A DNA stretch of 64,000 bases from Salinigranum marinum (GTDB taxonomy: Archaea; Halobacteriota; Halobacteria; Halobacteriales; Haloferacaceae): assembly GCF_024228675.1 (NCBI RefSeq), contig NZ_CP100462.1:372001-436000 (forward strand). Reading direction: 5' to 3'. The number at the start of each line of letters is the position of its first letter. Positions within the stretch are counted from its first letter, which is position 1. Below the pieces are notes generated by a model. The model did no database searches. It worked only from the letters and a program-made list of their open reading frames with translations, and was not told where the DNA came from. The translations under genes and the position numbers were made by a program. Below, piece by piece: positions 1-64,000 of this stretch.

Positions 1-96
1 CGAGTCGCCAATTCCCTCTTACTCGTGGGTGGTGTACTGTTCCAGGGATTGGCGTTTGGGGCCTCCATAGACGGGGTAGCTGGATTAGTGGCTTGA
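1..96 (+). CDS. C-terminal end of a membrane protein (partial)
   Basis: An open frame runs in from the left edge and stops with TGA at 94-96. The 31 visible residues are hydrophobic and glycine-rich (LLLVGGVLF...GLAFGASIDGVAGLVA), as in the last transmembrane helix of an integral membrane protein. The family cannot be named from so little. The following 256 bases up to the antitoxin start hold nothing I can support. Confidence 0.4.
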   Translation, partial: RVANSLLLVGGVLFQGLAFGASIDGVAGLVA

Positions 97-352
97 GTGG
101 TAGTTGCGCAAAATCCTAGTTCGGCTCAAGTCTCCTCTGGTAGCTGGCAGAATGGTGCTGCTGAATGCGCGGCGTAAGTCGGGTGTGTATGTCTCTGGGA
201 CGAACCCTATTCTTTGGCTCCTCCACCTTCCCTGGGCGCGAACGGTGTCCATATCGACCTGACTATGCACAATGGTGGATGGCTGTCGCGGGAAAGAGTC
301 TGGAGCCAGAAGACTGATTACGCTCGTCAACATACAATTACAGTAGATTACA

Positions 353-715
353 ATGCCTGTCGATTTCGAGAGTTACCATCCGAGTAACCTTCCAAATGAG
401 GGGACAAACGGGCGACGGATCCTCGAACACCTCGCACAATATCCCGAGCTCGGGTTCACGCCGAGTGAACTCGCCGACGAACTCGATATCTCCCGGGGAA
501 GTGTTGGGACGACACTGAGTCGCCTCGAAGAGCGAGGACTCGTCCGACACAAAGGTGAGTATTGGGCGATCAATATCGAGGCGTACGACGCCCAAACAGC
601 CAGTGAGATCGGCCTCCGGTCAGTTGCTGACCAATTCGAGGGCGATCACTATGATACGAACCCCGACTGGGACGCTGAACTCCCAGATGTTGACGCTGAG
701 ACGAGTGGCGAGTGA
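353..715 (+). CDS. winged-helix antitoxin of a MazF-type pair
   Basis: The 120-residue protein has a winged helix-turn-helix at about residues 20-70 (FTPSELADELDISRGSVGTTL, then SRLEERGLVRHKGEYWAI), followed by an acidic tail of about 50 residues ending in TSGE. This is the layout of haloarchaeal wHTH antitoxins: an N-terminal DNA-binding domain that would repress its own operon and a C-terminal tail that would bind the toxin. Its TGA overlaps the ATG of the next gene, which encodes a PemK/MazF-like protein, so the two are probably co-translated. A decayed pair with the same antitoxin motif (RGLVRHK.YWAI) lies near 62.4 kb. Confidence 0.75.
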   Translation: MPVDFESYHPSNLPNEGTNGRRILEHLAQYPELGFTPSELADELDISRGSVGTTLSRLEERGLVRHKGEYWAINIEAYDAQTASEIGLRSVADQFEGDHYDTNPDWDAELPDVDAETSGE

Positions 716-1050
716 TGCTTCGACGTGGAAGCATCGTCGTCGCATCCGATCCCTACGGACATACTCCTCGACGACCCTACCTCATCTTGAGCGACGAGAC
801 ACACCCATTTGCGGGTGAGCAGTACATCGCCGCCGGTATCACGACGAAAGAGTACTCACCATCGATTTCGTTGGAGGGACGGTTCGTCGAAGGTGGCCTC
901 TCGGAACAATCATTTGTCTCCCCCTGGGCTGTCGTCTCCCTTCGCGAGGCCGATATCGAGCGTGCCGTGGCAATTGTCGACCAAACGGTGACGAGAACCG
1001 CGGCGGAACAACTGGCCCGATTCGTTGGATACGACCCGACCGACTCGTAG
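715..1050 (+). CDS. PemK/MazF-family toxin
   Basis: This protein of about 111 residues begins with the PemK/MazF-like signature RRGSIVVASDPYGH followed by RRPYLILSD, the beta-strand core of the CcdB/MazF fold. MazF-type toxins are usually mRNA endoribonucleases; activity here is inferred from family only. I chose the ATG at 715, which overlaps the antitoxin stop as TGATG; a GTG at 712 is also in frame. Length matches the family (about 110 residues), and the C-terminal half (SFVSPWAVVSL...ADIERAVAIVDQ) is also typical. The gene looks intact. Confidence 0.75.
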   Translation: MLRRGSIVVASDPYGHTPRRPYLILSDETHPFAGEQYIAAGITTKEYSPSISLEGRFVEGGLSEQSFVSPWAVVSLREADIERAVAIVDQTVTRTAAEQLARFVGYDPTDS

Positions 1051-1076
1051 TCATACGGTTCGGAGCGACAGGTGGC

Positions 1077-2084
1077 TCACGCTGGGCGGCGCCGCATATA
1101 TCGCATCCAAAACACCGCGAAGATCCCGAGCACCAGCCACTCGACGAAGATCATCACGTTCGAAACTGCATCACTCAGATAGCCGACGACCTCGATCGCG
1201 TCAACGACGACCGAAGCGCTCGAAACGCTCACCGCCTGCGTTCGCAGGTAGTAGGTCGAATGCGACTCCCACCAGTCGTCGCCAGTGAATCGCGCCTGGA
1301 CGATTGGGCTGTTGATGTCGACCGTCGCGGTGCCACTCGCGTCAGTGACCACAACGGGGACCGTTGCTCCATCGACGAAGATTTCTCGTCCGCTGACCGG
1401 ATTGCCGTCCGTGTCGCTGAGGATGATTTCGGCGGCCCCTGCCCCGTCGTCGATCGTTACGTTCAGCACTGGCTCTTTGTAACGCGTGACCTGCCTGTCC
1501 GTCGTAACCGGCATTCCCCAGACGTCGACGGAACTGGCGGAAACTGATTCCCCGGTCACATCACCTGTACTCTTCAGCACCCCCGCGTACTGGTTGTACA
1601 GGGGAGTCGGGTTGGTGTTCTCCGTCGCGACGATCGTGGTCGGAAGCGGCGTTGCCGCGACCGACCCGCTCTCCGCGACTCGGGTAGTCTCCCACCAGAT
1701 ACGACGGTCTGCGGGCTGGTCGGCGAGGACACTCACGTTCGCGGGACTCATCCGGTACCGCAGCATCGCCGGGTACCGCCCCTTGTAAGAGTGTGATGCG
1801 GCGACCTCCGACGTCCCGCTCTCGCTTCGTTCCTCGACAGCAGTATTCCGTGAGACCGAAAAGAACCGCCACGGAGCGGTCACGTACACCGTCTTATCGC
1901 CGACCTGGACCTCGACGTACTCCCAGCCGGCTGCGCCAGCGGCCAGCCCCTGTTGCCCCGTGGAGTCCCGCGGGTGTTCGAGCGGGCCGTGCCCGCGAGA
2001 TCGAGCCGTGAGCGCGGCGAGGCGTGGTCGTCGCACCGATCGAGAAGGGAGCGGCAGTTCGACATCCAACCGAGCGGTGCGCAC
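1077..2084 (-). CDS. putative membrane-anchored beta-sandwich protein, 5' end unclear
   Basis: The family is not recognised. Residues from about 50 onward look like genuine haloarchaeal protein: a soluble beta-rich region including an Ig- or carboxypeptidase-regulatory-like stretch (GAAEIILSDTDGNPVSGREI, then TDASGTATVDI), then one C-terminal transmembrane helix (VMIFVEWLVLGIFAVFW) and a basic tail RYMRRRPA. This suggests an outward-facing domain anchored by its C-terminus. The first 45 residues are arginine-rich and unlike the rest, so the true start may lie downstream or the 5' end may be frameshifted. It sits downstream of two small membrane-protein genes on the same strand, probably in one operon. 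Confidence 0.5.
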   Translation of the reverse strand: MRTARLDVELPLPSRSVRRPRLAALTARSRGHGPLEHPRDSTGQQGLAAGAAGWEYVEVQVGDKTVYVTAPWRFFSVSRNTAVEERSESGTSEVAASHSYKGRYPAMLRYRMSPANVSVLADQPADRRIWWETTRVAESGSVAATPLPTTIVATENTNPTPLYNQYAGVLKSTGDVTGESVSASSVDVWGMPVTTDRQVTRYKEPVLNVTIDDGAGAAEIILSDTDGNPVSGREIFVDGATVPVVVTDASGTATVDINSPIVQARFTGDDWWESHSTYYLRTQAVSVSSASVVVDAIEVVGYLSDAVSNVMIFVEWLVLGIFAVFWMRYMRRRPA

Positions 2085-2254
2085 CCGGTCAGCCGGGTGA
2101 TTGACAGAAGCCTACACGGACGGGGTGGGACTGAACGGGGCCGGGCGGTCGACGACGGCGGGCGACGGAAGGACCGCAGCCGGAGGCGAGGACCGCAGCG
2201 AGCCCCCCGAGTCGAGCGACCGGGGGCGTTCTAAAGCGTGGGACGGCGAACCAG

Positions 2255-2803
2255 CTACAACTCGTCAGGGAGCGTCTCCTCGAGACGCCACTCGATGACT
2301 CGAGGGAGTGCGAGTCCAGCGGCGTACGCGACAGACCCCACGAGGGGCAGCAGTGAGCTGAGGACACCCGCCCATGCAGCAGTGACGGCGGCACTGACGT
2401 CCTGGACAACAGGGATGCGAATGGCCATCCCACGGGCAAACACGTGATACGACATCACGAGCCCGCCAGCAGCCATGACGCTGATCGCGATCATGAATAC
2501 AGATTGACCGAACGCAACGGACTGACGTCCCCACCGTTTTGCGGTCGCGAGTTCTGTCCGGTAGACCGGCTCTTGTGGTTCGGAGTCGGCGAGTCGCCAG
2601 TGGTTCGGTCTCCCATCCGTCTCGAGGACGAGATACCCATCCTCGTGGAGCTCGTTCACATGATTTTGCATCGCCCGCTCGCCCACGGAGAATTCGGGGA
2701 CGAGATCCTGGACCGTGAGCGTCGGTTTATCCGACTCGCGAAACACGTTCAAAATCTCCTCTCGGTGGGGCGACCTCGACGTGGATGACGCACTTGTGGG
2801 CAT
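2255..2803 (-). CDS. winged-helix protein with two transmembrane segments
   Basis: The 182-residue protein has a winged-helix domain at about residues 12-70 (REEILNVFRESDKPTLTVQDLV...MQNHVNELHEDGYLVLETDG) followed by two hydrophobic helices (about 98-118, SVFMIAISVMAAGGLVMSYHV, and about 140-165). A MarR-like domain tethered to the membrane is common in haloarchaeal plasmids and integrated elements; a membrane-bound regulator is inferred. ATG at 2803 lies 4 bases after the stop of the upstream gene, consistent with one transcript. The target is unknown. Confidence 0.65.
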   Translation of the reverse strand: MPTSASSTSRSPHREEILNVFRESDKPTLTVQDLVPEFSVGERAMQNHVNELHEDGYLVLETDGRPNHWRLADSEPQEPVYRTELATAKRWGRQSVAFGQSVFMIAISVMAAGGLVMSYHVFARGMAIRIPVVQDVSAAVTAAWAGVLSSLLPLVGSVAYAAGLALPRVIEWRLEETLPDEL

Positions 2804-2806
2804 GAC

Positions 2807-3013
2807 TCAGTTGAGGATGGCCCGGACAGCAGCGTAGAGCACTCCCGTCGTCAAGACGATGGCAGCGAGTAGATACAGTACGCCCCACAGTCGGAAGTCG
2901 AATAACGGGGATGCCGTTGTCCATCCCGAGAGGGCTTGGCCCATGACGATGAAAATGAATCCACCGAGGAGGAGTGCGACAACCCCCTCCGCTGCCTCAG
3001 CGAGGTCTGTCAT
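2807..3013 (-). CDS. small membrane protein with two helices
   Basis: A 68-residue protein with two predicted transmembrane helices (about 12-30, VVALLLGGFIFIVMG, and about 44-64, LWGVLYLLAAIVLTTGVLYA) and short polar ends. No family is recognised. Its ATG overlaps the TGA of a 23-codon leader frame as ATGA, and its own stop lies 4 bases before the wHTH membrane protein, so all belong to one tight minus-strand operon. Confidence 0.55.
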   Translation of the reverse strand: MTDLAEAAEGVVALLLGGFIFIVMGQALSGWTTASPLFDFRLWGVLYLLAAIVLTTGVLYAAVRAILN

Positions 3014-3081
3014 CGCCTGCCCCCATCGGCTCTCTCCGGGAGGTCACATTCGTCGGTGCTATCGATCAGGTAGCCGAGCAT
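3010..3081 (-). CDS. 23-residue leader peptide, possible leaderless start of the operon
   Basis: ATG at 3081 opens a 23-codon frame (MLGYLIDSTDECDLPERAD...) that ends in TGA overlapping the ATG of the next gene. A TATA-like box at 3111-3118 is about 33 bases upstream, which puts transcription start within a few bases of this ATG. The frame is too short to judge by composition. It may be a true micro-protein or a leader that couples translation to the membrane gene downstream. Confidence 0.35.
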   Translation of the reverse strand: MLGYLIDSTDECDLPERADGGRR

Positions 3082-3110
3082 GGTTAGTGAAACAGGAGGG
3101 GAGCCAGCAT

Positions 3111-3118
3111 CTTATAAA
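3111..3118 (-). promoter_or_regulatory. TATA-like box for the 3081-1077 operon
   Basis: On the minus strand the sequence reads TTTATAAG inside an AT-rich stretch. Its centre is about 33 bases before ATG 3081, as expected for a haloarchaeal promoter with almost no 5' leader. Confidence 0.45.
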
Positions 3119-3120
3119 TA

Positions 3121-4539
3121 GAAGACGTTTTACGCGATTTTTCAAAAATATCTCCATTCGGTTTTCCGAATATAGATTTCTATTGCGTGATTCGGGATAC
3201 AGAACCGGATTCTACACCGTCATCCTCACCACGCGACCAGCGTCAGTTCTCGAACGGTCCTCGACCACTCATCTAGCCCACCCGACGGGAACAAGATCCA
3301 GAATTCGGATCATCCAATTCACCTCCCTCATCGAGCAGTTTTTCTCTCAATAATGTACAGTACACCTACCCCTTTCTGTGGACAAGTATGATGGTGCATA
3401 GCATCCTCTGACGGCTGGAAAACTCACAAGAGTGCCGTCGGGCTCTTTTCTGCCGGTTGTAATCAGCTCGACGAGGTCCGAGCGATGGCTATAAAGCCAG
3501 AATGTGCGCGACGAGGGGGTGAACAACGGCAAATCACGGAGTACGGGATCGATCGGAGGGAACCGTCGGGCGATTCAGGGACCGATCAGCACGCGAGTCA
3601 AGGCGGATAGCGGCGTGTGAGGGGCTGACGACCCCGAACAATTGCTCGACGGGGAGCTCGGTTCGAGTCATCAAAATCCGAGACGAGCAAACGGATGAAA
3701 GACGTCGTCGAAGCGAGCTGCTCGGGAATCCAGAGGATCACTCACCCACCCCCCGATGGAGTAACGGGAGGTGCCCCAAAGACCGCGACGAACGCGTCCA
3801 CAGCCTTGTTCTTGCGGCGTGGATGGACTACCCTTTCAACGAACGAGGTCACACGAGAACGGCTGTGGAACCCTGTCGTGTCGTGAGACGATGCGGGACT
3901 CCTCTTCTATCCGATCAGGTCATTACCCAGCCGAACAGCGCGGGGCAGAGCATACCCCAGAGCTGGGAGCGCTCCGAACAGTGTCACGAGAGACGACCGC
4001 GAGTCAGCCAGATGCAGTCGCGAAGTGTAGAAAGCATCTGCCAGATGTTCGATACGACACAGTCACCGGCATCTCCGATCGGCCCGCGTCGGGTCGACCG
4101 ACCCGACCCCCAAACTGCCCCATCGTACGACCCTAAATCGGCTTCACATTCCATATACTCTCCTCTCCTTGCGGGAGACTATGCCGAATGTGGATCGATC
4201 TAGATCGTCCGAGAGCATCTATCCGACTCTTTGATTCCCTGATAGGGTCAAAACCCGATTTAGGTATACGAGCAAAAAACGCCGATAGTTGGCCATCGTC
4301 GCTGACGAAACGAGCAAATTCTGGGGTTTCGAGCCTTCTCGACGCTAAATCCGAATCAGGAAATAGCGGTCACAGACCAAGCGAAACTGAAGAGCGAGGA
4401 GTGCCGAAGAAGAGCCCGAGGAATAGTCAGCTTGCTGATAAATGTAACGAACAGCGCGGTTTCAAGATACGGACGCAGGCTGAGGAGGACTATCTCATGT
4501 AACAATCGAGCCCCGTTCACACGGGTGGTTACATAAGGT
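3121..4539. other. 1.4-kb gap without a convincing gene
   Basis: No frame here has haloarchaeal protein character. The frames that are open are arginine- and serine-rich shadows. The first 80 bases are AT-rich, then composition returns to average. A short palindromic GTACAGTAC lies at about 3355-3363. A GTTCGAGTC at about 3669 resembles a tRNA T-loop but has no paired stem. The right end holds a palindromic repeat (4496-4539) that recurs at 6284. The gap may be debris left by the neighbouring insertion sequence. Confidence 0.5.
4496..4539. repeat. bipartite palindromic repeat, copy 1
   Basis: CATGTAAC at 4496-4503 and GTTACATAAGGT at 4528-4539 form outer half-sites around a spacer of about 25 bases. 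A second copy with the same half-sites and nearly the same spacing lies at 6284-6329, upstream of the DUF6788 gene. Without the ISH3 element the two copies would bracket that gene. The last five bases, AAGGT (4535-4539), are also the left target duplication of the ISH3 insertion. Confidence 0.5.
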
Positions 4540-5938
4540 CAGTACTTCACGAAGCCGGTTAGTTGAGACGTCTGCTTGCGGAAGGTGTGCTTAGAACCCA
4601 GCAAGCAGACAGTAGACTCCATGAGGACCAGATTCTTAACTTCCTCGTCAACACCCTTGACGAGGAAGTTTCGATCACTCTCGGTGAGAACGCTCAGATA
4701 ACGTCGGAAGAGATCTGTGAGGTCCTCGTCGGCGCGTGCGCCGACGGGACCTCAATCTCGACACTTTGTGAGAATAGTGCTAACTCCCCTCGTGCCAACG
4801 CCGTCCTCTATCATCTTCGGACGAAGTTCGAGCTGGAACAGCTCGAACGAGTCGGAAACACACTCCTCCAGCGAGATATTCTCGATGCCCTTCCCAAGCA
4901 GGTGGAGGTCGTCGCTGACCTCCACCTGCGTCCCTACTACGGTGACGAAGACGGCACAGAGGGCCTCTACCACTCGGAAGCCAAGCGTGGAACAACCGCA
5001 TTCCACGCGTACGCGACGCTGTACGCACGCGTGAAGAACAAACGCTACACGCTGGCGGTGCGCCGTCTTGTCGACGGCGACACCGCCAGCAGCGTCCTCG
5101 CCGAGTTTCTCGGTATCCTTGACGGCCTTGACCTCGGCGTCAAGGCCGTCTACCTCGATCGAGAATTCTACGACAGCAAGTGTCTCACGCTGCTGCAGGC
5201 GCACAACCACGCGTACGTCATCCCGATTATCCGGTGGGGTCAGTCGATCAAGCAAGAACTCTCCGAGGGCTGGAGTCGCGTGATTCACCACGACATGACG
5301 GCGAAACTCGACGGTCACAGCTGGACCGTCGAGTTTCCCGTCTACATCGACTGTACCTACCAGAACGGACGATACGACGAACATGGCGTGGCGCGTCACG
5401 GCTACGCCGCTGACGCGCCGTTCATCAATTCTCCTCGCGACGCTCGATACCACTACGCGAAACGCTTCGGTATCGAGGCCAGCTACCGACTCTCCGAGCA
5501 AACGATTGCGACGACTACGACACAGGATCCGGCGGTACGGCTGCTGTACGTCGTAGTGAGTTTGCTGTTACAGAACGTGTGGCGGTATCTGCACTGGGAG
5601 TATGTGGCGACGCCCCGCCGAGGCGGGCGTCGCCTCTGGGAGTGGTCGTATAAGGAGTTCACCAACATGATCCGACGGGCAGCGTGGACGGCCCTCGCGA
5701 CGCGTCGGGCCGTCCCCGCAAACCGACCGCCGGACGACCGGTTCGTCCGGTAACGACCGATCGAGTACGCCCCTGCGGTGAGTGGCAAGGCTGTCGCGTC
5801 GGCGGCGGATCGCCGCCGACAGCGACGATCTTCTCTTGATCTTCCGGTGACCCCCTCGTCAAGATCGATAGTGGAGTCGATTCGACACGGAACTTAAGCT
5901 TCAGAGGTGGTTAGCCGAGGAAGTTTCGTGAAGTACTG
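4540..5938 (+). mobile_element. ISH3-family insertion sequence, intact copy 1
   Basis: The 1399-bp element is bounded by terminal inverted repeats CAGTACTTCACGAA and TTCGTGAAGTACTG and flanked by a perfect 5-bp duplication AAGGT (4535-4539 and 5939-5943), the usual size for ISH3. It carries one intact transposase gene. The coding region contains many perfect hairpins, for example 4638-4650/4658-4670 (13 bp), 4898-4910/4917-4929 (13 bp), 5121-5131/5140-5150 (11 bp) and 5304-5316/5324-5336 (13 bp). A second copy lies at 51544-52940. Confidence 0.95.
4563..5753 (+). CDS. ISH3-family DDE transposase
   Basis: The 396-residue protein matches ISH3 transposases in length and layout. The N-terminal domain has LLQRDILDALPKQVEVVADLHLRPYYGDEDG with the first catalytic Asp region. 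A central stretch has KAVYLDREFY, the probable second Asp. The C-terminus has the conserved YAKRFGIEASYRLSEQ with the catalytic Glu, followed by TTTTQDPAVRLLYV and TPRRGGRR. It starts at TTG 4563, 23 bases inside the left end. It would cut and join the inverted repeats to move the element. The frame is intact, unlike copy 2. Confidence 0.92.
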   Translation: MRRLLAEGVLRTQQADSRLHEDQILNFLVNTLDEEVSITLGENAQITSEEICEVLVGACADGTSISTLCENSANSPRANAVLYHLRTKFELEQLERVGNTLLQRDILDALPKQVEVVADLHLRPYYGDEDGTEGLYHSEAKRGTTAFHAYATLYARVKNKRYTLAVRRLVDGDTASSVLAEFLGILDGLDLGVKAVYLDREFYDSKCLTLLQAHNHAYVIPIIRWGQSIKQELSEGWSRVIHHDMTAKLDGHSWTVEFPVYIDCTYQNGRYDEHGVARHGYAADAPFINSPRDARYHYAKRFGIEASYRLSEQTIATTTTQDPAVRLLYVVVSLLLQNVWRYLHWEYVATPRRGGRRLWEWSYKEFTNMIRRAAWTALATRRAVPANRPPDDRFVR

Positions 5939-5946
5939 AAGGTCTG

Positions 5947-6273
5947 TCACGCTTTGCCGACGTACTCCGACCTGAGTTTGCCGTCCTCCCGGTAGTAGCG
6001 GTAGAGGTACGGACCGTGGCCTCGGCCGTCGTTACAGGTGCAGTCAGCACCACACTTCACACGCTCCTTCACCAGCGTCCCGTTCCCCTCATCGCCTTCA
6101 TCGACGGGTTCGACGTCATCGGGGAGATCGGCCTCGTCGACGGGCTGGCTCCGATACTCGATCAACTCGTCGACGTACGCACGGACGTCTTCGAGCGTCT
6201 CCGTGTCCTGTTTTGGGAGTCCTTCGGCGAGGTACTTCGGGAGCGAATCAGGCGGATGTGGTGTGTCGGTCAT
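5947..6273 (-). CDS. DUF6788-like protein
   Basis: The 108-residue protein has an acidic N-terminal part (LEDVRAYVDELIEYRSQPVD) and a C-terminal motif KERVKCGADCTCNDGRGHGPYLYRYYREDGKLRSEYVGKA, which resembles the cysteine-containing DUF6788 domain found in mobile elements of bacteria and archaea. The cysteines could bind a metal. I prefer ATG 6273; a start at 6312 would add 13 residues but leave little room for a promoter. The TTATGTAA element at about 6319-6326 sits where a TATA box would be expected. The gene ends beside the ISH3 insertion, which did not damage it. Confidence 0.6.
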   Translation of the reverse strand: MTDTPHPPDSLPKYLAEGLPKQDTETLEDVRAYVDELIEYRSQPVDEADLPDDVEPVDEGDEGNGTLVKERVKCGADCTCNDGRGHGPYLYRYYREDGKLRSEYVGKA

Positions 6274-6283
6274 TAGTCTCGTC

Positions 6284-6329
6284 TTATGTAACACATGCCT
6301 TCCAGTCAACATAGGTATTTACATAAGGT
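6284..6329. promoter_or_regulatory. bipartite palindromic repeat, copy 2, at the DUF6788 promoter
   Basis: TTATGTAAC at 6284-6292 and TTACATAAGGT at 6319-6329 form an inverted pair of 8-9 bp half-sites. Read toward the gene, the distal half-site contains TTATGTAA, a plausible TATA box, and the proximal half-site covers the expected transcription start. This would suit an operator that blocks both. The same arrangement occurs at 4496-4539. Confidence 0.45.
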
Positions 6330-6372
6330 ACGGAAGATTCTGACATCAGCGCCTGTAGCCCGGGAAGGCCGA

Positions 6373-6906
6373 TTATGAATGTGAGTCGAGGTCATTCAGG
6401 AACGCCCGTCCCTCAACGACTGACGTGCGATCCGCGACACCGACCGCGGAGAGCACATCATCGATGGCTCGCTCGGCGATTCGATCGCTCACGAAGACAG
6501 TGACGTGGGACGACCCTTCTGCGACGTACTGATACGCCAGTCCGGCGAGAATCGTATCCGTCTTCTCGATCTCGTCTTCGGTGACGTCGTCTGCAGAAAG
6601 CGCGGCCATGCGGGTTCGGGTGTTGTCGACGACCTTGGACACACGGGGGACCGAAAAGTCGATCTGAGCGGGCGTCAACCAGCCGGCCTCCTGTGCGGCG
6701 CGGAGCCGGTCGCGTTGGTACTCGTACGCCCCGGGGCTCTCACCGAGTTCTTCGGCCACCTGTTTGGGGACAGTTACCGTGATGTTGTGCGTCCGAACGA
6801 AGCGCTCGAACGCCTGGTACTTGTCGTTCGAGGGGCCACCCATCGCGAAGAGGACGCTGCTGTCGATGATGGCGACGCTGTCGCTCGGAATCTCCACCGC
6901 CGACAT
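6373..6906 (-). CDS. PIN-domain protein, probable toxin of a wHTH/PIN pair
   Basis: The 177-residue protein shows the PIN-fold acidic residues in order: D15 (VAIIDSSVLF), E52/E53 (VPKQVAEELGE), D117 (EKTDTILAGLA) and D141 (VFVSDRIAERA). PIN domains are Mg-dependent ribonucleases, often the toxin of VapBC-like pairs. The gene starts one base inside the stop of the upstream wHTH gene (TAATG), so the two are probably translated together, with the regulator acting as antitoxin or repressor. That pairing is inferred; the fold call is strong. Confidence 0.7.
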   Translation of the reverse strand: MSAVEIPSDSVAIIDSSVLFAMGGPSNDKYQAFERFVRTHNITVTVPKQVAEELGESPGAYEYQRDRLRAAQEAGWLTPAQIDFSVPRVSKVVDNTRTRMAALSADDVTEDEIEKTDTILAGLAYQYVAEGSSHVTVFVSDRIAERAIDDVLSAVGVADRTSVVEGRAFLNDLDSHS

Positions 6907-7475
6907 TATTCAGGATGCTCCAGATACGGGTCGTAGGACGCGGCGTCCTCGACGACGTCCTGGAGTGCAGTGAACACGGTCATCCCCTCGACGGGGTGAA
7001 CACCGAGTTTCGTCGCCGCCGTCCGCTGTGTGAGTTCGCCGTTCATCACGCGGAGCGTGTAGTGGAGTGCCGCAGCTAGTTTCGCGACCCCCTGGCGTTC
7101 GACGAATACCCGGATGTCGTCGGTCTCGAATTGTCGACCGACCGCGTCGACGAGGGTGGGTGTCGCAAGAACGTCACCATGCTCGGTGTCGAGTCGGAGG
7201 CGAATCGGGACGACGGTGACCGTCGTGGGTGTCACCTCGTCGTTTCGGGAGAGCAGGCCCATCTCCTCGAGCTGGCCGATGTACTTGTACGTCGTCGAGT
7301 GTGCCATCTCGAGGTCGGTCTTGATCGTCTCGATCTCGACGGGCCCGTGCTGGAGGATGTAGATGTAGAGCCGTGCGAGCCGCGGTGTGTTGAGGAGCTC
7401 AGCGTACGTGAGGAGATCGTTGAACGTCTCCTCGGGATTCGCCACTGTGGAGGGCTGGTCGTCCGTGGACATCAT
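6906..7475 (-). CDS. winged-helix regulator upstream of the PIN gene
   Basis: The 189-residue protein has a wHTH at about residues 30-80 (RLYIYILQHGPVEIETIKTDL...STTYKYIGQLEEMGLLSRND), then a mixed C-terminal domain (about 85-185). It has the form of a haloarchaeal MarR/TrmB-like regulator. Its stop overlaps the start of the PIN-domain gene, which suggests it controls that gene and may neutralise the product. The upstream gap is AT-rich near 7480-7505 and should hold the promoter. Confidence 0.6.
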   Translation of the reverse strand: MMSTDDQPSTVANPEETFNDLLTYAELLNTPRLARLYIYILQHGPVEIETIKTDLEMAHSTTYKYIGQLEEMGLLSRNDEVTPTTVTVVPIRLRLDTEHGDVLATPTLVDAVGRQFETDDIRVFVERQGVAKLAAALHYTLRVMNGELTQRTAATKLGVHPVEGMTVFTALQDVVEDAASYDPYLEHPE

Positions 7476-8017
7476 AATACATGTTCTATGGATAGTGTAT
7501 TAACTCTTGGCGAGTAGTTGGCCATCAAGATGAGAACGCAAGATCTTAACCAACATCTGACGGCAAACTCCTCGTGTGTTGGTTACGAGTTCGCGAGAAC
7601 TCTCGGAGAGAGTGATACAATTACCGGCATATATTACTGATAATCAGCGTGCGAGGAGTCCCAAATCACGTCACCTCATCGCAGTCATGCGGTTTTCTGT
7701 GGGGTTGGAATCGGAGATCATGTTTGGTATCTCGAGTTCTGACGTCGCTATCATTCCTCCTAATAATATGGCAGGCAATACTCCGAATAATCGATGCGTC
7801 TCGAAAGGATGAGCTGGTCATGTCAGTCAGAGTCGTGCCACAAATTCGTTAGTCGCTGAGGCGATTTGAAATGAAAGTGCCAAAGAGAAATCCGTGTGGA
7901 AACTTAGGGGTCGTCTCGCGAATTTCTCTCCGACAGAGGGGTGAAGAGTTCGAAATCGATCGATTGACCGCCTAATCGACGGCATCGACGCCGAACGCTC
8001 TTCATCCAGACCCGATC
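7476..8017. other. intergenic region between divergent loci
   Basis: These 542 bases are less GC-rich than the flanks and hold no frame that looks like protein. They separate the minus-strand wHTH/PIN pair from the plus-strand locus starting at 8018 and must contain both promoters. No clear operator repeat was seen. Confidence 0.4.
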
Positions 8018-9529
8018 ATGGCTATCGACCAGCACTCACAGCGAAGCGAGCGGAGCAATGACTCGACGACAAACATTGACACGCCGGACGAGAATCAACT
8101 GTCCGACAACGTCACCATCACGGCGCTTATCGCCGAAGAACACACGCTTCAATTCGCCGGCCTCGCCGATGGCGGTTCGGAAGCGATTCCAGGGGAAGGA
8201 AAGCATTCACCGGACGCCTGGTGTGGAGACGACAGCGTGACGGCACTTGAGCAGGCCATCGCGGTTCTGCCACGAGCCAGTTCCGGGGAAATCTGGGCGA
8301 CCAACGAGTTCGTTGAAACCGACGGCGCCGTCGACGTCGCTGCTATCGAGTCGGTTCACGGGCTCGATACCGAGACGCTCGAACGGGCGACTGGGCACTC
8401 GCTGGACCAGCTAGCCGCCCGAACCGACGCCGAGCCGATCGTGCCCGTCGAGGATCATCAAGACATCGTCGACCGGCGACGGAAGGCGCTGTGTGCGCTG
8501 GGCTACGACGTTCGGTTCCGCTGGCAGATCGCCTCCGACCGCTACTCGATCATCAACCCACAAGAAGCTTACCAGCCGATCATCACTGCACTCCAGCGAC
8601 GAGGTGAAACTGGGGTATTCGGCTGGCTGAGCTACCGCGACTGGGGCGGGGTGCTCAAGCTGTTCGTCGTCTGTCCCGGCCTCCAGCACGTCATCGGCCC
8701 GCCTGAGGAGGCAGTCGACATCGACGACGAGGACGATATCGAAGCCCTCGGGGGAAGTCGCGTTGGGGATACCGGGGCGGCGGATTCAGACGAGGAGCTG
8801 GTCGTGTACGGCGGCTTCGAGACGGGGTACGACTTTCGGGGAACCCAGACGCTGTGGGCGAAGCCGATTCTGTACTTCCCCGACAGTGAAACGGTCGTTC
8901 CGGATACGGGTCAACGCTACACGCGCCGGCACTATGGACAGGCGACCGATGCCGATCACGAACGGGCGAATGACCGGGTGCCCATCAGCGAGTGGTGGGC
9001 ATCGATCTACGACGACGTCGAGACGCGAATGGTCGACGTCGACGAAACACTCCGGCGGGCCCGGGCGATCACCTACGATTTCGAGGCACTCCCGTTCTCG
9101 GCTGCCGACTGCTACCGATACTGGGGTATTGCCGACACGTATGCCGCTGTCGCGGCTGAGCGGGCGACCAGCCTCGCCGATCCCACGTCCCGACCGACGG
9201 TGTCCAACCTGCAGCTATCGTTGCTGATTGCGCTCTTGGAGGAGTACACCGGGTCGTGGGCATCAAACACGTATCAGGAGTATATCGAGGTCGCCGGCGA
9301 GTTGCTTCGGACCCCGGCGATGATGATCCAACTGGCCATGCAGGAACACGACCGGCAGGTCGAAGACGCGGCTGAACGGGTCCTCACAGAGGGCCAGCAG
9401 ACGTTGAGCGACGCCCTCGAGGATATCGTCGATATCCCGGGCATCGACGTCGACACGGAGGCTGCGCTCTCGGATGGGGAAGCCCAGCGACTCCACGACC
9501 GGGTCCAGCAGCAGCTAGACGATATGTAA
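8018..9529 (+). CDS. large acidic protein of the AAA+/VWA locus, distantly DUF932-like
   Basis: A 503-residue, strongly acidic protein of unknown function. The segment at about residues 165-215 (RWQIASDRYSIINPQEAYQP, then ALQRRGETGVFGWLSYRDWG) recalls the core of DUF932-type plasmid proteins, where a 'NP..AY.P' motif is followed by a small beta-sheet; this is a weak, unconfirmed resemblance. An aspartate-rich linker follows (about 236-262), then a helical C-terminal half. It is the first gene of a plus-strand locus that continues after the TnpB insertion with the AAA+ ATPase and the VWA protein, so it may be their substrate or partner. Confidence 0.55.
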   Translation: MAIDQHSQRSERSNDSTTNIDTPDENQLSDNVTITALIAEEHTLQFAGLADGGSEAIPGEGKHSPDAWCGDDSVTALEQAIAVLPRASSGEIWATNEFVETDGAVDVAAIESVHGLDTETLERATGHSLDQLAARTDAEPIVPVEDHQDIVDRRRKALCALGYDVRFRWQIASDRYSIINPQEAYQPIITALQRRGETGVFGWLSYRDWGGVLKLFVVCPGLQHVIGPPEEAVDIDDEDDIEALGGSRVGDTGAADSDEELVVYGGFETGYDFRGTQTLWAKPILYFPDSETVVPDTGQRYTRRHYGQATDADHERANDRVPISEWWASIYDDVETRMVDVDETLRRARAITYDFEALPFSAADCYRYWGIADTYAAVAAERATSLADPTSRPTVSNLQLSLLIALLEEYTGSWASNTYQEYIEVAGELLRTPAMMIQLAMQEHDRQVEDAAERVLTEGQQTLSDALEDIVDIPGIDVDTEAALSDGEAQRLHDRVQQQLDDM

Positions 9530-9603
9530 ACTGCCCCACCTACTCCCTCGGCGCATACGCGCCTCAGTCCTTGAGGATGGGCTTTGATGTGGACTCCCGG
9601 CAA
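9530..9603 (-). ncRNA. candidate right end / omega-RNA region of the TnpB element
   Basis: In IS200/IS605-type elements the guide RNA comes from the 3' end of tnpB and the right end of the element. The 74 bases after the tnpB stop contain short potential stems (a CCTCAG.CCTTGAGG hairpin near 9561-9577). The assignment is by position, not by a recognised motif. Confidence 0.25.
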
Positions 9604-10593
9604 TCAGTCCCCAGCAAGAGGCTGGTGACTCTCGCCGTTCAACGCCCCACCATTTATACGCACGTCTACTGGTGCGTCTCCGCTCCCCGACGTGGGCGAG
9701 GAACGGAGTCTGTGTGTCCGCTTCCGGACGTACCGTAGCCCGATGTTCTTTGCGGCATTGTAGTCCGCGTTCACCTTGTACCCGCACATCTGGCACTCGA
9801 AGTGTTCCCCGTGGCGGTTATTCTCATGCGTGAACCCGCAGTCCATCCGAGAACACTGTTGGGACGTGTGGTTCGGCGCGACTTGCTCCACGGAGACACC
9901 GCGCCCAGGAGCCTTGTAAGAGATGTACTCAAACAGGCGTCGGAACGCCCATACGTGGTGCCATTTCGCCTGCGGAAGTCGCTCACGAATGTCGGTCAAA
10001 TCCTCGAACACGATAACGTCGCAGTCGTGTTCGATGGCTTCCGAGACGATCTCGTTAGCGACGATGTGGATGTACTGCTTTCGCCATGCGTCTTCGCGCT
10101 TGCCGAGGCGAAGTAGGCCGTTGTGCGCGGCTTGCGTCCCGCCCTGTTGCATTTCCCCGCGTCGCTTCTCAAACTCACGACACCAGTGGTCGTAGTCGTC
10201 GCCGTGCCAGAACGTGCCGGTCGAGGAGACGGCGAGACTGTTGACGCCGAGGTCAATACCGAGGACCGTTTGGTCGGGGTGCTCGGTATCTGCCAGAACC
10301 TCCGCGGCGTCGTCCTCAGAACGTGAAGCGTTCTCGTGTGGGGACGAGATGCACGTTTCGTCAACGCCGTCAATCCGTCGAGTCGAGATGTTGAGATAGA
10401 ACTCGTCGGTCGCCGCGTCGTACCGAAGTGTACTCTCGCGGAACTCGTAGTCTTCGGAGAGTACGTACCGTTCGTAGGGCGTCGGGCTGTCTGCCGGGAG
10501 AACAAACGACGGTTCGACCCGGCCCTCAACAGTCGCCAGTGACACCTTGTTGCGGTAGGAGGTTGCGCTCCGCGTATCGTAGTCCATCGTTTC

Positions 10594-11661
10594 GAGGGTG
10601 TCATAGAACGATTAGCACACCAAAGAGCAGGGTGAACGCTGAGGTGGATGAGTTCAGCGACCCTGCAAGATGATCCTTCGGTAGACTCGTTCTTCAATGC
10701 CGTGGAGACAGAGACGCTAGCGCTGTTCGAGCACCTCTCTTTCGAGTTTCTCGAAGAGTTCGACGTGTTCGCCCCGGCGAAGACGGGGCGAACACGAGAC
10801 CACGAACCACCAGAACTGATGCGTGGCTTTCTCCACTGCTACTACAAGGACATCTACGGCATTCGTCCCGTTGAACGAGAGCTTCGGAACACGGTCGTCT
10901 GGCTGAGCTGTGGATTCGATCGACCGCCGTCGAGAGACGCGGTCGATCGCTTTCTCACCGATCTTGAACACGTCGTTGACAAGGTGTTCGACCACCTCGT
11001 CGAGCAGGCCGCCCGGCGCGGCCTGCTCGACTTGACCTACTGTATCGATTCAACAGACGTGAGGGCGATGCCCGCCGATCCAGACGCCTCAAAGTGCTAC
11101 GATCCAACCGACGACGAGTACTACTACGGCTACGGCTGTACGATCGTCTCGACCGGGCAAAAGATCCCGATCGGAGCGGAGTTCACCGAGAGTAAGCAAG
11201 CGCCAGAAGAGACGGCGATGCGCGTCACGCGTGACGCGCTCGCCGTCGCCACACCGATCTGGATGGTCGGTGACAGCGCCTACGACACGCTCGACTGGCA
11301 CGACCACCTGCTGACCGCAGGGGTCGTGCCAGTCGCTCCATACAACGCCCGGAACGCTGATGACCCGAAAGACATTGAGTACAGGGTCGAAGACCGCATC
11401 ACCGAACACGGCGAGGACGTTCAGTTGAAGCAGTCCACGTTGGATGAGACGTACAACCGCCGTAGTGGAGTCGAACGAACCAACGAATCAGTGAAGGACT
11501 GCGGCCTCGGGCGAACGCACGCCCGAGGCCGCGTCCACGCACGGGCGCAGGTATTTCTCGCCCTGTGCCTTCGCCTCGTCGTCGCAATCACCAACTACGA
11601 ACGTGGAGACAATCCGGGAAGTACCGTGATCACGGTGTGAGAACTCTTCTATGACACCCTC
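10594..11661 (+). mobile_element. DDE insertion sequence nested in tnpB
   Basis: The 1068-bp element has perfect 15-bp terminal inverted repeats, GAGGGTGTCATAGAA and TTCTATGACACCCTC, and a 4-bp target duplication TTTC (10590-10593 and 11662-11665). Its single gene is intact. Hairpins in the coding region include 10765-10776/10784-10795 (12 bp), 10999-11012/11018-11031 (14 bp, loop 5), 11501-11512/11521-11532 (12 bp) and a perfect 20-bp palindrome at 11220-11239. Confidence 0.92.
10648..11640 (+). CDS. DDE transposase (IS4/IS5 superfamily)
   Basis: The 330-residue protein has an N-terminal helical region (about 1-115) and a DDE core: first Asp in LTYCIDSTDVRA, second Asp in WMVGDSAYDTLDW, Glu in RRSGVERTNESVKDCGLG. 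The C-terminal HARAQVFLALCLRLVVAITNYERG is typical of haloarchaeal IS5-like transposases. ATG 10648 follows 53 bases after the left end. It would mobilise the element between the 15-bp inverted repeats. I cannot assign the exact ISfinder group. Confidence 0.88.
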   Translation: MSSATLQDDPSVDSFFNAVETETLALFEHLSFEFLEEFDVFAPAKTGRTRDHEPPELMRGFLHCYYKDIYGIRPVERELRNTVVWLSCGFDRPPSRDAVDRFLTDLEHVVDKVFDHLVEQAARRGLLDLTYCIDSTDVRAMPADPDASKCYDPTDDEYYYGYGCTIVSTGQKIPIGAEFTESKQAPEETAMRVTRDALAVATPIWMVGDSAYDTLDWHDHLLTAGVVPVAPYNARNADDPKDIEYRVEDRITEHGEDVQLKQSTLDETYNRRSGVERTNESVKDCGLGRTHARGRVHARAQVFLALCLRLVVAITNYERGDNPGSTVITV

Positions 11662-12247
11662 TTTCGGCGGTAAAATTTGGGCAGGAGACGCGTTGTCCCT
11701 TCTTCCACCGTTCGATAACGCCTTTGATCGCTTCGACGGCGCGTTTGATGGCGGCTTGGACGAGTTGTGCCTGTAGCTCCGTCTCCTCACGAAGTTCGGA
11801 GTAGAGCGCGTCTCGGACTTGCCGTTTGTTGGTCTTGCACTCAGTGTAGGAGGTGTCCGACCAGCAGTAGTCGGCAGTTCGGTTTGCGCAGTACAGGTAT
11901 TGGTCGGCGGTTCGGTGGAGTGCGTCACGTTGCTCGTCGGGAACAGCGAGTTTCACGACGGCGGTCCGACGCACGTCCATACTTCAGAGAGTACCTAATG
12001 GTAATTGAACATTCGGGAGTCGGCCGGTCGCAGTACGTCGGTTGTATCGTACCATGTCGTTTTCCTCTCCGGCCTACTCGCTCACTTCGTTCGCTCCTTG
12101 AGGCTGGAGGCTCCATCTTGAATTATGCTGAGTTGACCGAGCGTTGACTCGACGCGTGCCGATTTCTCGCTTCCAATCGAACGACGGAGACTCCGAGAAA
12201 GGCAGTGAGTGTGCCTCGACTCGGAGGCTCCAGAACGCACCCGTACC

Positions 12248-13849
12248 ATGTCATCCACAACTAGCGACGACGCGGACAGCCAGCCCGACGAACAGGCCGT
12301 CTTGAGCCATCTCGTACGGCGACTCCTCCAGCGTGAAGGCGGCCAGATCCCGCTCGAACGAGTCACTCTCCGGGTGAGCGACTACGTCGACATCGGCGAG
12401 CAGGCCGCCGCAGACCTCATCGACGAGGGTGTCGACGCCGGAATCTACACGCTGGAGCGAGGTGCGGGTGGAACGACGACGATCACCGGCGTCACTCCCC
12501 ACGGTCCCGAACCCGAAGTCATCGTCGCGGCCTTCGGGGCCGCGGTGGATACGCCCGACTTCACCATCATCAGCGTCGTCACCGAGAGCATCGATGAAGC
12601 CCTCCGGGAGGCGGGCTACGAGACGTTCGCGGACCTCGCTAACGCCGGTGTCGACGACCTCGTCGGGCTGACCGGGACGCTCACCGAAAGTCGGGCGGCA
12701 GCCATCCTCCAGGAGGCACCACAGCACGTCCCCGTCGGGACTCGTCTCGCATCTGCAGCCGCCCAGCGGTATGCCCGGCGGCTCGACAGCGAGACGGACC
12801 GTGGCGTGGCGCGGGTAGTCGACCTCGCGACCACCGATGTCGCCGTGGGCGAACCGGTCTACCGAACAGATGATCTCGATCCCGACGCTCTCGAGGCGCA
12901 GTACGTCAGCGCGATTGGTCGTAACGCCGACGATCCAGTAGCGACCGGCCTCCACCTCCTCGACGATCCAGATCATCCTGACGTGCCGAAAGCAGCGACT
13001 CACCCCGACGCCGGCGACGACGCGCTCTCCGTCGACGACGCCGGCCCGGTCGTCCCGCCGGCTGTTCCCATCGAACCGCGACTCCAACTCCCGCTCGATG
13101 AACTGCTCGCGAAGAAACTCGCTCGAGGGTTGGTCCCCGTCCGTCTCGTCGGGCCGCGCGGCTCAGGAAAGAACTACCTGATCAAGTACCTCTGCCACGA
13201 GACAAACCGGGGATACGTCTCCATCGACTGTGACGAGGCGACCCACACCGAGGACCTGTTCGGGCCGCTCACGCCGACCGAGGACGGGCTGATCGTCCCT
13301 CGAACCGGGCCCGCCAAGCAGGCACTGCTGAACGGATCGGTCTTGGTGCTCAACGAGTTCCCCGTGATGCGGGCCGGCGCCGCGATGTCGCTGCATCGCC
13401 TGCTCAACGAGGGGAAACTACTGGTGAAGGCTCACGGCGAGCTGGTCGAGCCACACCCCTCTGCGCGGATCGTGATCACGATGAATCCGCCGACGCGGGA
13501 GTACCGCGACTCAGAGCCGATGAACTCTGCCACCCGAGGGCGGTTCAGGGCGCTCGAACAGCCCTACATCCAGGACGTCGAGGTCGAACTCGACACGCTG
13601 GATGCTCAGGTCAACAGCGGCTCCATTGTGGTCGACAGAGGCACTCTCAGAAAAATCGTCCAGTTCGCCCACCAGACTCGCCAGAACGAGAACTGGCCGA
13701 CGCTGTCGACCCGGAACCTCGTGGTCGTCTGTGAACACATCGAGGACGGCGCCGCGCCGAAGGCCGCGGTGAAAAACGAGGTGTGGGCGGTTGCTGAACC
13801 GAATCAGTATCCCGGAGATACCTACGAAACGCTCGACGATTATCTGTGA
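12248..13849 (+). CDS. CobS/MoxR-like AAA+ ATPase with helix-hairpin-helix segment
   Basis: The 533-residue protein has an N-terminal helical domain (about 10-95), a helix-hairpin-helix-like segment at about 123-150 (GYETFADLANAGVDDLVGLTG, then ESRAAAIL), a low-complexity acidic linker and a C-terminal AAA+ module. Walker A is GPRGSGKN at 302-309. The Walker B position reads VLVLNEF with Asn369 in place of the usual Asp and Glu370 kept. A sensor-1 Asn lies in RIVITMNPPTREY. This domain resembles MoxR/CobS ATPases, which act with VWA proteins to remodel or load metal into partners. The VWA partner is encoded 1.3 kb downstream. I used ATG 12248; an upstream TTG/GTG-type extension is unlikely. 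Confidence 0.8.
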   Translation: MSSTTSDDADSQPDEQAVLSHLVRRLLQREGGQIPLERVTLRVSDYVDIGEQAAADLIDEGVDAGIYTLERGAGGTTTITGVTPHGPEPEVIVAAFGAAVDTPDFTIISVVTESIDEALREAGYETFADLANAGVDDLVGLTGTLTESRAAAILQEAPQHVPVGTRLASAAAQRYARRLDSETDRGVARVVDLATTDVAVGEPVYRTDDLDPDALEAQYVSAIGRNADDPVATGLHLLDDPDHPDVPKAATHPDAGDDALSVDDAGPVVPPAVPIEPRLQLPLDELLAKKLARGLVPVRLVGPRGSGKNYLIKYLCHETNRGYVSIDCDEATHTEDLFGPLTPTEDGLIVPRTGPAKQALLNGSVLVLNEFPVMRAGAAMSLHRLLNEGKLLVKAHGELVEPHPSARIVITMNPPTREYRDSEPMNSATRGRFRALEQPYIQDVEVELDTLDAQVNSGSIVVDRGTLRKIVQFAHQTRQNENWPTLSTRNLVVVCEHIEDGAAPKAAVKNEVWAVAEPNQYPGDTYETLDDYL

Positions 13850-13948
13850 CCTCCCGCAACCGCTCAGTTCTGTCGTTCTTGACTGATGAATACGATATAA
13901 TCAGTATGAGTAAGAAACTATTAGTTCGCAGCTCCCGAAGGACAGCGC

Positions 13949-14500
13949 ATGAGTGAGAAACAGCCGGCCTGGCCAGCGGGGATGGACGCCGCCGAGCGCG
14001 TCCGACACGTCGCGCTCACCCGGACGACGCCACGGAATGCCGGGTGGATCGCGACTGAAGCCGACGTCTCCCGCGATACGGCCGTGAAGTACCTCTCGCG
14101 GATGGCCGAGCAGGGAGATCTCGAGGTCGTCGAGACGGCCGAGGGGACCTGTTACAAGCCAGATCCCGTCACCCAGTTCCTCGACGAGGTCCGCGACCTC
14201 GCGGAAACACACTCGCAGGAAGAACTCACCGCGGAACTCCGAGACATCGCCGACGAGATTGACCGCTGGAAGCGCGAGTTCGACGTGGAGTCGCTCGCTG
14301 AACTCCGCCAGTCGGTCGGCAACGACGATCTCTCGGCCGAGCAACGCCGCGAGCGGCTCGACGTCGTCGAGGGATGGGAGTACGACGTCGAGGTGCGTGA
14401 GGCGGTCCGGCTGGCCATCGGGCTCACCGAGTCGCTCACCGAACTCGGCGCGGGGACGGACCCAGGATACACCCCAGACAGTCACCTCCAAGAAGGCTGA
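13949..14500 (+). CDS. winged-helix regulator (DUF7342-like)
   Basis: The 183-residue protein has a wHTH at about residues 15-65 (RVRHVALTRTTPRNAGWIATEA...DTAVKYLSRMAEQGDLEVVET), then a long acidic helical region (about 70-160) that probably dimerises. The family is common in haloarchaea and often sits before a small unknown protein, as here (6-base gap). The AT-rich 60 bases upstream (GATATAATCAGT near 13890-13910) could hold a TATA box and operator. I infer an antitoxin-like or autoregulatory role within the AAA+/VWA locus. Confidence 0.6.
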   Translation: MSEKQPAWPAGMDAAERVRHVALTRTTPRNAGWIATEADVSRDTAVKYLSRMAEQGDLEVVETAEGTCYKPDPVTQFLDEVRDLAETHSQEELTAELRDIADEIDRWKREFDVESLAELRQSVGNDDLSAEQRRERLDVVEGWEYDVEVREAVRLAIGLTESLTELGAGTDPGYTPDSHLQEG

Positions 14501-14506
14501 GGATAG

Positions 14507-14953
14507 ATGGTCCTCTTTCTCGCGGGCGGCAGTGGGTACACCCGACGACAGGGACTTCGTCGAGTGAAAGAGCGATTGGAAAACGTCCCTGGGGCGTCGA
14601 ATATCCGGTACGAACCCTCCGCGATCAAGCCAACAGCTGTTGTCGTCGTCGTCGACATCGAGATGTTCCTTGAAGAGCCGTTCCCGCGAGACACGGGGCG
14701 ACTCGAAGTCGTCTGGCGGCCACGTGAAGCGACGGACCTCCAGCGCGTCCAGTGGATCGACGATGCTGTGAGTCTGGGCTGGCACAAGGACCGCGACCAT
14801 TCTGACCTCGGGACGACGCACTTTCAGCACGAAATGAGCGACGGGGCCACGCCGCACCGGGAGCCGGCACACATCGAGGTAGAAGCCCCGGTGAGCTTCC
14901 TCGAGATCTGTCTCGACCGACTGCCGGACCGGATTCGGGTGACTAGCGACTGA
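14507..14953 (+). CDS. unknown small protein paired with the wHTH regulator
   Basis: The 148-residue protein is not firmly recognised. It has a hydrophobic strand (TAVVVVVDIEMFLEE), a tryptophan/histidine-rich centre (LQRVQWIDDAVSLGWHKDRDHSDLGTTHFQ) and a C-terminal helix (SFLEICLDRLPDRI). Tight coupling to the wHTH gene and the Asp/His-rich centre recall small toxins of the TumE-like class, but this is a guess. A further open stretch at 14958-15110 (VYVEWKYDRSQSKHLAREIE...) starts 4 bases after its stop and may be a remnant of another small gene. Confidence 0.4.
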   Translation: MVLFLAGGSGYTRRQGLRRVKERLENVPGASNIRYEPSAIKPTAVVVVVDIEMFLEEPFPRDTGRLEVVWRPREATDLQRVQWIDDAVSLGWHKDRDHSDLGTTHFQHEMSDGATPHREPAHIEVEAPVSFLEICLDRLPDRIRVTSD

Positions 14954-15136
14954 TCGTGTGTATGTGGAGTGGAAGTACGACCGCTCCCAAAGCAAGCATC
15001 TCGCTCGGGAGATCGAAGCCATCCCACACATCCGTGGCCACCGGGTCACTGTCCGCGTTGTCGAGAGGCTCGTCTACTCTCGCGGGTTTAGCGCTTACAA
15101 GAGAGCAGAGAGATTCAGTACCTCCCATTCCTCATC

Positions 15137-17149
15137 ATGTCCGAGACCAACTCCGCCAGCGACTCGAGCGCCCTCGTCGAAACCTTCAGCTCCGATGTCC
15201 ACGCCCTGGTGCGGGCGTCAGCCGGTCGGCGCGACCGGCTCCGGTCGTTCCTACAGGGCCATCTCCCGGCCAGCGTCGATGTGGAGGTCGTCCTCACCCC
15301 AGCAGTCCAGACGGCGGCGGTCCTGCCTGCCGACACCGACGCGCTGGTCAGCAGTGACGCAACCGACCTCGAACGGCGGCAGGCCACTCAGTTGCTCGAG
15401 GGCATCGACGCCGAATTTCTGGTACTCATCACGACCGCGCCGGCGCCGCTGGAGCGGGTGCCGCTGAACGATCAGCTCACCGCCGACCACGCCCACCAGT
15501 TCGGCCTCGCCTTTCACGAACTCCTCCACATCCTCAAGACTGCGATAGCCCCGATCGCCGCGCTGCTCGACGCCGAAGTCGACCCGGAATACCATCGCTA
15601 CGTCCACGAACTGATCAACATCGTCGAGGACGGCGCAATCGAACACGAGGCGATCCGCGGCGCAAACTTCAGCGACACTGCCGAGATCCGACTCGAACTC
15701 ACCCGCCGGATCCACTCCCAGACCCCCGACGATCTGGGAGACGGTCAGCAGGTACGCCTCTCGTTTTGGGACGCAGTCACCACCGGTCTGTACGATGCTG
15801 CGGTGTACCCGACCGGCACCACCGAAGTCCTGCTCGACGAGGGTGACGACCGCGTCGGGTTCGTCTCCGATGGCGACGAGATCGCCTTCGGGACGGTACG
15901 AGATCCGCTGGAACAACTCGCTGCTGATGCCCTCGCTATTCGGGGCGTCGACCTCGACGACGCAACCCACACGCACGACAAGACCGCCTCGGTCGAGCGA
16001 GCACGACGCGTCATCGACACTTGGACATCGACGCTCCAGCCGATCGTCGCAGGGACCGTCGGACCGACCGATGACTCGCAGGGGAACGAAGACACCGCCT
16101 CGGGGAACGACAGTCATGACTGCTCCCCGCCACAGGATGACCCGGCGGAAACCCCCGGGGAAGCTGGTGTCTCGCTCGATCGCGAGGCGACGGAGGACCC
16201 GTATCAAGACGTGTTCGACCACCCGACGGTGACGCCGGACCCCGACATGGATGATGCGAACAGCTCGGTGAGTTCTCCCACGTCAGATCTTGAGGAACCC
16301 ACCGGCGACCCCGCATCGCCTCCAGTCGAACAGAAAGGGAGTGGCCAGAATCATGACGATCATCTGCCGGGAGCGGACGGCGACTCAGAATCAGGGTCGG
16401 AACCAGCCATCAAACCAGGCGAAGAGCTCGACGATCACCCATCGAGACCGCAAGCACTCGCAGTGGCTGCCGAGCGAGCTCGCGAAGACCGGGACGATCC
16501 GGGAAACGGAGGCAATCACTCGTCTCCGTTAGGTCCTCAAGATGGTCGGGCAGATGCCGACAAGGATGAAACCTTGGCGCAGACATCGCTCGAGGCATTT
16601 CAGTCTGGATCGGCAGCGTCCGAGCCCTCCGAGGAAGGCCCAGAAGACGACGGGATGGGCGACCCAAAGCAGTCCAGTGAGGACGAACCAATAGACGGTC
16701 GGGCTGACGATATCGATCACGAAGCAGCGGACGAGCCGTCGCCGGGGCCGGCTCACGGCGGCGACGAGCAGGTCGCACCGTCGCCGGCGGAGTACGAGCA
16801 GGCACTTGAGCACGATCGAGAGGCGGCCCAGCGCGAGGCAGCACGGGAGCAGGTCGACCGGGAGGCCGTCGAACGCGAACTTCAAGAGCTCAATGGCGTG
16901 CTCGACCGGCAGCAGCGGGACAGTGAACAGTACTCTGGTGACGGGCCCAAGTCCGCGGCTGAGACGCACGACGCGGGGGGAGCGGGGCTGGCCCAGAGAG
17001 CCTCGGCGACATCGTGTTCGCCCCGGTCACCGATGATCTCGTCTCACCTGGCCAGTGGGCTGCCGTCGAGGACGGCGCCGCCCGCGTTGCGCAGGTCCTT
17101 GAGAAGGAACTCACGCTCGAACGCCAGCAGGGAACCCGGACCGGTCTGA
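15137..17149 (+). CDS. CobT-like protein, HExxH domain part (frameshifted before its VWA domain)
   Basis: This is the 5' portion of a protein whose VWA domain continues in the next frame from about 16981. Residues 1-300 form a folded domain with a metallopeptidase-like motif H127-E128-L-L-H131 (LAFHELLHILKT) and a downstream E164-D165 (INIVEDGAIEHE) that could supply the third ligand. That layout is seen in CobT-like and DUF2201-type VWA proteins. Residues about 315-560 are an acidic low-complexity linker. A charged coiled segment follows (about 555-600). After the G6 run at 16975-16980 this frame turns arginine- and serine-rich and is not genuine. One indel would give a single protein of about 878 residues. 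Confidence 0.7.
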   Translation: MSETNSASDSSALVETFSSDVHALVRASAGRRDRLRSFLQGHLPASVDVEVVLTPAVQTAAVLPADTDALVSSDATDLERRQATQLLEGIDAEFLVLITTAPAPLERVPLNDQLTADHAHQFGLAFHELLHILKTAIAPIAALLDAEVDPEYHRYVHELINIVEDGAIEHEAIRGANFSDTAEIRLELTRRIHSQTPDDLGDGQQVRLSFWDAVTTGLYDAAVYPTGTTEVLLDEGDDRVGFVSDGDEIAFGTVRDPLEQLAADALAIRGVDLDDATHTHDKTASVERARRVIDTWTSTLQPIVAGTVGPTDDSQGNEDTASGNDSHDCSPPQDDPAETPGEAGVSLDREATEDPYQDVFDHPTVTPDPDMDDANSSVSSPTSDLEEPTGDPASPPVEQKGSGQNHDDHLPGADGDSESGSEPAIKPGEELDDHPSRPQALAVAAERAREDRDDPGNGGNHSSPLGPQDGRADADKDETLAQTSLEAFQSGSAASEPSEEGPEDDGMGDPKQSSEDEPIDGRADDIDHEAADEPSPGPAHGGDEQVAPSPAEYEQALEHDREAAQREAAREQVDREAVERELQELNGVLDRQQRDSEQYSGDGPKSAAETHDAGGAGLAQRASATSCSPRSPMISSHLASGLPSRTAPPALRRSLRRNSRSNASREPGPV

Positions 17150-17772
17150 CGGCCGGGAAGTACGATACCCGCGCCGGGCACCGGCTCGCCATCGGCGATC
17201 CGCGGGTCTGTGAGACCCCGACACCAGGCCAGGAGAAGCGTTACGCCTTGGTGCTCGTGTTGGACCGGTCGGGCTCGATGCGTAACGGCGATCCCCCGAA
17301 GATAGAGGTGGCCACCCGGGCGGTCGCCCGGCTCGCCGTCGCTGCCGAAGGCTTGGGGATTCGTGTCGCCATCATCGACTTCATCGACGGTCAGGCCCGT
17401 CTCGCGAAACCGTTCGCCGTCGAGACGCGTCACGTCCAGACGACGCTCCTCGATACCGACTGTGGTGGCGGGACGCCCCTGGCCGAGGCGATCGGCCTCG
17501 CCCGGACGATCGTGGACACCCAGCGTGACGAGCCGTTGATCATCACCATCACTGATGACCGCCCGAGCGACGTCGAGGCCGTCAAACGCGAACTCCGAGG
17601 CTCGTATGCGCCGGTGTGTTCGCTAACGGTCGCGACTGACTGTGGACCGGGGACGCTGGCACCAGATGCAATGGAGTTGGCCCCGTACTACGAGCGGCAA
17701 GCAGCGGTATACGATATAGACGCCATCGATGATCGCCTCGATCAGTTCGCGAGTCTCCTCACCGGAATATGA
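17014..17772 (+). CDS. VWA domain of the CobT-like protein (second half of the frameshifted gene)
   Basis: This frame continues the preceding gene: read back from 17014 it gives GAGPESLGDIVFAPV, so the junction lies at or just after the G6 run. The VWA domain has a complete MIDAS: DRSGSM starting at 17263, Thr in CGGGTPLAEAI and Asp in ITDDRPSD. VWA domains of this type bind a divalent cation and dock onto a MoxR/CobS AAA+ ATPase. Either the gene is broken, uses a frameshift, or the reference has a one-base error. A GTG at 17014 could start a separate 252-residue VWA protein. Confidence 0.7.
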   Translation: MFAPVTDDLVSPGQWAAVEDGAARVAQVLEKELTLERQQGTRTGLTAGKYDTRAGHRLAIGDPRVCETPTPGQEKRYALVLVLDRSGSMRNGDPPKIEVATRAVARLAVAAEGLGIRVAIIDFIDGQARLAKPFAVETRHVQTTLLDTDCGGGTPLAEAIGLARTIVDTQRDEPLIITITDDRPSDVEAVKRELRGSYAPVCSLTVATDCGPGTLAPDAMELAPYYERQAAVYDIDAIDDRLDQFASLLTGI

Positions 17773-17827
17773 ACCTCCTATCGTCGGTCGACGGCAGATT
17801 CCCGCGGATGTCTCGCTATGTGCAGTT

Positions 17828-17844
17828 CCATTTGTCACAAATGG
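17828..17844. terminator. short perfect hairpin after the VWA gene
   Basis: CCATTTG, TCA, CAAATGG forms a 7-bp stem with a 3-nt loop 56 bases after the VWA stop, followed by GTAAAAATAG. It may be a terminator or a protein-binding palindrome. The rest of the gap to 18011 shows nothing else. Confidence 0.3.
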
Positions 17845-18011
17845 TAAAAATAGACGTTTCTTATTGACCGACCGAGTAACCGTGGCTGGGTAAGACGGGA
17901 CTCAGCGTTGCGGTGTGTTGGTGTCATATGCTGCCAAACACAGATCGTTGTGTGCCCGGGCGCCTGGCTGCCCACTGCTGGGAGCGGCCGGCCAACGGCA
18001 GTGGGTACCAC

Positions 18012-19256
18012 TCATAGCAGGAACGCGAACACAGGGTATGAGGCGACAATCGCCAGCGACGGCGTCAACACCCACATCGTCACGATACGTTTGGCCGCCG
18101 CCGGGTTGAAGAGACTTCGCTCGTCGATATCTGCCGGTCCCTCAGCGCCGATATCTGGGATGTCCGGGGTTTCGTCTGGCTTCTTGGGCGATTCCTCTTC
18201 TCGAGCAATATCCCCAATGGTCGGGCTGGCAGGAGCATCCTCAGCGCGTGAGGTGACTAATGCGCCAGTCGAGACGTCTACTACCGGACCAGCTGGCGAT
18301 GGCGTCGCCAACTCCGCCAAAGTCGCTGCCCGACTCGCTCGACCCCATCCGAGCCCAATGATCGTCGAGGTCGTACTGACGGCGAGACTCGCTGGAATTC
18401 CGAAAGACGAGAGAATGGTGATAACCGTTCCACCGACCACGGACACGATTAGTGAAGCGAGTATCGGTAGCTCCGTGATATCGTCTCCAACCGTTTCTAG
18501 CGTGCGACGGGCGATTGTGAAACTGCCCAATCCGAAGGCCCCCACCGCGAGCAGGACGCCCTGATTGACCGTCAGCGAACCTCCAGAACCGACGAGAGGG
18601 GCAACGGCGTTCGCAGCGTTCGACGCCCCAGCCGAGAACGCCATGTAACAGCCGATGATGACTACCGCGAGTGACCCGACGATATCCTGCAGTGATGCGT
18701 TCTGATTTATCGACGGCCGTGGAATCACTCCTGATCGGTCGAGTTGGATGAAGTGGAGATTGAACGTCGTAAACGCGATGTACCGGTCGAGATAGGGGTA
18801 AATATAGCGGCCGACCACGACCCCGATACACAAACAGATCAGCGGGGCGACGATCCAGGCTGAGACGATAACGAACATCAGCGCCTGATTGAGGGTGCCG
18901 GATGCAAGGCCCAATCCGACAATGGCACCTACAGCGGTCATCGAAGTCGAGGCTGGGACGCCATAGAGATTCGATATCAACAGTGATGCGCCGGTAAAGA
19001 ACAGAACGGCGACACTGGCGATGGGGGTAAACTGGGCTGCCGGCACGATACTGCTGCTCATCGTCGCGATGACGTTCCGTCCGACGGTCCACGCCCCGAG
19101 AAAGCCAAAGCCAACGAACAACGCCCCCGCAGTTGTCTTCCGAATCAGGCGTGAGCCGACTGCAGGGCCGAATGCCACGCCCGTGGATGATCCGCCAATG
19201 TTGAACCCAACAAATACGGCGACAAGGATACCGACGACGGCCAGGAGTGCCACCAT
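18012..19256 (-). CDS. pit: PiT-family inorganic phosphate transporter
   Basis: The 414-residue integral membrane protein belongs to the PiT family, which imports phosphate (as metal-phosphate) with protons or sodium. The two inverted halves show the family repeats: VFVGFNIGGSSTGVAFGPAVGS near the start and FSAGASNAANAVAPLVGSG in the second half, the latter close to the canonical G-x-N-D-x-A-N-A motif. About ten transmembrane helices are apparent, with an acidic cytoplasmic loop before the last (DAPASPTIGDIAREEE...). I start at ATG 19256; the 21 residues upstream look untranslated. It is divergent from a UspA gene, a frequent pairing of transporter and Usp protein. Confidence 0.85.
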   Translation of the reverse strand: MVALLAVVGILVAVFVGFNIGGSSTGVAFGPAVGSRLIRKTTAGALFVGFGFLGAWTVGRNVIATMSSSIVPAAQFTPIASVAVLFFTGASLLISNLYGVPASTSMTAVGAIVGLGLASGTLNQALMFVIVSAWIVAPLICLCIGVVVGRYIYPYLDRYIAFTTFNLHFIQLDRSGVIPRPSINQNASLQDIVGSLAVVIIGCYMAFSAGASNAANAVAPLVGSGGSLTVNQGVLLAVGAFGLGSFTIARRTLETVGDDITELPILASLIVSVVGGTVITILSSFGIPASLAVSTTSTIIGLGWGRASRAATLAELATPSPAGPVVDVSTGALVTSRAEDAPASPTIGDIAREEESPKKPDETPDIPDIGAEGPADIDERSLFNPAAAKRIVTMWVLTPSLAIVASYPVFAFLL

Positions 19257-19364
19257 CGTAATTGCATCAACATTGCCAGGCTCCACTTTATAAGCTCTGA
19301 CATCAGGTCCGGCTGACACCGGGTTTCAACGCTGAAGAGTGGTTGATGCGAGTCTGACCAATGG

Positions 19365-19372
19365 TTTATGAT
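19365..19372 (+). promoter_or_regulatory. TATA-like box for the UspA gene
   Basis: TTTATGAT is centred 26 bases before ATG 19394, so the transcript probably begins at the start codon (leaderless). This supports ATG 19394 over the upstream in-frame GTG/ATG. Confidence 0.45.
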
Positions 19373-19393
19373 TCTGCCCGCCGTCCTTTACCC

Positions 19394-19813
19394 ATGATTT
19401 CCCGCGTTCTTGTCCCGATGGACGAGTCCGAGATGGCTGAACACGCGCTGGAATACGCGCTTGAGGCGCATCCAGATGCGGAAATTACGGTCTTACATAT
19501 CGTCGGTGAACCCTCAGCGATGATGGGAAAAGCGGTAGGACTTGCACTTGAAGACGATTTTGAGGAGGCAGTGGAGGAGCGCGCATCACAAGTCCATGAA
19601 CGAGCGCATGAGATAGCGCAAACCTACGAGAAAGAGATAACCACGGACGTTGCGTGGGGGCGTCCAGCGAAAGCAATCATCAATCGAGCAGCTGATTTCG
19701 ATACTGTTGTGATTGGTAGTCACGGTGGATCGCTTGCGGACCGGTTGTTCGTAGGTAACGTTGCCGAGAAGGTGTTCCGCCACTCACCGGTTCCGGTAAC
19801 TGTTGTTCGATGA
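19394..19813 (+). CDS. UspA-family stress protein
   Basis: The 139-residue single-domain Usp protein begins MISRVLVPMDESEMAEHALEYAL and ends with the nucleotide-binding signature GSHGGSLADRLFVGNVAEKV followed by RHSPVPVTVV, matching the G-2x-G-9x-G pattern of ATP-binding Usp proteins. It probably forms a dimer and binds ATP. It lies between the divergent phosphate transporter and a truncated amino-acid permease and was likely the regulatory partner of one of them. The frame is intact and the length typical (about 140). Confidence 0.85.
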   Translation: MISRVLVPMDESEMAEHALEYALEAHPDAEITVLHIVGEPSAMMGKAVGLALEDDFEEAVEERASQVHERAHEIAQTYEKEITTDVAWGRPAKAIINRAADFDTVVIGSHGGSLADRLFVGNVAEKVFRHSPVPVTVVR

Positions 19814-19931
19814 CTCGTCTGTACTGACTATCAGCTATTCATCCTGATCAGCAATCTGGCGTGCTGCATATGCGCTGTGTATCTTGCACTGACCTACCTA
19901 CCAATCTCCCGATATATTCCGCTGTTTCACT

Positions 19932-20164
19932 GGGCCTTGTTTAGACGCCAAATTTCGAGCGTAACAGGGGTTCTGACGCACTCCTAAAGGGATTGATGCG
20001 GAAAGTGTTGAGATGATGTTCTCCGCTCAAGCCGTTCATTCATCGGATAACGTCGGTTTGTGACCGATCTCGGATCGTCTATCGCTCCAGTTCGCCACTC
20101 TGTTTGAAGCACATTCGGGGGAGAAGACCTCTCCCACCTATTTTCGAGCGTCTAAACAAGGCCC
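19932..20164. repeat. MITE-like element with 17-bp inverted repeats
   Basis: GGGCCTTGTTTAGACGC at 19932-19948 and its exact reverse complement at 20148-20164 enclose 199 bases without a gene. The ends resemble those of the neighbouring ISH9 element (TGCCTTGTT...), so this may be a non-autonomous relative. No clean target duplication is visible. It abuts the permease remnant and seems to have removed or separated its 5' part. Confidence 0.6.
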
Positions 20165-20181
20165 AAACACTGTACTCATTC

Positions 20182-21301
20182 TGCCTTGTTGAACGCAAGA
20201 CAGCGTCGGGGTGGGGTTGCTGATCTACAATTTTACGGCGCTAAAGACGGCTTCTCGCCCTCAGAAGATGCAGTAGCTGTCACTCACAGCGGTTGCTGAT
20301 GAGTCAAAACTATGGTACCTTGCTCCATTGTTCCGGTGACGGCGGCGATGCCTCTCCCGGATACGTCCGGAGAAGGGGAGCAGACGGCGAGCCCTAACTC
20401 GCCGCCTGCGTCAGGTTATGCACGATGCACTTGCGAGTCAGCTCCCGGAACTGGCCATGCCAGCTCCGGGAGCGGAGCTTCTCGCCGTCGTCTTCCTTCA
20501 ACTGCGAGAAACCTGTCTCGCTCATCCAGCGTTGGTTGTAGTCCTCGTTCATCCGGGCGTTGTGGGCCTTCTGCAACGGTGTCTGCTCCCTGTGCTTGAT
20601 CAACGGTCGCGTTGAGTTGGAGCGACACTCCTCGCGGAGGTCGCTCCACGAATAGTTCGCATCAGCAGACAACACACGCAGGTCTTCCGCGTTCCGGCGG
20701 AAGACCTGCATCCCGATGTGGCCGTCCCAGGCTTTCTTCGTCGTGAAATGAACGTCCTTGATCGCCAGCGAGTTCACGTCGATCAAGATCGTCGTCTTCA
20801 TCGACTGGAACGAGTAATTCGCGCGGTCGCGGTAGTGGTAGCTGGTTTGATCGCGCTGGAAGCCACTCGCGTCAATCGCGGCTTCACCACTCCAGCCCGC
20901 CTGCTCCGCCGAAGCGCGGAGCAGGCGGCGCAGGTCACGCATCCGGTACTCTTGTTCCCACCGGCAGAACGAACTGTAGTGCGGTGCCTCGTCAAGTTCG
21001 AACACGGCGAGGACACCGGGCATCTCGTTAAGATAGTCTTCAGTCTCACGGAGGCTCTTCTCCAACTCGACGCGGTACAGAATCAAGGCGATCTGCACCC
21101 ATTTCGCGTACCCGCCCGCGCCGTCCGGCGCGGCGGGTACTTCCGGGTCGTCAACGTGCTGTTTGGCAAGATCTCGACACATCCGTGCTAGCCGTCTGAG
21201 CGATGCCATATCGCCAGACGGCGTCCAATTACGGGTTAGCGTGACGGAATCTTCCCGTGAGAGCGTCTGAAGCTGCCGTTAGTCGACCGCAAAACAAGGC
21301 A
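20182..21301 (-). mobile_element. ISH9-like IS5-family insertion sequence
   Basis: The 1120-bp element has imperfect inverted ends TGCCTTGTT...AACAAGGCA and a perfect 8-bp target duplication ACTCATTC (20174-20181 and 21302-21309). It carries one intact transposase on the minus strand. It interrupts the reading frame of an amino-acid permease remnant. Coding hairpins include 20678-20689/20698-20709 (12 bp) and 20897-20909/20916-20928 (13 bp). Confidence 0.92.
20394..21209 (-). CDS. ISH9-like IS5-family transposase
   Basis: The 271-residue DDE transposase has the usual haloarchaeal IS5 organisation: N-terminal helical domain (about 1-100), first Asp in GEAAIDASGFQRDQTSYHY, second Asp region in VLSADANYSWSDLRE, and Glu in NQRWMSETGFSQLKEDDGEKLRSRSWHGQFRE. 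Length equals that of ISH9 transposases. It is intact. Its segment VFRRNAEDLR is encoded by a perfect 12-bp hairpin that recurs, with one compensated base pair, in the transposase fragment at 26402-26433. Confidence 0.9.
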   Translation of the reverse strand: MASLRRLARMCRDLAKQHVDDPEVPAAPDGAGGYAKWVQIALILYRVELEKSLRETEDYLNEMPGVLAVFELDEAPHYSSFCRWEQEYRMRDLRRLLRASAEQAGWSGEAAIDASGFQRDQTSYHYRDRANYSFQSMKTTILIDVNSLAIKDVHFTTKKAWDGHIGMQVFRRNAEDLRVLSADANYSWSDLREECRSNSTRPLIKHREQTPLQKAHNARMNEDYNQRWMSETGFSQLKEDDGEKLRSRSWHGQFRELTRKCIVHNLTQAAS

Positions 21302-21743
21302 ACTCATTCTCCAGATTTCGACCTCGCGTTTAGTCTACGGCGTGTCGAAATCGGAGTACCACGTGTTTCCCGAGGTCTTCTCTCGCGTTCACTCAACCCG
21401 GCAAACGCCCCACTATGCAGTGGTGGTAGTCGGACTCATTACGATTCCCTTCATTTTCCTCGGCGATATCGGAATCGTGGCCGGATTGGCCAACCTCATG
21501 CTGTTAATCGTCTTTGTGCTGGTGAATGCCGCGTTGTTGAAACTCCGGTATTCTCGGCCAGATTTAGAACGCGGGTTTCGAACGCCGCTTAACATCGGCC
21601 AACTGTCAATCACGGCGGTTGCAGGGCTTCTTTCGTCTCTCGGGCTGATCGCGTTCTACGTACTCACGTGGGAACGTGACTCCCAATTCGAACGAAACTC
21701 CGGAGACCCTGTCTTCTACGGGAAGTACAGCAGTGCTTGGTGA
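21302..21743 (+). pseudogene. C-terminal remnant of an APC-family amino-acid permease
   Basis: The frame reads back from SKSEYHVFPEVFSRVHSTRQTPHYAVVVV to ISTSRLVYGV at the ISH9 edge and a few codons (NTVL) beyond it, up to the MITE-like element at 20164. These are the motifs before TM9 of APC permeases (SRLVYG...P..F..VH...TPH). Three or four helices and a C-terminal tail remain (stop at 21743), and the first eight or so helices are missing. The gene is dead. The 204 bases after it up to TrmO contain nothing recognisable. Confidence 0.75.
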
Positions 21744-21947
21744 TCGTGAAAGCAGGAACCGCTCCCCCAATCAACCCCAGAATTGACGTGATTCAACCGA
21801 ATTACGGGAGGAGTGTGATCCCGTACATAATCATAACACGAGTACGAATAGTGGCTCGATTCTCAGGGTTGGGGGGAGGTGCAGTAGCCGAACCCACGAC
21901 GGACGCTACGTACTCGCTTGGAATGCCTGTCGGCGACGATAAGGGCA

Positions 21948-22409
21948 CTACTCTGAAGTCTGCTCAACGTTGTCTTCGATCCATCCTCCGCGGAGATCCC
22001 GATACTCATCGGGTTTAGGGTAGTGTGGTTTGATGTCGAGCACGGGCGTCCCATCTACCGTATCAAGCCCCTCGACGTGGAGCACGGCGTCGGTAATATC
22101 GGTCAACCGGACGACCGTGAGGGCGATCGGATTGGGCCGCTTCGGGCCGCGTGTCGCGAATATCCCAGGGTGGAGTTCATCGACGAAGGATGGCGACGTC
22201 CTGAGCGTATACCCCTCGATCAGGTGGAGGTGAGCCACGATGACGATGTGAGAGAATCCATCGAGTAGGGCGAGGCCGTCCTGATATTCCGCTTCCAGTT
22301 CGATCCGGCCAGTGGCGTCGACCGACCGACTCGGTTTGAGTGGCACGTCTTCGGGCGTGTCGAATGGCGAACGGACGACGCCGATCGGATGGTAGACGAC
22401 CGGGTCCAT
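21948..22409 (-). CDS. trmO: tRNA m6t6A37 methyltransferase TrmO
   Basis: The 153-residue protein matches the TrmO/TsaA family, which uses S-adenosylmethionine to N6-methylate threonylcarbamoyladenosine at tRNA position 37. Key stretches are YHPIGVVRSPF at the N-terminus, LDGFSHIVIVAHLH, and the signature GIFATRGPKRPNPIALTVVRL followed by DGTPVLDIKPHYPKPDEY. The gene is intact. It lies near the SAM synthetase gene, which makes its methyl donor, though on the opposite strand. Confidence 0.92.
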   Translation of the reverse strand: MDPVVYHPIGVVRSPFDTPEDVPLKPSRSVDATGRIELEAEYQDGLALLDGFSHIVIVAHLHLIEGYTLRTSPSFVDELHPGIFATRGPKRPNPIALTVVRLTDITDAVLHVEGLDTVDGTPVLDIKPHYPKPDEYRDLRGGWIEDNVEQTSE

Positions 22410-22508
22410 GGCTATCGTGCCACCTCCCGTACGGCACCGACGTGCGTCGGAACGGTCACGCTCGTCTGCGCAACCAGAGTCGATAGCAGTCGGCCCGCGT
22501 CGAGCGTC

Positions 22509-23384
22509 TCAGCGACCATGCGTGTACCCCCTATCGGGAAGGGGCTCGTCATCGATCATCACGTCACGATCGGTGACGTTTCCGACGATTGAGATCGGGA
22601 TGGGTGAAGCGTCTCGTGCGGCGTCGATCCGGTCGTGGGAAATCGTGAACACGAGTTCGAAGTCCTCGCCCGTATAGAGCCCGAATTCGCGTTCTTCCGC
22701 GTCTGTCGTCGCCAACTCGCTGACTGTCTCGTCGGGGGGGACTCGATCCCATTCGATCGCGAAGCCACAGTCGCTCGCGTCAGCCAACTGATGGAGTGAC
22801 CGAGCCAGCCCGTCGCTCGAGTCCATCATCGCGGAGACGTACGGGGCGAGTGCCCGGCCAGCCGAGACGCGGGGTTCGAATTGAAAGAGGGCGTTCGCCC
22901 GCTCGTAAGCGTCTTGCTCGAACAGCCGCAAGGCCGCTCCGGTCCGTCCGAGCGTCCCAGTCACACAGACGACGTCTCCGGGGGAGGCCGTCGACCTGAG
23001 CGTGGGGGAGTCGGTGTGTCCGATCGCTGAGGAGGCAACCGTGAATTCATCGTGCTGGTCGAGATCACCACCGACGTATCGACTATCCGTTAGTTCGCAC
23101 ACGTCGCGGGCTCCCTCAATGAAGGCATGCAGTTCGTCGGGATCGAATTCGGGGGCTGCGTACACGGCGATGGCGGCGGTCGCGTCGGCTCCCATTGCGG
23201 CGATGTCGGACAGCGAGGCACCCACGGCCCGCCAGCCGGCAGTATATCGTGTCGTCCCCGCCGGAAAATCGGTCCGTTGGTGGAGCATGTCGGTCGTGAA
23301 GATCAGATCATCGACGACGGCAGCGTCGTCACCGGTATCGGGGAGCCACTCGTAAATCGCGGCGAGTGATTCACGTTCGTCCAT
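22509..23384 (-). CDS. thiL: thiamine-monophosphate kinase
   Basis: This 291-residue protein phosphorylates thiamine monophosphate to the active diphosphate. Family features are GDDAAVVDDLIFTTDML at the N-terminus (Mg/ATP site), RAVGASLSDIAAMGADATAAI, VGGDLDQHDEFTV, a GDVVCVTGTLGRTGAAL strand, MMDSSDGLARSLHQLA and GLYTGEDFELVFTI. I start at ATG 23384 (MDERESLAAIYEWLP). It is divergent from the SAM synthetase gene with 61 bases between starts, so the promoters overlap. A thiamine-binding protein gene lies 2 kb away. No thiamine riboswitch was recognised. Confidence 0.93.
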   Translation of the reverse strand: MDERESLAAIYEWLPDTGDDAAVVDDLIFTTDMLHQRTDFPAGTTRYTAGWRAVGASLSDIAAMGADATAAIAVYAAPEFDPDELHAFIEGARDVCELTDSRYVGGDLDQHDEFTVASSAIGHTDSPTLRSTASPGDVVCVTGTLGRTGAALRLFEQDAYERANALFQFEPRVSAGRALAPYVSAMMDSSDGLARSLHQLADASDCGFAIEWDRVPPDETVSELATTDAEEREFGLYTGEDFELVFTISHDRIDAARDASPIPISIVGNVTDRDVMIDDEPLPDRGYTHGR

Positions 23385-23445
23385 ACCCAGAGCACGGGTG
23401 CCACGATGGACTATTTTTCCCCGGGATACGTTGACAGCGATATAC

Positions 23446-24606
23446 ATGGGAAATCCCTCGTTTACGATTCAGCACCTCAATGAGAATCCAATCGCGTCGC
23501 GGTCGACAGAGTTCGTCGAACGGAAGGGGATCGGTCACCCGGACTCGATATGCGACGGCATTGCCGAGGCCATCTCGCGACGCCTGTCGCGACGATATCT
23601 CGACGAATTCGGACAGATTCTCCATCACAACACCGACAAGGTCCAGCTCGTCGCCGGATCGACGGAGCCAGCCTTCGGCGGCGGTGAGATCGTCGATCCG
23701 ATCTACGTCCTGCTCGGCGGTCGAGCGACGAAAACCGTCGACGGACAGCGAATCCCGGTCGACGACATCGCCATCGACGCCGCGGGCGACTACGTCGACG
23801 ACCACTTCCAGGAGTTGTCTCCCGACATGGTCGAGTTCGACTCGCGTATCGGAGAGACGTCAGCTGATTTGCAGTCACTATTCGATGCGCAAGGCACTCC
23901 CCGGGCGAACGACACCAGCGTCGGTACCGGCTACGCCCCGCTCTCCGAAACTGACCGGATCATCAACGGGCTCGAACCGGAGCTACGCGAACGAATTTCG
24001 GCAATCGGCGAGGATATCAAGCTAATAGGGTGGCGGACGGACGACGAACTTCGGATTACCGTCGCAGCTGCCGTCATCTCTCGATACGTTTCGGACATCA
24101 GCGAGTACGTCAATGTGAAAGAACGAATTGCGGATACCGTCACCCAATACGCGAACAAGCACACGGGGCGAACCGTGCACGTCGACGTGAACGCCGCTGA
24201 TGATCTCGAAACAGAGACCGTCTATCTCACCGAGACCGGTCTCTCTGCAGAGATGGGGGACGACGGAAACGTCGGACGAGGAAATCGCGTCAACGGGGTT
24301 ATCACACCCCATCGGCCGATGAGCCTCGAAGCATCGGCCGGGAAGAACCCGGTGAGTCACGTCGGAAAACTGTACAACCTCGTCGCCACGAACGCCGCAA
24401 AGCGCATTCATCAGACGCTCGGAGCGGCACACACAGAGGTCAAACTGCTTTCACAGATCGGAACTTCCGTCACGGAACCCGTAGCCGTCGATGTCGATAC
24501 GACAGCTCGTGACGATGAAGAGATCCGACGAATCATCACCGCCGAGCTCGAAACCATCGATTCGCTCACCCGTGATCTCGTGACCGGGGACGTACAACTG
24601 TTTTAA
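23446..24606 (+). CDS. mat: archaeal S-adenosylmethionine synthetase
   Basis: The 386-residue protein belongs to the archaeal-type methionine adenosyltransferases (different from bacterial MetK), which make SAM from methionine and ATP. Diagnostic stretches are [80 protein letters not shown] and [20 protein letters not shown] prefer ATG 23446 ([15 protein letters not shown]); the 16 codons upstream would run into the promoter. Length is usual (about 400). The gene is intact. Confidence 0.95.
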
Positions 24607-24640
24607 CGCTGAAAAGTCCGAACGAACCTCAGGTGCCGAT

Positions 24641-25311
24641 ATGGACCGCTCCCGATCAGGAGATCAGCATTCGATCGGAGCAGACTATCGCACTGATGGC
24701 CGTGGTTCAGTGGCCGGTGGTACGCTCGTCGGCCTGACGACGGAAGACGGCGTACTCATGGCGGTCGGCACCCGGACGAGCCGGGGAGTCATTGTTCGTA
24801 GCGAAGGGGTCCGGAGAATTCTCAGGTTCATCCGACCGCTGTCCTAGGGTCGCCCGATAATCTCGGTGCTGTGCAACCGTTCGTACGGGCGATCAGATCC
24901 GAAGCAGACCGCTACAAAACCTCCCATGATGAACCGATGGACATGACGGCCCTCAGTACCGTTGCCGTGACGAACCTCCGGGAGCGCTCCATGCCGGAAA
25001 CGACGTTCCTCCTCGGTGGTATCGACGTCGACGGACCGCACCTCTTCACGCTCGGCACGGACGAGGGCGCTCTCGAGGACCCGTACGCCGCGGTCGGGAG
25101 CGGTCAGCAGATTGCCTATGGAATCCTCGACACGGGAGTTCCACAGTCGCTCACGACATCGAAGGCACGATTGATAGCAGCCCGTGCCATCCAGAGCGCA
25201 GCCGAGCGGGACGTGCAGATCGGTATCGGAGTTCACGTCGCTGAGATCTCGGACGACGGCGTGGACATTCACCCCTACGAATCCGTCGACGACCTCCTGG
25301 AAGGCCGTTAA
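24641..25311 (+). pseudogene. divergent proteasome beta-subunit-like gene with frameshift
   Basis: The first frame (24641-24847) ends in GGTLVGLTTEDGVLMAVGTRTS...SEGVRRIL. The second, shifted frame continues VHPTAVLGSPDNLGAVQPFVRAIRSEADRYKTSHDEPMDM...LLGGIDVDGPHLFTLGTDEGALEDPYAAVGSG to 25311. Together they make a proteasome beta subunit of about 223 residues. One missing base near 24820-24830 (CTC AGG TTC where CTC CAG GTT is expected) breaks it. The processing Gly-Thr is kept, but the Asp of the usual D-M-R-A-S motif is Gly (G-T-R-T-S) and the catalytic Lys region is replaced. Even without the frameshift it would probably be inactive, so it is likely an extra paralogue in decay. Confidence 0.7.
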
Positions 25312-25619
25312 TCGCCTCTTCTGGCTTCTCGGCCGAGTCGTTCTTCGACGGCGGTGACTTTTTCGCTGGCACGCTGCTGAACCGTCCGCTTGTCGTCTAT
25401 CTTCAACGTCGTAATCACTCGATCTTCGTCGACCGCCTCGTGTGCTGCCTCCGCCGCTGCGAACAGTTCGTGGACGTCGTTGGCCTCCAAGATCGTCCCC
25501 ATCGGTGTGGTCTCATAGGTTACGTCGAACGGCTCAAGCGCTTCGACGGCCTTCGAGATTTCTCCCGACATGCTTCCTTTCCGAACAGGGATGACGTTCA
25601 GTTCGGCAATTGCCGTCAT
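25308..25619 (-). CDS. MTH1187/YkoF-family thiamine-binding protein
   Basis: The 103-residue protein matches the MTH1187 family: TAIAELNVIPVRKGSMSGEISKAVEALEPFDVTYETTPMGTILEA, a ferredoxin-like fold that binds thiamine or a related compound, followed by a helical segment and DDKRTVQQRASEKVTAVEERL. Its 3' end overlaps the stop of the beta-subunit-like gene by 4 bases. With thiL nearby it may form a small thiamine-handling group. The frame is intact. Confidence 0.85.
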   Translation of the reverse strand: MTAIAELNVIPVRKGSMSGEISKAVEALEPFDVTYETTPMGTILEANDVHELFAAAEAAHEAVDEDRVITTLKIDDKRTVQQRASEKVTAVEERLGREARRGD

Positions 25620-25723
25620 ACGCTAGCAGATGTCGACCGCCGATATAATGGCGCGGTCGGATCGTCCCAGGTAAACGAGCGCGTCTCCAACAGTCGAGGC
25701 GATCCAGTACTGGGCCACAGCTG

Positions 25724-26087
25724 CTACATGGTTGCCTTGATCCCGACGAAGGACCCATCCCCATACCCTTCTTCGATCGGTTCAGGCTCGTCGATCTCGT
25801 CGGGCCAGTGGTAGATGGTCTGCACGAACTCGAACTCCGAGAACCCCGCATCTTCGAGCGCGTCGACGAGTTCGTCGGTCGAAACGAACACGGCCTCCCG
25901 ATAGAACGGATTCTCCGACTTCTTCTCCTGGTAGATCCGACCGACTGGACTATCCTTGTCGATATAACCGATGACGAGCGATCCGTCCGGGCGCAGCACT
26001 CGCCGGGCTTCAGCCAGTGTCTGAGGGATGTCGTCGACAAAACAGATCGTCGTGACGATCAGCGCAGTGTCGAATGTCCTGCCGTGT
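25724..26087 (-). pseudogene. C-terminal part of a class I SAM-dependent methyltransferase
   Basis: From about GRTFDTALIVTTICFVDDIPQTLAEARRVLRPDGSLVIGYIDKDSP to the stop at 25724, the sequence is the second half of a Rossmann-fold methyltransferase (motifs after the SAM-binding loop). The 5' half with the glycine-rich SAM motif is missing: upstream of about 26087 the sequence becomes an IS5-type element end. The remaining 120 residues cannot bind SAM. Confidence 0.7.
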
Positions 26088-26108
26088 TGAATAGCCTCTG
26101 AGTCATAG

Positions 26109-26534
26109 TCAGAGCGGCTCACAAAGCGGTTCTATGTTAGTGATGGCGAACATGAGGACGATTTCACGGAACTGCCGATACCAGCCAAGCGCTCGCACGG
26201 CGTCGCCGAGCGAGCGCTTCGTTGTCGAGTACGAGGTTTCGGCCATCCAGCGCTGAGAGTAGCCTTTTGTCCGGATGAACGCGTTATGACCTACCGTGAG
26301 CGGCTTCGATCCACGCTGTAAGATGAGTGGATCGACACCGAGTGCGTAGAACTCGTATTTCGTGATCCAGTTGTGGAAGGCTTTGTCAGCCGCCACGGAC
26401 AGCAGGTCGTCCGCGTTCCGGCGGACGACCTGCGGCCCTGTCTTCGTATCGTGCTTCCACCGTGCCGAGATATGAACGTCGAGGACGGCAAGAGACTCTA
26501 CATCGGTTAGCGTCGTCACTTTCAGTGTCTGGAC
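26109..26534 (-). pseudogene. C-terminal fragment of an IS5-family transposase
   Basis: The fragment encodes TLKVTTLTDVESLAVLDVHIS...GPQVVRRNADDLLSVAADKAFHNW...SQRWMAETSYSTTKRSLGDAVRALGWYRQFREIV, the second half of an ISH9-related transposase. The 5' half, with the first catalytic Asp, is gone: the frame is cut at 26534 by the ISH8-type element. The corresponding 5' half is not on the other side of that element, so a deletion accompanied or followed the insertion. Confidence 0.8.
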
Positions 26535-27929
26535 CATCGGTGTTCGGTTAAGCATTGGATCGCCTCATGAAGGCCTCAGCCACTCGTTCGCTGAGTAAGA
26601 GCCGCGATTTCTCTGGTTGGCGGGCGTCACGAAACATCAGCTCCGACAGATTCGGCGGTGGATGTCCGAGCGACTGTGCCAGATCTTCGAGGATGAGCTG
26701 GGCGAAAGACCGGAAGGTCTTCGCCCAGCGCTCACGGGGGAACACCGTCTCTGGAAACAGCTCTTGAAACACGCCGAGCAAGGCTCTGCTGACCGTCAGT
26801 GTCAGCAGAGCCGCCACCACCAACAGGTGGACGATCGCTGGATCACTCGTCTGGAACTTCTCCAGCCCATACAGCGACTTCAGTTCCCGGAACAGCAACT
26901 CCACTTCCCACCGCAACCCGTACAGGGCCGCGATCTGCCTCGGAGTGAACGCGTCGGGGAGATTTGTGACGTACAGATGGTAGTCGTCGGTGTCCTCGTT
27001 GCGGACACCGACGACGCGAACCTCCATCGAATCGGTTGACTCCTTCCCAGCGTATGCTCGCCGCTTGAACGAGATCTCCACGGTCACATCGATTATCTCC
27101 CGTGTGAGGTCACTCAGGACGTCCTGGAGGCGACGTCCTGGCAAGGAAATGGCGCGCCCGCGCCATTTCCGCCGTTCTCCGACGATCAACGGGTTCGCGT
27201 TCGACTTCAGCCGTGTCAGGAAGAACCCACCGTTTTCCTCGATCAACGCGAACCGACGGAAATTGTAGAACCCGAGATCGAACAGCACCAACCGGCCTCG
27301 CAGCCAGCTCCCCGTGCGGAGCTGGCTGCTCTCGTGGGTGCATTCGTCGGTGAGCTGGAACTGCTCGATCGTCTGTGTCGTCGCGTTATGGACGAGGTGA
27401 AGCTTCGCGCCGGACTGATCCGCGTGAGTCGCCGGAAACTCGCTGAGGAGCCGATGCAACCGGAAGACGGTTGCATCGGCGATCAACACCTCACGAAACA
27501 ACTCGAACTGGGGAGCGATCGTGTGGGGAACCGCGACCTCCTCGAGAGCGTGCTCGAGGAGGTCGCTCAACAGTGTCGCAAGTGCTGGTGTGAACCGGTC
27601 GTAAAAACTGGAGCGGGCAACAGTCTGGTTGGTCGCTGCGGAGTAAGCCCGCTGAAACCCGGCGATAGTGCGGGCTTCGCCGTCGACGGCGAAGCCCATG
27701 ATGAGCGTCCAGACGAGCATCGTGATGTCGATTGTCCGGTGGCGTTGGACGACATCGCGCTCGCGCGCGATGTCTTCGATAACCGCTGCTGGAAACAGGG
27801 AAGTGAGCCGCCGTCGTATGAGGTTCGGGGAGAGCGTCTTGAACACATTCTCTCCCCACGCGGTCTACATCGATAGCTTCGTCAGTGGAGCGCAGTCACC
27901 CGATTCAACGTCTTAACCGAACACGGATG
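26535..27929 (-). mobile_element. ISH8-type IS4-family insertion sequence
   Basis: The 1395-bp element has terminal inverted repeats CATCGGTGTTCGGTTAAG and CTTAACCGAACACGGATG. The flanks (GTCTGGAC left, GACTGTGG right) show no direct duplication, unlike the related element at 59769, so a rearrangement has probably removed one side. Perfect coding hairpins: 27533-27546/27553-27566 (14 bp), 27145-27155/27160-27170 (11 bp), a 26-bp palindrome at 27672-27697, and 26697-26706/26720-26729 (10 bp around an inner stem). Confidence 0.88.
26548..27846 (-). CDS. ISH8-type IS4-family transposase
   Basis: The 432-residue DDE transposase has an N-terminal domain (FPAAVIEDIARERDVV...), first Asp in EVLIADATVFRLHRLLSE, second Asp in LVLFDLGFYNFRRFALIEEN and a catalytic Glu in YGLRWEVELLFRELKSLYGLEKF, the Y-(2)-R-(3)-E-(6)-K signature of IS4. 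It is intact. It is a diverged relative of the transposase at 59782-61086; the two allow comparison of the hairpins in the gene. Confidence 0.92.
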   Translation of the reverse strand: MFKTLSPNLIRRRLTSLFPAAVIEDIARERDVVQRHRTIDITMLVWTLIMGFAVDGEARTIAGFQRAYSAATNQTVARSSFYDRFTPALATLLSDLLEHALEEVAVPHTIAPQFELFREVLIADATVFRLHRLLSEFPATHADQSGAKLHLVHNATTQTIEQFQLTDECTHESSQLRTGSWLRGRLVLFDLGFYNFRRFALIEENGGFFLTRLKSNANPLIVGERRKWRGRAISLPGRRLQDVLSDLTREIIDVTVEISFKRRAYAGKESTDSMEVRVVGVRNEDTDDYHLYVTNLPDAFTPRQIAALYGLRWEVELLFRELKSLYGLEKFQTSDPAIVHLLVVAALLTLTVSRALLGVFQELFPETVFPRERWAKTFRSFAQLILEDLAQSLGHPPPNLSELMFRDARQPEKSRLLLSERVAEAFMRRSNA

Positions 27930-28106
27930 GACTGTGGTGTCCAGATGGCGAAAACGGCGGTAACCGCCGAAGGAGTCGGCGACCTCTACGTTGAAACCGA
28001 TAGGGAAGGCAGTGTACTGGAACGCCTCGGCATCGGGTATCAGACGTCACTTTACGCGTTCCTTTGCCCGGAGTGTGGCCTGACAAAGCTGTATGCCGAC
28101 CTCTAA
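27927..28106 (+). CDS. small zinc-ribbon-like protein next to the ISH8 end
   Basis: The frame ends in ...GDLYVETDREGSVLERLGIGYQTSLYAFLCPECGLTKLYADL. The CPEC pair suggests half of a zinc ribbon or a redox CxxC. Two starts are possible: ATG 27927-27929, formed by the last three bases of the ISH8 element, or ATG 27945 (MAKTAVTAEGVG, 53 residues). Upstream protein sequence may have been lost at the insertion. It lies 15 bases before the RDD gene on the same strand. Confidence 0.45.
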   Translation: MDCGVQMAKTAVTAEGVGDLYVETDREGSVLERLGIGYQTSLYAFLCPECGLTKLYADL

Positions 28107-28121
28107 CACTCAAAGATCGAC

Positions 28122-28550
28122 ATGAAGAAACATCCGACCCCAAAACTCGGAACGAGCGGAGACGTGATCTGGCGCCGGGTACTCGCGTATATCATCGATT
28201 CGGTCCTCATGGGGCTGATCTGGGGTGTGACCGTGATCGCCGGGACGGCTCTCGGCGACACCGGGTCCATGTTGCTGGTGTTCGTGGGGCTTGTCGCAAC
28301 GGTGGTCTACGGATTTTTGCTCGAGGGCTTGTACGGGTACACGCCCGGGAAGTACCTGTTGAGGCTGGTCGTCGCCAAGTCGGATGGCTCCAACTGTACA
28401 GTCAGCGCGTCGATACTACGGAACCTGCTGTGGATCGTCGACGCACTCCCGACGGCGAATCTGGTTGCGATGGTGCTGATACTGGTTACCGACGACAACC
28501 AACGGGTCGGTGACCTCGTCGCAGACACAGTTGTCGTGAAACAACAGTAG
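28122..28550 (+). CDS. RDD-family membrane protein
   Basis: The 142-residue protein has the RDD pattern: GDVIWRRVLAYIIDSVLMGLIWG (the R and D of the family name in a short N-terminal motif), two or three hydrophobic helices, YGYTPGKYLLRLVVAKSDG (the conserved G-K-x-x-x-x-L-x-V loop), and the C-terminal TDDNQRVGDLVADTVVV (Q-R-x-x-D-x-x-A-x-T). The function of RDD proteins is unclear; some act as ion transporters. The frame is intact. Confidence 0.85.
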   Translation: MKKHPTPKLGTSGDVIWRRVLAYIIDSVLMGLIWGVTVIAGTALGDTGSMLLVFVGLVATVVYGFLLEGLYGYTPGKYLLRLVVAKSDGSNCTVSASILRNLLWIVDALPTANLVAMVLILVTDDNQRVGDLVADTVVVKQQ

Positions 28551-28581
28551 TCGAAGGCAGTCAGTGCTTGTGCGAACCTAC

Positions 28582-28657
28582 GCTAGTGTCGATTCAACGC
28601 TGAACTGCCATATACAACCGAGAGACGGTCTATAGCTGGAATCTAGCAGATCACGAC
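28582..28657. repeat. 76-bp inverted repeat, left arm
   Basis: This stretch is repeated in reverse complement at 29281-29356 with only a few mismatches over 76 bases (for example ATATACAACCGAGAGACG is shared). The pair encloses one DUF5518 membrane-protein gene on the minus strand, giving a 775-bp cassette. No clear target duplication flanks it. Confidence 0.8.
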
Positions 28658-28710
28658 CGAAGGCCCACTACCTTGAAATAGAGAGATGAGACCACTGAAG
28701 AGCCGTTCTA

Positions 28711-29145
28711 TTACGTCGTATCCACTGGTTTTGGATTGAGTTTCCCAGCGATCCACCCACCGAAGAAGCCGCCGAATACGCCGATTAGGGTCCCCAACAC
28801 ACCCACGAAAACGACAAGGATACACAGGAGCACAACTGCGAATACCTGCCCACCTTCCGAAGCCGACGTGATGAACCAGCTACGGAGAAAGTCAGACCAC
28901 CACGCAAAGGCAGGCACCGTTCCGAGGATGCCGGCACCCATACCAGCTCTTTTGAAATGACCCGATCCGTTCGCAGCGAGAAACCCCGCAAAACCACTGC
29001 CAATAATCACTCCTGAAAGGCTATAATACGACTCTGCACCAACGAACAGATTATGTACAGTCACCGCCAGAATGCCGATCACTCCGCCGAAAAGGGCATA
29101 TACATACGTTGGAGTATCCTCTTTGAGTACCCACTCTAACTGCAT
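28711..29145 (-). CDS. DUF5518-like membrane protein inside an inverted-repeat cassette
   Basis: The 144-residue protein has four hydrophobic helices with the glycine-rich pattern of haloarchaeal DUF5518: LFGGVIGILAVTVHNL, SLSGVIIGSGFAGFLAANGS, GMGAGILGTVPAFAWWS and LLCILVVFVGVLGTLIGVFGGFFGGWIAGKL. Function is unknown. I use ATG 29145. Similar genes occur at 39906 and 49603. This one sits between 76-bp inverted repeats, as if it were a movable cargo gene. Confidence 0.65.
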   Translation of the reverse strand: MQLEWVLKEDTPTYVYALFGGVIGILAVTVHNLFVGAESYYSLSGVIIGSGFAGFLAANGSGHFKRAGMGAGILGTVPAFAWWSDFLRSWFITSASEGGQVFAVVLLCILVVFVGVLGTLIGVFGGFFGGWIAGKLNPKPVDTT

Positions 29146-29280
29146 GTCGCCCAATTGACTGCAGAGACCGATATGGTCTCCGTTTAGTCAAATAGAATTT
29201 GAACCTTCGTCGGGTAGTGGCCACCACGTCTTGTCACTGTGAATCAACCGATGTGATGGCGTCTGTGTAGTGGGCGTTCA

Positions 29281-29356
29281 GTCGTGATCTGCTAGATTCC
29301 AGCTACAGACCGTCTCTCGGTTGTATATAGCAGTTCAGCGTTGAAGTGGCACTAGC
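29281..29356. repeat. 76-bp inverted repeat, right arm
   Basis: This is the reverse-complement partner of 28582-28657. The outer ends pair as GCTAGTG (28582) and CACTAGC (29350-29356). The arms have kept the same length exactly, which suggests a functional terminal repeat or a recent duplication. Confidence 0.8.
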
Positions 29357-29678
29357 CGATTCCCGATCAGAGCGTCAGAACCACCTATGGCCCGCATGAG
29401 AAGCCTACTGCTCCTGTCTCGTCATTCGTCGCTAGCCGCGACTAGTAGCAACGATAGAAGCCCCGAACGCAACTGGAAACAGTTAGCAAGCCCACACGTT
29501 CTATCGGGAGACTGTATGATGAGAAACAGAACGATACGCAACACTGAAACTGAGTGATTTCGCTCCTCTGAGTGGCCGTTCGGAGAAGAACTGGCCTAAG
29601 ATCACGACTACGAGGTACCAGCGTCCATATCGGTCGAAGACAGGCGACTGTATAGCAAGTGATGACTTACCAAGGCGA
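29357..29678. other. gap without a gene
   Basis: These 322 bases between the inverted-repeat cassette and the split DUF6159 gene hold no protein-like frame and no repeat that I can recognise. Confidence 0.4.
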
Positions 29679-30230
29679 CTATATCTTGCTGAAATCTATG
29701 TCGTCGAAGTATTCAGGAGCAGTGGTTCGGGTCGCGTAGACGTACAACGCAGTTCTGGCGATCCCACTGAGCGCCTTCCCGACGAGTAGGCCGACGCTGA
29801 CGGCAGTGACGCCAATCAGGAGGGTGGCTAACAGTTGGGCCGTCCCCAAGCCGGTTGTCACGACAAACGTGAGCCCTCCCAGAACGATGCCGACAAGCAC
29901 TAACAAGAGCGTCACCACATCGATCGTTCCCAACGCACCGATGGACTCACCCCAAGTGTCTTTGAACGTCTGTGCGCTCTGCTTGAACATCTCCGTGACC
30001 GACGGATCCCGGAAAACGATTACCGGGACGATGAAGAAAGTCATCACGCTCCACGCGACTGCGAAGATCCCGGCGACGATCTGGGCGACGATGTTGCTTT
30101 CACTTTCGACCAATCGAATGATGACGCCGAGGATTGCGGCCACGAGCGACCAGGCCAACAGCGGCAGTTTCCGTTGCCAGGCGTTAGCGAGTGCGCTCCG
30201 AATCGACGGCTCGTTACCGTTGAACACAGT

Positions 30231-31658
30231 CGGTAGTTCCCATCACGTCAGCTGATAGCTACGACTGTCGTGGTTAGATTCTCAGGAAGCGTCTGGATGG
30301 GTGTTGATGAAGTGTTTATACCATCCAGACACTGTTCTTACGGCCTCTGACCTTGAAATCTTAGCGGAAGGCCTCCTCGCAGAGCTACCGATACCCGGAG
30401 TCGAAGGCTGCGGCTTCGACTCCGGGATTATCCGACGGACGCTCCTCCAAGCAGCTGTTGACCAGACCTCGATCAAGGCGGTCACCGACAGCACTCGTGG
30501 AACCTACTCCGACGACTACACGCTTGCTCAGCTTCACACCATCCCACCTGAAGAACTCGAAGCCACCGTCAACCTCCTCCTCAGACAACAGGCGACGATG
30601 ATCCTCGGCCCCGGCCCGAGGATCATCTGTCTTGACTTCGTCGACGTCCACTACCACGGCTGTCCACACCACTCTCCCGGTGAACTCTGTCACACGACGC
30701 CCCGCGATGGCACCTCACAGTGCCATCGCTACCTCGCTGGATTCGTCCTCTGTCGGGCGAAACCACTCGTCGTCGCCGTCACTGCTGTTCGTGGAGACGA
30801 ACCAATAAGCGACGCGGTCGAGCGACTGCTCGACCACGTCGCGGCACTTCCCTTCGATGTCGCCAGTCTCCTCTGTGACCGCGGGTTCTACAACGGGGCG
30901 TGCATCCAGCGGTTGCGTGAGACTGCTCCGGTCGTTCTCCCGGTCATCCGACGCGGCCAACGGATGGCCGAGAAACTAGAGACGTCGATCTCCTACTGGA
31001 CGGAGTACACAATGTACGAGGGAAGCGAGCGGGAACTGCGCTTCCCGCTCGCTGTCTGTGTCTCCTACCGACAGGGCAAGCGGGGGAAGCACGGACTGCT
31101 TGTTCGTGCCTACATGGCGTGCGATCTGGCTGATCGCACGCCGAAGGAGGTTGAGGCTCTCTACCGGAAACGATCAGCCATCGAGACAGCCTTTCGAACC
31201 ATGCGCGAAGCGCGTGCACGCACAACCACGACCGACCCGGTCGTTCGGTTGGTGTTCGTGCTGGTGAGTTTCCTGTTGCGGAATCTGTGGCTGATCGTTC
31301 GCTGGGGCGTGCTCGCCACGCCGCGGCGCGGCGGGCGAGCACTACCCGTGTGGTTCCGCTTCGAGGTATTCCGAGCGTGGATCAACCACACGCTCGACGA
31401 ACTGCTACACCGGAAGTGGGAAGCACCGACCAACGGTGTGGGGATTCCCGCGACGTATGGTCAGCTGGACGCGGGCTGACCGAGCCCGCGTCCAGCGAGT
31501 GCCCCTGAAGAGCAGTTGCTAGGCATCGCCATCACATATTCGGCGCTCTCACTGACGTGAGACCGCCTTTCGCTGGCTATTGTCTCCGTACCGAGATCGA
31601 ACTTGTCGCTTCCGCCGTGGAAAATCAAGTCAGCGTGTAGAACCGATGGGAACTACCG
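30231..31658 (+). mobile_element. second ISH3-type insertion sequence (different subgroup)
   Basis: The 1428-bp element has inverted ends CGGTAGTTCCCATC and GATGGGAACTACCG and a perfect 5-bp duplication ACAGT (30226-30230 and 31659-31663). Transposase hairpins include 30394-30406/30414-30426 (13 bp), 30597-30608/30616-30627 (12 bp), 31024-31035/31042-31053 (12 bp), 31116-31126/31132-31142 (11 bp) and 31464-31477/31483-31496 (14 bp), the last covering the stop codon. Confidence 0.93.
30307..31479 (+). CDS. ISH3-type transposase
   Basis: The 390-residue transposase is a distant relative of the one at 4563-5753. Shared points are RIICLDFVDVHYHG (first Asp), VASLLCDRGFYNGACIQRL (second Asp), YRKRSAIETAFRTMREARARTTTTDPVVRL (catalytic Glu) and LATPRRGGRALPVW near the C-terminus. 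ATG 30307 gives MKCLYHPDTVL; a GTG at 30301 is also in frame. The frame is intact. Confidence 0.9.
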   Translation: MKCLYHPDTVLTASDLEILAEGLLAELPIPGVEGCGFDSGIIRRTLLQAAVDQTSIKAVTDSTRGTYSDDYTLAQLHTIPPEELEATVNLLLRQQATMILGPGPRIICLDFVDVHYHGCPHHSPGELCHTTPRDGTSQCHRYLAGFVLCRAKPLVVAVTAVRGDEPISDAVERLLDHVAALPFDVASLLCDRGFYNGACIQRLRETAPVVLPVIRRGQRMAEKLETSISYWTEYTMYEGSERELRFPLAVCVSYRQGKRGKHGLLVRAYMACDLADRTPKEVEALYRKRSAIETAFRTMREARARTTTTDPVVRLVFVLVSFLLRNLWLIVRWGVLATPRRGGRALPVWFRFEVFRAWINHTLDELLHRKWEAPTNGVGIPATYGQLDAG

Positions 31659-31933
31659 ACAGTCCTTGTCGCTGCGACCAGTGCCGCGGTGAAGAACGAC
31701 GCAACGAACGTCTCGAGAAGATACGCGACGAATAGCGTCGCATACATCGCCGGCCCGGGGCTTTGAAGAAACGGCCCCATGATGTAGAGACCTCCGAGCA
31801 GCGTCGCTATGAACGCGGCACCTGAGAACCCACCGAGCAGCGGGAACGCGAGAAGTTTCGGATGGGATCGCAGTACACGGCCACTTTCCCGTGCCATAGC
31901 GAACCCAATCTTGAGGCGACCGATCACTCCCAT

Positions 31934-32305
31934 ATCAGGATTCCGTGTCGCACAAAATAAGCGCTATTCGCTCTGTCTCCGAGCCAGATTCTAAGCGACA
32001 CTGGTATGAATTACCTTGTTTTGACGATGGGTGATCTTTTCTCGGAAACCTCGGCGAGATAATCCATCGATCTAATTGGAAAACGAATCTCTGTTGAAAT
32101 CCTCGGAGTCGGATATGAAATGTGTGCTCATAATCTGCCCGCGTCCACGGAGCCAAACTGAACTACGTAGCACCTCTCGAACGCGAGAAACCGGGTCACC
32201 AACCTTAGTGCAACACCCCGGCCAGATACGAAAAACGATCTCACTCGGTATCTGTGCCGGAGGATTCGCTTCGGGTGTTCGAGAAGCGGAGCCCTGCGGT
32301 GCCAG
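31934..32305. other. gap without a gene
   Basis: These 372 bases separate the split DUF6159 gene from the AIM24-like gene. Both flanking genes are on the minus strand, so it holds the DUF6159 promoter. No frame looks like protein. The first 130 bases are AT-richer, and the remainder may contain a terminator for the AIM24-like gene's neighbours. Confidence 0.4.
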
Positions 32306-32980
32306 TTATCCTTGATTGGGCATTCGCGGGGCGAGCATCCCGACGAACGAATCCAGATCACGCGTCTGATACCAAGCCGTCCCCGGACCAGTGAACTCGA
32401 AGACGAGTCCCTCACCGCTCAGCAGCGTCGACTTGAGACCTCCGACCCGACGGGTCTCGTAGTCGATCTCGTCGTCCCAAGCGACCAAGTGCTCGTTGTC
32501 CAGAACGTACGATTCACCGGCCGCGAGCTCGAGCTTCTCGAGGCCGCCGTACGCATCGATGAACGCGGTTCCAGTTCCCTTCAAAGCGAGTGGCATCAAA
32601 CTGGCCTCGCTCAACACCGATTTGAGGCCACCGACTTCAGAGTCGATGTCGATACCCTCGGTCGCTGCGAGAAAGGCCCCATCGGTAGAGTACAGCGTCT
32701 CGTCTTCGAGTTCATGAGGCATCACGTCCCCCGGCGTCGGAGGAGCGAAGGTGACCGTTCCCGGGGCGTTCTCGACGGTGAACTGGTTGGTGAACAGTGA
32801 TTCGCCGCCCAGCATGGATTTCGCGGAGCTGAGGAGTCCGTCTCGGCTCGTCCCGGTCTCCACCGAGACGTTCGCCGAGTGGCCGACCATCGCACCCGGT
32901 TCGGCGATAATCGACTCCCCTCGGTCAAGCGTTACTGTCAGGTGGGTGTACGACGGCCGATGTGAGAATTCGTATTGCAT
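32306..32980 (-). CDS. AIM24/TIGR00266-family protein
   Basis: The 224-residue beta-rich protein belongs to the AIM24 family: YEFSHRPSYTHLTVTLDRGESIIAEPGAMVGHSANVSVET at the N-terminus, VTFAPPTPGDVMPHEL, GGLKSVLSEASLMPLALKGTGTAFIDAYGGLEKLEL and VLDNEHLVAWDDEIDYE. The prokaryotic members have no settled function. Its length is typical. A 47-residue membrane-anchored small gene lies just upstream on the same strand. Confidence 0.85.
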   Translation of the reverse strand: MQYEFSHRPSYTHLTVTLDRGESIIAEPGAMVGHSANVSVETGTSRDGLLSSAKSMLGGESLFTNQFTVENAPGTVTFAPPTPGDVMPHELEDETLYSTDGAFLAATEGIDIDSEVGGLKSVLSEASLMPLALKGTGTAFIDAYGGLEKLELAAGESYVLDNEHLVAWDDEIDYETRRVGGLKSTLLSGEGLVFEFTGPGTAWYQTRDLDSFVGMLAPRMPNQG

Positions 32981-33000
32981 ATGAGTGAGCTGACGGTTGG

Positions 33001-33144
33001 TTACTCGCTGCCGGGCGTCTGGTATTCGGCGTCGATCGATTGTTCGTCTGCGTCGTCGGGCTCACCGCTCAAGCGAGCGAAGCCGTATGCGGTGGCGACG
33101 ACCACACCGACGATACTTGCGATGAGCTTCGTGCTAAATCTCAT
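33001..33144 (-). CDS. 47-residue protein with an N-terminal membrane helix
   Basis: ATG 33144 opens a 47-codon frame ending in TAA at 33001: MRFSTKLIASIVGVVVATAYGF, then acidic LSGEPDDADEQSIDAEYQTP. The positive start, one hydrophobic helix and acidic haloarchaeal tail make it a plausible small membrane protein. It ends 20 bases before the AIM24-like gene on the same strand and may be co-transcribed with it. Confidence 0.5.
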   Translation of the reverse strand: MRFSTKLIASIVGVVVATAYGFARLSGEPDDADEQSIDAEYQTPGSE

Positions 33145-33503
33145 AGCCAGATGTGGAGACGGGTGGAAACGGTATCAAATGGAACCCACTGTTGCGGATG
33201 CAGCAATACCGCCGAACCGTCCCCGACACGCTGCATCGCTCAACGGCGAACACCACTCGGACTGGGTCGGAGCCAACAAACGTCCACGGTGCGCCCGGCT
33301 CCCGCCGCGCTGCCCCGTGCGGAGCGGGTATCTCCGATTCCGACGACCGTTAACGAGTTCCAAGACACAGTTGACCGTCCCGGTTGGCGTGTTGCGACTC
33401 CTGCAACGCTGTCTCGTGTTCTATTTAATCGGCGGTTGAATAGACAGTCGCAATTGAGCAGACGAGAACAGAAGTTCCCCTGCCCGCTGATTCGACAGTA
33501 ATC
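33145..33503. other. divergent intergenic region
   Basis: These 359 bases between the minus-strand small membrane gene and the plus-strand gene at 33504 contain no convincing frame. A TTTAATCGGCGGTTGAATAG stretch near 33424 could supply a promoter for the gene at 33504. Confidence 0.35.
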
Positions 33504-33848
33504 ATGCACGCATACGAGTCCCCAGAGAACGAAGCATTCGAACAGCGCCCGGACATACGCAGTAGTGAGGTTGTGCTCAGAAACCACGACCACTCACGAC
33601 CGTACGTCGTGGATCTCCAACTGACCGGAGACGGTAGCGCCACACCTGAAACGACCGGGACGTACCGCCTCGCCGAGGGTGAGATCCGATGTCTCTCCAC
33701 GAATATGTCGTCCGAACGGACGCAGGTGACCGCTCGGCTCGAGACCGGCGCCAACGACACGACCGTGGGTAAGCTGAGCGAGCGACCGGAGCACACCGCC
33801 GTGATCCAGCTCGGCAACGGAGTCGTATGCACGACGCACGGGGTTTGA
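33504..33848 (+). CDS. small acidic protein of unknown function
   Basis: The 114-residue protein looks beta-rich (VVLRNHDHSRPYVVDLQLTGD, TYRLAEGEIRCLST, TQVTARLETGANDTTVGKL, TAVIQLGNGVV), like a small immunoglobulin-like or cupredoxin-like domain without a signal peptide. The family is not recognised, but composition and codon use fit a real haloarchaeal gene. It stands alone, convergent with the ABC transporter operon. Confidence 0.5.
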   Translation: MHAYESPENEAFEQRPDIRSSEVVLRNHDHSRPYVVDLQLTGDGSATPETTGTYRLAEGEIRCLSTNMSSERTQVTARLETGANDTTVGKLSERPEHTAVIQLGNGVVCTTHGV

Positions 33849-34001
33849 GTCATCTCTATCGAACGAAAAGGCCGACAGAGGGCTCAGTACGGCCCGTGAA
33901 GTCACCAGCCGGCGAATCCGACACTGCGGGTTCCGATGGAACCGACCATCCGACTGTGCGGTGAGTGGAGTCGAATTCCCACACCGACGACCCCGCGTCC
34001 G

Positions 34002-34820
34002 CTAGAGATCCGCAGTCTTGAACCGGAGGTAGCCGAGAGCGACGGGAACGAGCGTCCACGCGACTAGCAGTCCAAGGCCGGCCGGCCACGTGACGTACGC
34101 GATTCCACTGTCGACGTACCGACCGGCCCGACTGACGGCGAACCCAGTCCGGACGAGGAGATCGAAGGACTCGCTCGGTGCCGCGAGGCGGACGAAGAGA
34201 GCCCACCCTGGCATATCGTTCGTGACTGCCGTGTCGAACCGATGGAGGATCAACAACATCGCCGTGTGAAGGTCCTCCCAGAGGACGACCGTCGCCAGAT
34301 ACGCACCGATTGTACCGACGGTCACGCGTCGGCCAGTAGCCGTTGACAACGAGACGCCAATTGCTAGCCCAACGAACGCCACCCCGTACAGTACCGTTAC
34401 ACCGGCGAACCACGGCAGCCAGAGCCACGGCACGCCGCCGTCAGCGAGCGCGATGGCGACGCCGCCGGCGAGACAGAGCGCGAGCGCCGTCGGCACGGCG
34501 AAGACGACGCTCCGGCCGACGAGTTTGCCGACGGCCACGTCCCGGCGGGAGTGTGGAATGGAGAGTGCCAGTCGGAGCTGCCCGCCGGCACGCTCCGCGA
34601 GGATCGACTTGTAGCCGAGCAGGAGCGCGACGAGCGGGGTCGTCACCCCGACGACTCCGGCGAGGCTGTCGATGTATGTCAGGAACGAGCCGTCGTCGAG
34701 GACGAACTCGACGGCGGCGAGGCCGACGAACAGGAGGATCTGAACCCCGCCGACGATCCAGATGCCGACCGACCGGCTGGCACGACGAATATCGCGAATG
34801 GCGGCGTCGCGCCACGTCAC
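34002..34820 (-). CDS. ABC transporter permease (second of two)
   Basis: The 272-residue permease has six or so helices, and the family hallmark between TM2 and TM3, GYKSILAERAGGQLRLALSIPHSRRDVAVGKLVGRSVVF, seen in ABC-2 type exporters of the NosY kind. The GTG start at 34820 overlaps the stop of the upstream permease (GTGA). It is paralogous to that permease (shared LRLALS.PH.R...GK/R.VGR). Together with the ATPase it forms a three-gene exporter; the substrate is unknown. Confidence 0.8.
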   Translation of the reverse strand: MTWRDAAIRDIRRASRSVGIWIVGGVQILLFVGLAAVEFVLDDGSFLTYIDSLAGVVGVTTPLVALLLGYKSILAERAGGQLRLALSIPHSRRDVAVGKLVGRSVVFAVPTALALCLAGGVAIALADGGVPWLWLPWFAGVTVLYGVAFVGLAIGVSLSTATGRRVTVGTIGAYLATVVLWEDLHTAMLLILHRFDTAVTNDMPGWALFVRLAAPSESFDLLVRTGFAVSRAGRYVDSGIAYVTWPAGLGLLVAWTLVPVALGYLRFKTADL

Positions 34821-35623
34821 GCGAGGTCCCTCCACTCGAACCGGAGCATCGCTACCGACAGTGGGCCGAGGAGCCAGCCGACAAAGACCGGAAGCGCGAG
34901 CGTCGGCCCGTCGTACCACGCACCGGCTCCCGGGTCGCTCACAGCTAAGGCGGTAACGAGCGTCTCGAAGGCGCTTCCGGGATCGAGTTGGGCGCCGACC
35001 TGAACCGCGGTGTGGATCGGACCCTCGGCGACCCCCGCCGCGATCAGGCCAGCTTCGGCCCCTGCAGTGACGGCATCCCAGACGATGACCAGCACGAAGA
35101 GCGCGACGACGCCGAGGACGAGCGCCCGGCGGTTCGTCGCGACTAATGCGGATGCGGCAACGCCGATCCCGACCCAGATGGCGCCGTAGGCGACACTCAG
35201 GAGGACGAACGCCAGAAATCGGAGGGGCTGCAGCGTTCCGAACGGGTAGACGACCAAGGCGCCCGCAATCATCATCCCGGCGACGATGGCGGTCCCCAGC
35301 ACGCCTGCTCGGCCAACGAATCGGCCGAGCACGAGCGTCGACCGGCCGTGTGGCATCGAGAGCGCGAGCCGTAGTGCGCCGGATTCGTGTTCACGGGCGA
35401 CGGCGCCGTATCCGAACAACACGCCGATGGGGGCCAACAACCCCCCAAGCCACCCACTGGCGAAGGCGCCGAACCGACTCGTGGTGATCGGAGCGGTGCC
35501 GACGACGGGGTAGACGTACGCTGCGATGGACACGACGCAGACGAGACCGACGAGCGCGACCTTCGGGAGTCGGGCATCGCGTACCAACTGCCAGTCCCGA
35601 CGGGCGATCACGCGCCACGTCAC
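34817..35623 (-). CDS. ABC transporter permease (first of two)
   Basis: The 268-residue ABC-2 type permease has GTG 35623 overlapping the stop of the ATPase gene. It begins VTWRVIARRDWQLVRDARLPKVALVGLV and carries GYGAVAREHESGALRLALSMPHGRSTLVLGRFVGR, then several glycine/alanine-rich helices. Both permeases start with V-T-W-R, which points to a tandem duplication. Its 3' end overlaps the second permease by 4 bases. Confidence 0.8.
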   Translation of the reverse strand: MTWRVIARRDWQLVRDARLPKVALVGLVCVVSIAAYVYPVVGTAPITTSRFGAFASGWLGGLLAPIGVLFGYGAVAREHESGALRLALSMPHGRSTLVLGRFVGRAGVLGTAIVAGMMIAGALVVYPFGTLQPLRFLAFVLLSVAYGAIWVGIGVAASALVATNRRALVLGVVALFVLVIVWDAVTAGAEAGLIAAGVAEGPIHTAVQVGAQLDPGSAFETLVTALAVSDPGAGAWYDGPTLALPVFVGWLLGPLSVAMLRFEWRDLA

Positions 35624-36531
35624 GCCCGCTTGCCTCCGGTGAATTCGACGAACATGTCCTCGAGTGACGCCTCTTCCGTGCGGAAGTTGACGACCTCGAC
35701 GCCGGCATCGTGCAGTTCGACCAGCGCGTCCATCTTCGCATCGTTCGTACACGTCGCCTCGATGGCGCCGTCTCGCTCAACCGCCGTCTCGACGCCATCG
35801 ACTCGTCCGACGGCGTCAAGAGTCTCGCCGTCGACTCGATCGGGCGTAATGACCAACTTCGTGCCACCACCGATGGCCTCACGCAACCCGGCGATGGTGT
35901 CGGTCGCGATCAGCCGGCCGTTCTGGAGGATACCGACCCGGTCACAGACCGCCTCGACCTGTTCGAGGACGTGGCTCGAAAAGAAGATGGTCGCGCCACG
36001 TTCGGTCTCCTCGCGGAGGATAGTCCGCATCTCCGCGGCGCCGTTCGGATCGAGCCCGGTCGTCGGCTCGTCGAGGACGAGCAGATCCGGGTCCCCGACG
36101 AGCGCCATCGCGAGCGCGAGTCGCTGACACATCCCTTTCGAGTAGTCCGCAGCCGGTCGCGCGGCGTCGTCACGGAGCCCGACGCGGGAGAGCACGTCGG
36201 CGGGATTCTCGTCGACGCCTTTCGACCGGATGGCGTATTCGACGTGTTGGCGGCCCGAGAGTCCGTCGAACGGGGCGTACCCCTCCGGCAAGACGCCAAC
36301 GCGTTTTCGGATCGCGACGCCGTCGTCCCGGCAGTCGTGGCCGAACACGGACATGGTGCCGTCGCTCGGAGTGACGAACCCGAGGAGGATGTCGATGAAC
36401 GTTGACTTGCCCGCGCCGTTCGGCCCGAGGAAGCCAAACGTTTCGCCCGCGTCGACAGTCAGGTCGACGCGGTCGAGAGCGAGCACGTCGCCGTAGCGCT
36501 TCGAGAGGTCCGTGGCGCTAATGATAGTCAC
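35620..36531 (-). CDS. ABC transporter ATP-binding protein
   Basis: The 303-residue ATPase has Walker A GPNGAGKST, Q-loop region GVLPEGYAP, signature DYSKGMCQRLALAMAL (SKGM in place of SGGQ, usual for the NosF/CcmA-like group), Walker B LLVLDEPTTGLDP and switch His in SSHVLEQ. A C-terminal domain of about 80 residues follows. I start at GTG 36531 (TIISATDLSKRYGDV). It drives the two permeases downstream, with 4-base overlaps. The two small membrane genes upstream on the same strand may be part of the operon. Confidence 0.88.
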   Translation of the reverse strand: MTIISATDLSKRYGDVLALDRVDLTVDAGETFGFLGPNGAGKSTFIDILLGFVTPSDGTMSVFGHDCRDDGVAIRKRVGVLPEGYAPFDGLSGRQHVEYAIRSKGVDENPADVLSRVGLRDDAARPAADYSKGMCQRLALAMALVGDPDLLVLDEPTTGLDPNGAAEMRTILREETERGATIFFSSHVLEQVEAVCDRVGILQNGRLIATDTIAGLREAIGGGTKLVITPDRVDGETLDAVGRVDGVETAVERDGAIEATCTNDAKMDALVELHDAGVEVVNFRTEEASLEDMFVEFTGGKRA

Positions 36532-36661
36532 AGGACGCTGGGACGGCGTGGCGGCCGATGAATATCCCGTGGCGGTTTCGGAGTCGGAAACACTGACACC
36601 GTTGTTTGGTCGGACCCGTTGGGGGCACGAGCACCGATCCGGGGTTGACCGGCCGTCGTCG

Positions 36662-37091
36662 CTATGCCGCGTGCGACCGGAGCGTAGGCCCGGCACGCCA
36701 GAGAAGGGCAGCAAGCAGCGGGAGTAACGCCACACACATACTGAGCGTCAGCGTTTGTGGGACGATCCAGGGTGTCACGAACGCCATCCCGATCCCGACG
36801 AACGGGCCAACGGCGACGGTGATCGTCGGGCTCACGAGCAGCCGTCGCTGGCTGTCGTCGAACTCGATACCGTACACCCATCCGCCGGGGTATCAACAGC
36901 CCAAGCGGGAAGAGAACCAGACCGGCCCAGACGACGAGCGACAGCGTGAGGAGTGCAAGCGCCGAACCGAACACCCCTCCCGTGTCGGGCGACGGCAGCC
37001 TCACGAGCGCCCGATAGCCGAGGGCTGCCAGTCCTGCGCCGACCACCGCCACCGGAAGCTGGAGCAGGCCCAACAGGCGATGTCCGTTCAT
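36662..37091 (-). pseudogene. small membrane protein gene with a frameshift
   Basis: The frame from ATG 37091 encodes NGHRLLGLLQLPVAVVGAG...LLTLSLVVWAGLVLFPLGLLIPRRM. At about 36890 the protein-like sequence moves to another frame: GGWVYGIEFDDSQRRLLVSPTITVAVGPFVGIGMAFV...LLPLLAALLWRAGPTLRSHAA, ending at 36662. A one-base indel in ACCCCGGCGG (minus strand) would join them into about 143 residues with four helices. It overlaps the upstream small gene (ATGA) and precedes the ABC ATPase by 130 bases. Confidence 0.6.
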
Positions 37092-37372
37092 GAGTTCCCC
37101 ACAGCGCGTTCAGGTTGGGAGCGCGGTGAAGTCGGGCATAAAGAGAACAATGACCGCAGCACGTGACTGGCGATGATATAGAGAAAGACACCGGCTCCGA
37201 AACCAGCGACGGTGGGTATTGTCATAGAAATAATAGTTGGCTGCCGATGGTTTCGCAGGTGGAGTATGGCAATCCCGAGTACTGCGTCGCCGATGACTGA
37301 CAGGATTCGCTCAGTTGCATACCGGACGGTGAGTCTACGTATCAAAAAGTACCGGAGCAGCGGTTCGTGCAC
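37088..37372 (-). CDS. small membrane protein, first gene of the ABC operon
   Basis: The frame of up to 94 residues carries two hydrophobic segments (ILSVIGDAVLGIAILHL and TIPTVAGFGAGVFLYIIASHVL). The family is not recognised. GTG 37372 gives the longest form; ATG 37225 would leave only the second helix. Its TGA overlaps the ATG of the next gene. It is probably part of the transporter operon. Confidence 0.4.
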   Translation of the reverse strand: MHEPLLRYFLIRRLTVRYATERILSVIGDAVLGIAILHLRNHRQPTIISMTIPTVAGFGAGVFLYIIASHVLRSLFSLCPTSPRSQPERAVGNS

Positions 37373-37451
37373 CGAAACGGCCCCGCCGACACACCGGGAC
37401 GTGCCTCGTGGTCCGCCCAGTCGTATCTCGCTCGGAGGTGCCGCTCAGGCC

Positions 37452-38279
37452 TCAGTTGTCGGGGAAGATGGCGTCCGGATCACGAGCAGCGAACGGTCCG
37501 ACTCGATCACCCGTCGTCGCGTACCGGTAGAGTGCCGTGCGGACGATTGCCGTGACGGTCTGGGAGCCAACGATGGCCGCGACGACGATCAGGCCCCCGC
37601 CGGCGAGTGCCGCGACAGCAAGGGTGCCGTGAAGCGCGAAGTACCCCGTACACAAGAGCGCGAGGCCGGGGACGGCAACGATGAAGAAGGCCAGGCTCAC
37701 CCCGAGGGTCGCGGAGACGCTCTCACCCCACGTCTGCTTGAATAGAGATCCGCTACGGCGGAGCTGTCGGCGGATACCGTCCGCGTCGCCGAGGACGATG
37801 ACGGGAACGATGAAGTACGTCAGGAGCGCCCACGCCAGATCGAACGCGAGCCTGGCGAGACTGCCCACCGCCCCGAATTTCTCGTCGATGATGTAGAGGA
37901 CCGTCCCGAGCGTCGCAGCGACGACAGCCCAGACGGCAATCCGCCGGCGGACGCGCCAAGCCGCAGCGAGACCATCCCACACGGACGGTTCCTCGTCGTC
38001 GAACGTACGTGCGGCGCAGTGAACGACGGCCGCGTTGAAGAACGTCGCGACGCTCGAAGAAATCGCAAACACACAGAAAAGCGCACCGTACTGATAGAGG
38101 TCGTTCGTGAACAGCGAGTCCACGATTCCGTACCGGAACGCAACGGCACCGAGGAGTGCGAACGCGCTACCGACCGCGAGTAAGCTTAGCAGGGGCAGGA
38201 CCACGAGGCTCGGCCGTCGCCTGAACAGGACGAGACTATCGACCGTGAGTGTCAAGCCGCGTCTGTACTTGGAGGGCAC
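37452..38279 (-). CDS. DUF6159-like membrane protein (intact paralogue)
   Basis: The 275-residue protein aligns with the split gene at 29679-31933: KYRRGLTLTVDSLVLFRRRPSLVVLPLLSLL at the start, TFFNAAVVHCAARTFDDEEPSVWDGLAAAWRVRRRI in the middle, then TYFIVPVIVLGDADGIRRQLRRSGSLFKQTWGESV and ATGDRVGPF near the end. About six helices. I chose GTG 38279 because it matches the start of the paralogue; an ATG at 38405 would add 42 residues unlike the family. Function is unknown. Confidence 0.75.
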   Translation of the reverse strand: MPSKYRRGLTLTVDSLVLFRRRPSLVVLPLLSLLAVGSAFALLGAVAFRYGIVDSLFTNDLYQYGALFCVFAISSSVATFFNAAVVHCAARTFDDEEPSVWDGLAAAWRVRRRIAVWAVVAATLGTVLYIIDEKFGAVGSLARLAFDLAWALLTYFIVPVIVLGDADGIRRQLRRSGSLFKQTWGESVSATLGVSLAFFIVAVPGLALLCTGYFALHGTLAVAALAGGGLIVVAAIVGSQTVTAIVRTALYRYATTGDRVGPFAARDPDAIFPDN

Positions 38280-38550
38280 AGTCGGCAATAACACGTTCTG
38301 AATGTTAACACCCAGGGACGTGTCTCGGGATGCGTTTCGAGCGCCCAGGTCGGGGTCACTCTCGTTCCGAACGCGATGGGCAGTGTAGTAGGTCGACGTG
38401 ATCAAACAACTGAACGTCGGAAGAAGGAACTGAATACCGTGACACTCGACGATTCAAACGACTGGTTCACCTCCGATACGGGACGTCGAACGTTTCCGAA
38501 CGGGAAACGCAGGGATGGTGTTTAGTCGTGCGGTGCTCGAAGCAGGTCAC

Positions 38551-39288
38551 ATGGCCCTCCAGTTAGGCCGAGCGATCGGGCGCGGTGCCCGGCGTTCACT
38601 CTCGATCAGTGGCATCGTTGCACTGGCGTTGATGATCTGTTATCAGGTTCTCTTCGTCGGCTCCTTCAACGCCGTCATCGTGGACCAACTCCCGTCCGGA
38701 GTGCAATCCAGCGGCGCCGGGGTCGGCTTCGCGCTCCCGCTGCCGACCGAAGTCGCAGCCGGACTGGCCGTAGTCGCGCTGTTGCTCGGCATCGGCGTCT
38801 TTCTCGTGACCGCACGGCTGTTTGCGCGTGAGCTCTCCACCCTCTCGTCGCTCCCCGGCGATCTGTTCACCCGGCGCATCGGCCGTGCGTTCCTGTCCGC
38901 GCTCGTCGTCAGCGTTGTCCTCGGGGTGGCGATCACCATCGGGTTCGCGTTCCTCCTCGTTCCCGGTCTGTTCCTCGCCGTGAGTCTCCAGTTCGCGCTG
39001 TTCGCCGTCGCCGTCGAGGACACCGGTCCGGTCGAGGCGTTCCGTCGAAGTTGGGAACTGGCGAGTGGCAACCGCTGGCGACTGCTCGCCCTCGTCGTCC
39101 TGTTCGGCGCCGTCGGCGCTGTCGGTGGCGCGGTCGGATCGCTGCTTGCCTTCGTCTCGCCGTCGGTCGGGCAACTCGCCTCGCTCGTCATCAATTCGGC
39201 GCTCGTTATCCTGATGTACGGCATCATCGCCGATTCGTTCGTTCAACTACGTGGCGGATCGGCGTCCGCGACGAGTTCGCTCGCCTGA
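38551..39288 (+). CDS. DUF7847-like multi-helix membrane protein
   Basis: The 245-residue protein with about six helices resembles the haloarchaeal DUF7847 group, itself related to the membrane domain of glycerophosphoryl diester phosphodiesterases: ALQLGRAIGRGARRSLSISGIVALAL, FTRRIGRAFLSALVVSVVL, LLVPGLFLAVSLQFALFAVAVEDTGPVEAFRRSWELASGNRWRLLALVVLF. ATG 38551 gives the typical start; an ATG at 38515 is possible. It is divergent from the DUF6159-like gene. Confidence 0.65.
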   Translation: MALQLGRAIGRGARRSLSISGIVALALMICYQVLFVGSFNAVIVDQLPSGVQSSGAGVGFALPLPTEVAAGLAVVALLLGIGVFLVTARLFARELSTLSSLPGDLFTRRIGRAFLSALVVSVVLGVAITIGFAFLLVPGLFLAVSLQFALFAVAVEDTGPVEAFRRSWELASGNRWRLLALVVLFGAVGAVGGAVGSLLAFVSPSVGQLASLVINSALVILMYGIIADSFVQLRGGSASATSSLA

Positions 39289-39419
39289 GCCCGCCCAGTC
39301 GAAGGCGGCGCCCATATTTCTCGACGCACTGAACCTCGGGTAGGTGTTGATCGGCGCAGTGCGACGTACGTCGGTTCGTCAACAACACAAGAACGAACAC
39401 GACGGGACCGGGTGGGCCA

Positions 39420-39800
39420 TCAACTACGTCCGAGACGCGCACGGCGTCGGAACAGGTAGTACGTCAGCGAGGGAACCGAGACGATCAACAGTGGCGAGAA
39501 GGCGGCGGCACCGATGTGCGCGAGACCGGCGAGACACCACGCGACACTCGGCGACCACCCCTCGTCGTCACCGAGTGCTCTAATGTCCGCGAGCAGGCAT
39601 CCAAAAACGACGAGGGCCACGAAGATACCGCCCCAGAACGAGGCTACTGCGAGGACGAACGACGCGATGCCAGCGGCGACGTTCGGATCACCACCCGACG
39701 ATGACACGAGGATGAACGTCTGCGAACCGAAGTCGGAGAGAAGCGTTGTCACCGCGACGGCGGGGAACAGGGCGACGCCGTACCACCACGAGCCCGACAT
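39420..39800 (-). CDS. small membrane protein
   Basis: The 126-residue protein has four hydrophobic helices (YGVALFPAVAVTTLLSDFG, VAAGIASFVLAVASFWGGIFVALVVFGCLLAD, AWCLAGLAHIGAAAF, LLIVSVPSLTYYLF) and a basic C-terminus RRRARLGRS. The family is not recognised. It is convergent with the gene at 38551 and follows the DUF5518-like gene on the same strand by 105 bases. Confidence 0.55.
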   Translation of the reverse strand: MSGSWWYGVALFPAVAVTTLLSDFGSQTFILVSSSGGDPNVAAGIASFVLAVASFWGGIFVALVVFGCLLADIRALGDDEGWSPSVAWCLAGLAHIGAAAFSPLLIVSVPSLTYYLFRRRARLGRS

Positions 39801-39905
39801 ACTGTTATGGAACGAAGGGGAGGTAGGCAGCCACGACTGCGTAATGAATCGGGGGGAGCAGTCGCGTGGACTGTCTTCTGGCTTTTAGCATTCGAGAGTG
39901 CTACG

Positions 39906-40343
39906 CTATGCACTGCCGCCTGCATCAGCGACACCGCCGTGGCCTCTCCGTTTGGCCAGCCAGCCCCCGAAACGACCGGAGACCGCACCGAAGACGGCTA
40001 TCACTGCGAAAATCAGGCCGCCGAACACGAGCGTCATCGCGACGCTGACTGCTTGGAACCACGGCGGGTTTGGGATATTTGTGACCGCCCAAAGCAGTTC
40101 GTTCAGCGCCCAGAGGGCCGGTATTCCACCGATAAGCGCGGCTCGTAATCCGGTCGCGGTGCTGTTCCCGCCGCGTCGCTTGATCAGATACCCGGCGAAT
40201 ACGCTCCCGACGACGACCGCTCCGAGCGTTATGTTCTCCGGGGATCGCCACACTTCGAGCGCGGTGAACGGGAGTGCGAGTAGCCCACCGACGAGTGCGT
40301 ACGTCCACGTCTCGGTCAACTGGAGGGGACCAATCCGAACCAC
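39906..40343 (-). CDS. DUF5518-like membrane protein
   Basis: The 145-residue protein has four helices in the DUF5518 pattern: YALVGGLLALPFTALEVW, GAVVVGSVFAGYLIKRRGGNSTATGLRAALIGGIPALWAL and AMTLVFGGLIFAVIAVFGAVSGRFGGWLAKRRG. I chose GTG 40343 because a TATA-like TTTTATATGG (minus strand, about 40361-40372) lies 24 bases upstream, which would be inside the gene if the longer frame from 40397 were used. Function is unknown. Confidence 0.6.
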   Translation of the reverse strand: MVRIGPLQLTETWTYALVGGLLALPFTALEVWRSPENITLGAVVVGSVFAGYLIKRRGGNSTATGLRAALIGGIPALWALNELLWAVTNIPNPPWFQAVSVAMTLVFGGLIFAVIAVFGAVSGRFGGWLAKRRGHGGVADAGGSA

Positions 40344-40360
40344 GTCGGGATATCTATCGC

Positions 40361-40372
40361 TCCATATAAAAA
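40361..40372 (-). promoter_or_regulatory. TATA-like box deciding the start of the DUF5518-like gene
   Basis: Read on the minus strand the sequence is ATTTTTATATGGA. It is centred about 24-26 bases before GTG 40343 and supports a leaderless transcript there. Confidence 0.4.
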
Positions 40373-40505
40373 TCCCGTCACGGTGTTGCTCGGCCAAAGA
40401 GTGGCGTTCGATGCACTACGAACGGTCTCCGTCCTCGGAAGGTTGGAATACACTGGCTCCCGCTCTATGTGGCGTCTTCGTTTTTTGCGGTTGCGTGTCG
40501 GTCAG

Positions 40506-42167
40506 TTACCTTACCGAATCGTAAAGCCGGATCGTGACGAGGCTGCCTTCGGGGTCGTTCTCCCGAAACTGGATCTCTCCTCCTAACTGAGTGACTGCCC
40601 AGTTGACGAACCAGAGTCCGATACCCTGGCCGTGTTTGAGTTGTGTTTCGGTTCCGGCAGCGAGCATCTCTCGTTCCCGCTCGGGAATCCCTGGTCCGTC
40701 ATCCGCCACGGAGAGTTCGACCGTCCCGTCCGACATCTCCTGAACACTGAGTTCGACGCGGGACGCGTCCGCAGTCGTGTGTTCGAGTGAATTTTCGACC
40801 AGCTCGAAAAGCACCTGTCGGAGCACGGCTCGATGAGAGGAGATAGTCACCTCGTCGGGACAGACGAGCGAGATGTCGGCCGACTCGTTCTCGGATCGGA
40901 ACTGATCGACGACAGTACTGGCTACGTCAGTCAGATTGACCGAGTCCGGTGAATCGGTACTCTCGGTCATGACTGCCTCCGCCTCTCTGACTTTGTTACT
41001 CAGTTCGAGAAGGTCGGTCGCGCGCTCTCGAATGCCGGTCCGTAGCTCCTCGTCGTCGACGTGGTCGGCGTACGCGAGCACGACGTCCAAGTCGTTCCGC
41101 ACGTTGTGGCGGAGGATACGATTGAGAACCGTGAGTCGCTGTTCTCTGGTCTTTCGGTCGGTGATGTCTCGGAAGAGCACGGTTCTGGCGACAGGATTAC
41201 CCTCATCGTTGGTCGTGGCTTCCTCAACCGCGGAGACGCTGAATTGGAACTGTCGACGCCCTTCCGACGTCCGAAGTGCGACTGTTCCCGTCGCACCGGT
41301 GGGGAGTTCGGTCCCTCCAACTCCGTCAATGGCAGACTGAACCGGTTCGCCGATCATCTCCTCCGTGGAATCGTCGAACAACTCTGCCGTCGTCTCATTG
41401 ATATCCAGGACGTGATCGTCCCAGTCGAGGACGACGAGCGCCTCTTGGAGGGTTTCGACTACGCGTGTCCGTGCGAGGTAGTCGGCTTTCGGGAACCCGG
41501 TCAGTACCGGGTACCGTCGTATCGCAGCGGTCAGAAAAGCGCCCGACAGGAGCAGACCGAGCGTCGTGCCGCCGACCAGTGAGGTATTGGCCTCCGCAAC
41601 GGAGAGCAGGCTCGGAGCCGCAACGCTGGCAGTCAGTACAGTTATTTGTGTGTTCGACACCCGGGGATGACCCCAGCTGAGATCGATCAGTAGATACGTC
41701 GCATACAGGGCATACAGGAGCAACAGAAAGCCGTACAGGACCGTCCACCCGAGCGCGAGTCCGAGTATCGGTCCGACGACCGTTTTGGAGGCATCACTAG
41801 CGAGAGCGATCGCGCCGATCACCACCGGTAACACGATGCCAGACAGCAGCACGATCCGCTTCCGTGTTGCCATGATTCCGCGGCCGGCGTAGCTGAGTGC
41901 ATAGGCGATCCAAGCGACGGGGAGAAACAACAGGGCACCGAATTGCACTACGTCGAAAAGCGACTCGAGAAAGCGCACGGTCGCCACACTGACGACCGTG
42001 GTCCCAAGCGAGGAGACTGCCCAGACAGTCAGCGTGATCGAGAGTACGAGAAACGGTTCCGCACTGGGCTGGTCTCTGGACCGGTAAGCCCTCCAAGTCG
42101 TCCAACACAATAGGGCGGACGCCAGAGTCTTGAGTACCAGCGTAGTTAGTGTAGTACCGGAAATCAT
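40506..42167 (-). CDS. membrane-bound sensor histidine kinase with 7-helix N-terminus and PAS domain
   Basis: The 553-residue protein has about seven transmembrane helices (1-215), a PAS-like domain (about 230-345, VVETLQEALVVLDWDDHVLDINETTAELF ... VARTVLFRDITDR), and a kinase core. The dimerisation helix has the phospho-accepting His in LNRILRHNVRNDLDVVLAYAD. ATPase boxes: N FELVENSLEHT, G1 VADDGPGIPEREREML, G2 HGQGIGLWFVNWAV. It autophosphorylates in response to an unknown membrane signal. It is divergent from a second kinase at 42642. The HalX response regulator at 45744 is a possible partner. Confidence 0.9.
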   Translation of the reverse strand: MISGTTLTTLVLKTLASALLCWTTWRAYRSRDQPSAEPFLVLSITLTVWAVSSLGTTVVSVATVRFLESLFDVVQFGALLFLPVAWIAYALSYAGRGIMATRKRIVLLSGIVLPVVIGAIALASDASKTVVGPILGLALGWTVLYGFLLLLYALYATYLLIDLSWGHPRVSNTQITVLTASVAAPSLLSVAEANTSLVGGTTLGLLLSGAFLTAAIRRYPVLTGFPKADYLARTRVVETLQEALVVLDWDDHVLDINETTAELFDDSTEEMIGEPVQSAIDGVGGTELPTGATGTVALRTSEGRRQFQFSVSAVEEATTNDEGNPVARTVLFRDITDRKTREQRLTVLNRILRHNVRNDLDVVLAYADHVDDEELRTGIRERATDLLELSNKVREAEAVMTESTDSPDSVNLTDVASTVVDQFRSENESADISLVCPDEVTISSHRAVLRQVLFELVENSLEHTTADASRVELSVQEMSDGTVELSVADDGPGIPEREREMLAAGTETQLKHGQGIGLWFVNWAVTQLGGEIQFRENDPEGSLVTIRLYDSVR

Positions 42168-42641
42168 GGATCCATATCTCGGACGGCGATTTGGATGTTA
42201 TGTCGGCTGAATACAACGGTGGCTGCTCGATCCAGTCTCGAAGTCGGACGGCCGATGCATGGAGCGGAGCACGATTAGCGACGAACGTGTTTGGGGAATT
42301 GGGGACCTAGATCACCCGCTGGGGGACTGGGCGGGCACGGAGACACTGGTTCCCGAAATTAATAGATGGAGTCCCTGTGTTTCACTATCGGAAACTAACG
42401 CCCTGAAGCGGTTCGTATCGCTTCGAGGCGTGTCGAACAGATGCGGCGCCATCACCGAGGAGGCGTCCATCCAACGGCAGGGTGAACGCCCGGAGTGGAC
42501 TGAACTCGGTGGCGCTCCGGGATATCTCGCTGAGGGTGTAGATGTCGGCTCGGACGAAGCCGTGGACGCTACCTGCGTCCCGGGAGCGCGGTCGATGATC
42601 GGGCCTGGTTCTTATTAGTGTCCTCGCAAAAATGCCACTGA
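42168..42641. other. divergent intergenic region between two kinases
   Basis: These 474 bases contain both kinase promoters. A frame from 42259 to 42618 is open but its protein has no haloarchaeal character, and I do not call it. A TTATTAGTGTC stretch at 42612-42622 is a possible promoter element for the gene at 42642. Confidence 0.4.
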
Positions 42642-44558
42642 ATGGACAGTAAGGGACTTCTGCCGGAGAAAATCCGCTCACGATACGCAGTGAAGCTCTT
42701 TGCTGTCTCGTTGCTCATTACCGCCGTTATCGTCGCTGGCGGGACGGCGATCGCCAGTCAGGTGTCCGATCGAGTCACGAACGAACAGTTGGACTCGGTC
42801 GAAGCCAGCGCGGAACTCGAGGCGGAGAGTCTCGCCAGATGGTTCGAGGGTGAACAGGAGTCGATTCGGCTGTTGTCCTCACATCGGGGTATCGATCCGT
42901 CGAACCGGACACGAACCGAGCGCACCCTTGCCGGAGAACTCAACCGAACGTCGGACGAACTCGTCAGTCTTCACGTCGTCGAGCGGCCGACGGAGCAGCC
43001 GTCGAACGGCACAAAGGAGCGAATCGTCGCGAGTAGTGACGGCATAGCCGGCGAGCCACTGGCTGCGACCAAGATCGACTGGGGACAGACTGCCTCCGGC
43101 GAGGAAGTCACGTTCCAGTTCGACAACACGACGGAGACGCTCGTCTCGTGGGTGTATTTGGACGAGGGCAATATGTCGGTCGCGATCGCCTCACCGACGC
43201 GCGATGGCGACCACGTGTTGATCGGTGAGTACCATCCCAGCACTCGAGTGGCGGCGGCGGCCGACGCGACTAACGACACGAGCACCGTCGTCCTCGGCGG
43301 CGTGAGTGGGTACGTCATGTTCGAGAAAAACAGCCCGAACGAGTTTCGCCCGTACAAGGGTGAATCAACCGTGACTGAGGTCGAATCCCGGATCGAGGAG
43401 CGACCGAATCAGTTCGCGTCGATCAGCGGTGCTGAACTTGGCGACACCGAAGTGATAGGCTACCACAGCGTCCCGAGCGACGGTGTCAACTGGGTCGTCG
43501 TCAAGGAAGTTCCCAGGTCGACGGCGCTGGCCGTGACCAACCAGGTTCAGACTGATCTGGTGGGGTTGATCGGCCTCACAGTCGTCGGATTCTTATTGAT
43601 CAGCGGCATGATCCACCTCGGTCCAATCAGCTCGATCAGACGGCTGTCACGGCAGGCAGAAGCAGTCGCCGAAGGGGACCTGACGGCCGAGATTCCGGAC
43701 GGAAACCGGATCGATGAGGTCGGACAGCTCAGAGCCAGCCTTCATAGAACGAAGGCGTATATCGAAACAATCACCGAGCAGGCCGAAAAGATCGCCCGCC
43801 GAGAGTTCGACGACGCGGCTCTGGACGAGGAGATTCCGGGGCCCGTCGGGGAGGCGATGGCCGATATGCGCGACGATCTAGAGCGGTTCATCGAAGAACG
43901 AAAACAACGTGAACAACGGCTCGAGGTGTTCAACCGGCTGCTCAGACACAACCTCAGGAACCGGCTCGACGTGATCAGAAGCCACACGGAGCAGCTGGCC
44001 GACCAAACGGATGGTGATGATGCCGAGGCCGTCCTGGCAGCAACGGACCGGCTGGCGTCGATCGGCACTCGTGCCAGACGGATTGACCGTCTGATGGCCC
44101 GTGACCCCGATCCGACGGTGGTCGATCTCACATCGGTGGTTCCTAGTCTGCTCTCGCAGATCACATCTGACGACGTCACGGTCAACACGGAGTTCCCGTC
44201 GACGGCCACGCTCCGGACCGACGCCGAGATACTGCGGACGACACTGACCAGCCCGCTGGAAAACGCGGTCAAATACGCGGAGTCAAGTGTCACTGTCTTT
44301 ATATCTCCGACGGCCGATAGAGAAGGGTACAGAATCGCTATCAGCGACGACGGCCCCGGTATCCCAGCGGCCGAGCTCGAATCGCTGGCGGCCGGAACCG
44401 AAACCTCCCTCCAACATGGACGCGGACTCGGACTCTGGCAACTCAGGTGGGGCATCGATGCACTCGGCGGTGACCTATCGTTCGAAACCGACGACGGCAC
44501 GACCGTCAATATCACGCTCGCCGATCTCACCGACCGAACTGAGACGGAGACCGAGTGA
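42642..44558 (+). CDS. sensor histidine kinase with extracellular Cache-like domain and HAMP
   Basis: The 638-residue protein has a transmembrane helix at about 15-38 (AVKLFAVSLLITAVIVAGGTA), an extracellular domain of about 260 residues of dCache type (SLARWFEGEQESIRLLSSH..., VVKEVPRSTALA), a second helix (LVGLIGLTVVGFLLISGMIHL), a HAMP domain (RRLSRQAEAVAEGDLTAEIPD) and a kinase core: His in FNRLLRHNLRNRLDVIRSHTEQ, N box TSPLENAVKYAE, G1 ISDDGPGIPAAEL, G2 HGRGLGLWQLRWGI. The Cache domain suggests sensing of a small external ligand. Intact. Confidence 0.9.
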   Translation: MDSKGLLPEKIRSRYAVKLFAVSLLITAVIVAGGTAIASQVSDRVTNEQLDSVEASAELEAESLARWFEGEQESIRLLSSHRGIDPSNRTRTERTLAGELNRTSDELVSLHVVERPTEQPSNGTKERIVASSDGIAGEPLAATKIDWGQTASGEEVTFQFDNTTETLVSWVYLDEGNMSVAIASPTRDGDHVLIGEYHPSTRVAAAADATNDTSTVVLGGVSGYVMFEKNSPNEFRPYKGESTVTEVESRIEERPNQFASISGAELGDTEVIGYHSVPSDGVNWVVVKEVPRSTALAVTNQVQTDLVGLIGLTVVGFLLISGMIHLGPISSIRRLSRQAEAVAEGDLTAEIPDGNRIDEVGQLRASLHRTKAYIETITEQAEKIARREFDDAALDEEIPGPVGEAMADMRDDLERFIEERKQREQRLEVFNRLLRHNLRNRLDVIRSHTEQLADQTDGDDAEAVLAATDRLASIGTRARRIDRLMARDPDPTVVDLTSVVPSLLSQITSDDVTVNTEFPSTATLRTDAEILRTTLTSPLENAVKYAESSVTVFISPTADREGYRIAISDDGPGIPAAELESLAAGTETSLQHGRGLGLWQLRWGIDALGGDLSFETDDGTTVNITLADLTDRTETETE

Positions 44559-44683
44559 GATAGCACCAGTAGCCCAAACCCGTCGCGAGTCGGCTTCTCG
44601 TCACTCGGTGGTTCGATCGATAGCGTCCATCGCTGAAACGGGGCGCGACGATCTTAATATCCGGGAATGGGGCCCGTCGTCCG

Positions 44684-45034
44684 TCACTGCGACTGCTCGG
44701 CCGCTCCGAACTGCACGACGAGTTTCTCGGCTGTGAGTGCATAGACTGTCATTTCTCTCCCCTTCACCGAGTACCACGTGTCGATCGGTTCGACGAGGCC
44801 GTTCTCTTCGAGGCGTCGCAAGTGATGATGGACGTTCTGTATCGACGTATCGACTCTCTTTGCGATCTCGGAGGTCGTCTTCGGGTCGCCGTCCAGCACC
44901 CCCAGAATCGACTGTGCGGTCCCCGATGACAACGCAGCGAGGGCGTCTACCTGCGAGTCACCGGAGACGGTGAGATCGGCTCGCTCACGAGGGCTGTATT
45001 CGACCTTGGTCTGACGTGGAAAGGCACTCGTCAT
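44684..45034 (-). CDS. ArsR-like winged-helix regulator
   Basis: The 116-residue protein has a wHTH at about 30-85 (ALAALSSGTAQSILGVLDGDPKTTSEIAKRV...NVHHHLRRLEENGLVEPIDTWYSVKGREMTVYAL), the haloarchaeal ArsR/HTH_20 type with a beta-wing that reads W-Y-S-V-K-G-R-E-M. The Q-N-V-H-H-H-L recognition helix is typical. It sits among kinases and other regulators. Target unknown. Confidence 0.75.
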   Translation of the reverse strand: MTSAFPRQTKVEYSPRERADLTVSGDSQVDALAALSSGTAQSILGVLDGDPKTTSEIAKRVDTSIQNVHHHLRRLEENGLVEPIDTWYSVKGREMTVYALTAEKLVVQFGAAEQSQ

Positions 45035-45244
45035 CGTCTCTACCAGTATGCTTGTACTGCTTCCCCCCTGTAATCGGAGGCTATCAATACGGACCCGGCC
45101 AGTACCAGCAGTCTAGCTATGCAGATATCGCCTCCTTGACTGAGGGCAGTTTTCGACTGGGTCCCCTACAACGAGTTAACGGTTGCACGGTCCTGTGGTC
45201 GGCGGCTGGTCCTGACGTTCCGACTCGATCGGTGGACGGCGGAA

Positions 45245-45592
45245 TCAGTCCGCGACGTCGACCATGGCCCCGATTCCGTCGTCGAGGGAGATAGAGAGTG
45301 AGGTCGGCACAGGCTCGAACCGTTCCTTGTGATGGCCGTCGTCACAGATCATCATCTCAGTGCGAACGAGGCCCGCATCACGAAGGTCGTTGAGGCGACG
45401 ATATGCCGTCGCCCGCGAGACATCCGCTGCCTCGGCCACTGCACGGCCGCTTCGTGGCTGCTCCGTGATCGTCTCGTACACACGTCGGGTGTATTCGTCC
45501 CCGAAGAGTTCGAACAACTCGGATGCCGAGAGGTCGATCTCTTCGGGCCAGTCGGGTTGCCGCTGCGATCTTGGGGTCGTGTTGACGGACAT
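45245..45592 (-). CDS. winged-helix regulator divergent from the response regulator
   Basis: The 115-residue protein has wHTH residues at about 25-85 (ELFELFGDEYTRRVYETITEQPRSGRAVAEA...RATAYRRLNDLRDAGLVRTEMM), then an acidic C-terminal strand-rich tail. I start at ATG 45592. It is transcribed away from the HalX response regulator with 151 bases between starts and may control it. The family looks like the many small haloarchaeal HTH proteins without named targets. Confidence 0.65.
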   Translation of the reverse strand: MSVNTTPRSQRQPDWPEEIDLSASELFELFGDEYTRRVYETITEQPRSGRAVAEAADVSRATAYRRLNDLRDAGLVRTEMMICDDGHHKERFEPVPTSLSISLDDGIGAMVDVAD

Positions 45593-45743
45593 ACGCTTAG
45601 CAGAACGCCGTTCGTACTGGATATCGGGTGTAAGCATGCAGACCGCGTGACGGTCGGGACTCTAGGAATGCAGATGGCGTTGCTCGAAGAAGATTACCAG
45701 TTATGTGGCTGCGGCCTCAACATCGCGTAAGCAACCGAAACAG

Positions 45744-46322
45744 ATGTCCGGAAACGATAGCGCGGCGGACGTGCGTACCCTCGTCGTCGACGACGAACAG
45801 GAGGTTGCAGACGCGTATGCACTCCGACTACGAGGTTACTGCGACGTCGATACCGTTTACAGTGGAGAAGCCGCGCTTTCGACAGTCGCCGATACGACTG
45901 TCGATATCGTCCTTTTGGATCGGCATATGCCGGGCATGTCGGGTGATGACGTACTGTCAGAACTGGTCGAACGGGGATACTACGGACGGGTGGTGATGGT
46001 AACCGCGGTAGATCCTGGAATCGAAGTACTCGATATGCCGTTCGACGATTATCTTTGTAAACCGGTGGACCGCGAGGATGTCCGCGCGGTTATCGATCAG
46101 CAACGACGGATCCTCGCGTACGAAACGCTCGGGGAGTACTTTAGCGTGGAAGCCAAGCGAGCGGTGCTCGAAGCCGAACTGGACGCAAAGGAGCATGGCC
46201 AGTACGAACGATTTGTAGCGGTGGCTGAGCAGGCCGAGCAACTCGAAACTCGAGCCAGACGACTACTGACTGATGACGACATCCTCGACCGGTTCGAGGA
46301 GATCACTCGCGGGGAGATGTAA
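45744..46322 (+). CDS. HalX-domain response regulator
   Basis: The 192-residue protein has an N-terminal receiver domain (RTLVVDDEQEVADAYALRLRGYCDVDTVYSGEAAL...DIVLLDRHMPGMSGDDVL) with the phospho-accepting Asp in LLDRHM and the acidic pair in VDDEQ, Thr in VMVTAV and Lys in YLCKPVD. The HalX domain follows (LEAELDAKEHGQYERFVAVAEQAEQLETRARRLL...). HalX response regulators have no DNA-binding domain and act through an unknown output, typically with orphan histidine kinases. ATG 45744 is preferred. Likely partner kinases lie at 40506, 42642 and 47953. Confidence 0.9.
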   Translation: MSGNDSAADVRTLVVDDEQEVADAYALRLRGYCDVDTVYSGEAALSTVADTTVDIVLLDRHMPGMSGDDVLSELVERGYYGRVVMVTAVDPGIEVLDMPFDDYLCKPVDREDVRAVIDQQRRILAYETLGEYFSVEAKRAVLEAELDAKEHGQYERFVAVAEQAEQLETRARRLLTDDDILDRFEEITRGEM

Positions 46323-46339
46323 GGAGCGCGTCGAAACCG

Positions 46340-47887
46340 TCACTCTCTTTCAGATGCCTTCCTCTGTCCATCGAGATAGGCATCCAGAAGCTTCCGCTGG
46401 CCGGCGCGGAGGTGATGGAGCAACGTCGACCCCGTGATATCCAGCGAGGTGGCGACTTCTTCGGCCGTGCTTCCCCGCGGTGACTCGAAGTAGTCAGCGA
46501 AATATGCGGTTTGGAGGACCGTCCGCTGTCGCTGTGTCAGCCGGTCGTCCAATTCGTCGCGGAATTCGCGGGCAGTCGTCACGGATCGTTTTCGCTCCAC
46601 CTTCGAGACGAACTCCGCGTCGTGCTTCCGGCTGACGGTATCCACGATCCGGCGGACATCACCGTCTGGAGGAAGGTCCACGACGAGGCGTCCCGTTCCC
46701 CCATCGAAGCTGGCACGCCGGACGGTCCCACCGAGCGAGGAGATGGCGAGTAGCGGCGTCGAGCCACAGGTGGTAAGTTCGACCCTACCACCGGAGTCCG
46801 ATTCGCTAATAACTCGTGTCCGTCTGATTTCCCTCATCCCCGCGGTCTCTTGATCGAGACGGTCGATTCCGTCGCCTTCGACAGAGACGAAACAGAGCAA
46901 TGCATCGTCAGCCTGTGGAACCAGCCCTTCCAGTTTCAGCGTCGAATCGAGCGACTGACTCAGTCGCGTCAGCACCGAGCTTTCGCCGAGTTCGAAGGTG
47001 ATCTCCGTGATGGTGTCGGAAAGCAGCAGGTTCCGATTCCGAACCGCACTGACTGCGAACCCGGCTATTTCACCCAGCGTCTCGAAGCTGGCCCGTTCCC
47101 GCTCGGAGAACGTTTCGGTGCCACTGGCGTAGACGCCGACGACACCGTGGACGTTCGACCCGTATACGATCGGAATAGCCAGTGCCGACTGGACGCCATC
47201 GGCAAAGCCGGCCGTCCGGACCGATTCAGGGACTGCGGAACTGGCAGTGAGTGGCTGTGCAGCCTGCAGTCGACCGCTCTCGACTGCACGCTCCTCCGGG
47301 GTCGTTACCGTCTCGTCGTCGACTGCGTCGCGAACAGCTTCGAATATTTCGCCAGTCTTACCGGCGACGGAACGGGAAACGAGGCCGTCGCGTCCCACAC
47401 CGCGTTCTCCCACCCACGCGAATTCGTACAGGTCGGTCTCACCGAGCCCCCGACAGATCGTGTCGGGGATTTCCTCGCGGGAGGAGGCATCAACGAGCGC
47501 CGCGAGGATGTCCGAACGCACGTCGTCGATGAGCTCCGTCCGTTTGCGCTCTTGTCGTAGTCGTTGGAGGGACTGTTTCTCGCGTCGCCGCTCGGTCACG
47601 TCTCGAACGTAGACGGTCCCGCCCTCAGAAAGCGCAACGACGGAGATGGCAAGCCACCTGCCGAGATCAGGATAGTACTCCTCGAAGTCCGTCTCGGTGA
47701 CGGACTCGCCGTCGAAGGCGGTCAGGAGAGTGTCGTCGACGGACCGGGGGAACACGTCGGCGATGGGGGCGCCAGTCGGGTCTGTGACGTCGACCAGTGT
47801 CTGCCCGATTTCGTTGCTGTCTCGTACGACCCCTTCGGTTGAGACTTCGAGAACGCCGATTGGCGCCCGTTGCAACTGATCATCCAT
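46340..47887 (-). CDS. Bat-like transcription regulator with PAS, GAF and HTH_10
   Basis: The 515-residue protein has an N-terminal PAS domain (APIGVLEVSTEGVVRDSNEIG...VYVRDVTERR), a GAF domain (about 130-280, DILAALVDASSREEIPDTICRG...HGVVGVYASG), a bacterio-opsin-activator-like middle domain and a C-terminal HTH_10 (LTQRQRTVLQTAYFADYFESP, then STAEEVATSLDITGSTLLHHLRAGQRKLL). This is the domain order of Bat, which activates bacteriorhodopsin genes in Halobacterium in response to oxygen and light; no such target is seen here. ATG 47887 is preferred over 47899. Confidence 0.88.
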   Translation of the reverse strand: MDDQLQRAPIGVLEVSTEGVVRDSNEIGQTLVDVTDPTGAPIADVFPRSVDDTLLTAFDGESVTETDFEEYYPDLGRWLAISVVALSEGGTVYVRDVTERRREKQSLQRLRQERKRTELIDDVRSDILAALVDASSREEIPDTICRGLGETDLYEFAWVGERGVGRDGLVSRSVAGKTGEIFEAVRDAVDDETVTTPEERAVESGRLQAAQPLTASSAVPESVRTAGFADGVQSALAIPIVYGSNVHGVVGVYASGTETFSERERASFETLGEIAGFAVSAVRNRNLLLSDTITEITFELGESSVLTRLSQSLDSTLKLEGLVPQADDALLCFVSVEGDGIDRLDQETAGMREIRRTRVISESDSGGRVELTTCGSTPLLAISSLGGTVRRASFDGGTGRLVVDLPPDGDVRRIVDTVSRKHDAEFVSKVERKRSVTTAREFRDELDDRLTQRQRTVLQTAYFADYFESPRGSTAEEVATSLDITGSTLLHHLRAGQRKLLDAYLDGQRKASERE

Positions 47888-47952
47888 AGCTTGGAGCACC
47901 GCCTTGGTCAGTTCGTTCTCTATCAGTCATAAGTGCAAATTCAGCATCGGCG

Positions 47953-49188
47953 TTAGAATCGGATCTCGAACCGTGCCCCCCCACAGTCGGCTGTAGTGAG
48001 CGTTACGTTCCAGTCGTGGACGGCAATAATTTGCTCGACAATCGCGAGGCCAAGTCCAGTTCCGCCGTTCATCGTCGAGTGGCCCGGCTCAAAAACCGTC
48101 TCCCGTTCGTCGGCAGGGATACCCGTACCATCATCGGCGACGTAGAAGCCGTCCTCCAACGCGCCGACGGTGACCGTCAGGCTGCCTTCGGAGGTCGTCT
48201 CTTTGCTTCGATCGAGCGGCTGTTCACGGGTTCCCGGATTCCATTCTCCCCGGTCCCCGTGAGTGTTCGGGGCGGGAGCGTCCGAGTCGTAATCGACTGA
48301 ATCTCCGGATTGCGTCCGGTTGTCCGTGGAACTGTGTTCCACGCTGTCATCGGGAGTCTGTGACTGGTGGCTCGTCGAATTGTGTTCGACGTTGTCGTCG
48401 GACTTCCTTTGGCCATTAGTAGCGTTGTACTCCACAGTGTCACCGGGCTCCGTCCGGTTGCCCGTCGAACCGTGTTCGACGGCGTTCCGGAACAGATTCT
48501 CGAACAGCCTTCGAACGCGATCAGCGTCGGCAGTGACAGTAGGGAGCGAGCCGACGAGATCGAGTATCGCCCCATCAGTGTCGACTGATTGCCACGCGTC
48601 CGTCGCTGCGGTTTCGATCGAGACTTGATTCGACGGGTCCACGACGGCGTCCCCCCGTGTGAGGGTAAGGACATCGCGAATGATTCGTTCCATCCGATCG
48701 TGTGCGTCGGCGACCGATTCGAAGTGGTCCGGATCTCCCGTCTCTCGCGCTGCTGTGAGATGTGCCTTGGCGACGTCAAGCGGATTACGCAGGTCGTGGC
48801 TAAGCACGCTACTAACCTGATCGACGGCGGGCAGTTCCTCGATAGTGGGACAGTCCTCCAGGTCTAAGAAAACGAGATACCCGGCGCCTTCCTCGGAGGG
48901 GATCACTCGTGCGAAAAACGTCCCCCGATCCCCGGGGCTATTAAGATAGATCCCGACACGGTCGCCCCGAACGACGTGAGTTATCGGATCCTGATTCCCG
49001 GTGGTAGTACTGTGGCTAAACCGGTCGAATACCGTCGAGACGAAATTTTCAGGCGACATATCTCCGAACCGTCGCTCGAAGCTCGCGTTCGTCGTCGTGA
49101 TGCGTGCGTCACGACCGTCAACGAGGTAGGCGAGAACGGGATCCGGAAACGCGTCCACCGGAATCGCCGCAGTACACTCGTCGGTCAT
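47953..49188 (-). CDS. PAS histidine kinase with a repeat expansion in the ATPase domain
   Basis: The 411-residue soluble kinase has an N-terminal PAS domain (AFPDPVLAYLVDGRDARITTTNASFERRFGD), His in SSVLSHDLRNPLDVAKAHL, N box RLFENLFRNAVEHGST, G1 VADDGTGIPADERETVFEPGHST and G2 GGTGLGLAIVEQIIAVH. Between the N box and G1 an extra 70 or so residues consist of four degenerate 15-residue repeats that copy the N-box end (V-E-H-G-S-T). I start at ATG 49188 (MTDECTAAIPVDAFPDP); upstream codons lack character. No transmembrane segment. Confidence 0.88.
   Translation of the reverse strand: MTDECTAAIPVDAFPDPVLAYLVDGRDARITTTNASFERRFGDMSPENFVSTVFDRFSHSTTTGNQDPITHVVRGDRVGIYLNSPGDRGTFFARVIPSEEGAGYLVFLDLEDCPTIEELPAVDQVSSVLSHDLRNPLDVAKAHLTAARETGDPDHFESVADAHDRMERIIRDVLTLTRGDAVVDPSNQVSIETAATDAWQSVDTDGAILDLVGSLPTVTADADRVRRLFENLFRNAVEHGSTGNRTEPGDTVEYNATNGQRKSDDNVEHNSTSHQSQTPDDSVEHSSTDNRTQSGDSVDYDSDAPAPNTHGDRGEWNPGTREQPLDRSKETTSEGSLTVTVGALEDGFYVADDGTGIPADERETVFEPGHSTMNGGTGLGLAIVEQIIAVHDWNVTLTTADCGGARFEIRF
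48280..48487 (-). repeat. degenerate tandem repeat coding VEH(G/N/S)STxNRT units
   Basis: Four units of 45-48 bases encode VEHGSTGNRTEPGDT, VEYNATNGQRKSDDN, VEHNSTSHQSQTPDDS and VEHSSTDNRTQSGDS, followed by VDYDSD. The first overlaps the N box of the kinase ATPase domain. The units are about 50-70 % alike, so the expansion is not recent. At DNA level each shares a GT(G/C)GAACAC.A.TC-like core when read on the coding strand. Confidence 0.8.
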
Positions 49189-49602
49189 TGGCCTCCCGTC
49201 GTCCTTCCGTACAATCGTCGCGGGGTCGCCAGCTTCGACAGCTGGCGAGGACGCCTCCGGTGGGAACGGAGTCGAACGCGATTCATACGCCCATGTTAGT
49301 TCGGACGTGTGTTGACTATTGCCCCCTTGACTCTGACTCAGAAACACCGCGTCTGAGTCTCGCGGTTGTTCTTTTGAGGGTGTCACCGAAGAGAATAGCT
49401 GTGCCACATACAGTCGCCATCTGCTCAGGATCTGCCAGGAATAAGCGGCTGAATAGAGAGTGAAGTCAGCAGAACAATCAGTATTCTTCTCCGGACACTG
49501 AACCAGCCGTTTATTACGTCTGCTCAGCGAACACCCCCCGTATTGGTTTCAGAGTCAGCAACTCAAGAAGTGGACTATACCTACCGTTATACAATACAGC
49601 GT

Positions 49603-50022
49603 ATGCTCTCAAATGCCCGAACCCGTCGAATTCCTCAGGTTTGGCGGGTTGCGATTCTCGGAACGATAGCTGCACTACCCGCCACTGCCGTAATAAACTG
49701 GCTTCCGAATTCCGAGGCAACTGTCGGTGGCGGGGCAATGATAGTTGGGCCAATAATCGCAGGAGCCGTCGCAGCTAACGGCTCGGTAGAGCCGAGTGCT
49801 GCTGGACTCCGTGCTGGGTTTCTGGGCGGAATGATTGCAGTATCTGTATTTATTCTCACAGAAGGCACGACGGTAACGTGGTCTCTCAACACGATCATAT
49901 TCTTCCTCATTGCAGTCGTGATGCTTCTGTGTATCTCGCCGGTGTTCGGCCTAATATCCGGTCGAATCGGTGGCCGGGTAGCAAACACTATCGCTGGTTT
50001 CAGGGTCGATCAAGCGTCATGA
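49603..50022 (+). CDS. DUF5518-like membrane protein
   Basis: The 139-residue protein has four helices in the DUF5518 pattern: VWRVAILGTIAALPATAVINWLP, GGGAMIVGPIIAGAVAANGSVEPSAAGLRAGFLGGMIAVSVFIL and IIFFLIAVVMLLCISPVFGLISGRIGGRVANTIAG. Start uncertain: ATG 49603 is usual for the family, but a TTG at 49543 is 30 bases after a TTTATTA box (49510) and would add 20 residues. Third member of this family in the window. Confidence 0.6.
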   Translation: MLSNARTRRIPQVWRVAILGTIAALPATAVINWLPNSEATVGGGAMIVGPIIAGAVAANGSVEPSAAGLRAGFLGGMIAVSVFILTEGTTVTWSLNTIIFFLIAVVMLLCISPVFGLISGRIGGRVANTIAGFRVDQAS

Positions 50023-50421
50023 CCAAGCGATTTTCAGACCGCGGCGTAGAGGGCATGTTCGAGCGCTTCGTCACCTCGCTTTTCTGTAGGAGATTGTTGA
50101 TACTGTTCAGCAGGAGCTGTGGAGTCGATGAGGACGAGCGCACCGCGTCAGCGGTGCCCGACACGAATGATTCCACTGGAAGTGTTTGGGTCGGAATCGG
50201 TCGCAGCGGAACTGCTCCAACAGGTTCGCCGGCGTGACGGTGGCTCTCGCCGCATCGAGGCGTCTCAAAAAACGAGGTGACGCAGTATCTCCGAGCGTTT
50301 CAGCTCCGACGAGACCTCTTGTGTAAACCGGGGCGAGACGCTCTCAAACACGCTGTTCGAGCCACTCTCTGAAATCAAACTTCAGCGCGCGTTGGACGGT
50401 CGCACCGCTCCGTGGCGGAGT
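50023..50421. other. gap with possible transposase debris
   Basis: These 399 bases have no intact gene. On the minus strand a short stretch at about 50355-50385 reads LKFDFREWLEQRV, like the start of some haloarchaeal transposases, but it runs into a stop and frame changes follow. I treat it as probable IS debris. Confidence 0.3.
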
Positions 50422-50790
50422 TCAGGCGTTAGCTTTACTCTTGCCCGTGCCGTCCCCGGAAATCAGCGGCAGCCCGACGGCGATCTCGTCGTACCAGACG
50501 AGAAGGCGCGTCGGCTTGCCGGGACCGTCGCCTTGGAACTTAATGAGAGCCAGGGATTCGAGTTCTTCGAGGTTTCGGTGGACTTGGCGAACTTCGCGGT
50601 CAACGAGCCGGGCAGTCTCGCGGATGCTCTCGGGGTGCTCGGTGGCGAGGATGCCCAGCAATTCGAGGTTTTTCGGGCACGTCACCCGAAAATTGTTGAC
50701 GTCGCGGTAGACGCGCTTGAGGTACGGTGTTGGGTCCTCGCCACGGTCGAGGGTCGCCAACGTCTCTTCGACGCGCTCGGTATTCAGCAC
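50422..50790 (-). CDS. HVO_A0114-like winged-helix protein
   Basis: The 122-residue protein has the core PKNLELLGILATEHPESIRETARLVDREVRQVHRNLEELESLALIKF, a wHTH seen in the HVO_A0114 group of putative DNA-binding proteins that usually act as antitoxin partners of small TumE-like toxins. Here no toxin gene is evident on either side; the upstream flank is the interrupted tfb gene. An orphan antitoxin is a reasonable reading. The frame is intact. Confidence 0.7.
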   Translation of the reverse strand: MLNTERVEETLATLDRGEDPTPYLKRVYRDVNNFRVTCPKNLELLGILATEHPESIRETARLVDREVRQVHRNLEELESLALIKFQGDGPGKPTRLLVWYDEIAVGLPLISGDGTGKSKANA

Positions 50791-51543
50791 GGTCTCACTA
50801 ACCGATCAGTAACTGTGCCCGCAGGTATAACACTGAATGTTCCCAAACGTTTCAATCATCTTGACTCTCTTCGTAGGCATTAAGAACCTCACGATAGCGA
50901 TTCCGAATAGTGACATTGCTGACTTCAGCAACCTCGGACACGTCGTCTTGAGTAATCTTTTCACCACAAAGTTTTCCCGCCGCATAGACGGCACTAGCAG
51001 CAATACTCACTGGGTGTTTTCCGCTGTGGACGCCGTGAGCTGTGGCTGCTTCGATCAATTGGCGGGCTTGTCGTGTCATTTCCTCGCTGCAGTCCAGTTT
51101 GGAGACGATACGGCCGACGTATTCTATTGGATCCGTCGGCGGGATCTGTACGTCTAGTTCTCGAACGACGTATCTGTAGGTGCGCTTGATCTCCAGCGAG
51201 TCAACGCGGCTGACGACAGCGATTTCGTCGATCGTCCGCGCAACCCCATCAAGCCGTGTAGCGGCATACAAAACCGCGGTTGCAACCCCCTCAATTGAAC
51301 GCCCTGGTAAGAGATCTTCCTGCAACGCACGTCGGTACATCACGCTCGCAGTCTCGCGTGTTGTCTTGTGTATCCCTAGTGCGGAGGCCATCCGATCTAT
51401 CTCGCCGAGTGCCTGCTTAAGATTGCGTTCCTTTGAATCTCGTGTACGGAAGCGTTCGTTCCACGTCCGTAATCGCTGGAGTCGCTGCCGCTTTCGTGGC
51501 GAGACCGGGTTTCCGTATGTGTCTTTATTTTGCCAACCAATAT

Positions 51544-52940
51544 CAGTACTTCACGAAGCCGGTTAGTTGAGACGTCTGCTTGCGGAAGGTGTGCTTAGAA
51601 CCCAGCAAGCAGACAGTAGACTCCATGAGGACCAGATTCTTAACTTCCTCGTCAACACCCTTGACGAGGAAGTTTCGATCACTCTCGGTGAGAACGCTCA
51701 GATAACGTCGGAAGAGATCTGTGAGGTCCTCGTCGGCGCGTGCGCCGACGGGACCTCAATCTCGACACTTTGTGAGAATAGTGCTAACTCCCCTCGTGCC
51801 AACGCCGTCCTCTATCATCTTCGGACGAAGTTCGAGCTGGAACAGCTCGAACGAGTCGGAAACACACTCCTCCAGCGAGATATTCTCGATGCCCTTCCCA
51901 AGCAGGTGGAGGTCGTCGCTGACCTCCACCTGCGTCCCTACTACGGTGACGAAGACGGCACGAGGGCCTCTACCACTCGGAAGCCAAGCGTGGAACAACC
52001 GCATTCCACGCGTACGCGACGCTGTACGCACGCGTGAAGAACAAACGCTACACGCTGGCGGTGCGCCGTCTTGTCGACGGCGACACCGCCAGCAGCGTCC
52101 TCGCCGAGTTTCTCGGTATCCTTGACGGCCTTGACTCGGCGTCAAGGCCCGTCTACCTCGATCGAGAATTCTACGACAGCAAGTGTCTCACGCTGCTGCA
52201 GGCGCACAACCACGCGTACGTCATCCCGATTATCCGGTGGGGTCAGTCGATCAAGCAAGAACTCTCCGAGGGCTGGAGTCGCGTGATTCACCACGACATG
52301 ACGGCGAAACTCGACGGTCACAGCTGGACCGTCGAGTTTCCCGTCTACATCGACTGTACCTACCAGAACGGACGATACGACGAACATGGCGTGGCGCGTC
52401 ACGGCTACGCGCTGACGCGCCGTTCATCAATTCTCCTCGCGACGCTCGATACCACTACGCGAAACGCTTCGGTATCGAGGCCAGCTACCGACTCTCCGAG
52501 CAAACGATTGCGACGACTACGACACAGGATCCGGCGGTACGGCTGCTGTACGTCGTAGTGAGTTTGCTGTTACAGAACGTGTGGCGGTATCTGCACTGGG
52601 AGTATGTGGCGACGCCCCGCCGAGGCGGGCGTCGCCTCTGGGAGTGGTCGTATAAGGAGTTCACCAACATGATCCGACGGGCAGCGTGGACGGCCCTCGC
52701 GACGCGTCGGGCCGTCCCCGCAAACCGACCGCCGGACGACCGGTTCGTCCGGTAACGACCGATCGAGTACGCCCCTGCGGTGAGTGGCAAGGCTGTCGCG
52801 TCGGCGGCGGATCGCCGCCGACAGCGACGATCTTCTCTTGATCTTCCGGTGACCCCCTCGTCAAGATCGATAGTGGAGTCGATTCGACACGGAACTTAAG
52901 CTTCAGAGGTGGTTAGCCGAGGAAGTTTCGTGAAGTACTG
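51544..52940 (+). mobile_element. ISH3-family insertion sequence, copy 2 (in tfb)
   Basis: The 1397-bp copy of the element at 4540-5938 has the same inverted ends and a perfect 5-bp duplication AATAT (51539-51543 and 52941-52945). By eye I found no base substitution against copy 1, but four single-base indels: a lost A at about 51961, a lost C at about 52136, a gained C at about 52149 and a lost C at about 52409. Three lie in hairpins. The transposition was therefore recent. Confidence 0.95.
51567..52755 (+). pseudogene. ISH3 transposase with frameshifts
   Basis: This is the same gene as 4563-5753 but broken by the indels at about 51961, 52136/52149 and 52409. The first frame is correct to GDEDGT, then LAVRRLVDGDTASS... 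and VKNKRYTL follow in a second frame, and the C-terminal third (ADAPFINSPRDARYHYAKRFGIEASYRL...) in a third. No intact transposase can be made from it as written. If the indels are assembly errors, the gene is intact. Confidence 0.88.
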
Positions 52941-53355
52941 AATATTTGTCGAGAGCCCCTTATCATGCATCAACTGTGTCGTAGGGGCGCCAACGCGAGA
53001 TTTCGATGCCTTTTCAGCGGCGTCGAAAGCACGCCATTCTGGGCCACGGTCGATTCGTTGCTCATCAAGAACCAATCCACAGGCAGTACACACCTTCTCA
53101 GCCGTGTCACTTTCTGCTAGTACTTCCTCGCCACACTCGGGGCATCTCTGTTCCTGTGGTTGCTCTGTTTTTGACTCTGCGACTGGAACAGTCTTCTTGT
53201 GAGTCTGGTTGTCCATACCCTACGCTTTCTCCTCATCAACAGTAAACTTTTGTGACCGCTAATAGCTCCTATGGACTATGTAAGAAACCTATTTTGGTTA
53301 CAAAGTATAGTTTGAGTGCCCTAGCTTTATTTTCTTATACTACAAAGATAAATTG

Positions 53356-55156
<1,801 letters not shown>

Positions 55157-55177
55157 GGGGTGATTGAGAAACCGCTA

Positions 55178-55567
55178 ATGACCCTAACACTCCAGTGTTA
55201 TCGGTGCGGGGCAGAGTATACTTATCTCGGCGAGAGGCCACATCCCGCTCAGTGCACGGCGTGTGGGTCGTCGTGCGTCCCGCCGGCTGGCTCTCTCACC
55301 GTCGTGAACAGCGTTCACTGGGAGAGTGCAAACGGACTCGCAAAAGTCTGGGTCCACAGCGTCGATGAACGTGACCGACCGTTCGAATTCGAAGTCGCTG
55401 CACACGGTCGCCGTGGCAAGCTAGTTGCGATCAAAGTTGACGGCGTGTCGATTAACCCACAGATTGACGAGACACTGGAAACGCTCCCACCGGCAGTGAG
55501 GGCCGAGATCGAGATCCGGGGAATAACAGATATCGAGATTGCGACAATCAAGAACTCGAAAGTGTGA
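55178..55567 (+). CDS. zinc-ribbon protein of unknown function
   Basis: The 129-residue protein begins with a CxxC...CxxC zinc ribbon (LQCYRCGAEYTYLGERPHPAQCTACGSSCV), then an alpha/beta domain (VHWESANGLAKVWVHSVDERDRPFEFEVA ... LVAIKVDGVSIN). I prefer ATG 55178; an upstream in-frame start would overlap the ferredoxin spacer. Its place between ferredoxin and KorB suggests a role in Fe-S or electron transfer, but nothing in the sequence proves this. Confidence 0.5.
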   Translation: MTLTLQCYRCGAEYTYLGERPHPAQCTACGSSCVPPAGSLTVVNSVHWESANGLAKVWVHSVDERDRPFEFEVAAHGRRGKLVAIKVDGVSINPQIDETLETLPPAVRAEIEIRGITDIEIATIKNSKV

Positions 55568-55660
55568 TACCAAGCCAGATTACGCAACGACCGACACCAG
55601 CGAATATCGCTCCGAAGAGCATAGCAGCCCTGCGTACGGTCGGAGGAGGACAGTAAGGCG

Positions 55661-56524
55661 ATGAGCACCGACATCAGATTCACCGACTTCAAATCCGACA
55701 AGCAACCAACGTGGTGTCCCGGCTGCGGTGACTTCGGCACGATGAACGGGATGATGAAAGCGTTGGCGAACACCGGGAACGACCCGGACAATACGTTCGT
55801 CGTCGCCGGTATCGGCTGTTCGGGGAAGATCGGCACCTACATGCACAGCTACGCGCTCCACGGCGTCCACGGCCGCGCCCTCCCCGTGGGCATCGGGGCG
55901 AAGCTGGCGAATCCGAACCTCGAAGTGATGGTCGCTGGCGGCGACGGAGATGGCTACTCGATCGGCGCTGGCCATTTCGTACACGCCGTCCGCCGCAACG
56001 TCGACATGACCTATATCGTGATGGATAACCGCATCTACGGCCTCACGAAGGGGCAACCATCGCCAACATCGCGTGAGGACTTCGAGACCTCGACGACGCC
56101 CGAGGGTCCGAAACAACCGCCGGTCAACCCGCTGGCACTCGCGCTGGCTGCCGGCGGGACGTTCATTGCGCAGTCGTTCAGTTCAGACAGCCAGCGCCAC
56201 ACCGAGATCGTACAAAAAGCCGTCGAACACGACGGGTTCGGCTTCGTCAACGTCTACAGCCCCTGCGTGACGTTCAACGACGTCGACACCTACGACTACT
56301 TCCGAGACACGATTGTCGATCTCTCCGAGACAAACCACGATCCGACAGCTTACGACGACGCTACGGACGCGATTATCGACGGCAATAAAGAGTACCAAGG
56401 TGTGATCTATCAGGACGAGCACTCGATTGCCTACGAAGAGCGTGAAGGCCTCTCAGAGAATATGGCTGTCATACCCGACGGGGCTCCGGACAACGCAATG
56501 GATCTCGTTCGGGAGTTCTACTGA
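55661..56524 (+). CDS. korB: 2-oxoacid:ferredoxin oxidoreductase beta subunit
   Basis: The 287-residue beta subunit binds thiamine diphosphate: QPTWCPGCGDFGTMNGMMKAL, GIGCSGKIGTYMHSYALHGVHGRALPVGIGAKLANP, GGDGDGYSIGAGHFVHAVRRN and MDNRIYGLTKGQPSPTS. The closest match in wording and length is KorB (2-oxoglutarate-type) of haloarchaea, rather than the longer PorB. Together with an alpha subunit it oxidises a 2-oxoacid and reduces ferredoxin. The alpha gene, normally just upstream, is absent here. A GGAGGAGGA ribosome-binding site lies 10 bases before ATG 55661, unusual for this mostly leaderless genome. Confidence 0.9.
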   Translation: MSTDIRFTDFKSDKQPTWCPGCGDFGTMNGMMKALANTGNDPDNTFVVAGIGCSGKIGTYMHSYALHGVHGRALPVGIGAKLANPNLEVMVAGGDGDGYSIGAGHFVHAVRRNVDMTYIVMDNRIYGLTKGQPSPTSREDFETSTTPEGPKQPPVNPLALALAAGGTFIAQSFSSDSQRHTEIVQKAVEHDGFGFVNVYSPCVTFNDVDTYDYFRDTIVDLSETNHDPTAYDDATDAIIDGNKEYQGVIYQDEHSIAYEEREGLSENMAVIPDGAPDNAMDLVREFY

Positions 56525-56529
56525 TACAC

Positions 56530-56679
56530 ATGCCTGACTGCGCTACCTGTGGCGGGCATATTTCGGCTCAGTTCGCACGAGTGTTCGGCGACAAGGACGG
56601 CGTCGTTCTTGCGTGCCCGTCCTGTTCGCCCAATGCTGGTATTGGAAAAGAAATACGACAGCGAACAGATAATAGATAA
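56530..56679 (+). CDS. 49-residue double-CxxC zinc-ribbon protein (DUF7563-like)
   Basis: ATG 56530, 6 bases after korB, opens a 49-codon frame ending in TAA at 56679. It encodes MPDCATCGGHISAQFARVF followed by GDKDGVVLACPSCSPNAGI. The two CxxC pairs 25 residues apart and the RVFGD core match small haloarchaeal DUF7563 zinc-ribbon proteins. Likely co-transcribed with korB. Confidence 0.7.
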   Translation: MPDCATCGGHISAQFARVFGDKDGVVLACPSCSPNAGIGKEIRQRTDNR

Positions 56680-56896
56680 TCATTCTCTCAATCAGGTCCA
56701 ACTCAATCGGATTGTCACGCCCGTGGACGGGCTGAGTCGTGCAAATTATTGGAATGTACCTTCGTTTATTGATTGAGTATAGGTATCTGTAGTACTCTTC
56801 TTGTGTCATTGAAAATGTACTAGATTAGTTTCAAAAATAATATGGATGACATATGTTGACGCCATGTTTTTTTCAAACCGACGACTACGAGAGGTC

Positions 56897-57790
56897 ATGA
56901 GTTTCGCACAGGCGTCCACGCTCGTTTCAGGATCCCGCAAGGCACCCGAGGACGCCGCTCACGGTGCGGGTCGCCGTGACCGAAACCATATTCTTGCTCC
57001 GTTGCTCACGCCCGAAGAGCCAGCAGTGGCCGACCAACTTCGCGTCGCTGCAGGTCTCGCACGGACAGCAGATGCGTCCCTTCATATTGTTAGTCCGAGT
57101 GTCGTCCCAGAGGAAATGTCCGTAGAACACCGACAGGACGTAACGACTGACGATGAACAGGAACTCATTAATTGGGGACTTAAGCAGGTATCAACACGGA
57201 CTCCACGAATTGAGGAGCAAGTGCTTAATCCGCGTAGATTGAGCGACGGTATCCGGTATATTACCGGGGCGAACGATATCGATACTCTCGTTGTGCCCGG
57301 GGACTCAATGAAAGCGCGATTACGTCGGAGCCTCCCCGAGCGCCTCGCTCTTCGGTCTAATTGCGATATCGTCACCGTCAACGGTCATTACGGCTACGAA
57401 CAGGTTCCGTCAATTCTACTTGCAGTTGCAGGTGGTCCGCACTCTGGTCTGGCAACAGATATCGCCCAGCACATCGCAATTGACTGCGACTCGTGGATTG
57501 ACATTCTCCATGTCGTTGACGAGGACGCTTCGGAACACCAGCGACAGGAAGCGGAGTCTTACGTCAAAACTATCGCTCAGCGTATCAGTCGCCCCGAGTC
57601 GACCACGACATGGGTGCTGAAAGCTGAAAGTGTTGCTGACGTCATAATTGAGCAATCTGCGTACTATGGGCTCACGATTCTCGGCTCACCATCAAAGGGA
57701 CGACTTCGGCGGTTCATTTCTGGGTCTACGAGTGAGACTATTCAGGACAATGCCAAGAGTGCCGTTCTCTCAGCGTGGAGCAATCGTTAG
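56897..57790 (+). CDS. two-domain Usp-like protein
   Basis: The 297-residue protein has two diverged Usp-like domains: the first from about 30 (NHILAPLLTPEEPAVADQLRVAAGLARTADASLHIVS...DTLVVPGDSMKARLRRSLPERLALRSNCDIVTV), the second from about 170 (SILLAVAGGPHSGLATDIAQHIA...ADVIIEQSAYYGLTILGSPSKGRLRRFISGSTSETI). The second keeps part of the nucleotide-binding signature. Such proteins often regulate membrane transporters. I prefer ATG 56897; the longer frame from 56846 lies in an AT-rich promoter region (AAAAATAATATGG near 56832). Confidence 0.7.
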   Translation: MSFAQASTLVSGSRKAPEDAAHGAGRRDRNHILAPLLTPEEPAVADQLRVAAGLARTADASLHIVSPSVVPEEMSVEHRQDVTTDDEQELINWGLKQVSTRTPRIEEQVLNPRRLSDGIRYITGANDIDTLVVPGDSMKARLRRSLPERLALRSNCDIVTVNGHYGYEQVPSILLAVAGGPHSGLATDIAQHIAIDCDSWIDILHVVDEDASEHQRQEAESYVKTIAQRISRPESTTTWVLKAESVADVIIEQSAYYGLTILGSPSKGRLRRFISGSTSETIQDNAKSAVLSAWSNR

Positions 57791-57939
57791 GTATTGATAT
57801 CAGGTGAGAAGGGTCCCTGAAACTGTGACTGCTCGCTGCGTAATCGCCCATTTGATATTCGTCCGCTCCCTGTGCAGAGAGACCTGAGTGGAACATCTAT
57901 GACGATACTCCAGCAGCGCTCGGTTTGGTTCAGAGTGCA

Positions 57940-58072
57940 TTGGTTTTCGGTTAACACCGCGAGTAATGTTCAATGGCTGCGTGGGCGACTGAGTTCGATC
58001 GGTCTAGACTCTTTGCACACCACTCGAAATCCGAGAATTCGGCCCGTCAATCTTAATCGAACACGGATGGAC
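57940..58072. repeat. MITE-like remnant with ISH8-like ends
   Basis: CATTGGTTTTCGGTTAAC at the left and CTTAATCGAACACGGATG at the right resemble the terminal repeats of the ISH8-type elements at 26535 and 59769. The 133 bases between them encode nothing. A deletion derivative of such an element is likely. No exact target duplication is visible. The rest of 57791-58161 shows nothing else. Confidence 0.5.
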
Positions 58073-58161
58073 CAGACATAGCCGACGAGTGCAGCCCGGT
58101 GCGAGCGGCTCAGAGAAGCAATGCGGTCGACAGATAAGAAAGATCTGAGCGTGGTCCGTCT

Positions 58162-58491
58162 CTAACTCTCTTGAGAGCCCTCGGCAGGCGCGTACATCAC
58201 CGTGACCACGAACTCGTCCTCGAAGCCAGTGAACTGGTGATCCGTCCCAGGATCAAGATGTACGACATCGCCTCGCTCAACGTTGACCGACTCGTCTTCG
58301 GTCACAAGCGTTGCCTCGCCCGCATCAATGTGGTAGATTTCCTCTTCAGCGTGGGCATGCATCGGATCCTCGTCACCAGGCTCGAACCGCATCACCTGCA
58401 GACTGAACGACACCTCACGCATCGCCTCCGTTTCTGTCTCTTCGTCTTCAGCTAACTGATTCGCTACCTCAGAGATGCTGATGTGATCCAC
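58162..58491 (-). CDS. cupin-domain protein
   Basis: The 109-residue single cupin has metal-binding motif 1 in HAHAEEEIYHIDAGEATLVTEDE (H-x-H-x5-E pattern) and motif 2 as GDVVHLDPGTDHQFTGF. Small cupins bind a metal and may be isomerases, dioxygenases or sensors; none can be chosen from sequence alone. ATG 58491. The frame is intact and stands alone between repeats and non-coding DNA. Confidence 0.75.
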   Translation of the reverse strand: MDHISISEVANQLAEDEETETEAMREVSFSLQVMRFEPGDEDPMHAHAEEEIYHIDAGEATLVTEDESVNVERGDVVHLDPGTDHQFTGFEDEFVVTVMYAPAEGSQES

Positions 58492-59136
58492 AAAAGATAG
58501 TACGGCGACTTGAAGTATATGTCCTTTGGCTACTGTAAAGAGCGTGGTGTTAAAATCAAGTGGGAGCCGTTGAATACCCTGTCCTTGGTGGTTCTTGGAC
58601 TCTGGCTGCTATGCGATACCGTACAAGACTCACGCTGTGATTGCAGCAGTACCCAACCAGACCACCGGGCTACTGTCAGAAGCAGTATCGTGGACACGGA
58701 GGACGCATGCAGCAAGCCCGGAAACTGACTTCTACGAGTGCCGAGAATGATCGTCTCAGACACGTTCGGTGGAGAGCACGCCTCTTCAAGTGGCCCTGGT
58801 CACCCCTCCCCGAGCGTCTGCTGGACCGCTATTTCGATCGACGTCTGCCCGATGGGGACAACCGACTGTAGGTCCCGCTCGGAATCCACAGTCACCGGAT
58901 TCCACATGCTCTCGACAGCGGCCGCGCGATGGCGTACTGAACGTCCGTTGTGAGCCGGAGCCAGTATGAGGAGAATCTCGGGGGCATCACCGACACCGGC
59001 ACGATCAGGATGCACTTGCCCTTCTGTTCGGGGGTCAGCTTTAGCAGGGACTCGTAGGACCCCACAATCGGGGCGCCGATATCGTAGACACCACCCGGGT
59101 CTCTTCAACGCCGAGGACGACGACCGTATCGAGATG
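58492..59136. other. gap with a decayed coding stretch
   Basis: No intact gene is present. On the minus strand between about 58800 and 59090 there are protein-like stretches in two frames (GDAPEILLILAPAHNGRSV...WNPVTVDSERDLQSVVPIGQTSIEIAVQQ in one, VYDIGAPIVGSYESLLKL in another), which suggests the end of a frameshifted, unrecognised gene. The rest holds nothing that I can support. Confidence 0.3.
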
Positions 59137-59144
59137 TTTTAACA
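59137..59144 (+). promoter_or_regulatory. TATA-like box of the channel gene
   Basis: TTTTAACA is centred 27 bases before ATG 59168, as in a leaderless haloarchaeal transcript. Confidence 0.4.
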
Positions 59145-59768
59145 ATCCGAGAGTAACCCTCATATATATGGATAAGTGGCAGCGCCGCACCGTCTACTAT
59201 TCGTTTATTTTGTTCGGCTCAATGCTTGTGTTTGCGATCCTCTATCAGAACGGGATGCGTGTCTACGAGGGAGAACCACGAACGTTCCTCCACTCTTTAC
59301 AGGTCGTCGTCGAGACGTTCACGACGACGGGGTTCGGTTCGGATTCGCCCTGGACCAGTCCGGAAATGCAGGTGCTTGTGATCCTCATGGACCTCGTCGG
59401 GACGCTACTCATCTTCATGGCGCTGCCAGTACTCGCGTTTCCACTGCTTGAGGACATCCTCTCGACGACCGTTCCGACATCGATCGAAAACGGAATGCAG
59501 GATCACGTCGTCATCTGTTCGTACACCGCACGTGCTGGGGCCCTCATTGACGAGCTTGACTCGTGGGATGTGGACCACGTGATCATCGAACCGGATCGTG
59601 AGCGCGCGAAAGAACTGTACGAGGATGGCCACCGGATTATTCACGCAGACCCGACGTCGCTTGGAGGACTCAAAGGGGCAAAAATCTCTTCTGCTCGAGC
59701 ACTCGTTGCGGACGTCTCTGACCAAGTCGACGCAAGTATCGTCTTAGCTGCACAGGAAGTCACCGAGG

Positions 59769-61171
59769 CATTCGTCTTTAGTTAGACCTCACACCTCGGT
59801 TGCGTAGCGGTAGCGAGCGTCTCTTGGAGTATCGTTCGTTGCTGGTGGATCTTCTGGGCATCCTCGATCAGCCGCTCCAGCAACGGCGGTGGCGAGTAGC
59901 CGAGATACTCACCAAGTTCGTGGAGGATAAGCTGGGCGTGCGACCGGAAGGTCGCCGCCCAGCGTTCCGGTGGAAACACGATCTCGTCGTCAGCCTGCTC
60001 GGTAACCAGATCCAACAGCTCACGGCTCACCAGCAGTGACAGCAACGCCGCATACAGCAGAATTTTCACTACATCCGGGTCGCTTGTGTCGAACTCGTCC
60101 AACTCGTACTGCGTCTTCAGTTCACGAAACAGGGTTTCTACTTCCCAACGACACCGATACAACGTTGCTAGATCCTCTGGGAAGAACTCATCTCGCGGCA
60201 GATTCGTGATGTACAGATGGTAGTCGTCGGCGTCCTCATCGCGGACGCCGACGACGCGGAATTGCTTCGTATCCAGCGAGCGCGTTCCCTCGTACTGGCC
60301 TCGCTTGAACTCCGCTTCGACCTCTACGTCGATATACTTCCGCGAGAGATCATCGACTACATCGTGGATCTGCTTGCCCTCCAAGGGAATGGCGCGCCCG
60401 CGCCATTCCCGTAATTCCTCCGTTATCACCGGGTTCGCGCTCTTCTTCAGCCGACTCACGAAGTAGCCGTCATTCTCGTCGATCAACGCGAACCGGCGGT
60501 ACTTGAAGTACGCCAGATCAAGCAACACCAGCCGTCCTTGTAGCCACGAACCTGTCTTGAACAGCGTGCTGTCGTGCGTTTTCTCGTCTGTCACGTCGAT
60601 CCGTTCAATCGTCTCATCGGTGGCGTTGTGGAGCAGGTGGAGCTTCGCTCCAGCCTGCTCCTCGTGACGGGCTTGGAACTCATCAGAGAGAAACTCGTGC
60701 AACCGCAACACCGTTCCATCAGCGATCATCACGTCCCTGAATCGGTCGATATCAGCGTCAACAGCGTCGGGAACAGCGACCTCGTCGAGGCCGTGCTCGA
60801 CGAGGTCGCGCAGATACTCCGCAAACGTCGGCGTCAACCGCTGATGGAATCCGCCGGGAGAGAGCGGTTCATCGGCGGTAGCGTTGTAGCTGCGACGGAA
60901 TCCAGCGAGTGTTCGGCTCTCGCCTGCGGCGAAGCCGAACACGAACGACCACACGAGGGCGGGCATCTGTGTTTTCCTGTTGCGTTCGACCACGCCGAGT
61001 TCCTCGGCGTGCTCTTCGAGGAACTCAGATGGAAAAAGCGTAGTGAGTCGACGCATAATTCGAGGTGAGGACGGAGAGTTGTGCACAGACTTCTCCTCCT
61101 CACTCCTTCCGAAAAGTAGCCTCGATAAGCCGCTACTGTCACGCGGTTCGTCTCCTAACTAAAGACGGATG
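59769..61171 (-). mobile_element. ISH8-type IS4-family insertion sequence, in the channel gene
   Basis: The 1403-bp element has 17-bp inverted ends CATTCGTCTTTAGTTAG and CTAACTAAAGACGGATG and a perfect 10-bp duplication GTCACCGAGG (59759-59768 and 61172-61181). One intact transposase. Hairpins: 60776-60789/60796-60809 (14 bp), 60385-60395/60400-60410 (11 bp), 59931-59938/59956-59963 with inner 59940-59945/59950-59955. Each has a counterpart at the same codons in the element at 26535. Confidence 0.94.
59782..61086 (-). CDS. ISH8-type IS4-family transposase
   Basis: The 434-residue transposase has first Asp in DVMIADGTVLRLHEFLSDEF, second Asp in LVLLDLAYFKYRRFALIDEN and Glu in YRCRWEVETLFRELKTQYELDEF (YREK signature of IS4). 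It is clearly homologous to, but well diverged from, the protein at 26548-27846 (for example LVEHGLDEVAV versus LLEHALEEVAV). It is intact and presumably active. Confidence 0.92.
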   Translation of the reverse strand: MHNSPSSPRIMRRLTTLFPSEFLEEHAEELGVVERNRKTQMPALVWSFVFGFAAGESRTLAGFRRSYNATADEPLSPGGFHQRLTPTFAEYLRDLVEHGLDEVAVPDAVDADIDRFRDVMIADGTVLRLHEFLSDEFQARHEEQAGAKLHLLHNATDETIERIDVTDEKTHDSTLFKTGSWLQGRLVLLDLAYFKYRRFALIDENDGYFVSRLKKSANPVITEELREWRGRAIPLEGKQIHDVVDDLSRKYIDVEVEAEFKRGQYEGTRSLDTKQFRVVGVRDEDADDYHLYITNLPRDEFFPEDLATLYRCRWEVETLFRELKTQYELDEFDTSDPDVVKILLYAALLSLLVSRELLDLVTEQADDEIVFPPERWAATFRSHAQLILHELGEYLGYSPPPLLERLIEDAQKIHQQRTILQETLATATQPRCEV

Positions 61172-62215
61172 GTCACCGAGGATACCCCCATTATAAGCAT
61201 TGTCGAGGAACCCGACCGAACCAGTTATCACCGGCTCGCTGGCGCTGATCACGTTCTTTCCCCCCGACCGCTGCTTGGCGAGAGCCTGGCCTCAAAAGTC
61301 ACGACGTCGGTGACGGCTGATTTGGGTGAGGCTGTGGAAATCGGGGACGATTTCGACGTCGCAGAACTCCCGATTCACAGGGGGAGTCGCCTTGCCGGTA
61401 CGACGCTCGCTGAGAGTGGCATCCGCGAACAATCGGGGGTCAACGTCATTGGGGCGTGGTTCCGGGGCGAGTTCGAGACGCCGCCGTCCCCGGATGCGAC
61501 ACTCTCCGACGGCACAGTACTTCTTGTCACCGGTCACGAGGGTCAGCTCGAGGAGCTCAAACAACTCACGCTCTCGAAAGTCAGACCGTTTTCCCGTGGT
61601 AAAACAATCGTCATCGGCTACGGAGAGGTTGGTAGCAGGATCTCAGCCGCTCTGGATGAAGCAGGCCTCTCGCACACTGTTATCGACCGGACGGAGATGG
61701 ACGAGGTAGATGTCGTCGGTGACGCGACTGAGCCGGAGACGTTACGCGAAGCAGGCATCGACGACGCTCGAACGGCCATCCTCGCGATGCCCGACGACAC
61801 AACCACCGAGTTCGCGACGCTCGTGATCCGAGACATGAGTCCACAGACGGAAGTCATCGCCCGCGTCGAAGAATCCGAAAGCGTCCAGAAGATGTACCGG
61901 GCTGGGGCGGACTACGTACTCTCGCTGGCTACCGTCAGCGGGCGGATGATCGCGTCGACGATTCTCGAGGATGAAGACGTGCTGTCTCTGGATCAACAGG
62001 TTGAGGTCATCCGGACGATTGCGCCAGTACTGGTCGGACAAACCATCGGCGACGCGGACGTTCGAGCGAAGACAGGCTGCACAGTCGTTGGTGTCGAACG
62101 CAACGGCGCTGTTATTACGGACGTAGGCCCGACCTTCAGGGTTGAGGCGGGTGACGAACTCATTATTGCAGGGACCGACGATGGCATCCGACGATTCACC
62201 GAGCAGATGACCTGA
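61169..62215 (+). CDS. RCK-domain half of the split channel, with an IS-supplied start codon
   Basis: The last three bases of the ISH8-type element (ATG 61169-61171) are in frame with the interrupted gene, giving a possible 348-residue soluble protein MVTEDTPIISIVEEPDR... that contains the end of RCK_N1, RCK_C1, RCK_N2 (KTIVIGYGEVGSRISAALDEAG, D at the end of the next strand in VIDRTEMDE) and RCK_C2 (VRTIAPVLVGQTIGDADVRAKTGCTVVGVERNGAVI). It would resemble a TrkA subunit. Expression would need a promoter in the element end, which I cannot demonstrate. Confidence 0.5.
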   Translation: MVTEDTPIISIVEEPDRTSYHRLAGADHVLSPRPLLGESLASKVTTSVTADLGEAVEIGDDFDVAELPIHRGSRLAGTTLAESGIREQSGVNVIGAWFRGEFETPPSPDATLSDGTVLLVTGHEGQLEELKQLTLSKVRPFSRGKTIVIGYGEVGSRISAALDEAGLSHTVIDRTEMDEVDVVGDATEPETLREAGIDDARTAILAMPDDTTTEFATLVIRDMSPQTEVIARVEESESVQKMYRAGADYVLSLATVSGRMIASTILEDEDVLSLDQQVEVIRTIAPVLVGQTIGDADVRAKTGCTVVGVERNGAVITDVGPTFRVEAGDELIIAGTDDGIRRFTEQMT

Positions 62216-62406
62216 ATAGAGTGGTCGTCTCGGAGGAGGAGTGCCTCCTCGTGATTGGTCTTCGTAGAGAGCAGGACAGTGATGAGTTGGGTACCATGGT
62301 TCGGGAGTTGAGGCGCTCCCAGAATGGGCATCGGGCGACCTTTCTCCGAGAGTGCGTCACTTGCCCAGATGATGTCGCCACGTTCCAGGTCCTCAAACGC
62401 GGTCAC
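62216..62406 (-). pseudogene. truncated PemK/MazF-like toxin
   Basis: From GTG 62406 the frame encodes TAFEDLERGDIIWASDALSEKGRPMPILGAPQLPNHGTQLITVLLSTKTNHEEALLLRDDHSI, the first 60 or so residues of a haloarchaeal PemK/MazF-type toxin (DLERGDIIW, then a strand-rich core). At about 62216, directly after the channel-gene stop, the family sequence ends, and the frame continues only as antisense of that gene. The C-terminal half is missing. Confidence 0.7.
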
Positions 62407-62577
62407 TGTACGTCTTCCATCTCGTCTGTCTGGAGCGCTTCAAGAGTCTCTTCGCCGTACTGCTCGTCTGCAGTCTGGTAGTGCTGATGAAGCTGATAGG
62501 CAGAGTGGAGCCGTCCCTCATCGTCAGTAATCGCCCAGTACGGGCGCTTGTGCCGCACGAGACCTCGTTGAACGAAC
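62403..62577 (-). pseudogene. antitoxin fragment upstream of the truncated toxin
   Basis: The last 57 codons (VQRGLVRHKRPYWAITDDEGRLHSAYQLHQHYQTADEQYGEETLEALQ...) match the wing and tail of the haloarchaeal antitoxin at 353-715 (RGLVRHKGEYWAI). Its TGA overlaps the toxin GTG as GTGA, the usual antitoxin-toxin order. The DNA-binding helices are gone: at about 62577 the sequence switches to an HNH nuclease fragment on the other strand. Confidence 0.65.
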
Positions 62578-62800
62578 TGTACTTCGAGCGGGCTGACCGA
62601 CAATGTGAGTGGTGTGAGGTAGACGTGGATTCTCCCGACACACACCACATCAAACCGCGAGAAGAAGGAGGGCCGAACAAGGCCGAGAACCTATCGTTCT
62701 TTGCCCGAACTGCCACCGTAAGGCCGATCGAGGAATGATTTCACGGTCGAAGCTTCAGCACAAGGTATCGGAGCAGATGAAGGCTCAGGGAGTGAGATAG
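62572..62800 (+). pseudogene. HNH endonuclease C-terminal fragment with frameshift
   Basis: The frame reads ELYFERADRQCEWCEVDVDSPDTHHIKPREEGGPNKAENL, then shifts at about 62692; the next frame gives IVLCPNCHRKADRGMISRSKLQHKVSEQMKAQGVR and a stop at 62800. Together they form an HNH domain with CxxC, HH and CPNCH metal ligands. A single lost base in CTATCGTT explains the shift. The N-terminal part is missing at the junction with the antitoxin fragment. Confidence 0.7.
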
Positions 62801-63371
62801 CAATTTCTGATAAAAATACTACTTATAATAGTAGTAGTGAGTTTGTAGGTTTATGTCGTCTGCGTTCGGTTCAGCGAGGATGTCACTCACGGCATTCGCT
62901 AGTAATCGAGGGGGAGCGCAATATGACTCCTCCAAGTCCACCGGATTTGTTGCGGATGCGCTCCCCAAATCAACCATCGTCTTCTATCCGCATAACAGAT
63001 TATGCGAGAGGATAGACGCCTGTTCTTGAGGGGGTGTCCCGGTTTAGTCGTCATGAGAGGTCTCGAACGAATTGTCAGCGAGCGTGTGGTTTGTAGAAAT
63101 CCAAACTACGATGCACTGGGAACTCAACCCCAAAAAAATGTGTATTGCAACATACGGTTTATTCGTGTCGCGTATTATCTCGCCCGGAATAGCATGGGTT
63201 TAGCAGACTCTCCCGGTCAGCCGAACCCACAAACTGATAAGAAATTCAACTGAAATGCTGAGTACCCCGAATGTGCTACTCTTAGAATCGGCATACTGCA
63301 GCTCGATTGGGCTTCTAGCCGATTTCTGCAGCTTTCCAGTTGCGAACGGTCGAAGCTTGCAGAGAGCACTA
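62801..63371. other. gap without a gene
   Basis: These 571 bases are comparatively AT-rich and contain no protein-like frame. GGGGAGCGCA at 62911-62920 and TGCGCTCCCC at 62957-62966 form a 10-bp stem with a 36-base loop. An AT-rich run at 62805-62835 could be a promoter remnant. The function is unknown. Confidence 0.4.
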
Positions 63372-63373
63372 TC

Positions 63374-64000
63374 ATGAGTCGATCAGATGCCGAACAGGAG
63401 GGAGAAACCAGTGCTGAGCGAGTTCCATCATTCGATGGTGTGATGGACCTCGTGTTCGCTCGAGGACTTCACGGACCTGTACTGAGACGAGATCGCTCCT
63501 TGCCTCGAAACGGAGGATATCGATCCAACAAGCGAGAAACCTACGCATCAGTGGTTTCGGGATCACGATGCACGGTCATTCCTCGCAGCTCTCCGTCGCC
63601 ATCACGGCCGTTCGTTCGGAGAGTTCTGGAACGAGGACCTCGAACTTGGTGACGATGAAGAGGGCTACTCATGGGCAACAACGGACGATGCGACAATCGA
63701 CGCCTTCGAATATTTCCTCAACCGACGAAAATCACGATACAGCCTTGCGAAATCGTCCGTCGACGCGCTCCGAACGCGGCTGAATCTCTACGTTCGTGCC
63801 TACCGAGAGGCGAACGGTACAGACGACCTCCTCACACCGATTCAACGAGACCAAGACAATCCAGCCTACGAAGCCGTTGATGCAGTCTATGCAGCATTCG
63901 ACTGGTTGAACGAGGGAACCGAACACGAATACAATGCTCAGACTCTCCAGCGGGTACGACGCATCGTCGACGCGTGGTATCAGCATCTGGTCGGTCGGCG
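63374..64000 (+). pseudogene. decayed N-terminal part of a haloarchaeal integrase (runs off the window)
   Basis: ATG-like start 63374 gives SRSDAEQEGETSAERVPSFDGVMDLV, then a one-base loss at about 63452 moves the protein to the next frame: SLEDFTDLY, a TGA at 63483 where Trp is expected, then DEIAPCLETEDIDPTSEKPTHQWFRDHDARSFLAALRRHHGRSFGEF...YSLAKSSVDALRTRLNLYVRAYREANGTDDLLTPIQRD...NAQTLQRVRRIVDAWYQHLVG to the right edge. These are features of the N-terminal SAM-like domain of haloarchaeal tyrosine integrases. The catalytic domain would lie beyond 64000. Confidence 0.65.

Follow-up and report, generated by a model that had tools for sequence, protein, structure and literature searches.

Within a 64,000-nucleotide stretch of Salinigranum marinum DNA (hereafter the window), one DUF5518-like gene is enclosed by two long arms in inverted orientation, and the question is whether the arms move the gene, flip it or do neither. 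A reading made from the sequence alone had offered two possibilities, a non-autonomous mobile cargo unit and an invertible segment. We consider it very probable that the feature is a composite non-autonomous transposon, in which two 83-bp MITEs of the IS630 (Tc1/mariner) type surround the DUF5518 gene and are moved with it as a unit. The evidence, read from genome sequences, comprises the dispersal of the arms, their TA/CTAG ends, insertion of the unit as a whole, a matching insertion sequence (IS), a MITE-less homologue of the cargo and two further composites with empty sites.

Structure of the unit and its cargo

The inverted arms at 28582-28671 (plus strand) and 29267-29356 (minus strand) are 90 nt each, 92% complementary without gaps and separated by a 595-nt spacer. 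A search of the window for a 38-nt piece from the core of the arm gave two mismatch-free sites, versus 0 expected from 100 shuffles. The sequence-only reading had placed the outer coordinates exactly, and the inverted repeats around one DUF5518-like gene, the GCTAGTG/CACTAGC ends and the lack of a transposase inside the unit (767 bp from MITE through gene to inverted MITE) were all confirmed. Its arm length of 76 bp fell short, the arms being 88-90 nt, and it overlooked that each arm is a near-palindromic, stand-alone dispersed element: each arm has both ends (TAGTG...CACTA), and an imperfect palindrome of about 83 bp (GTG...CAC) is flanked by TA. It had also called the arms far longer than typical MITE ends, which is explained by each arm being a whole MITE rather than a bare terminal repeat. 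The left and right MITEs are 92% identical in opposite orientations, and among 93 MITE copies compared they are each other's nearest relatives (92%; next best 85-89%). The features are listed in Table 1.

Table 1. Features of the composite unit and of its target locus, in window positions.
Feature	Position	Strand	Basis and remarks
RDD family gene, left flank just upstream of target	28122..28550	+	PF06271, E=3.2e-18; within 27929-28575, 91% DNA identity to G424
TA target duplication, left	28584..28585		Inside CTAG 28583-28586; empty sites G424, G263; TA at both ends in 58/70 copies elsewhere
Left MITE, outer end of unit	28586..28668	+	83 bp, GTG...CAC; same element solo in many haloarchaea
TA at left MITE inner end	28669..28670		Copy alignment; G355 cargo homologue starts here, reads GA
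Cargo segment between MITEs	28671..29267		28670-29270 is 78% identical to MITE-less G355 DNA; homology stops at inner MITE borders
DUF5518 small membrane protein gene	28711..29145	-	144 aa from probable ATG 29145 (TTG 29154 also possible; frame 28711-29154)
TA at right MITE inner end	29268..29269		G355 there, without MITE: TGTG-TA-GCC
Right MITE, outer end of unit	29270..29352	-	83 bp, inverted relative to left; solo copies elsewhere
TA target duplication, right	29353..29354		Inside CTAG 29352-29355; empty sites G424, G263
Right flank, contiguous with RDD-gene flank in empty relatives	29355..29380		27-nt match 29354-29380 in G424, 96%; G263

The cargo product matches PF17647 (E=1.1e-11, 45 bits versus a cut-off of 27). 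The homologous DNA of genome G355, in which the TA of the right inner border is retained (TGTGTAGCC), fits capture of a gene between two MITEs, and the inner TA of the left MITE is presumably a duplication left by that MITE's own earlier insertion beside the gene. Five further genomes have the cargo gene at 80-84% DNA identity, with no MITE in the stretch fetched. Comparison with six homologues gave dN/dS of 0.19-0.28, which points to purifying selection on the cargo, for the most part before it was captured. It is probably a functional passenger gene, not transposition machinery, and is likely expressed.

A dispersed MITE and its probable IS630-family partner

An arm unique in databases would, by the terms of the sequence-only reading, have told against it; the arm is instead widespread. 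Among 392 genomes sampled from the order, a model using sequence only found the MITE in 56, which represent 30 of 96 genera, with copies usually solitary; a family-level scan gave 27 of 170 genomes, and up to 9 copies were counted in one genome. A plasmid search retrieved the arm element in 11 haloarchaeal plasmid records from 8 genera, the matches being to arms alone and mostly single copies. No match to the arm was found in phage records, nor anything by a pattern scan of genome contigs; the pattern scan of viral contigs gave 12 matches.

Alignment of 12 copies revealed a near-constant length (88 columns) and a dyad symmetry in which TAGTG...TCA...TGA...TGCTA is mirrored. The flanks differ between most copies. 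Of 70 distinct near-full copies, 58 have TA at both ends, and the tetranucleotide met most often is CTAG, on the left (30) as on the right (36). Two solitary copies (L132 and L056) have TA-precise empty sites in relatives, with TA duplicated in the copies. Each arm thus shows the properties of a MITE: it is short and non-coding, has terminal inverted repeats, exists in multiple dispersed copies, is polymorphic for insertion with target duplication (L132, L056) and has ends in common with an autonomous element of the same genome, an IS630-family IS.

This IS emerged from a search of the S. marinum genome with the end motif, which retrieved, besides the window's own, three pairs of ends about 1.2 kb apart. 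Two of the three are identical 1224-bp IS (G000:C1:3496548-3497771 and G000:C2:288023-289246), whose ends are CTAGTGCCGCTTCARNNNTGAACTGCTAGA-like repeats at CTAG sites and which encode an HTH protein (HTH_23/HTH_32, PF13384/PF13565) and a DDE_3 protein (PF13358, E=2.3e-26). Both ends of this IS are hit by the MITE model, with E=4e-6 and 5e-4, and the similarity of arm to IS is confined to about 32-43 terminal bases. IS630/Tc1-mariner elements duplicate TA (ISY100, PMC2170065), and both marks of this family were found, TA duplication, preferably in CTAG, and, in the partner IS, a DDE_3 transposase with HTH domains. From the TA/CTAG at the ends and the IS630-type end match we conclude that the arms are 83-bp IS630-type MITEs. 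Judging from its ends, the 1224-bp IS would be the source of transposase for this unit and may still be active as such.

Since each arm is imperfectly palindromic and of near-constant length, we also considered an integron-like or regulatory palindrome (an attC-like site or a structured RNA) in place of a transposon end. The 20 predicted pairs are without compensatory base changes and no Rfam match was obtained, so that the arm looks like a DNA element, not an RNA; the left arm folds no better than shuffled DNA, the right arm better than most shuffles. The TA/CTAG duplication, the TA-precise insertion evident from empty sites and the match to IS630 ends explain the arm instead, which disposes of the integron-like cassette site suggested by the palindrome, and the chance that the arm is any such palindrome appears minute.

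Two other transposases were rejected as partners of the MITE. An IS701 transposase lies near a MITE copy in L006, and no matching ends are present near it; an IS630-type transposase located between two copies in L046 belongs to an IS that appears to have different ends (GTACCGTCCCAAG) and to adjoin the MITE. Separately, an A-rich run (CTAAAAAAAC or similar) divides the IS630-type transposase of three different elements (L147 1640-1730, L046 5333-5490 and L146 1790-1960) into two reading frames, a pattern that suggests programmed frameshifting.

Empty target sites

The window flanks were compared with genomes of the family in a search for empty sites. In G424, the left flank 27929-28575 (91% identity) is followed within 8 bases by the right flank of the window from 29354. 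The empty site there reads GTGCGATCTCCCCCAG directly joined to CCGATTCCGGATCAGAGCG, versus GTGCGAACCTACGCTAG...CTAGCCGATTCCCGATCAGAGCG in the window, and G263 is arranged likewise. Base by base, the window sequence GCGAACCTACGCTAG...CTAGCCGATTCC corresponds to GCGATCTCCCCCAGCCGATTCC in G424 and to GCGACCCACCCCAGCCGACTCC in the more diverged G263. No remnant of a MITE or of the DUF5518 gene was found at the RDD locus in either genome. The empty sites therefore indicate a single insertion of the whole 767-bp unit at CTAG, in the course of which the TA now found at either outer end was duplicated. Together with the dispersed arm and the matching IS630-type IS of the same genome, they support the mobile cargo unit proposed earlier. 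G424 and G263 both come from a single other genus and have CCAG, not CTAG, at the target, so that the polarity of insertion rests on parsimony and on the duplicated TA. The exact composite is known from one copy only.

Single MITE insertions do occur, and two of them could have landed independently around a resident DUF5518 gene that the relatives then lost by deletion. In both G424 and G263 such a deletion would need endpoints precisely at the outer TA borders, homologous recombination between inverted repeats does not delete the intervening DNA, and a second composite, described below, is absent with equal precision from four relatives. We therefore hold this scenario to be highly improbable.

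Recombination between long inverted arms is possible in principle, and an invertible switch, in which recombination between the 88-bp arms would reverse the DUF5518 gene with respect to promoters outside, was the other proposal of the sequence-only reading. It found no support here: only DUF5518 is encoded between the arms, with no site-specific recombinase; the arms are accounted for as two MITEs, whose common form is the solo copy; and the one assembly with the unit has it in one orientation, with no inverted isomer found. We give this reading almost no credence.

As a composite transposon, the unit most likely arose in the following way. Two copies of the 83-bp MITE would first have come to flank a resident DUF5518 gene. 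A resident IS would then have provided an IS630-type transposase in trans; this enzyme would have recognised the outward ends of the MITE pair and moved the 767-bp unit by cut and paste into the TA of a CTAG beside the RDD-family gene, with duplication of the TA. The order of events, MITEs first and movement of the unit after, is what we infer from these comparisons, and cut and paste is assumed for this unit by analogy with ISY100 (PMC2170065).

The surroundings of the target may have a history of their own. Window segments 27929-28575 and 29566-31987 lie on the 437-kb second contig and share 71-91% identity with pieces of a chromosome from the other genus (G424, g14), so that the target locus, too, may be of horizontal origin. 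Nearby, at 30220-31660, is an IS that encodes a DDE_Tnp_1 transposase (30301-31479) and is bounded by GGTAGTTCCCATC/GATGGGAACTACC; it interrupts a DUF6159 membrane-protein gene (halves 29679-30227 and 31625-31933) that is uninterrupted in G424 (L117).

Further composites and related systems

A second composite was found in G445 (L127 2789-4104), where inverted MITEs, 93% alike, surround a gene for a different, 155-aa product. This 1316-bp unit is wholly absent in four relatives, with empty sites at GGCCTG-CTAG in G367, G394 and G024 and at CTAA in G202: the first three read GGCCTGCTAG and the fourth GGCCTGCTAA, versus GGCCTGCTAG...CTAGTCTTTT in L127. The DUF5518 unit and L127 thus both have what defines a composite, namely two copies of one element around unrelated cargo and insertion of the whole as one with outer target duplication (empty sites in G424 and G263 for the former and in the four relatives for the latter). 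A third composite, in G260 (L052), is a decayed inverted pair around a 148-aa gene; it is absent in G284, and its right end is degenerate.

The second composite bears on another explanation, that of a mobile insertion cassette, in which DUF5518 replaced the transposase gene of a single IS630 derivative that merely happens to have 88-bp terminal repeats. The overall form, with terminal inverted repeats, one passenger gene and no transposase, would be alike, as would insertion as a unit. Four observations speak against it: either arm is a complete MITE that has both of its ends and an inner TA; similarity between the cargo and the G355 DNA, which has no MITE, breaks off where the MITEs begin; only some 32-43 terminal bases are shared between arm and IS; and L127 repeats the structure with different cargo. 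We regard the cassette as improbable, and the composite of two MITEs as the preferred reading.

MITE pairs within 2 kb were observed 11 times versus 0.12 expected under uniform placement, a count in which the pair shared by L051 and L053 enters twice and from which two full IS were set aside by hand. Local hopping or plasmid clustering could explain part of the excess, and all these points lessen the weight of the figure. It would also be explained by a haloarchaeal gene-shuttling route, in which IS630-type MITE pairs recurrently pick up single genes and spread them as small composites; we put this forward tentatively, as a possibility that we rather doubt. If it is true, the shuttled genes would include those for a membrane protein, a Zn-ribbon-like protein, a SnoaL-like cyclase, a phosphoesterase-like protein and others.

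Pairs in direct orientation also surround single genes (L045 4349-5389, L128 4044-4988, L131 2147-4103 and L048 3958-5620). Their cargo is a SnoaL-like cyclase in L045, a phosphoesterase-like protein in L128 and unnamed in the others; L045 and L128 have CTAG at both outer ends. No empty site was found for any of the four (for L045, L128 and L131, none spanning the junction), and we list them as candidate composites. A 1.29-kb block (L051 1560-2846 and L053 3939-5224) is 90% identical between genomes of two families and has weak MITE-like matches at both ends. It was rejected as proof of cassette movement, since the 90% identity continues past the MITEs and marks a shared region; its 321-aa protein has no Pfam match and was not accepted as a transposase.

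Among the closest known parallels is TIME-COMP, composites of Tn3-derived miniature elements that moved passenger genes experimentally in Pseudomonas (PMC4133298). There too, two miniature non-autonomous elements, in inverted or direct orientation, flank passenger genes without transposition genes, and the unit moves with target duplication. Unlike our case, TIME-COMP has Tn3-family ends and 5-bp duplications, resides in bacteria and was captured in movement; here the ends are of IS630 type, TA is duplicated, the host is an archaeon and movement is deduced from genomes. With a TA duplication and IS630-type ends instead of the 38-bp ends and 5-bp duplication of a TIME, the unit works like TIME-COMP and is not a TIME member.

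Other systems are comparable as well. The title of Tenzen and Ohtsubo (1991), as cited in PMC2170065, describes an IS630-associated composite transposon at TA in CTAG; like ISY100, it shares with our unit the IS630/Tc1-mariner family and the duplicated TA target, and by that title the CTAG preference, but full insertion sequences or purified transposase were involved there, whereas here 83-bp MITEs form the ends and no transposase is carried. Haloquadratum walsbyi MITEs (PMC3119063) are likewise short, for the most part do not code for protein and have ends that resemble those of a transposon in the same host; the text of that paper does not mention IS630, and its passages on these MITEs showed no gene-carrying pair. 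The unit also works like the Acinetobacter integrons flanked by MITEs, as summarised in PMC6382973, which have passenger genes bounded by MITEs but are bacterial and involve other families. Mobile insertion cassettes (PMC5444012) hold passenger genes in inverted repeats without transposase; they too are bacterial and of other families, and have simple terminal repeats in place of whole MITEs. A 2024 review (PMC10969869) lists MITEs of archaea and, for bacteria, genes mobilised by MITEs. No account of a haloarchaeal MITE composite that carries a gene turned up in a limited keyword search of open-licence literature.

Movement of single genes by MITE pairs is thus known in bacteria and little documented in archaea. 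The mechanism is ordinary and the novelty modest, lying mainly in the archaeal, IS630-type case. What is gained is a set of base-resolved natural examples of archaeal single genes moved by enzyme-less transposon pairs, with a likely source of the enzyme in the same cell, and a searchable 88-bp model for finding such haloarchaeal units, which would otherwise pass for odd inverted repeats.

A separate observation concerns copies of the MITE in six genomes from different families (L062 4088-4174, L070 3861-3947, L078 4062-4148, L081 4063-4148, L083 4070-4156 and L084 4067-4153), all with nearly the same flanks (CACGAAAAAATAGTGCC...CACTAGTCTCTACCGAT). In L070, L078, L081, L083 and L084 the element marks the beginning of a gene for a phosphate transporter (PHO4), which it overlaps in some gene calls. 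It is possibly a conserved insertion, perhaps adopted as a promoter, or part of a horizontally shared gene.
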